45,626 nt of DNA, taken from NCBI GenBank assembly GCA_001414325.1, contig LLKB01000001.1:1472386-1518011 (forward strand), written 5' to 3'. The notes beneath the pieces are model-generated. The model ran no database searches. It worked only from the letters and a program-made list of their open reading frames with translations, and was not told the DNA's origin. Positions 1 through 45,626 of this stretch are shown here, in pieces. A program made the translations under genes and the position numbers. Position 1 is the stretch's first letter, and each line of letters opens with the position of its first letter. This DNA comes from Butyribacter intestini. GTDB lineage: Bacteria > Bacillota > Clostridia > Lachnospirales > Lachnospiraceae.

Positions 1-285
1 CAAATGTCTAAGCGTGGTTCCGCCATCGCCAGACGTGTGATTCACACATTAACCCTACAAAGCATCAGTATCTCCCGTAATGGAGAAGCTAAAAATCCAG
101 TTCTTCGCGAATACTATCTCAAGAAGTGTGACTCAAAACCAAAGCTCGTAGCAATGGGCGCTGTTTCACATAAGGTATGCAATATGATATTTGCAATACT
201 CAGAGACAACAAACCATTCAAAATCATTGCTCCTCAGGAGCATATCAAACAATACAATGCTGCCAAATGCGACATGACTGCATAA
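1..285 (+). mobile_element. IS110-family transposase, C-terminal part (cut by window start)
   Basis: The visible 94 codons match the C-terminal Transposase_20 (IS116/IS110/IS902) domain: an SKRGS segment followed by arginine-rich helix residues, then KNPVLREYY and a VSHKVCNMIFAILRDNKPF-type ending. The frame is open at base 1, so the apparent ATG at 4 is probably internal and the N-terminal DEDD (RuvC-like) half lies outside the window. IS110 enzymes move by a recombinase-like reaction guided by a bridge RNA encoded in the non-coding end of the element. Whether the element is intact cannot be judged from here. Confidence 0.85.
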
Positions 286-336
286 AATACTATGAACCCA
301 ATGAATCAATATCTTTCAAAAAACGATATTTTCACC

Positions 337-360
337 AAGGGGAAAGTCCGCCCTTTTTTA
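337..360 (+). terminator. Hairpin plus T-run after IS110 transposase
   Basis: AAGGG (337-341) pairs with CCCTT (351-355) and is followed by a T-run to 359. It lies 52 bases after the transposase stop and could end its transcript, or belong to a structured RNA in the element's end. Confidence 0.5.
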
Positions 361-428
361 GTCAAAAAACAAAATAATTTTTTTCACATCTAACTATTGA
401 CATTTATTAGCTGGACTTTTTAACTGAA

Positions 429-472
429 TGTACTCTCGGTATCTTCTCAAAACGAGTCATTTCGAGAGCACA
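429..472. repeat. 44-bp imperfect palindromic repeat, copy A
   Basis: TGTACTCTC at the left pairs imperfectly with GAGAGCACA at the right. Read on the minus strand the one mismatch becomes a G-U wobble, suggesting an RNA hairpin transcribed from that strand. A same-length relative (copy B) lies at 14938-14981; the two share the left 25 bases with three differences or fewer, and the right 9 exactly. Confidence 0.6.
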
Positions 473-569
473 CCCCTATTATTGACTTTTTAAGCTGCAC
501 CCGAAAGAATTGCTTCGCAATTCCCGTTGGCATCACACTACTTTACGAGCATTTTTCTATACAAATAAA

Positions 570-605
570 AAAGTGAAAATCCATACTGTCCCGGATTTTC
601 ACTTT
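570..605. terminator. 13-bp stem hairpin flanked by A and T runs
   Basis: AAAGTGAAAATCC (570-582) pairs perfectly with its complement at 593-605, with A-rich sequence on both sides. It could terminate transcription in either direction. Confidence 0.6.
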
Positions 606-625
606 AAAAAATTGAGCAAAAAAGA

Positions 626-659
626 CCACGGGTCAGTATAAGTAACTACTGTCCCGTGG
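626..659. repeat. Inverted repeat CCACGGG...CCCGTGG
   Basis: A 7-bp GC-rich stem (626-632 with 653-659) continues inward as CAGTA/TACTG (634-638 with 647-651). No T-run follows, so it is not an obvious terminator; function unknown. Confidence 0.5.
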
Positions 660-847
660 ATATGATAATTTCTATCACCAATCATTTGACGATATATGAT
701 AAATCTCATATTGTATATAAATACATAAAAAACATAATAATCCACTGTCACTAATGTGACCCGGCTCCTATCGGCCTGTTCAGTTTGTACTGTAGTAAAT
801 ATATGCAGTGCAAAGAGTTTTTAATAGTTTATTTTAAATATATTACA

Positions 848-1474
848 TCAGTTTATCTGAAATTGCAAGTATTTTTTTCTTGCCCGACTATACATCATAA
901 GTATAGTATTCATATCCATTCCTTTTGCCACAAGACAAATAAAATGTTCTCTTGCGGCCTCATAATAATTAAATAAAATTAATTTTTCCGTAAGATTATC
1001 ATAAACTTTCCAATAACCTGTATATAATTCATTTTTTCCATTGTTAATTATAAATCCTTCTACATCCTCGACCGGATAGCCTAGTAATATCCCCATCTCA
1101 TGTGGGAAATCCTCCTGAATAGTCTGATACATAGAAAATCGTATTGCAAATTCCGGCAGCAGTTCATCAAGATAAACGCTGTCATAACCAAGTTTTCTTA
1201 CAAACTGCCTGTTTTCTTTTTGGAAAAGATATTGTTGAAGTTCATTTTTTCTGTATAAAAGTATGTTTGCCTTAGCCGCATCCTCATACAGAAAATATGC
1301 AGATATATCCGTCTCATCTATAATGTTATAAACTTCATCTACCTTATTTTTATCAATTATAAAAAGATTGGAAACCTTTATCCCTGTTATTACAGGAGCA
1401 CATTGTAACGCAAGCTGCAATTCTACATCTTTCTTATCCATATTTTTCAATAAACAGAGTACATTTGTCTTCAT
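848..1474 (-). CDS. DUF3793 family protein
   Basis: This 208-residue protein matches the DUF3793 family, common in Clostridia and of unknown function. The recognisable part is the second half: the HEMGILLGYPVEDVEGFI segment, then a GYWKVY stretch and a C-terminal helix containing FNYYEAAREHF. No signal peptide or membrane segment is visible, so it is probably cytoplasmic. The ATG at 1474 is preceded by AGGAGG at 1479-1484. An inverted repeat (1488-1521) sits directly upstream of the ribosome binding site. It stands alone between DUF445 and the IS110 remnant. Confidence 0.85.
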   Translation of the reverse strand: MKTNVLCLLKNMDKKDVELQLALQCAPVITGIKVSNLFIIDKNKVDEVYNIIDETDISAYFLYEDAAKANILLYRKNELQQYLFQKENRQFVRKLGYDSVYLDELLPEFAIRFSMYQTIQEDFPHEMGILLGYPVEDVEGFIINNGKNELYTGYWKVYDNLTEKLILFNYYEAAREHFICLVAKGMDMNTILMMYSRARKKYLQFQIN

Positions 1475-1487
1475 ATAACCTCCTGCA

Positions 1488-1521
1488 AATGTTATCAGTA
1501 ATTGTCCAACTGATTAACATT
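1488..1521 (-). promoter_or_regulatory. Inverted repeat upstream of the DUF3793 ribosome binding site
   Basis: AATGTTATCAGT (1488-1499) pairs with ACTGATTAACATT (1509-1521) apart from one bulged base. It lies 4 bases above the Shine-Dalgarno sequence. It may be an operator or a 5' leader hairpin. Confidence 0.4.
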
Positions 1522-1617
1522 ATAAAACTATAGTTAGATGCTTCTAACTTATATTCTAATGCTACACTAAATAGCATTTGCAGTCAATAAGGTTATTGAT
1601 ACAATATATCATTACTA

Positions 1618-2616
1618 TTATATGGCAACAAATATATTTATCACTCCGATAACAGCACCGATAAGTGCTCCAAGATTTACTATAGTCTGAAGTTCATTTT
1701 TCATCACCTGCATAACAAGGTCTTCAAGTTCGCTTACCTCCATATCGTTTATCTTGTCCTCGACTATTTTCTGTATGTCTATATATTCAGAAATTATATC
1801 TCCGCCTTTTGAGATAACTGTATCAAATATCTTTTCAAATACTGATTCTAATATATCAGTATCAAGTCCGAGTTCAGAAAGATTTTCATTTATAGGATTT
1901 TCCATAAATGATATGACCTCGGCATCAACCAACGGATGTATAAATTCCTCACCATGATTTTTTATATACTCAGCTAACGCATTTCCGATAGGTGCCGACA
2001 TTGTGGATATTGTAGACTCATTTAAAAACATTTCCATCATTGTGCCTTTTACTTTTTCGGCAAGCGTTTTTCCTGCTATCTGTGACACTAATGCATTTAA
2101 ATCAACTTTTTCAAAGGCATTTATTATCTTTGAAGTTATAACATCACTCACTCTATCTTTGAGCCTGTCATAATCGCTCTTATATTCTGCTTCCTCTATT
2201 ATATTTTCATAATCTTCAGTTTCATATTCTGTATTTTTTGACACTTCATTTTTATTTTCAGCAACATTCTCGTTTTCTTTTTTAAGGCTGTACTCTGTAA
2301 TATAGTCTTTTAATGAACTATCGTTGTCAAAAACCGTTTCTTTTATCTTCTCAAATAGATGCTCTTTCAAATCTGACTCTGTTATAGCTGCCACTATATC
2401 ATCATTTGTAAATAGATTTTGTCCAACTGCTTTTCCAACGGCTGATGCTATCCTCGGCTGATTTTTCGGAATGACTCCCGGTGTAAAAGGCAGTTTCTTT
2501 CCAAATACAAATACAGGTTTTCTGGGTCTGAAAAGCATTTTTATTGCAATATAGTTTGTGCAATATCCTATTAATGCTCCGACAAGTATCGGTATTATGA
2601 TTTTTAAGTATTCCAT
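1618..2616 (-). CDS. DUF445 family membrane protein
   Basis: The 332-residue protein has the DUF445 (YheB/YtxB-like) layout. An N-terminal membrane helix (about residues 5-25) is followed by a conserved segment with NYIAIKMLFRP and PFTPGVIPKNQ, then a long, charged helical middle and a C-terminal hydrophobic helix (ALIGAVIGVINIFVAI). Residues about 110-150 are very acidic and probably unstructured. Function is unknown; in Bacillus the relative YheB is a sporulation-expressed membrane protein. The start is supported by GGAGG at 2623-2627, six bases above the ATG. Confidence 0.85.
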   Translation of the reverse strand: MEYLKIIIPILVGALIGYCTNYIAIKMLFRPRKPVFVFGKKLPFTPGVIPKNQPRIASAVGKAVGQNLFTNDDIVAAITESDLKEHLFEKIKETVFDNDSSLKDYITEYSLKKENENVAENKNEVSKNTEYETEDYENIIEEAEYKSDYDRLKDRVSDVITSKIINAFEKVDLNALVSQIAGKTLAEKVKGTMMEMFLNESTISTMSAPIGNALAEYIKNHGEEFIHPLVDAEVISFMENPINENLSELGLDTDILESVFEKIFDTVISKGGDIISEYIDIQKIVEDKINDMEVSELEDLVMQVMKNELQTIVNLGALIGAVIGVINIFVAI

Positions 2617-2734
2617 GATTTTCCTCCATTTCCATGCAGTTTACTGCACATATCAGTTTTGTATCAGGCGCAAAACTCTGATGTAATTTCTATAAGTAAA
2701 GTGTTCAGAACCACTTTGACTTCACTCTCAAATA

Positions 2735-2776
2735 CAAAGAAAAGCCAGAGTTTTAGCACCCTGGCTTTTGATTTTT
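2735..2776. terminator. Terminator downstream of rplY
   Basis: AAAAGCCAG (2740-2748) pairs with CTGGCTTTT (2761-2769). T-runs follow on both strands, so it can end the rplY transcript (minus) and act in the other direction. Confidence 0.75.
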
Positions 2777-2858
2777 TATCCCTTTTCAGGCTATTAAATT
2801 GTTCGTTTTCAGATTTCTTCTAAAATTTCATTCAAAAGATGTCTTTCGCTTTCAGATT

Positions 2859-3440
2859 TTACTCTGCTGAATCTGTAGTTTCTTCATCCTCATCTTCCTG
2901 GTTATTATTTGATGCGATAACATTTACAACTATTGTCTCCGGATCTGTTGTAACTTCAATCTTATCATTCTTTGATATGTCAAGGTCTTTTACTTTTATC
3001 GTATCACCAAGTCTGAGACTTCCAACATCAAGTTTAATCTTGTCAACCAGATCAGCAGGATATGCTTTATATGATACTTCCTCAAGCAACTCTTCAAGAA
3101 CACCCTCAACTACTTTTTCTTTATTAAGTAATACAATCTCAGCAGTATTGTGAATCTTTTCATTGCTTACTAAAGCCTGAAACTCTATATCCAAAACATG
3201 CTTAGCCATATTGTCATAATCTATTTCCTTAATGATTACATCGTATTTCTTTCCCTCAACTTCAAGGAACAACTGGCTTCCTTTGTCATTGTAGCGCAAT
3301 ACATCACTTACATCTTTCTGAGTCATTTTTACAGGAATAGAACCTTCTATCTCTCTGCCGAAAAGGTTACCTGTGACATAACCCTCTCTTCTTAATGCCT
3401 TAGCCTTTGCGTTTCTTTTCTCTGCTTTTAAAGTATTCAT
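2859..3440 (-). CDS. rplY: 50S ribosomal protein L25, Ctc (TL5) form
   Basis: The 193-residue protein has the two-domain Ctc/TL5 architecture. The N-terminal L25 domain (about 1-95) binds 5S rRNA and carries the family's G-X-V-X-N-L-F-G region near residues 20-30. The C-terminal TL5 beta-domain spans about 100-178, and a strongly acidic tail ends the protein. Ctc is a general-stress ribosomal protein in Bacillus, where sigma-B controls it. Here the promoter is overlapped by a CIRCE element, so heat-shock control by HrcA is predicted instead. The gene is monocistronic, with its own terminator. GGAGG lies close upstream of the ATG. Confidence 0.92.
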   Translation of the reverse strand: MNTLKAEKRNAKAKALRREGYVTGNLFGREIEGSIPVKMTQKDVSDVLRYNDKGSQLFLEVEGKKYDVIIKEIDYDNMAKHVLDIEFQALVSNEKIHNTAEIVLLNKEKVVEGVLEELLEEVSYKAYPADLVDKIKLDVGSLRLGDTIKVKDLDISKNDKIEVTTDPETIVVNVIASNNNQEDEDEETTDSAE

Positions 3441-3573
3441 TTGTCTTTTCCTCCAAAACGATTAAAATTTGCAACTGCAAATATGAAGATTTAATCCATA
3501 TTAGTATCACTGCAGTTGTAGGCAAAATTTGAAATCGCCTGGTGATCACTAGGTATCTTTCTGATACAATTGT

Positions 3574-3602
3574 GTTATACCACTTTATTTGGCACTCGTC
3601 AA
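3574..3602 (-). promoter_or_regulatory. Sigma-A-type promoter of rplY
   Basis: On the minus strand TTGACG (3597-3602) is followed after exactly 17 bases by TATAAC (3574-3579). Its -35 box is covered by the CIRCE element. Confidence 0.8.
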
Positions 3603-3615
3603 GTATGAGTGCTGA
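3589..3615 (-). promoter_or_regulatory. CIRCE element (HrcA operator)
   Basis: The minus strand reads TCAGCACTC, nine bases, GAGTGCCAA. The consensus is TTAGCACTC-N9-GAGTGCTAA, so 16 of 18 arm positions match and the spacer length is exact. It overlaps the -35 of rplY. Confidence 0.85.
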
Positions 3616-3713
3616 TTAGAATTGTGAAAATTTTGTGAACTTTTTCTTTGCACATACGCCATAAATGATATAAATTTTTATAAAACAACTTATTTATCCC
3701 ATAAATTATTACT

Positions 3714-4676
3714 TTAATAATCCGGTCTCATAAGAGTTCCCTTTTTAAAGGTAACACCTGCCGTCTCAAACGGATATGAAATTTTTGAAACATAATACCA
3801 CGGATCATTCTCATCGGCAGGATTTTTAAGAATGTGAAACTGCTGTGCAGGCATATAACCCTGTCCGAGCAAAAAAGCCTTGTCACCATCTTTATTTTCG
3901 CATACATCAACTACCATCTCAACATGACCCGGACTTCCGCCGTATATAAAAATGTCTCCCGGCTGTATATCTTTCTCAGAAATCTTCTTTGACTCCTGAA
4001 CCATTGACAGTGTACCTGCATAAGTAAATACAAATTTGAGATAGCTGTCAAATATTTTATATGAACTGTCTGCTTTCTCACTGTGCACCCAGTAGGTCTT
4101 ATTTCCGTCAACTTTCACTCTCATGCCCTGACTCCATTTTGAAAATCCTACCTCAAAACCGTTAGTCAGATGAAATTTTATCCTGTCATATTTTTTTTGC
4201 TTATAATAATACTCCGCATAAAGTCTTATGACCGAATCGGCACACTGCTGAAGATTTCCATCGGTGAGTTTCATTTTTAATACTGCCGCATGGGCATCCT
4301 GTCTGTGGCTTAATTTTCCATTGTAAAGTGAAATCTTTTTTCCGTCTTTATATAGATGATAGTTTTCGAGGAACTCTCCGAATGATTTTTTTGAGATATT
4401 TCTTTTATAACCCTTTGGAGTTTTAAACCTTGTCCTGATATTATTTCCTGATATATTAATTATGCTTTGACTGTTGTCTTTTTTCGTTGTTTCGGCGGTA
4501 TCACCGGACTTGTCCTTTCCGTCTTCACCATTCTTTTGGGAACTTATCACCGAAGCCGCTTTTTGGCTTTTTCTGTTCATATCTTTTCTGGCACATATCG
4601 CCGTATCAGCGATAACAATGATAAGCACAATGATAAAACTCATCAAAGTCAGATGTTTAAATCGTCCGTTTTTCAT
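3714..4676 (-). CDS. DUF4846 domain-containing secreted or membrane-anchored protein
   Basis: A 320-residue protein: a short basic N-terminus, one hydrophobic segment (about residues 6-27) that may be a signal peptide or anchor, a charged Lys/Ser/Asp linker (about 30-75), then a DUF4846 domain. The domain shows RFKTPKGYKR, the CADSVIRLYAEY region, FEVGFSKWSQGMRV and QPGDIFIYGG-SPGHVEMVVD. The last segment resembles the His-containing end of NlpC/CHAP-like folds, but no catalytic Cys motif is evident and no activity is claimed. An earlier ATG exists at 4727; the one at 4676 is preferred because GGGAGGG lies six bases upstream of it. Confidence 0.8.
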   Translation of the reverse strand: MKNGRFKHLTLMSFIIVLIIVIADTAICARKDMNRKSQKAASVISSQKNGEDGKDKSGDTAETTKKDNSQSIINISGNNIRTRFKTPKGYKRNISKKSFGEFLENYHLYKDGKKISLYNGKLSHRQDAHAAVLKMKLTDGNLQQCADSVIRLYAEYYYKQKKYDRIKFHLTNGFEVGFSKWSQGMRVKVDGNKTYWVHSEKADSSYKIFDSYLKFVFTYAGTLSMVQESKKISEKDIQPGDIFIYGGSPGHVEMVVDVCENKDGDKAFLLGQGYMPAQQFHILKNPADENDPWYYVSKISYPFETAGVTFKKGTLMRPDY

Positions 4677-4866
4677 AAAATCCCTCCCTATGCAAAAGCA
4701 GAACATCACTCCGCTTTTTATGTACAAATAATTCTGCCGCTAAAAAATTTACAACTCACAAAATCATAACTTTAATAATACCTTGCGACATATTAATACT
4801 CTGCTAAAATTATAACACATCGGTCAAAAAAAACTATTAAGATTTTATTATTTTTAATGCATAATC

Positions 4867-4953
4867 GTAACAGTTCAGTTATAACAATATAATCGGTAAT
4901 ATCTTAGCTTACTCAATGTATTGCTGATTATATTGTTATTGTAGAATAGCCTT
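4867..4953. repeat. Dispersed hairpin repeat, copy R1
   Basis: It starts with GTAACAGTTCAG, as in R2 and R3. The following stem is almost continuous: 4881-4902 pairs with 4918-4939, with mismatches resolved as G-U. It ends with the GTAGAATAGCC string also seen in R3. The right inverted end found in R3 is missing here. Confidence 0.75.
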
Positions 4954-5016
4954 TAAAATTTTTCTCCTTGAATATCATTGCCAAATCTCCTATAATAAAA
5001 ACATCGAAAAAAATAA

Positions 5017-5060
5017 TATGCTCTCGAAATCTTTTGAACGAAGAATTTTGAGCGTAACAT
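5017..5060. repeat. Possible diverged copy C of the 44-bp palindrome
   Basis: TGCTCTCGAAAT here matches the minus-strand start of copy A (429-472), and the total length is the same. The second half aligns only with gaps, so the relationship is tentative. Confidence 0.3.
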
Positions 5061-5164
5061 ATCAATGGAGGAAATCGGAACACACCAGTACTCTGTTAAA
5101 AAATATCATACTGGAATTACAATATCCGATTGTACCATAAAAAATTGTGTCACTGTTATCAAAG

Positions 5165-5197
5165 AAGTCCCCCGCTTCTATTAGAAGTGGGGGACTT
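5165..5197 (-). terminator. Strong 15-bp hairpin after the DUF2798 gene
   Basis: Positions 5165-5179 pair with 5183-5197 (one G-T pair) around a three-base loop, with five consecutive G-C pairs. A short TTCTTTG tract follows on the minus strand. Confidence 0.8.
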
Positions 5198-5205
5198 CCC
5201 TAATA

Positions 5206-5694
5206 TCAGGCTGCCTGTTCTTCTCTGTTTACATTCTTATCACTCTCAAAAATCTTAAATACATTTCTCACAAGAGGTCCTGCTATAAATGTCTGCCAGA
5301 AAAATGCCATTGGGAAGTTTAATACATATTTCTGAAGCCATACAGCAACTACTTCTGATCCTGGATGTGCAAACAATACCGTAGCTATAAGACTCATTGT
5401 AGGGCACATAAGTGCAACTATCATAGATGAGATAGCAACCGTTACCATAAACTCGCTTTCTTTCCCCGGTGTTACAAATCTGAAAGCAAGCTTTATTGCA
5501 AGTCTCTCAAAAACAAACATTTCAAGAATAACTGCCACTGGCCACATTATAGGCATTTCATGAAAAGCTATCAAAAAGATTTCGTTACTCATTCCTCCTT
5601 TATCAATGGCAATATTGTAACACACCATTCCATAGACCATGATAAATGCCATAATGGCAGTAAAAATAAAGTTCTGAAGTTTCGTTCTCTGCAT
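5206..5694 (-). CDS. DUF2798 family small membrane protein
   Basis: A 162-residue protein with four predicted membrane helices in two similar pairs (about 8-30, 42-65, 82-108 and 125-145), typical of DUF2798. Function is unknown. Conserved FHEMPIMWPVAVILE and MAFFWQTFIAGPLVR segments flank the second and fourth helices. A start at 5727 is possible, but ATG 5694 follows AAAGGAGATA at a normal distance and is preferred. The gene has its own terminator, and upstream carries two ACATGTGT boxes, which suggests a dedicated repressor not encoded nearby. Confidence 0.8.
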   Translation of the reverse strand: MQRTKLQNFIFTAIMAFIMVYGMVCYNIAIDKGGMSNEIFLIAFHEMPIMWPVAVILEMFVFERLAIKLAFRFVTPGKESEFMVTVAISSMIVALMCPTMSLIATVLFAHPGSEVVAVWLQKYVLNFPMAFFWQTFIAGPLVRNVFKIFESDKNVNREEQAA

Positions 5695-5734
5695 AATAAA
5701 TATCTCCTTTTTTCTAAAAATGGGCATAAAAAAT

Positions 5735-5778
5735 ACATGTGTGTTGTTCGTTAATCAGGTGATAGTTCACACATGTGT
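5735..5778 (-). promoter_or_regulatory. Paired ACATGTGT operator-like boxes
   Basis: ACATGTGTG (5735-5743) and CACACATGT (5768-5776) form an inverted pair; the second lies in a perfect 10-bp palindrome ACACATGTGT (5769-5778). They lie 41-84 bases above the DUF2798 start, a usual place for a MarR- or TetR-like repressor site. Confidence 0.4.
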
Positions 5779-5920
5779 CGTTTCCAATTTTTTACCAAAG
5801 ATTTTTATGCAGTTTTTAACAACGAGTGAGATTATACCACAGAAAAAAAGACTTTGCAAGAAGTTTTAACTTTATTGTTAGTAATATTTACGGCACTGTC
5901 TTACATAGATAATCATAATA

Positions 5921-5970
5921 AAAAGAAATAGCATCCTCTACGGCTCAATGTGAAAGATGCTATTCTTTAT
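5921..5970 (-). terminator. Terminator of the alpha-galactosidase gene
   Basis: AATAGCATC (5927-5935) pairs with GATGCTATT (5956-5964). On the minus strand the stem is followed by a T-rich run (TTTCTTTTTATT). Confidence 0.75.
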
Positions 5971-5996
5971 AGTTATTTTACTGTATCTCAAAATCT

Positions 5997-7280
5997 TTAT
6001 TGTATCTTAAACAGTTTAGCACCATGAGAAGCTACAAATACGCTATCCTTATCAATAAGGTCAACATCTTCATGATTCCAAAGCTCTACTGCTTTAGTTC
6101 CCGTCACTCCGTAGTTTTTAACATCCTCCCACGGAATAGCCACATCACAGTTCTGCTCTTTGAGATTAAATACTGCCATATAGTATGAACCGTCCTCTGT
6201 GTCTTTTGAACACCAGATAACATGTTCATCATCTCTCTCTATCTGTCTTGCACCCTCAGAATGTTTTAAGAGTCCTAGCACATCCTTGTTTGTGATAAGT
6301 TTCTTTGTCCAGTCATCAAGCTGCAAAAGGTCTGCTCCGAGCATAAGTGGTGAACGGAATATGCTCCAAAGTGTCATAAGTGTTATCTGCTCATCATGCG
6401 AGAAATTACACTCCCACTCATGACCGAAACCTTTTCCGAGTTTGCCAAGTGTCAGCATATCACAGTCAGGATAACATCCTTCACTCACATGGTTCTGCCA
6501 GAGTTCACAACGCCAGAACATAGGCAGGAGTAAATCCCATCTGTCCCAGAAATCGTCAGTGATACGCCACATATTGGCATATTTCTCATAATGCCATGCC
6601 TCTTCTATCTTTGCCGGTCCCGGTGAAAGACTTAAAACTATCTCACGACCACACTTCTGAATTGCATTGTAGAGCATTTCTATCTCTTTTTTTGCAGATG
6701 GCATATCCATACGGCAAATATCATCACATTTGATAAAATCAACGCCCCACTGTGCGTAAAGTTCAAAAATGGAATCATAGTACTCCTGTGCACCATCAGC
6801 ATCAGGACGGACACCGTACATATCAGGATTCCAGTCACAAATGTTTGACGGGTCTGCTATATCATTGGCAAGAGCCTTACTTCCAAGTATCTTTGTATGC
6901 TCATGTGCCGCCTGTCTCGGAATACCACGCATTATATGAATACCGAATTTAAGACCGAGACTGTGTATATAATCTGCCAACGGCTTAAATCCGTTGCCTT
7001 CTTTTGCTGATGGGAATTTATCCACACATGGGAGAAGTCTTGAATATTCGTCCATCTCAACTTTCCAGAACGGAATATACTGATATTTGTCTCTTTGACT
7101 TCCCGTATCATAACTGTACCATTCAATATCGACAACGACATATTCCCAGCCAAACTCTTTGAGATTTTCAGCCATGTACTCTGCTGTCTTTCTGACCTGC
7201 TCCTCATTTACCGATGTGTCATAATAATCATAACTGTTCCAGCCCATAGGCGGTGTCTTTGCAAAAAGATTTTTGTTCAT
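5997..7280 (-). CDS. GH27 alpha-galactosidase-like glycoside hydrolase
   Basis: The 427-residue protein fits family GH27: TPPMGWNSYDYYD at the N-terminus, a TIM barrel to about residue 330 and a C-terminal beta-sandwich. The predicted nucleophile is Asp186 in VDFIKCDD, and the predicted acid/base is Asp242 or Asp243 in WRITDDFW. No signal peptide is present, so it should act on oligosaccharides already imported, releasing alpha-galactosyl (or a related) residues. GH27 also contains alpha-N-acetylgalactosaminidases and beta-L-arabinopyranosidases, so the exact sugar is uncertain. It is a single-gene unit with its own terminator and no transporter or regulator next to it. AGGAGG lies five bases before the ATG. 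Confidence 0.85.
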   Translation of the reverse strand: MNKNLFAKTPPMGWNSYDYYDTSVNEEQVRKTAEYMAENLKEFGWEYVVVDIEWYSYDTGSQRDKYQYIPFWKVEMDEYSRLLPCVDKFPSAKEGNGFKPLADYIHSLGLKFGIHIMRGIPRQAAHEHTKILGSKALANDIADPSNICDWNPDMYGVRPDADGAQEYYDSIFELYAQWGVDFIKCDDICRMDMPSAKKEIEMLYNAIQKCGREIVLSLSPGPAKIEEAWHYEKYANMWRITDDFWDRWDLLLPMFWRCELWQNHVSEGCYPDCDMLTLGKLGKGFGHEWECNFSHDEQITLMTLWSIFRSPLMLGADLLQLDDWTKKLITNKDVLGLLKHSEGARQIERDDEHVIWCSKDTEDGSYYMAVFNLKEQNCDVAIPWEDVKNYGVTGTKAVELWNHEDVDLIDKDSVFVASHGAKLFKIQ

Positions 7281-7401
7281 AAGTCCTCCTGTAATAATTT
7301 ATATTAAAATTTCGTCTTCCACACAAAAACAAATTTTGCATGGAGTAATTTAGTTATCTATAAACTATTTTACCAAAAACTTAATGTCTTTTCAATCCCC
7401 T

Positions 7402-8622
7402 TTATAAATCTGACTTAGAATAATCTTGTGCATCCTTTATCTGCTCATAAAGTGATTTTCTGACTTTTTTTCTCGTGACCTCGACAAGTCCGAGTTTTGT
7501 CATATCGACAAGTATCGTTTTTACCGGGTCTTTCGCAAACTCGGTTCTAAGTCTGTCCATAAGCTGTTTGTTATAGTCTGCATCCTTCATATCTATAAAA
7601 TCTATGAGTATCATTCCTGACAGATTTCTAAGCCTTAGCTGCTTTGCTATCTGTGTTGCCGCTTCGAGATTGACTTTTAAAAATGTTTTTTGCACATCTT
7701 TCTTTTTTGAGATTGCTTTGCCTGTGTTCACATCAATAGACACAAGTGCCTCAGTAGGCTGTATCACAAGATAGCCGCCGTTTTTAAGCCAGACTTTAGG
7801 CATAAGTGCGTGTTCTAATGTCTTTGTAACATCATAGACTGCATCAAGTTTTCCGTCGGCATTATCCCAGCGTTTTATCTTTTTTATATCCTCAGGCTGA
7901 TATATCTTCGCAAACTCCATTATCCTGTTAAAGATTTCATCATCGTCCGTGATTATGCTTTCAAGCAGTGAATCATAGGAGTCTCTTATATCGCACAGAT
8001 AAGCGTCAGGGGCATGGTAAAGACAGTTAAACTTCGCCCTATGCACACCAAATTTTTTTATATTTTCAAGCTGCTGTTTAAGAAATGCTATCTCTTTTAA
8101 GATTTTTTCATCCGATGCATCCTTACAGTTTGTCCTTGCCACAAATCCGTAATCTCCGTCTATATTATTTCTCAGAAATCCCCTGAGCTGCTGTTTTCTC
8201 TCGGCATCTTTTATCTTCGACGATATGCTGACCGTTCTCTCTCCGTATATCAGCACGACATATTTTCCCGGAAAATTAAGTGTTCCTGAAAGCGTCGGCG
8301 GCTTTGTCTTTACCGCCTCCCTCTCTATCTGAATGATTATCTCATCACCTATAAGCACTCTTGTCCCGTCCGATACAACACCGTCCGTATGTATAGGACA
8401 AACTTTTGCATCGAGTGAGAGATACCCCATCTTTCCCTGCTCATACTCGACAAAAGCCGCATTTATATTTTTGACTATATTTCTGACTTTGCCGACATAT
8501 ATATCTCCTAAGAGTGAACCCGCATCCTCAGGCTGTGCCTGTATCTGTGCGACCTTTCCGTCCTCAACTCTCACCGACAGTACCGCACCGTCTTTTTTAG
8601 TTATAAGTAACTGATTTGCCAT
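7402..8622 (-). CDS. rng: Ribonuclease E/G family endoribonuclease
   Basis: A 406-residue RNase G-type enzyme without the long C-terminal scaffold of RNase E. An S1 RNA-binding domain (about 35-125, LLGDIYVGKVRNIVKNINAAF) precedes the catalytic DNase I-like domain. That domain has VSIDVNTGK and LIDFIDMKD, which supply the two metal-binding aspartates. It trims or degrades rRNA and mRNA. It starts three bases after the TIGR03936 gene stop and is the last gene of a four-gene run with the two radical SAM-associated proteins. In many Firmicutes rplU-rpmA follow this gene; here they do not. Confidence 0.9.
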   Translation of the reverse strand: MANQLLITKKDGAVLSVRVEDGKVAQIQAQPEDAGSLLGDIYVGKVRNIVKNINAAFVEYEQGKMGYLSLDAKVCPIHTDGVVSDGTRVLIGDEIIIQIEREAVKTKPPTLSGTLNFPGKYVVLIYGERTVSISSKIKDAERKQQLRGFLRNNIDGDYGFVARTNCKDASDEKILKEIAFLKQQLENIKKFGVHRAKFNCLYHAPDAYLCDIRDSYDSLLESIITDDDEIFNRIMEFAKIYQPEDIKKIKRWDNADGKLDAVYDVTKTLEHALMPKVWLKNGGYLVIQPTEALVSIDVNTGKAISKKKDVQKTFLKVNLEAATQIAKQLRLRNLSGMILIDFIDMKDADYNKQLMDRLRTEFAKDPVKTILVDMTKLGLVEVTRKKVRKSLYEQIKDAQDYSKSDL

Positions 8623-8625
8623 TAT

Positions 8626-9450
8626 TTAAGCCATCTCCTGTTTTCCAAACTCTGATAAAGGTACAAGACTGCACGGTGTTTCAGAATAAAGCAGATGCAC
8701 CTCTCCTTTTTTTGCTGTCTTATCAGCATACATTTCAAGCCTGTGTATCTGATAGTCGAGCGTATTATACTCAAATCCGTTCATCTTTGCCATAGCTTCT
8801 AAGACAAGCTCCGGCTTTATATTTACTACACTTCCCGCTGTAAGCTGACAATAAAATACAGGCTTATAAAAAGCAGTGTCTAATTCAAGACTGCCGTAAT
8901 CATTTTTTGTCTCATTTTTGAAAGCATCCATATCATTTTCAATATGATATATGTTCGGCTTTATATCCACTACCTTTTCTGAACGCTTTGTCTTTTTTAA
9001 TATCTCTATCTTTTCGGCTTCTTTTATCTTTCTTACTGCCTCTTTTGCAAATGCATCGTCTGTAAGAGGGTTGTCCTTATCCGGTTTTATACATATCACA
9101 TAGTCACACGCCGAGAGCATTGCCATTGACGGCTTTGCTTCATCATCAAGTATCGTAAAATCCTTGACCGTTATCTCATCATTCATAACGGCATTTATAC
9201 GCTCTATCATTTCTTCCTGAGAGTCACTTTTTTCCAGTGTCACATCAAGGTACTCCGCATCACTGCTAAGTCCTATTCCGAGTGGTGATGCAAAAGACAT
9301 AAGCTGATGTGGTGAAAATCCCTTACTGTAACTTACTTCTATCTCGGCACGCCTAAATGCTTTCTGAAAATATCGCATCACATCCAGATGGCCTATAAAA
9401 CGCATTGAACCAATTTTACTGAATTTTAATCTTGCTTTCATATCCGTCAC
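8626..9450 (-). CDS. TIGR03936 radical SAM-associated protein (DUF2344)
   Basis: A 274-residue DUF2344 protein: the N-terminal MKARLKFSKIGSMRFIGHLD motif, then RRAEIEVSYSKGFSPHQ and SPLGIGLSSDAEY. In many bacteria this domain is fused to the end of the TIGR03960 radical SAM protein; here they are separate genes overlapping by four bases (GTGA). The family role is unknown, though its constant link with RNase G suggests RNA or ribosome modification. The GTG at 9450 is taken as the start, with AAAGGAA upstream; ATG 9441 is a possible alternative. Confidence 0.88.
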   Translation of the reverse strand: MTDMKARLKFSKIGSMRFIGHLDVMRYFQKAFRRAEIEVSYSKGFSPHQLMSFASPLGIGLSSDAEYLDVTLEKSDSQEEMIERINAVMNDEITVKDFTILDDEAKPSMAMLSACDYVICIKPDKDNPLTDDAFAKEAVRKIKEAEKIEILKKTKRSEKVVDIKPNIYHIENDMDAFKNETKNDYGSLELDTAFYKPVFYCQLTAGSVVNIKPELVLEAMAKMNGFEYNTLDYQIHRLEMYADKTAKKGEVHLLYSETPCSLVPLSEFGKQEMA

Positions 9451-11336
9451 CCGTTCCTTTCCGCATCACTGCCTGTCAGATTTTCAACACATACACCGCA
9501 CTTAAATTTCATAGCACCGCAGCCTGCACATTTCACACGACAGTTAGGGGTAACCTGTGCTTTTAACGAATTTTCATACTCTCTTCGCATAAATTTCTTT
9601 GTGACACCTATATCTATGAAATCCCACGGGAACAGCTCGTCCTCAGGTCTTTCACGGCCGATATAAAATGCCATGTCAAGTCCATTGTCCTCAAATGCCT
9701 TAAGCCAGTTCTCATATTTAAAATATTCCGACCACGCATCATAAAAACACCCACTCTGATATGCTTCAAGTATAACCTTGTTAAGTCGTCTGTCACCTCT
9801 TGCAAACACTCCCTCAAGCTCTGATACATCTGCATCATGGCAGTTATACTTGATACTTTTCTGATTGAGCTGTTCTCTTACCTTGCCAAGCAGGAAATTT
9901 CTCTTATCCTTTGCCTGCTCCTTTGTGTTCATAGGTGACCACTGGAACGGTGTAAACGGCTTTGGCACAAATATTGATGTACTCGTGACAATGCTTACCT
10001 TTCCGTTTCTCTCATCTTTTGGAATCGTATAATATTCTCTTGCTATCTTGTCAGATAATATTGCAATCCCCTCTATATCATCATAAGTTTCACCCGGAAG
10101 TCCGAGCATAAAGTAAAGTTTTACCCTGTTCCAGCCTCCACGGAACGCATCCATGGCACCTGTAAGAATATTTTCCTCCGTAAGCCCCTTATTTATAACA
10201 TTTCTCATTCGCTGTGTTCCCGCTTCCGGAGCAAATGTAAGACTTGATTTTCTTATATCCTGCACCTTTGACATTACATCAAGTGCGAATGCATCTATCC
10301 TGAGCGACGGAAGTGAGATATTTACACCCTTGTCCCTGTATTCGTCTATAAGCCAGTAGACAAGTTCCGGAAGTTCCCTATAATCGCTTGAACTGAGCGA
10401 ACTAAGCGAAATCTCCTCATGTCCCGTTGCCTTTAACATAGCTGCTGCTCTCTTTTTAAGAAAATCAAGACTTCTCGGTCTTATAGGTCTGTAAAGCATA
10501 CCCGCCTGACAAAAGCGGCATCCTCTTATACATCCACGCTGTATCTCAAGCACAACTCTGTCCTGCGTGACCTTGATGTAAGGCACGAGCGGTTTTTCGG
10601 GATAATAAGTTTCCGACATATCAAGTTCCACCTGTTTGATAACAGTCTTAGGTGCTTCTTCCACGATAGGATAAAAATCTTTAAGTGTTCCGTCCCCGTT
10701 ATACTCCGCTTCATAAAACTGAGGTATATACATTCCCGGTATCTGTGCGGCAGCCTTTAAAAATTCCACTCTGTCATTACCTGACTTTTTCCACTCCTTG
10801 TATGCGTCCATAAGGTCAAAATATACAGTTTCTCCCTCTCCTATATAAAATATATCAAAGAAATCTGCTATAGGTTCAGGATTGTATGAACAGGGACCTC
10901 CGCCTATAACAAACGGATCATCCTTTGTCCTGTCCTTTGCCAGAAGCGGTATCTTTGAAAGGTCAAGTATCTGTAATATATTTGTATAACACATCTCATA
11001 CTGAAGCGTAATTCCAAGAAAATCAAAATTCTTTATCGGCTCCTGACTCTCCAATGCGAAAAGCGGTATATCCTGCTCACGCATTATCTTATCTAAATCC
11101 ACCCACGGTGAGTAGACTCTCTCACAATATATATCATCCCGCAGATTGAACATATCATATAATATCTGTATGCCAAGATGCGACATACCTATCTCATATA
11201 CATCGGGAAAGCACATACAAAATCGTATATCTACTTTTGAGGGATCTTTTTTTATCATGTTAATCTCGCCACCGATATATCTTGCCGGCTTATCAACAGA
11301 TAACAATATCTCATCACTTAAAGCTAGTTTTCTCAT
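9447..11336 (-). CDS. TIGR03960 B12-binding-domain radical SAM protein
   Basis: The 629-residue protein has an N-terminal cobalamin-binding-like region (about 1-200, with CMCFPDVYEIGMSHLG). It is followed by a radical SAM core with the Fe-S motif CIRGCRFCQAG (CxxxCxxC) and SLPSLRIDAF. A cysteine-rich C-terminus (NCRVKCAGCGAMKFKCGVC) may hold a second metal site. Its substrate is unknown. The ATG follows GGAGG at six bases, and the end overlaps the DUF2344 gene by four bases, so the two are probably translationally coupled. Confidence 0.9.
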   Translation of the reverse strand: MRKLALSDEILLSVDKPARYIGGEINMIKKDPSKVDIRFCMCFPDVYEIGMSHLGIQILYDMFNLRDDIYCERVYSPWVDLDKIMREQDIPLFALESQEPIKNFDFLGITLQYEMCYTNILQILDLSKIPLLAKDRTKDDPFVIGGGPCSYNPEPIADFFDIFYIGEGETVYFDLMDAYKEWKKSGNDRVEFLKAAAQIPGMYIPQFYEAEYNGDGTLKDFYPIVEEAPKTVIKQVELDMSETYYPEKPLVPYIKVTQDRVVLEIQRGCIRGCRFCQAGMLYRPIRPRSLDFLKKRAAAMLKATGHEEISLSSLSSSDYRELPELVYWLIDEYRDKGVNISLPSLRIDAFALDVMSKVQDIRKSSLTFAPEAGTQRMRNVINKGLTEENILTGAMDAFRGGWNRVKLYFMLGLPGETYDDIEGIAILSDKIAREYYTIPKDERNGKVSIVTSTSIFVPKPFTPFQWSPMNTKEQAKDKRNFLLGKVREQLNQKSIKYNCHDADVSELEGVFARGDRRLNKVILEAYQSGCFYDAWSEYFKYENWLKAFEDNGLDMAFYIGRERPEDELFPWDFIDIGVTKKFMRREYENSLKAQVTPNCRVKCAGCGAMKFKCGVCVENLTGSDAERNG

Positions 11337-11700
11337 TCAGTTCCTCCATAACATCACTTATAATATTTCCGGTAATTTCAACCATATCATGCCAAACTGT
11401 GCCTTCTTTTGACATCGCCTGTCTGATAGATTTATTACTATAGTTTCCGATTGTAAGATCTCCAAAACATAAAACAAGAACAGCAGAAAATATAAGTAAA
11501 AGAAGTGTTATCTTTGTCATAAGCGACGAACCATCACCCACATTTTCCTGCATTTCCTCGTAATTGTCAGAAAATGCCAGCCGCGCTCTCATTATTTTTT
11601 CTGAACGTGTATCAACTGGCATTTCTTCATTATAATCATATTCATTCATATTCTTATACATAATTTGCATAACATAACTTTTATGTAAATTATGCTGCAT
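11314..11700 (-). CDS. Hypothetical single-pass membrane protein
   Basis: I do not recognise this protein of about 110-128 residues. An acidic, polar N-terminal half leads to one membrane helix (about LMTKITLLLLIFSAVLVLCF), then a C-terminal domain of about 55 residues rich in Ser, Asn and Glu. The topology fits a short cytoplasmic segment with the C-terminus outside. It overlaps the TIGR03960 start by 23 bases and heads this run of four genes. The start is uncertain: AGGAGG lies only two bases from the ATG at 11700, and in-frame ATGs follow at residues 11, 14 and 18. Confidence 0.6.
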   Translation of the reverse strand: MQHNLHKSYVMQIMYKNMNEYDYNEEMPVDTRSEKIMRARLAFSDNYEEMQENVGDGSSLMTKITLLLLIFSAVLVLCFGDLTIGNYSNKSIRQAMSKEGTVWHDMVEITGNIISDVMEELNEKTSFK

Positions 11701-11793
11701 ACCCTCCTAATCATTATTTTCAATTTCACAATTACCTTTTTTAAGGATATGCTTTTACATTTAAAGACATGACTTTTATTTGGTACTTTATTT

Positions 11794-12813
11794 TTATTTA
11801 TCAGCGTCCCATGTAAGACCTTGATACTCATGACATTCCTCACGCGTGAGAAGTGCCTGGATTGCATCAGTGGCAGATACTCCGTCAAATAACACCTCGT
11901 TTATCTGTTCTACGATAGGCATTGAAACATTGTATTTCTTAGCAAGTGCAAATGCAGCTTTTGCTGAATAAACACCCTCTACAACCTGTTTTACCTCTTT
12001 CATAGCCTCATCCATAGACATTCCTTTGCCGATTAATACACCGGCATTATGATTACGGCTGTGTGTACTTGTACAGGTAACGATAAGGTCACCTATTCCC
12101 GAAAGTCCACAAAAAGTTTCCATATGACCACCCATAGCAACACCAAGTCTTGCAATCTCAGTTATACCTCTTGTGATGAGTGCTGCCTTCGTATTGTCTC
12201 CAAGTCCGAGTCCGTCGCAGACACCGGCTGCAAGTGCTATTACATTTTTGATAGAACCTCCCAGCTCAATGCCGGTTATATCAGGGCTTGTATATACTCT
12301 GAAACGGTCATTCATAAATATCTTCTGAACATATTTTGCGGTTTCTTTTGATGTAGACCCAACTACAACTGTAGTAGGCATACCTATTGAAACTTCCTCT
12401 GCATGACTTGGTCCTGACAATACAGAGACATCCATTCCGGGCATTTCCTCACAAATTATATCTCTAAGTGTCATCAATGTATCATTCTCAATTCCCTTTG
12501 CAACATTTACTATCCTTTGTCCCTTAGGGATAAATTCTGAAGCTTTTTTTGCAGTTGATCTGACATAAGGTGAAGCAACAGAAAAAACTATAAGATCGAA
12601 TCCCTTACAGGCACTTTCAAGATTACTTGTAACAACTACCGACTCAGGAAGCTTAACTCCCGGAAGTCTGTCTTTATGTTCCCTGTGTGTCTGTAACATC
12701 TCAACTTCCGACTCTACAGCCGACCAGAGTGTTACCTCATGACCATTATTTGCTAACATTATCGCAAGTGCCGTTCCCCAACTTCCGGCGCCTAAAAAAC
12801 TAACTTTACTCAT
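11794..12813 (-). CDS. gpsA: NAD(P)-dependent glycerol-3-phosphate dehydrogenase
   Basis: It reduces dihydroxyacetone phosphate to sn-glycerol-3-phosphate, the backbone for phospholipids. The 339-residue protein shows the N-terminal Rossmann motif FLGAGSWGTALA, the LSGPSHAEEV region, and the C-terminal catalytic part GGSIKNVIALAAGVCDGLGLG with its conserved lysine. ATG 12813 is chosen because GGAGG lies just upstream; an in-frame ATG at 12834 lacks one. It follows plsY, the enzyme that consumes its product, in the common Firmicute order der-plsY-gpsA. Confidence 0.96.
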   Translation of the reverse strand: MSKVSFLGAGSWGTALAIMLANNGHEVTLWSAVESEVEMLQTHREHKDRLPGVKLPESVVVTSNLESACKGFDLIVFSVASPYVRSTAKKASEFIPKGQRIVNVAKGIENDTLMTLRDIICEEMPGMDVSVLSGPSHAEEVSIGMPTTVVVGSTSKETAKYVQKIFMNDRFRVYTSPDITGIELGGSIKNVIALAAGVCDGLGLGDNTKAALITRGITEIARLGVAMGGHMETFCGLSGIGDLIVTCTSTHSRNHNAGVLIGKGMSMDEAMKEVKQVVEGVYSAKAAFALAKKYNVSMPIVEQINEVLFDGVSATDAIQALLTREECHEYQGLTWDADK

Positions 12814-12891
12814 AATAATCCTCCATTTCTGCACAGTCTTTTGTGCATCTCATACCATTCTCTTTTCTAAAATAATGTGACATTTCTGCCA

Positions 12892-13524
12892 CTACATCTC
12901 TTTTTTTGAACCAATCTTATTCTCTTTTCCATGAATCAGTCTTACAATGTTCTGCCTATGCTGGAAATATGCAAAAGCTGTAAATAACAGACTGATTACC
13001 ATCATATGTATAAATCCCTTATCATTTCGATGCATTATCAAGGTATTTGCCGGTATATACCACGCAACAACAAGTGAACCAAGTGATACATATCTCGTAC
13101 ACACAACTATCAATGCAAATATCAAAATTCCGGTTGGAATAAAAAGCGGGTGTGCAGCCGACATAACGACAGCCGCCGTAACTGCAATACCTTTTCCACC
13201 CTTAAATCCAAGATAAAAAGGGTAATTATGTCCAAGTACCACACCAAGTCCCATATACAAACATAAGAGATACCAGTTGTCAGGTGATAAGAATATCCTT
13301 ATCACAAGAATCGGCATGACAGCTTTTGCAAGATCTCCCACAAATGTTATAAGTGCAGGCAGCTTGCCTAAAACTCTCAAAACATTTGTAGTACCTGCAT
13401 TGCCACTCCCATGTTCCCTTATATCTATATGATGGAATTTTCCCACAAAATATCCGCTTGATATACACCCGCAAAAATACCCTATCACCAAACAGATTAT
13501 GTTATGAATCATATCTTCGCCCAT
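12892..13524 (-). CDS. plsY: Acyl-phosphate:glycerol-3-phosphate acyltransferase PlsY
   Basis: An integral membrane enzyme (210 residues, five predicted helices) that transfers an acyl group from acyl-phosphate to glycerol-3-phosphate, giving lysophosphatidic acid. Characteristic motifs are SGNAGTTNVLR near residue 35 (phosphate binding), GHNYPFYLGFKGGKG near residue 105, and a glycine- and serine-rich C-terminal loop. The start at 13524 is preferred over 13542 because GGAG lies six bases upstream. It lies between der and gpsA, and its substrate comes from the next gene. Confidence 0.95.
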   Translation of the reverse strand: MGEDMIHNIICLVIGYFCGCISSGYFVGKFHHIDIREHGSGNAGTTNVLRVLGKLPALITFVGDLAKAVMPILVIRIFLSPDNWYLLCLYMGLGVVLGHNYPFYLGFKGGKGIAVTAAVVMSAAHPLFIPTGILIFALIVVCTRYVSLGSLVVAWYIPANTLIMHRNDKGFIHMMVISLLFTAFAYFQHRQNIVRLIHGKENKIGSKKEM

Positions 13525-13595
13525 TTCAATCTCCATTCCCACTCAAAACATTGAGTATGGTATAAAAAAGCTGAATCAATTTTCATACCGGCCTT

Positions 13596-14915
13596 TTATT
13601 TTTCTTTGCGTTCTCTTATTATAAACTTAAGAGGTGTCCCGGCAAAACCGAATGCCTCTCTTATCTTATTCTCAAGATACCTCGTATATGAGAAATGCAT
13701 AAGTCTCTTGTCATTTACAAATATAACAAATGTAGGCGGTTTTACGCTTACCTGTGTCATATAATATATTTTAAGCCTTCTTCCCTTATCTGATGGCGGC
13801 TGCTGCATTGCAACTGCTTCAGTAAGGATTTCGTTAAGAACACCCGTTGCTATTCTTAATGAATGATTTTGTATAACAACCTCAATGGCCTCAAACAACT
13901 TTGGAAGTCTCTGTCCCGTAAGTGCCGACACAAACATAATCTCAGCATAAGGCATGAATGACAGTGTATTTCTTACTTTTTTACTAAATTCAGACACTGT
14001 CTTATTGTCCTTTTCAATAGCATCCCACTTATTGACTGCTATTATCATACCACGACCTCTGTCATGGGCGATTCCGGCAATCTTTGCATCCTGCTCGGTG
14101 ATACCCTCAGTCGCATCGATAACAAGGACTACCACATCGGCTCTCTCAACAGCTGAAACCGTGCGGAGTATTGAATATCTCTCGATTTCCTCTTTTATCT
14201 TATTTTTTCTTCTAAGACCAGCTGTATCTATAAATACATATTCTTTGCCATTCCACTTTACTGCCGTATCAACTGCATCTCTTGTAGTTCCGGCAACATC
14301 AGACACAATAACCCTATTTTCTCCGAGAAGTTTATTTATAATCGATGATTTTCCTGCATTTGGCTTGCCGACTATCGCAATCCTCGGTCTTTCATCCTCA
14401 GCATCATCCTCATTTTCAGGAAAAAGAGCTGTGACTTCATCGAGCATATCACCAATTCCTAATTTGCCAATTGATGATATAGGATACGGATCTCCGAGTC
14501 CTAAATTGTAAAATTCGTAAACATCAGGCATAAGCTTGTCAAAATTATCTACTTTATTTACGACAAGAACTATCTTTTTCTGTGCTTTTCTAAGCATCTC
14601 AGCGACTTTATAATCAGCATCGACAACACCCTGCTTTACATCGACAACGAACATTACAACATCTGCCATCTCAATCGCCATCTCAGCCTGCTCTCTCATA
14701 TGGCGGAGCATCTGATTGTTTGTCTCAGGCTCGATTCCACCGGTATCCATCAGTGTAAAGTGATAATTAAGCCAGTTTACATCAGCGTATATCCTGTCTC
14801 TTGTAACACCCGGAGTATCTTTTACTATCGACAGGCGTTCGCCGACAAGCATATTAAAAAGTGTTGATTTTCCGACATTTGGTCGTCCGACTATCGCTAC
14901 TATAGGTTTAGCCAT
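13596..14915 (-). CDS. der: Ribosome biogenesis GTPase Der (EngA)
   Basis: A 439-residue tandem GTPase needed for 50S subunit assembly. The first G domain has GRPNVGKST, DTGGIE and NKVD; the second has GKPNAGKSS, DTAGLRRK and NKWD. The KH-like domain fills the last 90 or so residues (KGRRLKIYYMTQVSVKPPTF). The family length is normal. GGAGG sits five bases before the ATG. Just upstream lies the 44-bp palindromic repeat (copy B), which would be in the transcript leader. Confidence 0.97.
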   Translation of the reverse strand: MAKPIVAIVGRPNVGKSTLFNMLVGERLSIVKDTPGVTRDRIYADVNWLNYHFTLMDTGGIEPETNNQMLRHMREQAEMAIEMADVVMFVVDVKQGVVDADYKVAEMLRKAQKKIVLVVNKVDNFDKLMPDVYEFYNLGLGDPYPISSIGKLGIGDMLDEVTALFPENEDDAEDERPRIAIVGKPNAGKSSIINKLLGENRVIVSDVAGTTRDAVDTAVKWNGKEYVFIDTAGLRRKNKIKEEIERYSILRTVSAVERADVVVLVIDATEGITEQDAKIAGIAHDRGRGMIIAVNKWDAIEKDNKTVSEFSKKVRNTLSFMPYAEIMFVSALTGQRLPKLFEAIEVVIQNHSLRIATGVLNEILTEAVAMQQPPSDKGRRLKIYYMTQVSVKPPTFVIFVNDKRLMHFSYTRYLENKIREAFGFAGTPLKFIIRERKEK

Positions 14916-14937
14916 ATGAACCTCCGTTTCTATTTTA

Positions 14938-14981
14938 TGTACTCCCGGTATCCTCTCAAAACAAAGAATACTGAGAGCACA
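14938..14981. repeat. 44-bp imperfect palindromic repeat, copy B
   Basis: It has the same length and ends as copy A at 429-472. It lies 22 bases above the der ATG, and read on the minus strand gives a hairpin (TGTGCTCTC with GGGAGTACA) close to the der Shine-Dalgarno sequence. Confidence 0.6.
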
Positions 14982-15054
14982 TTTTTTGACACTTTATCCG
15001 TTACAGCACGCACTTTAAATTACGAACAATAACCTTATCTGTAATTAACCTGCT

Positions 15055-16170
15055 TTATGCTTCTTTAACATTTTTGATAAGATAATTTTTTACATTCTTA
15101 TATAAAATATCATCTTTTATAATAGACTTTGCATCTACTCCATAATAATCCTTAAATGTAGAATTAAGTTCTTTCTCACTCTTACAATTATAGTTTGTAA
15201 GATAAGTCTTAACTTCATCCTTATACTGTTTGTCTGTAACCTTTATATTTTCTTTTTCAGCTACAGCACCATAAACAAGCTGCTTTCCAACATCAGACTT
15301 AGCTGTAGTCTCAAGCTGTTTGTTAAAATCTTTAGTTGAAAGATTCTGTGACTTAAGATAATTCTCAAGTGTGTAGCCATTACTTTTAAGGTAATATGTT
15401 ATAGATGTCTTAAGCTGTGTTTTCATTGTGTCCATCTTTGATTTAGGATAATCTTTTATCTTACAAGTGTCATAGAATACCTTCCATGCCTTCTCACCTA
15501 AAAGCGTGTCCCTTACATACTGTGTATATCCCTTTGCAGTATTTTCATAATTCTTATCAAAATCTTTTAAATTTTTCTTTACGAATTTGTCCGTAAGTTT
15601 TGGATATACTTCCTTAAAGTTTATCGTAACAGAAAATACCGCCTTTTTACCGGCAATTTTCTGGTTCTGACTGTAAGATTTAGGGAATGTAACCTTTACT
15701 TTACATTTTGAGCCAATCTTTTTACCGATAAGTCCATCCTCAAAACCGTCAATAAATGATTTTGAACCGATTTCAAGATCATATCCTGCTTTGTTTGTCT
15801 TTTTTGTAAGACTGCCTCCGTCAAAAGTCTTTCCATTTATTTTTCCAACATAATAGATATTTACTATATCGCCTTTTTTTACTTTTCCTGTTTTTACCTT
15901 TTTATAATCCCCTGTACTCTTGATATTCTTCTCCAACTGCTCTTTTGTGGATTTGTCGATCTCACTCTTTTTGATCTTAATGGTTGAATAATCGCCAAGT
16001 GTTACATAATCAAGACATTTTACACTCTCTGCACTTTCTTTTTTTGTATCAGAAGTTGTCTTTTTATTTGTTATCGCATTTTTAAGTTTGTTCGTAGCTG
16101 AACATCCTGTTGATGCGAGTGCAATCGATGCACAAAGTGTTACTGCCAGCAATTTACTATATTTTTTCAA
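15055..16170 (-). CDS. Lipoprotein foldase: FKBP-type prolyl isomerase with trigger-factor-like C-terminus
   Basis: A 371-residue exported lipoprotein: a signal peptide with a lipobox ending at Cys23 (ALASTGC), a Lys/Thr/Ser linker, an FKBP domain (about 85-190: KKGDIVNIYYVGKI, FIDGFEDGLIGKKIG), then a helical region like the trigger-factor C-terminus (about 195-371). It lacks the ribosome-binding N-terminal domain of true trigger factor, so it should fold exported proteins at the outer face of the membrane. Annotation as plain trigger factor (tig) would mislead. The start is TTG, seven bases after GGAGG. It has its own promoter, divergent from prs. Confidence 0.88.
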   Translation of the reverse strand: MKKYSKLLAVTLCASIALASTGCSATNKLKNAITNKKTTSDTKKESAESVKCLDYVTLGDYSTIKIKKSEIDKSTKEQLEKNIKSTGDYKKVKTGKVKKGDIVNIYYVGKINGKTFDGGSLTKKTNKAGYDLEIGSKSFIDGFEDGLIGKKIGSKCKVKVTFPKSYSQNQKIAGKKAVFSVTINFKEVYPKLTDKFVKKNLKDFDKNYENTAKGYTQYVRDTLLGEKAWKVFYDTCKIKDYPKSKMDTMKTQLKTSITYYLKSNGYTLENYLKSQNLSTKDFNKQLETTAKSDVGKQLVYGAVAEKENIKVTDKQYKDEVKTYLTNYNCKSEKELNSTFKDYYGVDAKSIIKDDILYKNVKNYLIKNVKEA

Positions 16171-16259
16171 AATAATTCCTCCAGATAATAAATATTTATT
16201 TTATTTTGTAATACTTTAAAGTACACATTTTCGCTTCAAAGCAAAACACAACAATCTAT

Positions 16260-16288
16260 TTTATACCATAAATCCATCAAAAAATCAA
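16260..16288 (-). promoter_or_regulatory. Promoter of the foldase lipoprotein gene
   Basis: Minus-strand TTGATT (16283-16288), 17 bases, then TATAAA (16260-16265). It is followed by a leader of about 85 bases. Confidence 0.65.
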
Positions 16289-16301
16289 CCTTGTATATCA
16301 C

Positions 16302-16330
16302 TTGACGATATTTCAGAAAAAAGTTATAGT
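16302..16330 (+). promoter_or_regulatory. Promoter of prs
   Basis: TTGACG (16302-16307), exactly 17 bases, TATAGT (16325-16330). Back to back with the lipoprotein promoter, 13 bases apart. Confidence 0.75.
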
Positions 16331-16398
16331 ATTTCAAGGTAGTTATATACAACTAATTAAAATAAACGCATACATTCTGATGCAGAGAGAGGTAGATA

Positions 16399-17574
16399 AT
16401 GTCCAGTAGAAAATTCAAAGATTCAATGCCACTTGCCCCGCTTAAAATTGTCGCTCTTGGCAATCAGACGGAACTTGGCGAAAAGATTAACAAAGAGATT
16501 ATCGCTCGAAGACACAAAGCACTTTCCGAAATGCAGAAACCTGATTTTAAGATGACAGGATATGATACGGAAAACTATCTTGTTTCCTATGACTGTCCAA
16601 GATTTGGTACAGGCGAAGCAAAATGTGTCATAAACGAGTCTATGAGAGGTGTAGACCTTTTTATCATTGTTGACACCGTAAATTACGGACAGCAGTACAC
16701 TATGAGAAATGAAACAACTAATATGTCACCTGATGACTTTTTCATGGATCTCAAGCGTGTCATAATGGCATGCAGCGGTCACCCTAGAAGAATAACCGTA
16801 ATAATGCCATATCTCTATGAAGGCAGACAGCATATCCGTTATATAAATGAATCACTTGACTGTGCACAGGCACTTCAGGAACTTGTTTCGATGGGAGTTG
16901 AAACGATAATCACTTTTGATGCACATGATAACCGTGTTCAGAATGCGATACCAAATCACGGATTTGATAATTTCTTCACATCTTTCCAGTTTATCGATAC
17001 AGTTGTAAAAACAAATCCTGATATAAAGATAGACCCTGAACACATGATGGTTATCTCACCTGACCTAGGTGGTATGAAAAGAGCCGTATATTACGCTGGT
17101 GCTCTTGGCATTGAGATGGGATTATTTTATAAACGAATGGATTATTCAAAACTTATTGATGGTGAGCATCCTGTAGTTTCAACACAATTCCTCGGAAATG
17201 ATGTTTCCGGAAAAGACATTATCATTATTGATGATATGATTTCAACAGGGCACACTATTCTTGAAGTCGCAAAGGAATTAAAAAACCGTGGTGCAGGCAA
17301 AATATTTATCTGCGTAACATTCGGTCTGTTTGCAAATGGAACAACAGAACTTGACAACGCATATAAAGACGGCTTATTTGATGCCATCTACACTACAAAT
17401 CTCTGTTATTGCCCGGAGGAGATAAAGAACAAGCCTTATTACCACAGCGTTGATTTGAGCAAATATATAGCAGCGATCATCGACACTCTCAACCATGATA
17501 CAAGTGTCAATGACCTAATTGATGCAACTCAGAGAATACAGGAGCTTATGGAAAAACACTCTATGTCAATCTGA
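16399..17574 (+). CDS. prs: Ribose-phosphate pyrophosphokinase
   Basis: It makes PRPP from ribose-5-phosphate and ATP for purine, pyrimidine, His and Trp synthesis. The 391-residue protein is longer than the usual 315 and belongs to the divergent clostridial form. It keeps the duplicated phosphoribosyltransferase-like fold, the metal-binding region TFDAHDNRVQN and the PRPP loop DIIIIDDMISTGHT. Residues about 1-50 and the DCPRFGTGEAK region are the extra parts. It has its own promoter and AGAGAGG before the ATG. It converges on pgeF with a 14-base overlap of coding ends. Confidence 0.92.
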   Translation: MSSRKFKDSMPLAPLKIVALGNQTELGEKINKEIIARRHKALSEMQKPDFKMTGYDTENYLVSYDCPRFGTGEAKCVINESMRGVDLFIIVDTVNYGQQYTMRNETTNMSPDDFFMDLKRVIMACSGHPRRITVIMPYLYEGRQHIRYINESLDCAQALQELVSMGVETIITFDAHDNRVQNAIPNHGFDNFFTSFQFIDTVVKTNPDIKIDPEHMMVISPDLGGMKRAVYYAGALGIEMGLFYKRMDYSKLIDGEHPVVSTQFLGNDVSGKDIIIIDDMISTGHTILEVAKELKNRGAGKIFICVTFGLFANGTTELDNAYKDGLFDAIYTTNLCYCPEEIKNKPYYHSVDLSKYIAAIIDTLNHDTSVNDLIDATQRIQELMEKHSMSI

Positions 17575-18448
17575 TAAATCCGTTCAGATTTCCGCGTTTT
17601 CCCCTGCTTGCTCTGTGGGAATATAATATATCAGGATTACAGCAGGTACAGATGCCGCTTATATGTATGTTTTTATCAGGTACTCCGGCATCTGAAAGCT
17701 GTACCCTGTTAGCCTCCCACAGATTTAAAAGAAACTTATCTTCTGTCTCAGGTTTTCTCATTACTATATTTTCTGCTATGCCATTCCTGCCAAATTCTTT
17801 TATGAACTCTATTGCCACATCTTCACTGACCTCATAACATTTCCGGCATATTGAAGGACCTATTATACATATTATGTCCTCAGGTCTGCTTCCAAACTGC
17901 TCTGCCATCTTTTTTATGGTCTTTTGTCCTATCCTTGCCACAGTTCCTCTCCATCCCGAATGGGAAGAACCAATAACTTTCCCCACTGTATCAATAAAAA
18001 ACAGTGGTACGCAGTCAGCAAATGATGTTGCAAGCGTAAGACCTTTTTTGTCAGTTACCATACCATCAACACCCTTTAGCTTCTTTTCGATTTTCTCTCC
18101 GGCAGCATATCTCTCATCGACATATTCAATTTTATCTCCATGTACCTGGTCTGAAAGTATAAGCTTTTTATAATCAGTACCCAGTGCCTTACACATTCTG
18201 CGGTAGTTTTCTCTGACATTTTCTTCCTTGTCTCCTCTGTCCCATCCAAAATTAAGACTTGAAAGATAATCTTTATCAGTCACACCCCCAAGTCTTGTCG
18301 AAAACGCAAGCGATACAAAGTCATATCCGTCAAGGCAGCGAAATCTTATCATCGGAACACCCTTGTTCACCTCGCAATAGCACTCTTTACTGCTCATCTC
18401 CCTGCGTTTTATCATATATTCTACCTTTTCCTTATATTTTTCAACCAT
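17561..18448 (-). CDS. pgeF: Peptidoglycan editing factor PgeF (YfiH, DUF152)
   Basis: A 295-residue member of the YfiH/polyphenol oxidase superfamily. In E. coli PgeF removes misincorporated L-Ser from UDP-MurNAc precursors, and relatives act on purine nucleosides. The metal ligands are visible: His in SDQVHGD, Cys in TSFADCVPLFF and His in GSSHSGWRG. The C-terminus has the usual CTCCNPDILYSHRASRG. ATG 18448 is chosen; the upstream GTG at 18454 overlaps the GAGGTG ribosome site. It ends inside the last codons of prs, with no terminator visible between them. Confidence 0.92.
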   Translation of the reverse strand: MVEKYKEKVEYMIKRREMSSKECYCEVNKGVPMIRFRCLDGYDFVSLAFSTRLGGVTDKDYLSSLNFGWDRGDKEENVRENYRRMCKALGTDYKKLILSDQVHGDKIEYVDERYAAGEKIEKKLKGVDGMVTDKKGLTLATSFADCVPLFFIDTVGKVIGSSHSGWRGTVARIGQKTIKKMAEQFGSRPEDIICIIGPSICRKCYEVSEDVAIEFIKEFGRNGIAENIVMRKPETEDKFLLNLWEANRVQLSDAGVPDKNIHISGICTCCNPDILYSHRASRGKRGNLNGFIRLT

Positions 18449-18462
18449 ATTCACACCTCTTT

Positions 18463-18816
18463 TTAATAATATCCGTCAAATGCGTTTTCTATATGATGGA
18501 GCATCGTACCGTTTATGGCAATAACATCAAATCTGCATGACAGTTCATCAGTTTTATATTTCTCTATCATATAATTTTGTGCTGTTTTTACTATATGAAG
18601 CTGCTTTTTCCTATCTACGGCAGACTCGCCAAGTCCAGCCTTTGAACTTTTTCTGTACTTCACTTCGACAAAGACGAGCACATCATCCTTTTTAGCAATA
18701 ATATCTATTTCCCCATATCTGCAAAAATAGTTCTGCCCGACAATACTATACCCGTGTTTTTCAAGATACTCCACGGCTTTTTGTTCGTAGGCAGAACCAA
18801 TCTCTCTTTTATTCAT
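18463..18816 (-). CDS. YraN family protein (UPF0102)
   Basis: A 117-residue protein of the nuclease-like UPF0102 family. Its restriction-endonuclease-like core shows GEIDIIAKKDDVLVFVEVKYR, containing the D-(X)n-E-X-K pattern of PD-(D/E)XK enzymes, after the N-terminal G-x-x-YE-x-x-A helix. A biochemical role is not established for this family. It overlaps the FlhB-like gene by eight bases and follows the usual neighbours rnhB and lepB. Confidence 0.92.
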   Translation of the reverse strand: MNKREIGSAYEQKAVEYLEKHGYSIVGQNYFCRYGEIDIIAKKDDVLVFVEVKYRKSSKAGLGESAVDRKKQLHIVKTAQNYMIEKYKTDELSCRFDVIAINGTMLHHIENAFDGYY

Positions 18817-19156
18817 TTCTGTTATTTTCCTTTTTATCCATTACCTTGCCTTTAATCTTATCCATGGCATCGACAAATACAAGCACCTCCGCCACAACCT
18901 GATAAAGTTCAGGCGGTATATACTCTCCTATCTCAATGTTTTCAAGGCTCTTTGCCAACTTTTCATCCTTATGAACCGGTATATCTTCCTCGTTTGCCTT
19001 GTCGATTATCTTCTCGGCAAGATAACCTTTACCTGATGCGATTACCTTAGGTGCTTTATCGTGAAGTGTGTACTCAAGTGCAACCGCCGATTTATCCGGT
19101 CTTCTTTTTCCGACAACATCACGCCCATAAATCATCTTATTTCTGTTATCTGCCAT
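18809..19156 (-). CDS. Stand-alone FlhB/YscU C-terminal-like protein
   Basis: The 115 residues match only the cytoplasmic C-terminal domain of the flagellar/type III export switch protein FlhB, as in B. subtilis YlqH. Conserved parts are SAVALEYTLHDKAPKVIASG and IPPELYQVVAEVLVFV. The NPTH autocleavage motif and all membrane helices are absent, so it cannot be an export-gate component by itself. Its role is unknown. The gene starts behind GGGGG and is joined by overlap to yraN. Confidence 0.85.
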   Translation of the reverse strand: MADNRNKMIYGRDVVGKRRPDKSAVALEYTLHDKAPKVIASGKGYLAEKIIDKANEEDIPVHKDEKLAKSLENIEIGEYIPPELYQVVAEVLVFVDAMDKIKGKVMDKKENNRNE

Positions 19157-19287
19157 ACAATATCCCCCTTATATTAAAATACACTCTCGTTATCTTTACA
19201 AAACAAATACTTTCGGCTTGATTTACGATAATACATTCAAGGTTCGCATTAATATTGCCTTATTCCATTCAAGGTTATCACCTATAC

Positions 19288-20052
19288 TCAATCTACAAAA
19301 TTTTTGATAAATGTCTGACGATGAATAGGCGACGCACCATATTTTTTAATTGCTTCAATATGGGATTTTGAACCATATCCCTTGTGACTTGCAAAACCGT
19401 ATTCGGGATATAACTTATCCATCTCAACCATAAATCTGTCCCTAGTCACCTTTGCAAGAATACTTGCTGCAGCTATGGAAACACTTTTTGCATCACCTTT
19501 GACAATTCCTACCTGCTTTATATCTACATCCGGAATATGAACCGCATCGACCAAAAGCAAATCAGGATTTTGTTTTTCAGACATCCGACCTATCGCTTCA
19601 CGCATTGCCTCATATGTCGCCTGTAAGATGTTTATATCATCTATACGCCCCTGTGATACTATTCCTATTCCATAAGCTATAGCTTTCTGTTTTATCTCAT
19701 CAAAGAGTTCATCTCGTCTCTTTGCACTCAACTGTTTTGAATCGTTCAGATATAATATCTCACAATCTTTTGGCAATATTACACTTGCAGCAACTACAGG
19801 CCCCGCAAGTGGTCCTCTGCCCGCTTCGTCAATTCCCGCAATATACTCATATTCACTGTATTTATCTTCAAATTCATGCATCTTTTTAAGACGCTCAAAT
19901 TCTTCAGCCATAGCAGCCTTCTGCTTTTCGTATTTCTCTACCAGCTTCAATACGCCTTTTCTTGTATCTTTCTTACACAATTCAAGAAGGCTTTCTCTTG
20001 TATCTTTATCGGCATTTTCCAGCTCTGCTTTTATCTCACTTATAGACTTCAA
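19288..20052 (-). CDS. rnhB: Ribonuclease HII
   Basis: It cuts RNA in RNA-DNA hybrids and removes single ribonucleotides from DNA. The 254-residue protein has an N-terminal helical extension (about 1-65), common in Firmicutes, before the catalytic domain. Motifs are AGIDEAGRGPLAGPV (Asp, Glu), LLVDAVHIPD (Asp) and the C-terminal SHKGYGSKSHIEAI. The start appears to be TTG at 20052, overlapping the lepB stop by four bases, with GGAGG inside the lepB end six bases upstream. This suggests coupled translation. Confidence 0.95.
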   Translation of the reverse strand: MKSISEIKAELENADKDTRESLLELCKKDTRKGVLKLVEKYEKQKAAMAEEFERLKKMHEFEDKYSEYEYIAGIDEAGRGPLAGPVVAASVILPKDCEILYLNDSKQLSAKRRDELFDEIKQKAIAYGIGIVSQGRIDDINILQATYEAMREAIGRMSEKQNPDLLLVDAVHIPDVDIKQVGIVKGDAKSVSIAAASILAKVTRDRFMVEMDKLYPEYGFASHKGYGSKSHIEAIKKYGASPIHRQTFIKNFVD

Positions 20053-20840
20053 TTCAATCCTCCAAATTCTCCAAACGGCAATATTCTAAATACGGCTTTT
20101 CCAACAATATCTTTTCTTTTAACCAGACCAACAATTTCATTTCTGCTGTCTGTACTCATGTTCCTGTTATCACCTAATACAAAATATTCGTCTTGTGCAA
20201 GTGTCTGTGGAACAGAGGCGAGTCCTGCATCCTTGATGCTTTCCTTTCCATACTTATCACTTTTTAAAGGAGTTCCATTTATATACACTCTTCCATCATC
20301 AATGCTTACTGTTTCTCCCGGAAGTGCTATTATCCTCTTTATAAAATAATCTTGTTTTCCTTTTTCCTCTTTGACTGGAAAAACTACTATGTCATATCGC
20401 TTCGGTGAACCTATAGCATATGAAAATTTGTCAATTATAAGCGAATCATCATTTTCAAGTGTTGGCAGCATTGATGTACCTTCAACTGTGCTCTGAAATG
20501 CAACATTATCTATAAAAAGATGTGCCGCACCAAAGGCTATAAAGACACATAATGCTAAGAGTACCACATTACTAAAAAGCCTTTTTGGAATCGATATATA
20601 TTCATCAGCTTTTTTTCTGTATATTGCCGCAATATCAGAATATGTAATATCTTCATCACTCACAGCAATACTGCTAAACCTGTCCTTTTCAGTATCTTTA
20701 CGACTTATTATATCCTCTGCGATTTGTTCCCAGTTCTGCTTTTCAGACTCAGAATACTGTCTCTGATAATCCGCATCGGTTCTATATATTTTTCTGTCAC
20801 AGAATCTTAAACTGTCTTCAATCTGTTCATAATCATACAT
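20049..20840 (-). CDS. lepB: Signal peptidase I with extended cytoplasmic N-terminus
   Basis: It cleaves signal peptides from exported proteins at the outer face of the membrane. Single membrane anchor at about residues 92-112; catalytic Ser123 (GTSMLPTL) and Lys168 (YFIKRIIALPGE), then LGDNRNMSTDSR. The 263 residues exceed the typical 170-190 of Gram-positive enzymes because of an unusual polar, acidic N-terminal extension of about 90 residues of unknown purpose. It lies between rbgA and rnhB. Confidence 0.94.
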   Translation of the reverse strand: MYDYEQIEDSLRFCDRKIYRTDADYQRQYSESEKQNWEQIAEDIISRKDTEKDRFSSIAVSDEDITYSDIAAIYRKKADEYISIPKRLFSNVVLLALCVFIAFGAAHLFIDNVAFQSTVEGTSMLPTLENDDSLIIDKFSYAIGSPKRYDIVVFPVKEEKGKQDYFIKRIIALPGETVSIDDGRVYINGTPLKSDKYGKESIKDAGLASVPQTLAQDEYFVLGDNRNMSTDSRNEIVGLVKRKDIVGKAVFRILPFGEFGGLN

Positions 20841-20927
20841 CCCGACTTACTCCTAATCATATAATAATTAGTTTCGCAATCCCCGGATGCAGCGTACAGC
20901 AAACAACTTTCAGACTGCTTTGCCATA

Positions 20928-21770
20928 CTAACCGGGAATTTCAAGACTTATCTTTCCAATCCTGCCATTTCTAAAATCATCTACAAGACATTTTGCTGCT
21001 TTATCAAGGTCATACTCTGCACCACTCTTTATGCATCCTCTTTTTATTGCTATCCTCTCTAACAGTTCATTATTTGAGTCTGAATTTTCTATCTCATAAA
21101 AATCTGCTACTGCATCAGGATAATTCTTTATAAGATAATCAAGCAGCAAAAGGCTCAACTCATAGATATTATAAAGTTCATCTTTGATAGAACCTATAAA
21201 TGCAAGATTTAATCCTACCTGCTGATCTTCAAATTTAGGCCAGAGAATACCAGGTGTATCAAGTAGTTCTACATTTTTATTAAGTCTTATCCACTGTTTA
21301 CCTTTTGTAACACCCGGCTTGTTTCCTGTCTTTGCACATGCTTTTCCGGCAAAGCTATTTATAAAAGTAGATTTGCCGACATTTGGAATACCTACTATCA
21401 TCGCTCTTATAGGACGGTTCAATATTCCTCTTTTTCTGTCACGCTCAATCTTTTCTTTACAAGCTTTCTGTATAACATCATTTACAGCTTTTACGCCTCT
21501 GCCATTCTTTGAATTGACCGTTGCGACAAAATAGCCTTTTTCTTCATAATATTTTGTCCATTTGTCAGATACCGCTTTGTCGGCAAGATCATATTTATTC
21601 ATGAGGAGTATTCTCGACTTCCCATTTGCAAGTGTATCTATATCAGGATTTTTGCTGCTGAAAGGCACTCTCGAATCAACCAGCTCTATAATAACATCTA
21701 TCAGCTTGATATCTTCCTGCATTGCTCTCTTAGCTTTCGTCATATGTCCGGGATACCATTGAAACTGCAT
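20928..21770 (-). CDS. rbgA: Ribosome biogenesis GTPase RbgA (YlqF)
   Basis: A circularly permuted GTPase required for late 50S assembly. The order of G motifs is G4 (LMNKYDLAD, about residue 57), then G1 (GIPNVGKST), then G3 (DTPGILWP), as expected for this family. The N-terminal WYPGHMTKAKR and the C-terminal RNA-binding helical domain are present. 280 residues is normal. It leads the run rbgA-lepB-rnhB, as in many Firmicutes. Confidence 0.95.
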   Translation of the reverse strand: MQFQWYPGHMTKAKRAMQEDIKLIDVIIELVDSRVPFSSKNPDIDTLANGKSRILLMNKYDLADKAVSDKWTKYYEEKGYFVATVNSKNGRGVKAVNDVIQKACKEKIERDRKRGILNRPIRAMIVGIPNVGKSTFINSFAGKACAKTGNKPGVTKGKQWIRLNKNVELLDTPGILWPKFEDQQVGLNLAFIGSIKDELYNIYELSLLLLDYLIKNYPDAVADFYEIENSDSNNELLERIAIKRGCIKSGAEYDLDKAAKCLVDDFRNGRIGKISLEIPG

Positions 21771-21863
21771 AAAATTATTCCTCCAAATCAGTATTAGTTA
21801 TGTTCTTAATATTTTTCAATCTCCCTCACTCTCTGTTCGGTCAATTATCATTATTTTTATAGT

Positions 21864-23090
21864 TTAATTTATAACTCGTCCTATCTTTATAGGTTTTCTG
21901 TAATAAGCATTTGATATTTTTATTCCATCCCTGTGATTGCTCGCATGGATTATCTGTCCGTTTCCGATATACATAGCGACATGGCTTATATATCCGTTAT
22001 TTCCATAAAAGAACAAATCCCCGACTTTTACATCTGATGCCTTGACCGTTTTGGTAAATGCTGCCTGCGATCTTGATACTCTCGGTATCTTATAGCCGAA
22101 ATGCTCATATATCCTCATGGTAAAACCTGAGCAGTCTGTTCCGTTTGTGAGGCTTGTACCTCCCCAGACATATTTGTTTCCGAGAAACTTCATCGCATAA
22201 GCTACAAGCTTTGAATATATCGAACCCTTACCGGAGCTTCCATTATTCTGTCCTGATGATGTATCTGAACTGCTATAGGTAACAGCCTTTGATAAATCAT
22301 AGTTAAACTCCAGAAAATCCTTGTTTATAAATACATCCTGTTCATCTATCGAAAGCATTATCCAGTTATTCAAATCCTGATACATCGCTTTCTTATTAAC
22401 ACTTTTAAGCTGTTTTTTTCCAAATGTCTTATTAAGATTTTTCTTTATATATTTTTGAAGCCATTCCTTTTTAATATCGGAATTGCCAACTGTATATTCT
22501 TCCTCCTGTGACAATGTATCACATATTTTTGAATCTATTGAAGGGAGCGTCCTCACATTTAAAGTCTTGGTATTGACTATGGCTCTTAATCTTGCCACGC
22601 TCTTTGCCCTCGACTTTGCTTTATCACCCGTCAAAAGATATTTAGACAAAACATATCCATTAACTTTCCCTGAAACAATATGTGACCATTTACCTTTTGT
22701 CCCTTTTATATCACATCCATTGTCTTTCGTCATCTTTCCGACAACAGCCGAACTCTCTGACGCTTCCCTATGGACATTTAACGCCCCTGACACATTTGCA
22801 ACACCAAGATTTTCATACTTAAATCCCGCATTTGCCAGTGTATCGTATATGTTTGATTTCTTTTTAACTTTCTTCCTGTTATTCTTTTTTGCCTTAACCT
22901 GTTCTTTTCTATCATCTGTCTTCTTTTTAACAGAAGCAGAATAAAATCTGTCAAGATACACGGTCATTCCTGCAAGAGATGTTTCTCCTGTTATGGCAGC
23001 CGACTCACAGGCATCCGTCTTAAAAGAAAAAGCCATACAAAGACTTAAAAACAGAAAAGCAAAACATTTTATCGTATTTTTTCTAAACAA
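21864..23090 (-). CDS. Secreted SH3-domain NlpC/P60 peptidoglycan hydrolase
   Basis: A 408-residue exported protein: signal peptide (about 1-28), Lys-rich linker, two SH3b-like wall-binding segments (about 95-155 and 165-270), and a C-terminal NlpC/P60 endopeptidase domain (about 290-408). The catalytic Cys is in NGTDCSGFTMRIYEHFG, with histidines in YISHVAMYIG and ASNHRDGIK. It should cut gamma-D-Glu-diamino acid links in stem peptides. The start is TTG after GAGGG. The second SH3 segment has an insertion of about 35 lysine-rich residues. Confidence 0.88.
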   Translation of the reverse strand: MFRKNTIKCFAFLFLSLCMAFSFKTDACESAAITGETSLAGMTVYLDRFYSASVKKKTDDRKEQVKAKKNNRKKVKKKSNIYDTLANAGFKYENLGVANVSGALNVHREASESSAVVGKMTKDNGCDIKGTKGKWSHIVSGKVNGYVLSKYLLTGDKAKSRAKSVARLRAIVNTKTLNVRTLPSIDSKICDTLSQEEEYTVGNSDIKKEWLQKYIKKNLNKTFGKKQLKSVNKKAMYQDLNNWIMLSIDEQDVFINKDFLEFNYDLSKAVTYSSSDTSSGQNNGSSGKGSIYSKLVAYAMKFLGNKYVWGGTSLTNGTDCSGFTMRIYEHFGYKIPRVSRSQAAFTKTVKASDVKVGDLFFYGNNGYISHVAMYIGNGQIIHASNHRDGIKISNAYYRKPIKIGRVIN

Positions 23091-23168
23091 TATTTATCCC
23101 TCACCGCAACTATTATTACCGTCCGTCTACGCTTTATATTATCATTTAAAGCCCACTAATATAATGTT

Positions 23169-23197
23169 ATTGTACTACTAACCGTATATCATTTCAA
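23169..23197 (-). promoter_or_regulatory. Promoter of the NlpC/P60 gene
   Basis: Minus-strand TTGAAA (23192-23197), 17 bases, TACAAT (23169-23174), with the start codon about 75 bases below. Confidence 0.65.
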
Positions 23198-23235
23198 CAT
23201 TTTTATCAGTCAGTTTAATGCCACATATACTATGT

Positions 23236-24555
23236 TTAATAACCTTTTCCAAAATATTCATAGACTTCATGCAGAAATGACAGTGAGCCAAATACAACTA
23301 TCCTGCCCGTAACACCATCTCTGGAAATGCTTGACAATGCCTCTCTTACATTATGCTTTGCCTCAATATGCTTAATCTTATTGTCTGATATTTTAGCGGC
23401 ACATTCCGCCAGTTGTTCCGACTCAAGTCCTCTCGGTGCCGGAGCATTTATCGTATATACTCTTTTTGCACGGGGAAGTGTAGTCCTTAATATCTGCTCA
23501 TAGTCCTTATCTTTAAATACACCTATTATATAAATAAATTTTTCACCTGGGAAATATGCACTCAATGAATATTTTAGCAGCCTTGCCGCATCAGGATTGT
23601 GTGCACCGTCAACGATAACATAGGGATCATGCGATACAACTTCAAATCTTCCCGGCCATCTGCACATCTTAAATGCTTCTTTTACAGACTGTTTGTTTAT
23701 AAGTCTGAAACCTGAGCCATATAATACTTTTGCCGCTTCAAGTGCCAATCCGGCATTGTCAAGTTGGAAAATTCCCGCCTGACTTAGTGTGAACTTTTCA
23801 TTTTCGTATATGAACGAAGTCTTGTCTACCGAAAATTCATATGGTCTTATATCGTCTCTTGAAAATATATTCAGATTTGCATCATGTCTCCTGCAAGTAT
23901 ATTTTAACTCCTCAAGACATTCAGACTCAGGTTCTATTGCAACAACAGGCACTCTGTTTTTAATAATTCCATATTTTTCTTTTGCTATCGCAAGGAGCGT
24001 GTCCCCAAGATAATCCATATGATCCATAGAAATAGATGTTATCACAGATAAAACCGGTTTTTCTACTATATTTGTCGCATCAAGTCTTCCTCCCATTCCG
24101 GTTTCAACTATCGCAACATCAACTTTCCAGTCCGCAAAGACTTTGTATGCCATAACAGTTTCTATTTCAAATGCCGTGGGAGCCTTTTTTCCCTCTTTTC
24201 TTATCTCGTCCGTCTTTTCAATAAGATATGTGAGATTATCCGCAACTTCCTGTTCTGATATATATTCTTTCTGTAAACCATATATATTTCCGGTAATCTT
24301 TTGTATTTTTTCTCTATAGTCAAATAATGCAGGGGAAACATATCTTCCGACGGTGTATCCCGACATGGCTAAAATTCCGGCAATGAAATTTCCAACAGAG
24401 CCTTTACCGTTTGTCCCTGCAATATGTATTATTCTTGATTTATTTTCAGGATTTCCAACTTTATCCGCTAAATATTTTATCTGTTTAAGCGAAAGGTCAC
24501 TGCCAACCTCTGTCTGCAGCTTTTCTATATAATCCGTGGCTTCACGATAATTCAT
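23236..24555 (-). CDS. folC: Bifunctional folylpolyglutamate/dihydrofolate synthase
   Basis: It ligates glutamate to dihydropteroate and folates. The 439-residue Mur-ligase-like protein shows the P-loop HIAGTNGKGSVGNF, SISMDHMDYLGDT, VETGMGGRLDATN and VVDGAHNPDAARL. ATG 24555 is preferred to the upstream start at 24609, because GAGG lies five bases away and the family start (NYREATDYI) fits. No other folate genes are nearby. A nested inverted repeat lies immediately upstream (24583-24681). Confidence 0.94.
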   Translation of the reverse strand: MNYREATDYIEKLQTEVGSDLSLKQIKYLADKVGNPENKSRIIHIAGTNGKGSVGNFIAGILAMSGYTVGRYVSPALFDYREKIQKITGNIYGLQKEYISEQEVADNLTYLIEKTDEIRKEGKKAPTAFEIETVMAYKVFADWKVDVAIVETGMGGRLDATNIVEKPVLSVITSISMDHMDYLGDTLLAIAKEKYGIIKNRVPVVAIEPESECLEELKYTCRRHDANLNIFSRDDIRPYEFSVDKTSFIYENEKFTLSQAGIFQLDNAGLALEAAKVLYGSGFRLINKQSVKEAFKMCRWPGRFEVVSHDPYVIVDGAHNPDAARLLKYSLSAYFPGEKFIYIIGVFKDKDYEQILRTTLPRAKRVYTINAPAPRGLESEQLAECAAKISDNKIKHIEAKHNVREALSSISRDGVTGRIVVFGSLSFLHEVYEYFGKGY

Positions 24556-24582
24556 TTTTACCTCATTTCCAAAATAAGAAAC

Positions 24583-24681
24583 AAAACTGTATCGGAAACT
24601 ATGTACCAACAGATATTTGTTATTATTTCAAACAAAACCTGCATTTGTCTGCCGGTACAATTCATGCTCCAATACAGTTTT
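24583..24681. repeat. Nested inverted repeat upstream of folC
   Basis: Outer arms AAAACTGTAT (24583-24592) and ATACAGTTTT (24672-24681) match perfectly. Inner arms TGTACC (24602-24607) and GGTACA (24654-24659) also match. It lies in the folC leader and could be an operator, a leader RNA or a decayed small mobile element. Confidence 0.5.
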
Positions 24682-24812
24682 GAAACCTTTTTATGTTACT
24701 GTTCACACCTTTAGTACGACCGGTAACTTTTATTATATAGCCTTCTCCTTTTATCTTTATCCTGTCAGATAACCGAATAAAAATATCTAATAATGATAGT
24801 ATTTTTTAGTGC

Positions 24813-25976
24813 TTATTTGATAATTCTTACTTTTAATACACCATCAACTGCTGAAAGTTTATCAGCTACATCTGCTGATGACTCAGAGTCTATGTCAAAT
24901 ATACAATATGCATAATTTCCACGACTCTTATTTGTCATATGAGCTATATTGATGTTTGCTTCAGAGAATACATTTGTAATACGGTTAAGCATTGCAGGTA
25001 CATTTTTATGGCAGACTGTAATTCTTCCCTTTGTATCACACACTCCGGCATCACAGTTTGGATAATTTACGGAATTTACGATATTTCCGTTTTCCATGTA
25101 ATTTCTTATCTCATCTACAGCCATAACTGCACAGTTATCCTCTGACTCTGCTGTTGAAGCTCCAAGATGTGGTGTTGCGATTACATTTGGCATCTTCATA
25201 ACTGCCGGATTCGGAAAATCAGTTACATATTTTGCAACTTTTCCTGACTCAAGAGCAGCCTTCATATCATCGTCATTTACAAGAGTATCTCTTGCCATGT
25301 TTAAGATAACAACGCCGTCTTTCATCTTATCAAAAGCTTCCTTATTTAACATTCCCTTTGTATCTTCAAGAAGCGGTACATGAATGGTGATATAATCACA
25401 ATTCTTATAGATTTCTTCATAAGATTTAACTATCTTTACATCTCTTGAAAGAGAGAGTGCGTTGTTTACTGAAAGAAATGGATCAACTCCATAGACATCC
25501 ATCTTCATACGGTTTGCAACATTGGCAACGAGAACACCAATAGCACCAAGACCGATAACACCGATCTTTTTGCCCATGAGCTCTGTTCCTGCAAACTGCT
25601 TTTTAGCTTTCTCCATATCTTTGCTGATGTTTTCATTGTCAGCATTTTCTTTTGCCCATTCGATACCTCCTACAACATCACGCGCTGCAAGAAGCATACC
25701 TGTAACAAAAAGCTCTTTGACACCATTTGCATTTGCTCCAGGAGTATTGAAAACAACAATACCCTTATCTGCACATTTATCAAGTGGGATGTTGTTTACA
25801 CCTGCACCTGCTCTTGCTACTGCACAGAGATTGTCAGAAAGCTCCATATCATGCATCGCTGCACTTCTTACTAAGACTGCGTCTGCTTCTGCAAAATCGT
25901 CTGTCTTTGTATATTCGTCAGTAAGATTGTTTAAGCCTACATCTGCGATAGGATTAAGACAAGTATATTTAAACAT
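24813..25976 (-). CDS. serA: D-3-phosphoglycerate dehydrogenase
   Basis: First step of serine synthesis: 3-phosphoglycerate to 3-phosphohydroxypyruvate with NAD. The 387-residue protein has the ARAGAGVNNIP substrate loop, the Rossmann motif GLGAIGVLVANVA, and the catalytic His in TPHLGASTAESE. A C-terminal ACT domain (about 315-387, KNVPAMLNRITNVFSEANIN) may bind serine for feedback control. Its start overlaps the serC stop by one base (TAATG), so it is co-translated with the next enzyme of the pathway. Confidence 0.96.
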   Translation of the reverse strand: MFKYTCLNPIADVGLNNLTDEYTKTDDFAEADAVLVRSAAMHDMELSDNLCAVARAGAGVNNIPLDKCADKGIVVFNTPGANANGVKELFVTGMLLAARDVVGGIEWAKENADNENISKDMEKAKKQFAGTELMGKKIGVIGLGAIGVLVANVANRMKMDVYGVDPFLSVNNALSLSRDVKIVKSYEEIYKNCDYITIHVPLLEDTKGMLNKEAFDKMKDGVVILNMARDTLVNDDDMKAALESGKVAKYVTDFPNPAVMKMPNVIATPHLGASTAESEDNCAVMAVDEIRNYMENGNIVNSVNYPNCDAGVCDTKGRITVCHKNVPAMLNRITNVFSEANINIAHMTNKSRGNYAYCIFDIDSESSADVADKLSAVDGVLKVRIIK

Positions 25977-27064
25977 TATGAATTCTCCTCCTCAAACTTC
26001 TTCATAAACTCAACAAGTTTCTCAACACCCTCTTTTGGCATTGCATTGTAGATACTTGCTCTCATACCGCCAACTGTACGATGACCTTTAAGATTTACGA
26101 AACCTGCTTTCTCAGCTTCTGCAACAAATTTTGCATCAAGTTCCTTGTCACCTGTTACAAATGGAACATTCATGAGAGAACGGTCTTTTGCAACTACAGT
26201 ACCCTTAAACAACTTGCTCTGGTCAAGGAAGTCATAGAGAATCTTTGCCTTTTCTTCGTTTCTCTTTTTCATAACTTCAAGTCCACCCATCTTTTTGAGC
26301 CACTTAAATACTTTTCCACATATGTAAATTCCGTATGCAGGTGGTGTATTATATAATGAGTCTGCGTCTGCGTGTGTCTTATACTGAAGCATTGTAGGTG
26401 TTCCCTCTAAAACATCTTCTGTTATAAGGTCTTCACGCATAATAACGATAACTACACCTGCAGGTCCGATATTTTTCTGAACTCCACCGTATATAACACC
26501 ATATTTTGTTACATCTACCGGCTCAGACAAGAAGCATGAAGAAACATCTGCAACTAATGTCTTGCCCTTTGTGTTTGGAAGTTCTTTATACTTTGTTCCA
26601 TATATCGTATTGTTCTCACAGATATATACATAATCTGCATCTTCAGAAATCGGCAAATCCGAACAGTCAGGAATATACGAGAATGTTTTGTCCTCAGAAG
26701 ATGCTATCGCATTTGCTTTACCATATTTACAAGCTTCTTTCCATGCTTTCTTAGCCCACTGACCTGTGATAATATAGTCAGCAACCTTATTTTTCATAAG
26801 ATTCATAGGAATCATAGCAAACTGCTGCGAAGCACCACCCTGGAGAAACATAACCTTGTAATTATCAGGTATGTTCATCAACTCTCTAAGATCTTTTTCT
26901 GCTGTCTTGATGATGTTGTCATATACTTTGGAACGATGGCTCATCTCCATAACCGACATTCCACTGCCCTGATAATCAAGCATCTCATCTGCAGCTTCTT
27001 TTAATACTTCTTCCGGTAATACCGCCGGACCGGCTGAAAAGTTATAAACTCTGTTCACTTTCAT
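25976..27064 (-). CDS. serC: Phosphoserine aminotransferase
   Basis: It converts 3-phosphohydroxypyruvate and glutamate to phosphoserine. The 362-residue PLP enzyme begins NFSAGPAVLPEEVL and carries the PLP lysine in YGGVQKNIGPAG. The C-terminal HRTVGGMRASIYNAMP loop is conserved. AAGGAGG is only three bases before the ATG, which is short. It heads the serC-serA operon behind a strong promoter and a leader of about 160 bases that contains a possible leader peptide and hairpin. Confidence 0.96.
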   Translation of the reverse strand: MKVNRVYNFSAGPAVLPEEVLKEAADEMLDYQGSGMSVMEMSHRSKVYDNIIKTAEKDLRELMNIPDNYKVMFLQGGASQQFAMIPMNLMKNKVADYIITGQWAKKAWKEACKYGKANAIASSEDKTFSYIPDCSDLPISEDADYVYICENNTIYGTKYKELPNTKGKTLVADVSSCFLSEPVDVTKYGVIYGGVQKNIGPAGVVIVIMREDLITEDVLEGTPTMLQYKTHADADSLYNTPPAYGIYICGKVFKWLKKMGGLEVMKKRNEEKAKILYDFLDQSKLFKGTVVAKDRSLMNVPFVTGDKELDAKFVAEAEKAGFVNLKGHRTVGGMRASIYNAMPKEGVEKLVEFMKKFEEENS

Positions 27065-27107
27065 GTGCCTCCTTCTGTAATTAGTTACTAAATCAATATT
27101 TATATGT

Positions 27108-27167
27108 TTAAAGTGTCAAAAACCATTTGCAAAACCCTAAAGTTTCCGACACTCTAAATCCAATCAT
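27108..27167 (-). CDS. Possible 19-residue leader peptide of serC-serA
   Basis: A short frame begins with ATG ten bases after GGAGG (27178-27182), encodes MIGFRVSETLGFCKWFLTL and ends in TAA. Its codons run straight through the leader hairpin at 27112-27153, so translation would open the hairpin. It has only one Ser codon, so a classical serine-counting attenuator is unlikely. It may also be a chance ORF. Confidence 0.3.
   Translation of the reverse strand: MIGFRVSETLGFCKWFLTL
27112..27153 (-). promoter_or_regulatory. serC leader hairpin
   Basis: A 12-bp stem: 27112-27123 with 27142-27153. Two positions pair only as G-U, and only in the minus-strand RNA, which supports a role in the serC transcript. 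No T-run follows. Confidence 0.5.
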
Positions 27168-27232
27168 TTATGTCTGACCTCCGACAATAAACTGTCATCT
27201 TTGGCATATATACAGTGTCTGTAACATATATC

Positions 27233-27261
27233 ATTGTAAGACTTTCTCGCCATATAGTCAA
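27233..27261 (-). promoter_or_regulatory. Promoter of serC-serA
   Basis: Minus-strand TTGACT (27256-27261), exactly 17 bases, TACAAT (27233-27238). Confidence 0.8.
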
Positions 27262-27289
27262 TCTTTAATAATTTATCTGCCATTTCAAG

Positions 27290-27365
27290 GTAACAGTTCA
27301 GCCATAAAAATATAATCAGTAATATCTGAGTTTGCCCATTGTATTGTTGATTATATTTCTGTTAC
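27290..27365. repeat. Dispersed hairpin repeat, short copy R2
   Basis: It starts with GTAACAGTTCAGCC and ends with CTGTTAC (27359-27365), enclosing the same central stem as R1 and R3 (ATAATCAGTAATA against TATTGTTGATTAT). It overlaps the ilvB stop codon and may act as the end hairpin of the leuB-ilvD-ilvB transcript. Confidence 0.7.
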
Positions 27366-29038
27366 TTTTCAAGGTCCTTCTCGTCAAAGACTTCATCCAG
27401 TCCCTTGCCCGGTGCAACCATAGGGAATACCTTGTCATCACTCTGGATAATACACTCGATTACCACAGGTTTTCCTGAAGCTATCGCCTCTTTTAATACC
27501 GGTTCAACTTCTTCCTGTTTAGTGATGCGGTACCCTTTTGCACCCATTGCTTCTGCAAGTTTAACATAGTCAACATTATTGTCGAGTACTGTATGTGAAT
27601 ATCTCTCGCCGTAGAACAATGTCTGCCACTGTCGTACCATACCGAGAACGCTGTTATTAAATATTATCTCAATAACAGGAATATTCTCTCTCACTGCTGT
27701 CGCTATCTCATTCATGTTCATACGGAAACATCCGTCACCTGCAATATTTACCACAGTCTTGTCAGGATTTCCGGCTTTTGCTCCTATAGCAGCCCCAAGC
27801 CCGTAACCCATAGTTCCAAGTCCGCCTGATGTTATAAGTGTATGCGGCTTCTTGTATTTATAATACTGTGCAGCCCACATCTGATGCTGTCCTACCTCGG
27901 TAGCAATGATAGCATCACCCTTTGTAACCTCATAAAGTTTTTCAACAACATAAGGACCTGTGAGTACATCATGATGGTAATTAAGCGGAAGTGCATCTTT
28001 TCTAGCAAGCACTTTATTTAACCATTCTTTATGATAAAGCTGTTCAAGTCTTGAATTGAATATATCAAGAACTGACTTTATATCACCAATGATACTGAGG
28101 TCTACTTCCACATTTTTGTTTATCTCAGCTTCATCAATATCAATCTGTATTATCTTTGCATTTTTGGCAAAACTCTTTGTGTCAGCAGCAACTCTGTCCG
28201 AAAATCTCGAACCGACAACAACAAGTGCATCACACTCTGAAACACTTAAATTTGCTGTCTTTGTTCCATGCATACCTAACATTCCGACATAATACTCGTC
28301 ATTGCCGTCAAATGCCCCCTTACCCATAAGAGTATCTGTCACAGGTGCATCTACCTTTTTGACAAAATCGGCAAGCTCTTTATCGGCATCTGCGATAACT
28401 GCTCCACCACCTACAAGTACCATAGGTTTCTCTGATTTTCTTAATATCTTGATTGCTTCATCTATAGCCGTCTCGTCAATTTTTTCTGTCATTCTAGGAA
28501 TAAGCTTTGGAATTTCTTTCTCGTATTCCGCAACATCACTTGTAGCATTTTTAACAATGTCTACAAGCACAGGACCAGGACGGCCTGTCTTTGCTATCTC
28601 AAAAGCTCTCCTGAGTGTAGGTGCAAGGTCTTTTACATCCTTTACTATAAAGCTGTACTTTGTGATAGGTGTAGTAACTCCCGCTATATCTATCTCCTGG
28701 AAAGAATCTTTTCCAAGAAGTGAGATACCTACATTACAGGTTATCGCAACAATCGGAACTGAATCCATGTATGCCGTAGCAATACCTGTTACAAGGTTTG
28801 TAGCTCCCGGACCGCTTGTCGCCATACAGACACCAACTTTTCCGGTTGAGCGTGCATATCCGTCTGCCGCATGGGAAGCTCCCTGTTCATGTGATGTAAG
28901 AACATGTCTTATCTCATCCTGATGGCGGTACAACTCATCATAAATATTTAATATGGCACCGCCCGGATAACCAAAAACCGTATCAACGCCCTGTTCTTTT
29001 AAACACTCTATAACTATCTGTGAACCTGTCAACTGCAT
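27362..29038 (-). CDS. ilvB: Acetolactate synthase, large (catalytic) subunit
   Basis: A thiamine diphosphate enzyme that condenses pyruvate with pyruvate or 2-oxobutyrate in valine, leucine and isoleucine synthesis. The 558-residue protein has the catalytic Glu in TSHEQGASHAADGYARSTG, the FAD-binding middle domain and the ThDP/metal motif GDGCFRMNMNEIAT. ATG 29038 (GGAG six bases upstream) is preferred to 29050. No small regulatory subunit (ilvN) is in the window. It is the last gene of leuB-ilvD-ilvB. Confidence 0.95.
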   Translation of the reverse strand: MQLTGSQIVIECLKEQGVDTVFGYPGGAILNIYDELYRHQDEIRHVLTSHEQGASHAADGYARSTGKVGVCMATSGPGATNLVTGIATAYMDSVPIVAITCNVGISLLGKDSFQEIDIAGVTTPITKYSFIVKDVKDLAPTLRRAFEIAKTGRPGPVLVDIVKNATSDVAEYEKEIPKLIPRMTEKIDETAIDEAIKILRKSEKPMVLVGGGAVIADADKELADFVKKVDAPVTDTLMGKGAFDGNDEYYVGMLGMHGTKTANLSVSECDALVVVGSRFSDRVAADTKSFAKNAKIIQIDIDEAEINKNVEVDLSIIGDIKSVLDIFNSRLEQLYHKEWLNKVLARKDALPLNYHHDVLTGPYVVEKLYEVTKGDAIIATEVGQHQMWAAQYYKYKKPHTLITSGGLGTMGYGLGAAIGAKAGNPDKTVVNIAGDGCFRMNMNEIATAVRENIPVIEIIFNNSVLGMVRQWQTLFYGERYSHTVLDNNVDYVKLAEAMGAKGYRITKQEEVEPVLKEAIASGKPVVIECIIQSDDKVFPMVAPGKGLDEVFDEKDLEK

Positions 29039-29118
29039 TTTTATCTCCATTCTTCTCTAAAACTTTGTATATCTTTCTTCTATTAGATGATGCCACGGAT
29101 TGCTTTATTGGCATCATA

Positions 29119-30783
29119 TTATTTAATCTGAAGAATAGCACCCTTATCTGCTGATGTAACCATTGATGCGTATCTTGCAAGATAACCTGTCTTAACCTTT
29201 GGCTCTTTAGGTGTCCATGCTTCTTTTCTCTTTGCCATTTCTTCATCAGATACTTTGACATTTATCGTATTTGCAGGTATATCTATTGCGATAATGTCTC
29301 CCTCCTCAATAAGAGCGATAGGACCGCCTACTGCCGCTTCAGGAGATACATGACCGATAGAAGCTCCTCTTGATGCTCCTGAGAAACGACCGTCAGTTAT
29401 AAGCGCAACGCTTGAACCAAGTCCCATACCGGCGATAGCTGATGTAGGGTTTAACATTTCTCTCATACCAGGACCACCCTTTGGTCCCTCGTAACGGATA
29501 ACTACTACATCGCCCTCAACAATCTTTCCTGATTTGATTGCATCAATGGCATCTTCCTCACAGTCAAATACTCTTGCAGGACCTTCATGTACCATCATTT
29601 CAGGTACAACTGCCGAACGCTTTACAACACAACTGTCCGGTGCGATATTTCCACGGAGAACGGCAATTCCGCCTGTCTTCATATATGGGTCATCTATAGG
29701 TCTGATTATCTCAGGATTTTTGTTTTCACATCCCCTGATATTCTCTCCGACAGTCTTTCCTGTTGCAGTGATAAGGTCTGTATTTAAAAGACCTGCCTGT
29801 GCAAGTTCGTTCATAACTGCATAAATTCCGCCTGCCTCGTTAAGTTCCTCCATATAATGATGTCCTGCCGGTGCAAGATGGCAGAGGTTTGGAGTCTTTG
29901 CACTTATCTCGTTTGCAATGTCAAGATTTATCTCAACACCTGCTTCATGTGCGATTGCCGGAAGATGAAGCATTGTGTTTGTCGAACATCCGAGAGCCAT
30001 ATCAACTGTAAGAGCATTCATAAATGCTTCTTTTGTAAGAATATCTCTTGGACGGATGTTTTTTTCAAGAAGTTCCATAACTTTCATACCTGCGTGCTTT
30101 GCAAGTTTGATACGCTGTGAATAAACAGCAGGGATAGTACCATTTCCCTGAAGTCCCATACCGATTGCTTCAGTAAGACAGTTCATACTGTTTGCCGTGT
30201 ACATTCCCGAACATGAACCGCAGGTAGGACAAGCATTGCATACATAATTGTCAACTTCCTCATCACTCATCTTTCCGGCTGCATTTGCTCCAACTGCCTC
30301 AAACATAGATGAAAGACTTGTCTTCTGACCGTTTACATGACCTGCGAGCATAGGACCACCGCTTACAAATACGGTAGGGATATTTACTCTTGCTGCCGCC
30401 ATAAGAAGTCCCGGAACATTCTTATCACAGTTTGGCACCATTACAAGTGCATCAAACTGATGTGCAAGTGCCATACACTCTGTAGAGTCTGCAATAAGAT
30501 CTCTTGTAACAAGTGAGTATTTCATACCAATATGTCCCATTGCAATACCGTCACATACTGCGATAGCAGGGAAAACGATAGGAGTACCGCCTGCCATTGC
30601 AACCCCTGTCTTAACTGCTTCTACTATCTTATCTATATTCATATGACCCGGTACAATCTCATTGTATGAGCTTACGATACCTACAAGCGGTCTTTCAAGT
30701 TCTTCCTCCGTAAGACCTAATGCATTGAACAAAGATCTCTGTGGAGCTGTCTGCATACCTTTTTTTACAACATCACTTCTCAT
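29119..30783 (-). CDS. ilvD: Dihydroxy-acid dehydratase
   Basis: It dehydrates 2,3-dihydroxy acids to the keto-acid precursors of Val, Ile and Leu. The 554-residue protein shows the Fe-S cluster cysteines in [10 protein letters not shown] and [14 protein letters not shown], plus [15 protein letters not shown] near the N-terminus and the [18 protein letters not shown]-terminal motif. GGAGG lies before the ATG. It sits 24 bases after leuB and 80 before ilvB, in one operon. Confidence 0.97.
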
Positions 30784-30806
30784 TTTGTATTCCTCCCGAA
30801 ATTTTA

Positions 30807-31889
30807 CTATATTCTCTCACAGATAAGATCACCCATCTCAATTGTTCCTACCTGTGTCTTTCCTTCATCCATAATATCAACTGTACGGTATCCGTCTTTA
30901 AGTACCTTTTTAACTGCTGCCTCAACTGCATCCGCCTCTTTTTCAAGGTCAAATGAATAACGAAGCATCATTGCTGCTGAAAGAATAGTTGCGATAGGAT
31001 TCGCCTTATCCTGTCCTGCAATGTCAGGTGCAGAACCGTGGCTAGGCTCATAAAGTCCAAGCTTTGTAGCACCAAGACTTGCTGATGACAACATTCCGAT
31101 AGAACCTGTCACCATACTTGCCTCATCTGACAATATATCACCGAACATATTTTCAGTAAGGATAACATCAAACTGCTTAGGATCACGCACAAGCTGCATA
31201 GCACAGTTGTCAACGAGCATATCCGTAAGTTCAACCTCAGGATAATCTTTAGAAACTTCCTTAACGACCTTTCTCCAGAGTCTTGAAGAATCAAGAACAT
31301 TCGCCTTGTCTACGCTGCAAACCTTTTTGTTTCTCTTCATCGCAAACTCAAATCCCCATTTTGCAATGCGGCGTATTTCATTCTCATCATATGTAAGTGT
31401 ATCTGTAGCCTTAAGCACACCATTTTCCTCGACTGTCTTTCTCTCTCCGAAGTAAAGTCCGCCCGTAAGCTCTCTCATAACTACAAAGTCAAAACCGCCC
31501 TCGGTAATATCCTCTTTAAGCGGACACGCACCACTAAGTTCGTCAAAGAGAATTGCCGGACGAACATTTGCATAAAGTCCAAGACCTTTTCTTATCTTTA
31601 AAAGACCTGCCTCAGGACGCTTATCAGGTGGTAACTGATACCAGTTTGACTGACCTACATTTCCTCCGACAGCACCAAGAAGAACTGAATCACTCTCCTT
31701 TGCCGCCTGTAATGTCTCATCCGTAAGCGGCTCACCGTAAGCATCTATAGAACATCCGCCCATAAGAAGCTCCTTATACTCAAATGTATGTCCAAATTTC
31801 CCGCCAACTTTATCAAGAACCTTTCTTGCCTCTCTGACAATCTCAGGTCCAATGCCGTCACCGGCTATTACTGCAACTTTGTAGTTCAT
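30807..31889 (-). CDS. leuB: 3-isopropylmalate dehydrogenase
   Basis: NAD-dependent oxidative decarboxylation of 3-isopropylmalate in leucine synthesis. 360 residues; GDGIGPEIV at the N-terminus, the LLGAVGG loop, [12 protein letters not shown], and [19 protein letters not shown] at the substrate/NAD site. leuA and leuCD are not in the window. It is the first gene of leuB-ilvD-ilvB, with a clear promoter and a leader of only about 75 bases, too short for a T-box. Confidence 0.96.
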
Positions 31890-31970
31890 AACTCATCTTC
31901 CTTTCAGAATAATTTCATGCATGACCCTTTATAAATAATACTTTAAAGTCATAAACACTTAATAAAATAT

Positions 31971-32000
31971 AGTATATATCAGTTATTTATTTACTGTCAA
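31971..32000 (-). promoter_or_regulatory. Promoter of leuB-ilvD-ilvB
   Basis: Minus-strand consensus TTGACA (31995-32000), 18 bases, TATACT (31971-31976). It lies just past the dut stop codon. Confidence 0.8.
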
Positions 32001-32007
32001 GATTTTG

Positions 32008-32442
32008 TTACTGCTTACCGGTACTTCCGAAACCTCCTCTGTCAGTTTCTTCAAGCCTTTCCACCTCATCAAAGTTTATTGCTGGCTGATTCTTCATTAT
32101 CCTGAACTGACATATTCTGTCATTCACATGAATCTGCGTATCTCTGACCGCAAGCACCGGCATACGCCACATATCATTGTCACCACAATATGAACCATCA
32201 ATAACACCCATATGATTTGTCTGTATAACACCAAAATTTTTAAATGTAGAACTTCTGGGAACTACATGAGCCTCGTAACCCTGCGGCAGTTTCATTCCCA
32301 CTCCAAGCGGAATAAGAGCAAACTCTCCTTTTTTAAGAGAAACCTCCTCCGATGCACGAAGGTCAATCCAGTCTGATTTTCCTCCGATATATTCAAGTTT
32401 ATCAATCTTGTCCGAAAAATATTTAATCTTTATTGTTTCCAT
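32008..32442 (-). CDS. dut: dUTP diphosphatase
   Basis: It hydrolyses dUTP to dUMP and pyrophosphate, keeping uracil out of DNA. The 144-residue trimeric-type dUTPase has [13 protein letters not shown] (motif 2), [12 protein letters not shown] (motif 3, here Asp in place of the usual Glu), DRICQFRI (motif 4) and the flexible P-loop RGGFGSTG (motif 5). ATG 32442 is supported by GGAGG five bases upstream. Together with the NUDIX gene upstream it makes a small nucleotide-sanitising pair. Confidence 0.93.
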
Positions 32443-32479
32443 GATTTCCTCCAATTTTTAAATTATATGTATTATTAAA

Positions 32480-32980
32480 TTATAATAATCTATAACCACC
32501 CTTTTCCTCAATAATGTGAATAATATTTCTTTCATTGAGTATCTTTTCAATATTATCTTTTATGAAATCAGGCTTGATATTGCTCGTCCGAATTTCATCT
32601 ATCGGCAGCCACACCAGTTTTTCTCCGTCATCTGTCACACTCTTGCATAAGCTAATATCATCATCAGGAATTTGCATACGATAATAAAATTCTATGGTAT
32701 GACAGTCAAATCCGTCAATATTGCCGCCGAAGCCTTTAAAAAAGTTTTCACTTACAACTGCAATAGATTGTACTTCTGCATGAATACCTGTTTCTTCAAA
32801 AACTTCTCTTTCAATACAGGCATCTGATGTTTCGCCCAAATGAACTCCCCCGCCGACCATATAATAATAATCATCGACAGCACATTTAACAAAAAGCATT
32901 TTATCATCATGCAGTAAAATTCCTCCCGTGCGGTACCTGAACCAGTTACTTTCCTTTGTAAAACAACAATCGTATTTCAT
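32480..32980 (-). CDS. NUDIX hydrolase
   Basis: A 166-residue NUDIX protein. The Nudix box (G-x5-E-x7-REUxEExGU) is complete: GVHLGETSDACI followed by EREVFEETGI. The substrate cannot be told from sequence; MutT-like nucleotides or sugar nucleotides are possible. AGGAGG lies just before the ATG. It starts 38 bases upstream of dut on the same strand, so the two are probably co-transcribed. Confidence 0.88.
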   Translation of the reverse strand: MKYDCCFTKESNWFRYRTGGILLHDDKMLFVKCAVDDYYYMVGGGVHLGETSDACIEREVFEETGIHAEVQSIAVVSENFFKGFGGNIDGFDCHTIEFYYRMQIPDDDISLCKSVTDDGEKLVWLPIDEIRTSNIKPDFIKDNIEKILNERNIIHIIEEKGGYRLL

Positions 32981-33427
32981 ATCTTCCTCCTAATCTTAAC
33001 AATAACCATTAAGCTATATACCAAAATCTTAATTTTATCAGGCACAACAACCGGCACACCATATCAGTTTATCACATTTTCATCTTCTGTGAATATATTT
33101 TAATAAACTTTTTGTATTGATGGTAACAGTTCAGCCACAAAAAGATAATTGGCGATACAATGAGCTTGTTCATTGTATTGTTGATTCTCTTTTTATGGTA
33201 GAATAGCCTTTCATTTCTTAAATGAGGGCAAAGTCCTCGCGAGCGCGCTCAGCTTGAACAAATAAATTTGTTCAACCCTCACTTTTCTTTCGCGCAAATA
33301 AACAAAAGCTGCATCGCAGCGTCTGACAGCTTGCTGGCAGGTTTATGAATTTAGGAAATGTAAGGCTGAACTGTTACTATCAATTACAAAATATCACTGT
33401 AATTGTTTATGAAAGGAGCAATTAATC
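32981..33427. other. Intergenic region between NUDIX gene and sleC
   Basis: It is non-coding and mostly occupied by repeat R3 (33117-33383). Only 44 bases separate R3 from the sleC ATG, and no classical sigma-E or sigma-G promoter is obvious there. Any sleC promoter probably lies within or beyond the repeat. Confidence 0.6.
33117..33383. repeat. 267-bp multi-helix repeat, full copy R3
   Basis: Twenty-base inverted ends with one mismatch enclose it (TTGATGGTAACAG... at 33117 and its complement at 33364-33383). Inside are a 29-bp wobble-rich stem (33135-33163 with 33170-33198), an 18-bp arm (33206-33223 with 33349-33366), TGAGGG/CCCTCA (33223-33228, 33276-33281) around TTGAACAAA/TTTGTTCAA, and GCTGC/GCAGC. 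Wobble pairs in the main stem suggest it is folded as RNA. It could be a MITE or an RNA gene; no ORF is inside. Confidence 0.7.
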
Positions 33428-33969
33428 ATGGACACCACAACAAACGGACAGACACCCGATATAAACGAAACACCCATGCAAAAAAATGATAACATAAGCA
33501 ACGAGGGATATTTTCAGGCATTTGTAACAAGCTCTGTTTCCGGCAGACCTGTTGAAAATGCTTCGATTGAGATAACATACCCCGATTTCAGCGATAGTGC
33601 CATAGACAATCTCACAACTGACTCTTCCGGAAAAACACCAGTCATAACTTTGAGAACACCGCCGCTCCAATACAGTATGACACCTTTAAGTAACCAGCCT
33701 TATTCCGTATATAATGTGCTTGTGCGTGCAAGAGGTTACGAAGAAGTTGAGATAGCCGGAACGGAAGTTTTGCCTGGCGAAACCTCTATACAAAACATAA
33801 GCCTTATTCCGATAGATGAAAACGAGCCTGAAAGTGCGGAAGTATTCGTTATACCTCCCCACACACTGTATGCCGAATATCCTCCAAAAATACCTGAGGA
33901 TGAAATAAAAGAAACCAATGAATCAGGTGAGGTTGTTCTCAGCCGTGTGGTAATCCCCGATGGAGTGCG
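33428..33969 (+). pseudogene. sleC: SleC-type spore cortex-lytic enzyme, N-terminal part (split by element)
   Basis: This part encodes the first 180 or so residues of a SleC-like germination enzyme: a polar start, a carboxypeptidase-regulatory-like beta domain (FQAFVTSSVSGRPVENASI, VLVRARGYEEVEI) and the segment ending VVIPDGVR. AAGGAG precedes the ATG. The frame continues nine codons into the inserted DNA, to a stop at 33997. Joined to 38851-39634 it forms one frame of 441 codons, close to the 438 of C. perfringens SleC. SleC degrades spore cortex peptidoglycan during germination and is made as a precursor. As the DNA stands the gene is broken; excision of the element would repair it. Confidence 0.88.
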
Positions 33970-33985
33970 ATTTTTACATTTTTTT
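33955..33985. other. Left attachment junction (attL)
   Basis: Host sequence GATGGAGTG is followed by CG at 33968-33969 and then element DNA (ATTTTTACAT). The matching CG is at 38849-38850. Confidence 0.65.
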
Positions 33986-34981
33986 TCTATTAGATAATGA
34001 TATGTTCGCATACATAAATTGTTCTTTTGAGATTATTGCCGGAACTGTCTCCTCGCAGCAAACCCATTCTTCCTTATTTAGATTTATCCTTTTATTTAGT
34101 TTATAATTAATTTTTCTGGTCTTGCCCTGTTGTAAAACTCCCGTATAAATTTCATTATTTAAAATTCTTCTAACTGAGTAAGGTTTCCATACAGACATTT
34201 CCGAATTTGCAAAAGAAGTTTTATAATTGCTGTTGTTCGCTTTTTTATACATATACGGTGACAATATCTTTTCCTCATTAAGTGCTCTTACGATTTTTTC
34301 AGCAGAATATCCGGCAATACGCATATCAAATATCTGTTTCACGACTTTTGCCGCCACATCATCTATAACAAGCCTGTTTTTATCACTATCAGACTTTTTG
34401 TACCCGTAAACCGCAAATGCCCCTATATATTTTCCACTCTCCCTTTTTACTTTCTGCGAATATCTTACTTTACATGATATATCTCTCGCATATGAGTCGT
34501 TTAACAGATTTAACAAAGGCACTGTTATCTTTCTCTCGTGATAGTCCGCTTTGTCGCTGTCATATCCGTCGGAAACAGAAATCACACGGATGTTGTTCAT
34601 AGGAAAATAATATTCTAACAATCTTCCGGTCTCAATGTAGTCTCTCCCAAGTCTTGACAGGTCTTTTACCATAATACATCTGACATTATTTTTTTCAATC
34701 CAGCCAAGCATTTTTATAAAACCCGGTCTGTTAAAATTCGTGCCCGTATATCCCTCATCAACAAACTCAGCAATATGTTTAAAATCATTTTTCAAAATAA
34801 ACCGTTCAAGTAATTTCCTCTGATTTTCCACACTATTAGTAATACTACTAATAGTGTTATTATCAGCACTACAGACAGCATTATCGTTTACATTAGCCAT
34901 ATCTTTGGAATTGAAAGTATAATCTCTTTCTCTAAGACCATCATTTTTTGATACTCTCAGATATGTAACACACTCCACCAT
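33974..34981 (-). CDS. Serine recombinase (large type, short C-terminus)
   Basis: A 335-residue site-specific recombinase. The resolvase domain (about 1-190) has catalytic Ser11 (TYLRVSKND), an unusually long polar insertion after it, then SVENQRKLLE, GYTGTNFNRPGF and MVKDLSRLGRDYIETG. The Recombinase domain (about 200-310) has FAVYGYKK and SVRRILNNEIYTGVL. The protein stops where the zinc-ribbon and coiled-coil domains of large serine integrases would begin, and its stop lies five bases from the left attachment core. It may be truncated or a minimal form. ATG 34981, behind GAGAGGG, is preferred to GTG 34990. Confidence 0.85.
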   Translation of the reverse strand: MVECVTYLRVSKNDGLRERDYTFNSKDMANVNDNAVCSADNNTISSITNSVENQRKLLERFILKNDFKHIAEFVDEGYTGTNFNRPGFIKMLGWIEKNNVRCIMVKDLSRLGRDYIETGRLLEYYFPMNNIRVISVSDGYDSDKADYHERKITVPLLNLLNDSYARDISCKVRYSQKVKRESGKYIGAFAVYGYKKSDSDKNRLVIDDVAAKVVKQIFDMRIAGYSAEKIVRALNEEKILSPYMYKKANNSNYKTSFANSEMSVWKPYSVRRILNNEIYTGVLQQGKTRKINYKLNKRINLNKEEWVCCEETVPAIISKEQFMYANISLSNRKKM

Positions 34982-35083
34982 ATACGACACCCTCTCCCTA
35001 AATACAAGCCAATTTTAAAATGCAGCAATCCGGCTTCTCAATTTACTACATTCATAAACCTATCAGCAAACTGCCTATTGCTG

Positions 35084-35350
35084 TTACCTAAAAAGAAATT
35101 TATATACAAAAAAAAGAGCTGATAATTCATAACAGTCAGGTGCGTTTTTATCCTCATCAAAAATATCGCTCTCATGCGGGATAATATCCTCTTTTAAAAA
35201 GGTATCATTTTCTTTAAAAATGCTGTCTTCTTTTTGACAGACAATATGTTCATCCGAAATAATATCCTCCGTTAATAATTCTTTAGAAACATTTCGTTCA
35301 GCAAAAATCTGTTTAGAAACATCATCATCCGAAAGAATCTGTTTTTTCAT
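35084..35350 (-). CDS. Small acidic protein of unknown function
   Basis: An 88-residue protein not recognised from any family. The first two thirds repeat a loose pattern of short acidic and hydrophobic stretches (ILSDDDVSKQIFAE, LLTEDIISDEHIV, TFLKEDIIPHESDIF). The last 20 residues are hydrophobic. AGAGG precedes ATG 35350. It lies 102 bases upstream of the recombinase on the same strand, so a role as partner or directionality factor is conceivable but unsupported by sequence. Confidence 0.45.
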   Translation of the reverse strand: MKKQILSDDDVSKQIFAERNVSKELLTEDIISDEHIVCQKEDSIFKENDTFLKEDIIPHESDIFDEDKNAPDCYELSALFFVYKFLFR

Positions 35351-35423
35351 ACAAGACAACCTCTGATTAAAATTTACAACCTAAACAATCTTTAAATTAT
35401 ACGCTCTTTATTTTTTATTATGA

Positions 35424-35492
35424 TTAATTTTGTTTAACATATCCATTTACAATCATATCTGCATTATCCGCAATTTTTAAAATGACAGGCAT
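35424..35492 (-). CDS. Candidate 22-residue peptide
   Basis: A short frame (MPVILKIADNADMIVNGY, then VKQN) follows AAGGAGG, but the gap of 12 bases to the ATG is long. It may be a real small peptide, a gene remnant or chance. Confidence 0.25.
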   Translation of the reverse strand: MPVILKIADNADMIVNGYVKQN

Positions 35493-35566
35493 TTTCTATC
35501 CTTACCTCCTTAATCGGTTTTAAAAATGTATCAGGTGATATCAGCCTAAGTTAAATAAGTTTTCAT

Positions 35567-36487
35567 TCACTCCTCAAACTCCTCAACAAATCGTTTCACC
35601 TCTGCCCACGCATTTTTTGATTCCTCAAGACGCTCAAGTCCCATCTGAAACACATGAAACATTTCTTCATATATCGTGATATTTGTTTTGCATCCCGCTT
35701 CTCTCGCCTTTTTCTCTGCAAGTACCGAATCACTTAAAAGCATCTCTATACCGCCTACCTGAAAGAGCATTGGTGGAAGTTTCGAAAAATCACCAAACAG
35801 CGGCGAGATATAAGGTTCTTTAGGCGAATGACCTCCGAGATATTCACCACTGTATATCATACTTTCCCTGGTATTTCCAAACAGCGGGTCAAGTGTATAA
35901 TTATCGTCATATGACGCTCCCGATGCCGTAAGGTCCGTCCACGGTGACATAAGCACAAGTCCCGCCGGAAGCGGCATATCATTATCCCTCAAATACTGGC
36001 TTAAGGCAAGACTAAGTCCGCCGCCCGCCGAATCTCCGGCAATGATTATATCTCTGCCCTCATACCCCGTAGCGAGCAGCCATTTATATGCTGCCACAGC
36101 ATCATCAAGAGCCGCCGGAAAAGGATTTTTCGGTGCAACTCTGTAATCTATCGACAAAGTCTTTATACCGCCACGCATCTCACAATACTCTTTTGCAAAA
36201 TTCCTATACACATTTCTCATCTTGCCAATATAACCGCCGCCATGAAGCTGAAGCACAACAAATCTGCTGCCCGTATTTTCAGGCGACAACAATTCCATTT
36301 CAAAATGCTTCATGTGTATTTTTGCAACCGAATATCCGTCCGGGCAATGCCACGGCGGCTCGACAAGTCTTCTCCTTATAGTTCCCTTTTTTATTGCAGG
36401 ACCTATGATAAACCCTGATGAAACCATGTTTATAACATTTCTCACAAGTTTTGCGCGCAAACTTATATTATCAACTTCTTTAACCAT
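35567..36487 (-). CDS. Alpha/beta hydrolase (HSL-type esterase)
   Basis: A 306-residue carboxylesterase of the hormone-sensitive-lipase group: oxyanion-hole motif HGGGY (82-86), nucleophile Ser153 in GDSAGGG, and His278 in EMFHVFQM. The acid is Glu248 or Asp253 in GGIEMLLSDS. It has no signal peptide. It lies third in the cargo run of the element, after the acyltransferase-like and DUF6320 genes, and is separated from DUF6320 by a MITE insertion. Pairing with an acyltransferase suggests making and removing an ester or acyl mark, but the substrate is unknown. GAGG precedes the ATG. Confidence 0.85.
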   Translation of the reverse strand: MVKEVDNISLRAKLVRNVINMVSSGFIIGPAIKKGTIRRRLVEPPWHCPDGYSVAKIHMKHFEMELLSPENTGSRFVVLQLHGGGYIGKMRNVYRNFAKEYCEMRGGIKTLSIDYRVAPKNPFPAALDDAVAAYKWLLATGYEGRDIIIAGDSAGGGLSLALSQYLRDNDMPLPAGLVLMSPWTDLTASGASYDDNYTLDPLFGNTRESMIYSGEYLGGHSPKEPYISPLFGDFSKLPPMLFQVGGIEMLLSDSVLAEKKAREAGCKTNITIYEEMFHVFQMGLERLEESKNAWAEVKRFVEEFEE

Positions 36488-36512
36488 AAAAACCTCACTT
36501 AATATAATTAGA

Positions 36513-36716
36513 TGATGTTAGGGTCAAAAGTAGATAGCAATGCATGTTTATATGCAAATTGCTATCTACTGGCTTGACCCGCCAAACACCGACATAAAGC
36601 AGATTTGCTTGCAAATATGCGCGAATGGAGGTGTTTGCAGGATTGCGAAAATTGCGTAGCAATGAAGCAATCCTGAGCATCAGTTAGGTTCAAAATACCT
36701 TTTGACCCTAACATCA
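36513..36716. mobile_element. MITE: 204 bp with perfect 18-bp inverted ends and TTAGA target duplication
   Basis: TGATGTTAGGGTCAAAAG (36513-36530) and its exact complement (36699-36716) form the ends. TTAGA flanks both sides (36508-36512 and 36717-36721). Internal stems: 36529-36541 with 36558-36570, 36583-36590 with 36630-36637, and 36639-36646 with 36667-36674. The left-end GGGTCAA can pair either with the far end or with TTGACCC at 36574-36580. No ORF is credible. Confidence 0.88.
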
Positions 36717-36791
36717 TTAGATTCATATTTGTAGCAAATATACTTTGCCCATGACTGATGAAATTGCTGTCTGCTTCTGACAATAACATCA

Positions 36792-37457
36792 TCATATATA
36801 AAATTTCCGCTTTAATTCATTTCTTGCCTTTCTGTCTCCAATAACCACGCTTGAGGTAAATAAAATAAGCGATACCAAAAAACTTGTCCACGGAAGGACA
36901 GGGCTTTGAAGTACCTTTGTAAAATAAAGTGCCATCTGAACTGCACCGAGTATAACACAAAATATCTGAAGAAGCAGATAACTCTCCCAGTTCTGCCTGT
37001 TTATTATCATACAGACTATTATTATCGCATCAAGCGTAAGCACGATAACCGGCATCCCGACACCCAACGACCAGCCTTTGTAACCAAGCACAAAATCCAC
37101 AAGCATTATATAAAACAATGCACCTATAAAACCAACATACATCTTTTTAATATGTCCATAATGGTCGTTTATTATAAAATGAAGCATACATATAACATAA
37201 ACAATAGCACCTCCTGATATTGCCGACCATTTAACACCTTCAAAATTATAATAATTTATAACAATGAACACGATTTCAAGAACAATGGCAAAATAAGAAA
37301 AAATATTTACTATCCGTCTGAGTATCTTTGTTTTCTGCCTTACATCAGGATATGTGTTCTCGTTATGTTTATCATCACCAGACAAAACCATATCACACAT
37401 AGGACATACCTTAGTTTTATCTTTTATTTTTATTCCACAATTTTTACATTCAATCAT
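36792..37457 (-). CDS. DUF6320 zinc-ribbon membrane protein
   Basis: The 221-residue protein begins with a short zinc ribbon (CKNCGIKIKDKTKVCPMC, residues 4-21), then has about six membrane helices and a basic C-terminal tail. This layout fits DUF6320, which is of unknown function. Its start overlaps the acyltransferase gene stop by eight bases, implying coupled translation and a joint role. Confidence 0.82.
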   Translation of the reverse strand: MIECKNCGIKIKDKTKVCPMCDMVLSGDDKHNENTYPDVRQKTKILRRIVNIFSYFAIVLEIVFIVINYYNFEGVKWSAISGGAIVYVICMLHFIINDHYGHIKKMYVGFIGALFYIMLVDFVLGYKGWSLGVGMPVIVLTLDAIIIVCMIINRQNWESYLLLQIFCVILGAVQMALYFTKVLQSPVLPWTSFLVSLILFTSSVVIGDRKARNELKRKFYI

Positions 37458-38733
37458 AATACACCCCGTTGCTTTCTATAGAAATATCAACGCCATCTTC
37501 TACAAGTTTTCTGAAAAATCCTCTCTGAATAGCAGTGTCCCTCAAAATCGAAGTAAAAGTAAATACCATCGTATCATTGTAAGAACATATTGCTCCTTTT
37601 ATATTCTGTCCCGTTGATATTGAGATCATTGCATGAAAACTTTTTATAAACGGTGCATATTCTTCATCTATTTTTATATTTCCAATATTTGTCACGGTTG
37701 AAGTATTTGCCTTTGCTGACGAAAGATATACAAGCTTCATTGCTATCTTTTTTATAAAAAACGGAATAGACCTTAAAAGTATATTTTTTTGATTTGAAAC
37801 ATTGTACGAAAACAAATCTTCAAGATGTTCTTTTGTTATCTGCCCACGCAGACTTTTCTTTACAATGTCCGCTATTTCCTCAAATGAATACTCATCTTTT
37901 TCCGGCTTAAAAACAGCACTCACCATAACAAAAAAATTTCTTGTCGTCATCGAATCAAAAAACGGTCTGAGATTTACCGGCACGGCACACACTATAGGCT
38001 TATCAGACCTCATTCTTTTAAGATATTCAACATATACACTATACATAAATACAATTACAAAATACTCATTTATGCTCGTATCATATTTTTTAGCCGCCTG
38101 CTTAACCTGTTGCACGCTCATATAACCGTGCATGACACCAAGCTCACCTCTTGAAAGTTTTTCGCCTTTTACCTCTACTGCTCTCTTTGTTTCATAGCCT
38201 TTTGCATGGCCTTTTTTATAATTTTTTACATAACTGTCCTCAGTATTTAATGATGTATGCTCAGACAGCCTGTTCTTCTTTACCGCCGCAATCTCCGGAT
38301 ATTTAAGTCTGAGATACTGATATGTGACTTCTCTTAAAAAATTAATACCGCCCATACCATCCGCAAGTACATGAAAAACTTCAAGGTTTATTCTCTTTCT
38401 GTAATAAGTAATCCTGAACAGATAATTGTTGTTACTGTAAGGCTCAATATATCTGCAGGGAAAATCATGCTCCTTTACAACCTTTGGAGCAGGCTTGTTA
38501 TTTGTTTCAAAATAATACCAAAATATTCCTTTCTGCATACATACATTAAATGCATCAAAACCCGGCAGCACCATATCCAGTGCTTTCTGTAAAAGCTCTG
38601 CGTCAACCTCCTCGGTAAGATTGACTGAAATTCGATATACATTCGTCGTCTCCTCCGAAGCAATCGCCGGGAAAAGAACTGCCGTATTATCAAGTTTTTC
38701 CCAATTTTTCTTTCTATGTCTACGCTTTTTCAT
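37450..38733 (-). CDS. Condensation-fold acyltransferase-like protein
   Basis: A 427-residue protein resembling alcohol acetyltransferases and condensation-domain enzymes: the HxxxDG motif is intact as HVLADG (residues 121-126). A second conserved region, VCAVPVNLRPFFDSMTTRNF, fits the bridge of the two-lobed fold, and TSTVTNIGNI the late motif. It likely moves an acyl group between a CoA or carrier and an acceptor; the acceptor is unknown. It is the first gene of the cargo run, with a putative promoter beside the right attachment site. The very basic N-terminus (KKRRHRKK) is unusual. Confidence 0.75.
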   Translation of the reverse strand: MKKRRHRKKNWEKLDNTAVLFPAIASEETTNVYRISVNLTEEVDAELLQKALDMVLPGFDAFNVCMQKGIFWYYFETNNKPAPKVVKEHDFPCRYIEPYSNNNYLFRITYYRKRINLEVFHVLADGMGGINFLREVTYQYLRLKYPEIAAVKKNRLSEHTSLNTEDSYVKNYKKGHAKGYETKRAVEVKGEKLSRGELGVMHGYMSVQQVKQAAKKYDTSINEYFVIVFMYSVYVEYLKRMRSDKPIVCAVPVNLRPFFDSMTTRNFFVMVSAVFKPEKDEYSFEEIADIVKKSLRGQITKEHLEDLFSYNVSNQKNILLRSIPFFIKKIAMKLVYLSSAKANTSTVTNIGNIKIDEEYAPFIKSFHAMISISTGQNIKGAICSYNDTMVFTFTSILRDTAIQRGFFRKLVEDGVDISIESNGVYYD

Positions 38734-38809
38734 AAGCTGTCCCCATTCTTAGTTACTGTGAAAGCAAATTCACTTTTTCAAAGACTTTACAAAAATTTGT
38801 CTTATTTAT

Positions 38810-38838
38810 AGTATATACTAAAAAATAATATTTTTAAA
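38810..38838 (-). promoter_or_regulatory. Putative promoter of the cargo operon
   Basis: Minus-strand TTTAAA (38833-38838, weak), 17 bases, TATACT (38810-38815). It lies just inside the right end of the element. Confidence 0.4.
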
Positions 38839-38865
38839 GTATGATTTACGCACACCTGCCCCCGA
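38835..38865. other. Right attachment junction (attR)
   Basis: Element DNA ending GATTTA is followed by CG (38849-38850) and host CACACCTGCC. Joined with the left side, the site reads GGAGTG-CG-CACACC, an imperfect palindrome (5 of 6 positions per arm) about the core. Confidence 0.65.
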
Positions 38866-39634
38866 ATATGTAATCGTGCATGACGGTCCGCCATCTGACA
38901 GCCGTGCCAAAGATTATTATGTGACATACAAAGACTATATCAAAAATGTTGCATCAAGCGAAATCTATGCTACATGGCCTGAGGCAACCCTTACAGCAAA
39001 TATCCTCGCCATACAGTCCATAACTTTAAACAGAGTTTATACGGAGTGGTACCGAAATAAAGGCTATGATTTCACAATCACCTCTTCCACCGCCTACGAC
39101 CAAAAATGGATTCCCGGAAGAAATATCTTCGATAATATATCAAGGATTGTTGACAACATCTTTACAAACTACATTTCAAGACCAAATGTAAGACAGCCGC
39201 TTTTTACACAGTATTGTGATGGAAAAATGGTGTCATGCCCTGACTGGATGCGTCAGTGGGATTCAAAATATCTCGGCGACCAGGGATATTCTGCGATAGA
39301 AATACTCCGTGCATTTTACGGTAATTCCGTTTATATAAACAGTTCAACTGAAATTTCAGGAATACCATCTTCATGGCCGGGTTATGACCTGACGATAGGT
39401 GCAACCGGAAGCAAAGTTTTGCAGATGCAGCAGCAGTTAAATGTAATAGCAGATGCATATCCTCTTATACCTAAAATATCCCAGGATGGAATTTACGGTG
39501 AAAAAACTGCAAATGCAGTAAAGATATTCCAAAAAATATTTGGTCTGCCCCAAACCGGAGTAACAGATTTCCCAACATGGTATAAAATTTCTGAGATTTA
39601 TGTCGGCGTGAGCAGGATTGCTGAAATGGCTTAA
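38851..39634 (+). pseudogene. sleC: SleC-type spore cortex-lytic enzyme, C-terminal part
   Basis: It carries the rest of the split enzyme in one open frame: TPAPEYVIVHDGPPSDS, the SleC/SpoIID-like catalytic region (YIKNVASSEIYATWPEATL, LNRVYTEWYRNKGYDF, TQYCDGKMVSCPDW) and a C-terminal PG_binding_1 domain (about the last 80 residues, LTIGATGSKVLQMQQQLN and DGIYGEKTANAVKIFQ). The first ATG (38876) is internal and has no ribosome site, so this piece is not expected to be made alone. The sequence is free of stops and shifts, which argues that selection still maintains it or the insertion is recent. Confidence 0.88.
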
Positions 39635-39668
39635 GCACTAATCTTTAAAAAATGAATATCTGAAAAAC

Positions 39669-39712
39669 AGACAGACCATAACGAATAATTGCTATGGTCT
39701 GTCTTATAGTAT
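39669..39712 (+). terminator. Terminator of sleC
   Basis: AGACAGACCATA (39669-39680) pairs perfectly with TATGGTCTGTCT (39693-39704), followed by TATAG. Confidence 0.7.
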
Positions 39713-39790
39713 AACAAAATATGAAGATATTAAACTCACCATTTCAAGCATAATTCCAATGTAAAGAATAGGTAAAATATTTCAAAATGC

Positions 39791-39819
39791 TTGTAAAAAG
39801 GCTGGTTTTTTTTTATAGA
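39791..39819 (+). promoter_or_regulatory. Putative promoter of ppx-ppk1
   Basis: TTGTAA (39791-39796), 17 bases, TATAGA (39814-39819). It is weaker than the others, and a second box CATAAT follows at 39824-39829. Confidence 0.45.
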
Positions 39820-39866
39820 TTAGCATAATATATATATATTGATAAAAATACTTAAGGAGGGAGCAT

Positions 39867-41438
39867 ATGGCAGTTACTATTTTCGCCGCTATTGATGTCG
39901 GTTCACACGAAACATCAATGCGTATTTATGAAATATCCAAAAAATATGGTGTGCATGAAATCGAATATGTCCACCATACCGCCAGACTTGGACTTGAAAC
40001 ATATTCGACAAAACATATAAGCTATACCACCATAGATAAACTATGTAATATTTTAAACGGTTTTTCTGAAAAAATGAAAGAATATGACATACACGATTAC
40101 ATGATTATTGCTACCAGTGCATTGCGTGAAGCCGATAACAATTTAATCGTTCTTGATCAGGTAAAGCAGCGCACCGGTTTTTTAATAAAGATACTGAGCA
40201 ATTCCGAACAGCGCTATCTTTGTTACAAATCATTGGCACTTAAAGAAAACTCTTTTCACAGTCTTATAAAAGACGGCACACTTCTCGTCGATGTGGGAGG
40301 CGGCAGCATCCAGTTGTCACTTTACGATAAAAAAACACTTATAGCAACACAAAATATTATGCTTGGTTCGCTCAGAATACAGGAAGTTCTACAGGATATG
40401 CAATACAAGACCGATAACTATCAGAACCTTGTATATGACTATATCGCTCACGGACTGCATACTTTTGTGCAGCTCTATTTAAAGAGCCGCAAAGTTAAAA
40501 ATATAATAGCACTCGGAAATCAGTTGCAAAGTTTTGTTAAATATATGACACTTCACAATTTCGGAACATTAAAGTCTGCCGATGACAAATATGAAAAAAG
40601 AAATTGTGTCAACCGCATTGAATTTGATGATTTTTACAAATCCATCACCTCAAAAACACCGGATGAACTTGCCAAAGAATTAAATACATCACTTGATAAG
40701 GCATCCCTGCTTCTTCCCATTGCAATGATATACCGCAATATTCTTGAAGAAACTGATGCAGGACAGATATGGATTTCTAAAATGACAATCTGTGACGGAA
40801 TGGCAGCAGATTTTGCTGAGAAAAAGGAAAAAATCGCCCCTGCCTTTAATTTTACTGACGGCATCCTCTCCACTGCAAGAAATATTGCAGCAAGATACCG
40901 AGCTGACGAGGCACATTACCGCAATGTTGAAAAAAACTGTCTTTTATTGTTTGATGCAGTTAAAAAACTGAATAATCTTACTAAGCATGACAGGCTTTTA
41001 CTTCAGATTTCTGCAATTTTGCATAACTGTGGCAATTTTATAAACATGAATGCAGTTGGTGAAAATTCATATAAAATAGTAATGTCAACTGAGATAATCG
41101 GTCTTTCACATAAAGAAAGAATGATGGTCGCATATATGGTAAGATACCTTGACTCATCTTTTCCAAAATATGCTGAGATTTCTGATGTTTTCAGCCAGCA
41201 GGAATTTATCAAGATAGCTAAATTAAATTCTATCTTACTGCTCGCCGACGCAATGGACAGAAGCCACAAGCAGAAGTTTGCAAACACTACCGTATATCTG
41301 CGAGGCTCAAATCTTTTTATCACCGGAAAAACATTGTATGATATTACACTCGAACAGGGAATTTTTGACAATACTTCAGATTTCTTTGAAGAGCTTTATG
41401 GAATTAAACCTGTTCTCAAGCAAAAAAAAGAATTTTAA
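39867..41438 (+). CDS. ppx: Ppx/GppA-family phosphatase (exopolyphosphatase) with HD-like domain
   Basis: A 523-residue ASKHA-fold enzyme expected to shorten polyphosphate or hydrolyse pppGpp. The phosphate-1 motif AAIDVGSHETSM and phosphate-2 motif LLVDVGGGSIQLSLY are clear, with ATSALREADN between. The C-terminal part (about 320-500) resembles an HD domain, but its HD pair is degenerate (ILHNCG). AAGGAGGG lies before the ATG. It is directly followed by ppk1, the opposing enzyme; that pairing favours exopolyphosphatase over guanosine pentaphosphatase. Confidence 0.88.
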   Translation: MAVTIFAAIDVGSHETSMRIYEISKKYGVHEIEYVHHTARLGLETYSTKHISYTTIDKLCNILNGFSEKMKEYDIHDYMIIATSALREADNNLIVLDQVKQRTGFLIKILSNSEQRYLCYKSLALKENSFHSLIKDGTLLVDVGGGSIQLSLYDKKTLIATQNIMLGSLRIQEVLQDMQYKTDNYQNLVYDYIAHGLHTFVQLYLKSRKVKNIIALGNQLQSFVKYMTLHNFGTLKSADDKYEKRNCVNRIEFDDFYKSITSKTPDELAKELNTSLDKASLLLPIAMIYRNILEETDAGQIWISKMTICDGMAADFAEKKEKIAPAFNFTDGILSTARNIAARYRADEAHYRNVEKNCLLLFDAVKKLNNLTKHDRLLLQISAILHNCGNFINMNAVGENSYKIVMSTEIIGLSHKERMMVAYMVRYLDSSFPKYAEISDVFSQQEFIKIAKLNSILLLADAMDRSHKQKFANTTVYLRGSNLFITGKTLYDITLEQGIFDNTSDFFEELYGIKPVLKQKKEF

Positions 41439-41548
41439 TCTAAGGAAGATAGTGTGAAAAATATTTTTTTCACACACAAGATTTGTGTCTGCGCACACTT
41501 GACACAAACTCGATATGTCCAAAAAATGTGTGCAGAAATGAGGATTTT

Positions 41549-43768
41549 ATGTCAGAAAATAATTATTTAAAACACGAGTATTTTTATAATAGAGAACTTA
41601 GCTGGATTTCGTTTAACTACAGGGTTTTAAGTGAAGCACAGGATAATAAACTCCCTCTTTTAGACAGACTTCGTTTCTTAGCCATAACAGCATCAAACCT
41701 TGATGAATTTTTTATGATAAGAGTTGCTTCATTAAAAGATATGGTTCAGGTTAATTACACAAAAAAAGATATTGCAGGCATGACACCGGGTGAGCAGCTT
41801 TCTGCCATCAGCAAAAAAACTCATGAGCTTGTTCACGACCAGTACGATGTGTACGGAAAGCTTATCTCCAAACTTTCAGACAACGGCATCCACCTTATCT
41901 CCCACTACGAAGAACTTGACGACAGACAGGAAAGGTATGTAAATGAATATTTCCGTTCAGAAGTATATCCTGTACTCACTCCTATGGCAGTTGACTCAGC
42001 AAGGCCTTTCCCTCTCATACAAAATAAATCACTTAACATCGGTGCCATATTAAAATTTAAGCCATCAAATAAAAAAGACGGCAACGGTCAGTTTCGTGAA
42101 CTTTATGTCTCACATCAGGGCAAAAAACAGGGTGATAACATAAGCGATACTGATTTTGCAACAGTTCAGGTTCCATCAGGACTTCCTAGATTTGTCGAGA
42201 TACCTGCAAAAAATGACGGAGATAAATGTTTTATATTGTTAGAACAGATAATTGAAAAAAATATTGATAAGTTATTTGTAAACTATGAAGTATTATCAGC
42301 TTTCCCTTATCGTATAATGAGAAATGCCGACCTTTCCATCGACGAGGACGAGGCAGCCGACCTTCTTATAGAAATACAGCGTCAGTTAAAAAAGAGGCAG
42401 TGGGGACAGGCGATACGACTTGAAGTTGAAGACGGTATTGACAAGAAACTTCTCAAAACCTTAAAGAAAGAATTAAACATAAGCGAGGAAGATATTTTTA
42501 AGATAAATGGTCCTCTCGACCTTACTTTCCTCTCAAAACTTGCAGGTATTGAGGGCTATGACGACCTCAAAGGAAAAGGATATACTCCTCAGCCTGCAAA
42601 ATGGATTGATGCAAATAAAAATATCTTTGACCAGATAAAAGAACATGATGCACTTTTAAATCATCCGTATGAGACATTTGAACCTGTTATCGAGCTTGTA
42701 CGACAGGCATCAAAAGATCCAGATGTGCTTGCTATCAAACAGACACTTTACCGTGTAAGCAGCCACTCTCCTATCATTGCTTCGCTTGCGGCAGCAGCAG
42801 AAAACGGCAAACAGGTTACTGTTCTTGTCGAACTTAAAGCAAGATTTGATGAGGAAAATAATATCATTTGGGCGCGAAAACTCGAAAAAGCAGGCTGCCA
42901 TGTTATTTATGGACTTGTCGGTTTAAAGACACACAGCAAGATTACACTTGTAGTCAGGCGTGAGGAGGACGGTATCAGAAGATATGTGCATCTTGGTACC
43001 GGAAACTATAACGACAGTACGGCAAAAATATATACGGATATGGGACTTCTCACCTGCAAGAAAGCAATCGGCGAAGATGCCACTGCATTTTTCAATATGC
43101 TTTCAGGCTATTCAGAACCAGCCGCATGGAACAAACTTGCCGTAGCACCTATCTGGCTTCGTGACAGATTTACCGAAATGATAAACAGAGAAACAGAATT
43201 TGCAAAAGCGGGCAAAAAAGCATTTATCAAAGCTAAGATGAATTCCCTCTGTGACCCCGGCATAATAGCTTCGCTTTATAAAGCATCTGCCGCCGGAGTT
43301 AAAATCGACCTTGTCATCCGTGGAATATGCTGTCTTAAAACAGGAATAAAAGGAATAAGCGATAATATCACTGTCCGTTCTATCGTAGGTGATTTCCTTG
43401 AGCACAGCAGAATATTCTATTTCCACAACAATGGCTTTGAGGAGGTCTATATGGGAAGTGCTGACTGGATGCCTAGAAACCTTGACAAGCGTGTTGAAAT
43501 CCTGTTCCCTGTTGAAGACGAAACACTCAAAGAAGAAATCATTCATATTCTTGATATACAATTTGCAGACAATGTAAAAGCAAGAGTAATGCAGAGTGAC
43601 GGAACATACATTATCCCACCACGCAAAATCGGTCAGAAAAAATTATGTGCACAGCAGTATTTCTGCAAAGAAGCCATCGCAAATGCTAACGAAAAAAAAC
43701 ATCAACGCAGTGCAACATACAATACAAGTTTTGAACCGTTGCTCCATATTGACGACGAAGAAAAATAA
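41549..43768 (+). CDS. ppk1: Polyphosphate kinase 1
   Basis: It makes inorganic polyphosphate from ATP, reversibly. The 739-residue protein has the N-terminal YFYNRELSWISFNYRVL, then two PLD-like catalytic domains. LKTHSKITLVVRREE contains the phosphorylated His (His435 in E. coli numbering), followed by VHLGTGNYNDSTAKIYTD and LEHSRIFYFHNNG (second His). ATG 41549 with GAGG five bases upstream is preferred over 41483. It is 110 bases after ppx and has its own terminator. Confidence 0.96.
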   Translation: MSENNYLKHEYFYNRELSWISFNYRVLSEAQDNKLPLLDRLRFLAITASNLDEFFMIRVASLKDMVQVNYTKKDIAGMTPGEQLSAISKKTHELVHDQYDVYGKLISKLSDNGIHLISHYEELDDRQERYVNEYFRSEVYPVLTPMAVDSARPFPLIQNKSLNIGAILKFKPSNKKDGNGQFRELYVSHQGKKQGDNISDTDFATVQVPSGLPRFVEIPAKNDGDKCFILLEQIIEKNIDKLFVNYEVLSAFPYRIMRNADLSIDEDEAADLLIEIQRQLKKRQWGQAIRLEVEDGIDKKLLKTLKKELNISEEDIFKINGPLDLTFLSKLAGIEGYDDLKGKGYTPQPAKWIDANKNIFDQIKEHDALLNHPYETFEPVIELVRQASKDPDVLAIKQTLYRVSSHSPIIASLAAAAENGKQVTVLVELKARFDEENNIIWARKLEKAGCHVIYGLVGLKTHSKITLVVRREEDGIRRYVHLGTGNYNDSTAKIYTDMGLLTCKKAIGEDATAFFNMLSGYSEPAAWNKLAVAPIWLRDRFTEMINRETEFAKAGKKAFIKAKMNSLCDPGIIASLYKASAAGVKIDLVIRGICCLKTGIKGISDNITVRSIVGDFLEHSRIFYFHNNGFEEVYMGSADWMPRNLDKRVEILFPVEDETLKEEIIHILDIQFADNVKARVMQSDGTYIIPPRKIGQKKLCAQQYFCKEAIANANEKKHQRSATYNTSFEPLLHIDDEEK

Positions 43769-43851
43769 AAAATAGCATTAGTTTGTAAAAGCAAAATACT
43801 CTGGAATATACCAAAAAGAACTTAACAAAGTTAATTTTCATAAAAAATTCA

Positions 43852-43880
43852 AACGCACCGGACAAAAAATCCGGTGCGTT
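43852..43880 (+). terminator. Terminator of ppk1
   Basis: AACGCACCGGA (43852-43862) pairs perfectly with TCCGGTGCGTT (43870-43880). Confidence 0.75.
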
Positions 43881-43903
43881 ATAAACAAAACAAGTCATAA
43901 TTC

Positions 43904-44009
43904 CTATATAGTCAACAACAAGTCCACCTCTTTATCTTGAAAAACACGATTAACTCTCGCAATAACCTGCATAAGATTATAACTGCTAAAGTCATCACTT
44001 ATATAAATT
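43904..44009 (-). pseudogene. Remnant of a type I restriction HsdR helicase region
   Basis: The minus strand encodes a short frame with SDDFSSYNLMQVIARVNRVF and QDKEVD before a stop. QVIARVNRVFQDK closely matches helicase motif VI of HsdR subunits (typically QAIARVNRVFKDK). About 34 codons remain, so only a scrap of a former restriction locus is left. Identification rests on this one motif. Confidence 0.6.
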
Positions 44010-44131
44010 AAATGGTAACAGCTTTTGTACTGTTCCCCTTTGTTTTTTGTATCTGATTTTTAAGAAACTCATCCATAAAATCAAATCGACTTTGGCTTCT
44101 TCATTTGTTTGATATCTTATAATTCTGTCAT

Positions 44132-44162
44132 CTACCTGCCATCTATCAACACCTCTTTACCA
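44132..44162 (-). pseudogene. Tail fragment of an AAA-ATPase/PD-(D/E)XK gene
   Basis: On the minus strand it reads GKEVLIDGR and a stop, the same last codons as the gene ending at 44272; about 28 of 31 bases match. It marks a lost neighbouring copy. Confidence 0.6.
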
Positions 44163-44188
44163 CAGTTTAAAAAGCATAAACTGTAACA

Positions 44189-44226
44189 GATTTTGGCAAT
44201 GCTTCGCATCCTTAATTGCCAAAATC
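44189..44226. terminator. Strong 12-bp hairpin downstream of the AAA-ATPase/nuclease gene
   Basis: GATTTTGGCAAT (44189-44200) pairs perfectly with ATTGCCAAAATC (44215-44226). Confidence 0.5.
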
Positions 44227-44271
44227 CTCACACGAAACTTTTTCTTACGATATTTTCGGTTTCAAAAATAT

Positions 44272-45213
44272 CTACCGTCCATCTATCAGCACCTCTTTAC
44301 CTCTAAACGCAAATCCGTAATGATGTATGTTTTCCTCTTTTACTCCACGGTTTATCAGTTCTGCATCATAATTCTTTTCTTCTATCTGTTTTAATGCCGC
44401 TTCGACTGTCTCCTCAAGCGAACTTTCTTTTCTAGGATTTATTACTTTAAATTCTATTACGATACCCGGCAGTTTTTCATTTGTTTTGTCTATCGGCTCC
44501 AGCATTATGTCATACCGTCCGTAGCCGCTTTCACGGTTTGATGTGATGATATAGTTTTCTGTCTGGTCTACTATAAGACCAAGTACAAAGCCATGGAAAA
44601 AGTTTTCCGGTGCTTTTCTTTCTGAATTATGTTTTCCTGAGTCAAATAAACTAAATGTATTCAATGCTACATCATTCATGTACTCATTCATGCTCTCTAT
44701 ATCTCCACTTATGAGTGCTCTTATAAACTCATTTGTTTCATGCTTTACGGGACTGAACCATCTGAGTATCATTTTTCTGAACATAAACAATATCTCACGG
44801 TTTGTCAATGCAAGTTCATATTCATTATCGCTTTCTCTTATCAGATTCAACTCTTCTGACGAAACAACTTTCAAATAGCCGCTCGCAAGCATAAGACTCC
44901 ACACAGCATCCTCTGAGTAGTCTAGCTCTGAGAACACTATCTGCTCATCTACAATAACATTTATTTTTTCACCACTAATAAGATTTTCTATCATTGTTTT
45001 CATATATGGACTTCCTTTTTGAACAAGACTGTTTATCAGTCCATTTGAACTTGAATCTGCCCAATAGGTTTTTAAACTCTTAAATTTCAAAAAATTTATT
45101 ATCGACCACGGATTATAAATATCTTTTTTATCTCCAAAAGTAAATCCGTCATACCATGTTTTCACAATATCCTTTTTGTCTGAAAGTCCCTGTTCATCAA
45201 AAGAATTAAACAT
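44272..45213 (-). pseudogene. AAA-ATPase-like/PD-(D/E)XK nuclease protein, C-terminal part
   Basis: The 313 residues correspond to the end of the AAA-ATPase-like domain (KTWYDGFTFGDKKDIYNPWS) and the C-terminal PDDEXK_9 (DUF1703) domain, with GYGRYDIMLEP and GIVIEFKVINP supplying the nuclease-like D...ExK residues. These proteins are abundant in gut anaerobes, of unknown role, perhaps defence or mobile-element related. The N-terminal part lies at 45214-45479 in another frame; the Walker B and middle region (roughly 150 residues) is missing between them. The copy is therefore broken by an internal deletion. Confidence 0.8.
44866..45012. repeat. 147-bp exact direct repeat, first copy
   Basis: Identical to 45480-45626, offset 614 bases. 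It codes for the SGEKINVIVDEQIVFSELDY segment of the AAA-ATPase/nuclease protein. Confidence 0.9.
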
Positions 45214-45479
45214 GTCCCCTGCAATTTGCGATACTTTTCATCGTTCCATATTTCAAGCCCCTCAAATAAATCGCCTCTGTCCTTGTATTTGTTTGAGAAA
45301 AAACATTCAAGCATACTCATGTTCAATGTTTTTCCGAATCGGCGTGGGCGTGTTATAAGTGTTACTGTATCGTCATTATCCCACCATTCTCTTATAAAAT
45401 TTGTCTTGTCTATATAAAAATTATCTTTTTCTCGTATTGACTCAAAACTCTGATTTCCTATACTTATAACCTTTGCCAT
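45214..45479 (-). pseudogene. AAA-ATPase-like protein, N-terminal part
   Basis: It encodes MAKVISIGNQSFESIREKD, the FYIDKTNFIREW segment and LITRPRRFGKTLNMSML, the P-loop-like motif of AAA-ATPase_like (PF09820) proteins, up to RKLQGT. It then joins the later part of the gene out of frame; the frame stops at 45162. No ribosome site precedes its ATG; instead the reading frame continues upstream into a piece of another copy. Confidence 0.75.
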
Positions 45480-45626
45480 AACTTTCAAATAGCCGCTCGC
45501 AAGCATAAGACTCCACACAGCATCCTCTGAGTAGTCTAGCTCTGAGAACACTATCTGCTCATCTACAATAACATTTATTTTTTCACCACTAATAAGATTT
45601 TCTATCATTGTTTTCATATATGGACT
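45480..45626 (-). repeat. 147-bp exact direct repeat, second copy (cut by window end)
   Basis: It encodes the same internal segment of the AAA-ATPase/nuclease family, fused in frame (SGYLKV then MAKV) to the N-terminus of the next copy. The repeat reaches the last base of the window, so its full length is unknown. Confidence 0.9.

Follow-up and report, generated by a model that had tools for sequence, protein, structure and literature searches.

The question raised by this locus is whether a spore gene that lies in two pieces is simply broken or is stored in that form and rebuilt during sporulation. In the window (the whole 45,626-nt stretch of Butyribacter intestini DNA that was analyzed), a SleC gene is present on the plus strand as two stop-free halves, at 33428 to 33960 and at 38860 to 39634, around a unit of 4,905 bp. 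The 5' half, including the repeat shared by both edges, is an open frame with 52% identity to residues 4 to 167 of the whole SleC of a relative (G004); the left open frame itself extends from 33428 to 33997, and homology to SleC ends at about codon 180. The 3' half, which carries the stop codon, has 81% identity to residues 160 to 420 of the same protein. A profile of right halves matched PDB 9h68, "Spore cortex-lytic enzyme pre-pro-form" (E value of 2.3e-112), and Pfam found PG_binding_1 and a borderline SpoIID domain in it. Each half occurs as a single copy in the genome's own assembly, and no excised sleC junction was found in that assembly. The sequence-only reading had described two stop-free SleC-like halves flanking a serine recombinase, and this description stands: both halves are open and homologous, and Pfam finds the recombinase.

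To place the joint, whole SleC was read in five relatives, with frames of 428 to 435 codons. As had been anticipated in the proposal to check sleC of related genomes, an uninterrupted allele exists, and the whole genes abut at a shared CCCCGA, copies of which lie at 33955 to 33960 and 38860 to 38865 of the window. Joined at this repeat, the halves form an in-frame gene of 434 codons with the stop (433 amino acids), and the two repeat copies lie 4,905 bp from each other. The joint first proposed, 33969/38851, was rejected because whole relatives abut at CCCCGA; it keeps the frame and is 8 codons off, so that the earlier spacing of 4881 bases and joined length of 442 codons including stop are replaced by the values given above.

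The edges of the unit resemble recombination sites. The window's attL (33945 to 33970) consists of GTAATCCCC followed by the element arm GATGGAGTGCGA, and its attR (38846 to 38873) of the element arm CGCACACCTGC followed by CCCCGAATATG. The same pattern, with arm variants, is found in other species cut at this position (site A), where attL reads GTAATCCCC[G/T]CTGGTGT and attR reads ACACCA[G/T]CCCCCGAATA; the right edge was the same in eight other loci, and the left edge was also read in four of these. The window's arm variants are GATGGAGT and ACACCTG. When joined, the window flanks are identical over 23 nt to the uninterrupted site of the G004 locus L047, GTAATCCCCGAATATGTAATCGT. By eye, the element arms are inverted repeats around CC (CGCACACCTGCC-CC-CGATGGAGTGCG in the window), which places the center of the left copy at 33956 to 33957, a symmetry that would be expected of a serine-integrase attP. 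Since the insertion point and the att sequences recur in other species, the split is more than a chance event.

The unit carries few genes, all on the minus strand. A serine recombinase of the rec1 type (338 amino acids; 33974 to 34990) has its 3' end against attL and matched Pfam Resolvase (1.8e-16) and Recombinase (5.1e-23). Its Y-L-R-x-S and KDLSR-x-G-R blocks are invariant among six orthologues (6-row alignment), and shortly after the Y-L-R-x-S block the window's enzyme has about 27 inserted residues. It missed the cutoffs for the staphylococcal cassette recombinases CcrA/B/C (60.7 bits versus 700, 60.2 versus 900, and 46.8 versus 900). The cargo consists of an alpha/beta hydrolase (Abhydrolase_3; 35567 to 36487; Pfam 1.3e-47), a DUF6320 protein (36792 to 37457; Pfam 1.2e-50), and a 427-amino-acid protein, "cond" (37450 to 38733), without a Pfam or PHROG match, which may be condensation/acyltransferase-like. 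A MITE-like segment with terminal inverted repeats ATGATGTTAGGGTCAAAAG was noted by eye between the hydrolase and DUF6320 genes (36512 to 36717). A 91-codon open reading frame (ORF) at 35084 to 35359 lies where five relatives carry a conserved ORF of 62 to 77 codons, a correspondence by position only; three of the relatives' ORFs were scanned, and none matched Pfam or PHROG. This small conserved ORF near rec1 could be a directionality factor. Beyond the recombinase, the hydrolase, DUF6320, and two further ORFs, no phage structural or packaging genes were found in the window's element with Pfam or PHROG, and a phage-borne element was rejected on this ground. The site-A elements of the five relatives have the same cargo and two recombinases, rec1 (304 to 399 codons) and rec2 (249 to 266 codons; cut by a contig end in L037), versus one in the window.

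Next, the genus was surveyed. Many of its 28 assemblies are fragmented, and in several the sleC pieces sit on different contigs. sleC is split in 15 of the 28 genomes (both pieces were found in 13 of these) and whole in nine (G004, G005, G009, G010, G012, G016, G017, G020, and G026). Ten genomes are cut at site A (G000, G001, G002, G003, G011, G014, G015, G018, G021, and G025), and in G001 and G025 the 3' part starts only near residue 218 to 222 on another contig, a second cut. Four are cut at site B, near residue 190 (G006, G008, G023, and G027, the last with the 3' piece only), and in G019 the only piece is a 5' one that stops near residue 228. The remaining four gave no usable sleC match (none in G007, G013, and G022; a weak paralogue in G024). 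Among 80 named loci, eight lacked a whole SleC in one stretch, and one of the named metagenome-assembled genomes (L053, CANPZE010000012.1) is a further site-A case. G025 also has three contigs (L046, L219, and L220) with sleC 5' parts that end near residue 226 to 230 with a recombinase gene nearby; these may be paralogues, strains, or mis-binning. spoIVA scored above the cutoff in 24 of the 28 genomes, including that of the window. In G016 (C52:17855-19326), spoIVA appeared as two overlapping pieces, which may reflect a frameshift or an assembly error.

To ascertain the age of the site-A element, gene and element were compared among species. Identity matrices for the right half, the left half, the cargo, and both recombinases group the species alike. 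A SleC tree built from 198 columns, with good support for 7 of its 27 inner branches, puts site-A species on the early branches of the genus and nests the whole genes among them. The concordant matrices and the tree placement favor an old site-A element, vertically kept, that would have been restored to a whole gene later in some species. The cargo lies downstream of sleC in four species with a whole gene (G004, G010, G016, and G026) and three site-B species (G008, G023, and G027); none was seen there in G012, nor at the short loci that represent the remaining four species with a whole gene. In G004, an attR-like remnant and the start of the sleC 3' half lie beyond the cargo, beside the whole sleC (L047:12232-12276). 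The 38-bp remnant has 3 mismatches in 38 positions, versus a lowest value of 16 in 200 shuffles, and is apparently the trace of a former split since restored. The search covered seven genomes in which sleC is not cut at site A, and no such remnant was found beyond the cargo in the other six.

Selection was estimated by the Nei-Gojobori method; synonymous sites were near saturation, and for the halves and the whole gene only pairs with a synonymous difference below 0.72 were used. The dN/dS ratio was 0.022 to 0.032 for the right half (six pairs of split G002, G014, G018, and G021) and 0.042 for the whole gene in the pair G004-G012. Among G001, G014, G015, G018, and G021, it was 0.10 to 0.20 for the left half (10 pairs; those of G026, whose row was out of frame, were left out), 0.05 to 0.12 for rec1 (7 of 10 pairs computable), 0.13 to 0.23 for rec2 (8 of 10 pairs computable), and 0.08 to 0.13 for "cond"; the small ORF next to rec1 was weakly constrained (0.34 to 0.81). 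The halves and recombinases of the split relatives are thus under purifying selection. The window's left half is the most divergent (49 to 55% identity to other left halves), with dN/dS of 0.21 to 0.22 versus G014 and G021. One stop was present in the right half of split G015, and three stops in the G001 rec2 row and one in the G015 rec1 row were found in alignments that possibly run past the gene end.

One of the 10 site-A genomes, G011, has an empty junction. Its contig C78 has the right half behind the element. Contig C6 reads from the left half across a restored site into the right half and stops there, its last 58 nt being identical to the C78 right half. An assembler can produce such a pair from a sample that contains both forms, and the pair could also reflect a strain mixture in a metagenome bin. 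A scan of the other site-A loci (16 loci in 12 genomes; L044 gave no match) found attL and/or attR only and no second empty site.

Cuts in sleC extend beyond the genus. SleC was detected at an E value of 1e-25 in at least 199 of 298 family genomes of at least 90% completeness, and the 27 other-genus genomes with the weakest best SleC matches were analyzed. Nineteen have two sleC pieces, which meet near residue 228 in 6 (G077, G140, G210, G316, G319, and G343) or at 293 to 300 in 13; the rest comprise two uncertain cases (G134 and G165), five with one piece only, and one unsplit gene (G125). A joint search of 16 split loci gave an in-frame, stop-free join in 15, with a repeat of 4 to 11 nt in 13 of these, only 2 to 3 nt in L256 and L262, and no joint in L036 (G015). 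Because the search demanded frame and absence of stops, frame alone is no evidence for these joints; the repeat lengths are. The repeats were ACGGAGTGGTA at site C (two loci), TGACC at site D (four loci), and AAAGACTATAT at site B. Where a single locus contains both parts, the elements at sites A, C, and D show similarity to recombinases no more than about 1.1 kb from one of their edges, and this similarity is weak at site D (49 to 63 bits). At site B, the G023 element encodes Xis and a tyrosine integrase like that of Tn916. The site-C integrase had no relative of 60% identity or more in 289 matching phage records, with 22 to 25% among the 15 matches listed. Of 22 viral records with SleC, 16 (some of them near-duplicates) are cut at residues 293 to 300, 3 are cut at 211, 1 begins at 182, and 2 are near whole; L296 is also cut at 230. 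The prophage and site C and D insertions may be recent and are not necessarily programmed.

The partner gene cspB was examined as well. CspB matures pro-SleC in Clostridium perfringens and Clostridioides difficile, and in C. difficile sleC is under sigma-K control and the csp operon under sigma-E control (PMC3789822). In the window's genome, outside the window, cspB is also split (C5:437597-442691, equal to L150:9598-14692): two serine recombinase domains lie between a CspB prodomain piece and a catalytic piece, and the first of these domains shares a reading frame with the prodomain piece. Upstream there is a third recombinase gene, and prodomain positions 1 to 33 are absent; the N end may itself be interrupted by another recombinase gene. 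The cut follows the DSG codons, which presumably hold the catalytic Asp. It recurs in six more of the 28 genomes (G001, G007, G008, G013, G018, and G021), with both pieces found in G008, G013, and G021. A second cspB copy in G002 was dropped as probably mis-binned, given that its contig (L210) is 99.93% identical over 3,034 bp to that of G018 (L209). Among 34 other-genus genomes, chosen for a split sleC or a near-complete assembly, three (G096, G177, and G340) have cspB in two pieces at other positions; no CspB relatives were confirmed in viral_contigs. A joint of the window genome's cspB at its longest repeat, GGGATTG, was rejected as out of frame. In a hand-worked reading, a symmetric attP with a GG center would give an in-frame joint.

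Taken together, these results make sleC a probable target of mother-cell excision of the skin type, both new and recurrent, that would be rebuilt as 433 codons and a stop. The vegetative chromosome would carry sleC as two halves, with the element between serine-recombinase attL and attR sites. Recombination at CC within CCCCGA would release a 4,905-bp circle and reconstitute one sleC reading frame. In C. difficile it is the mother cell that makes SleC, and since this cell dies, the element would persist in the germ line. We infer both the excision and its timing, the latter from sleC and csp expression in C. difficile and from the known cases. The window's single recombinase would still have to work, alone or with a partner elsewhere, e.g., in the cspB cassette of the same genome. 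Of the programmed rearrangement proposed at the outset, the non-phage element and the abutment of the halves in whole homologues hold, and purifying selection and the empty junction in one relative are in its favor; its joint, 8 codons off, does not hold. Counting against excision are the missing second recombinase of the window's element, the insertion in its recombinase, the divergent left half, the G015 stop, the possible stops in the G001 rec2 row, the occurrence of the empty junction in one genome only, which a strain mixture could explain, and TATAAT-like boxes upstream of the cargo in three loci; with one recombinase gone, the case is weaker for the window's own copy.

The plain inactivating insertion that had been offered as the alternative is a poor fit to an old site-A element. 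A broader form of it, in which sleC is a safe harbor where insertions cost nothing in vegetative life and the gene is inactivated and never restored in sporulation, draws on the variety of insertions, many of them prophages, and of their positions in the gene, on the reduction of the window's element to one recombinase, and on the single stop in G015. We regard it as unlikely, given that both halves and rec1 are under purifying selection in diverged split species and that element and gene diverge in step. From the comparative evidence, a merely dead gene is unlikely in the site-A lineage, and excision offers the simplest account of why both halves and the recombinases are kept.

Excision might instead be random, occurring in a minority of cells without mother-cell control as a switch that lets part of the spores germinate. 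The presence of both the split form and an empty junction in one metagenome assembly would fit such a switch, as would TATAAT-like boxes seen by eye upstream of the cargo-recombinase genes in three species (L033, L034, and L035), which do not suggest a mother-cell promoter. However, the constitutive recombinase of the C. difficile skin element is restricted by a mother-cell directionality factor (PMC5025042), and the small, weakly constrained ORF by rec1 (see above) is a candidate for such a factor; random excision seems quite improbable to us. Least credible, with hardly any weight, is that each half is translated and functions as a polypeptide of its own: both are open, and the right half contains both the peptidoglycan-binding domain and the weak SpoIID match, but other genomes are cut at about 190, 211, 228, and 293, so that no single division of labor fits.

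Mother-cell excision of sleC can be extended to a two-step licensing of germination, to which we give an even chance. Both sleC and cspB would be kept in split form until the mother cell rebuilds them, in the case of sleC through two short serine recombinases domesticated before the genus radiated, and both genes would be recurrent targets across Lachnospiraceae. So far, only a few genes of spore formers are known to undergo programmed excision. If the proposal is true, the cutting of sleC at five or more positions by unrelated recombinases across a bacterial family, with one version under selection within a genus, would make such excision general among gut spore formers and link it to germination, on which the passage of commensals between hosts depends. 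Annotation may also call sleC and cspB broken when they are not, so that spore-forming ability would be underpredicted.

The split spore genes listed in PMC10747680 are sigK, spsM, spoVFB, gerE, and yabG, a list without sleC or cspB. Neither was named as an excision target in the titles and abstract openings listed by searches of the open-license literature in PMC. Among known systems, the temperate phage SP-beta interrupts a spore gene, spsM of Bacillus subtilis, as do the viral records in which sleC is cut at 293 to 300; unlike the window's element, it is an active phage, and its target is a different gene (PMC4191935). skin-Cd in sigK of C. difficile resembles the window in that a serine recombinase gene adjoins one half of a split mother-cell gene but differs in being prophage-like, with a known directionality factor and a sigma-factor target (PMC5025042). 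yin splits yabG, a late spore gene of the same pathway, in Clostridium botulinum, and YabG processes CspBA and pre-pro-SleC in C. difficile; unlike the window's element, yin is prophage-like and is described from one isolate (PMC10747680). gin in gerE of Bacillus cereus ATCC10987 is, like the window's, a phage-gene-free element with serine recombinases that splits a spore gene, with a short repeat and an inverted-repeat att site, and its excision restores the gene (PMC5595907). At 28.6 kb, gin has three serine recombinases (GirC among them), its target is a mother-cell regulator, and its excision was demonstrated (PMC5595907), and the elements are set apart by recombinase number, three versus one in the window and two in its relatives. 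In contrast to gin, the window's element, for which excision is predicted, spans 4.9 kb, has one recombinase, splits a germination enzyme, and is conserved across many species.
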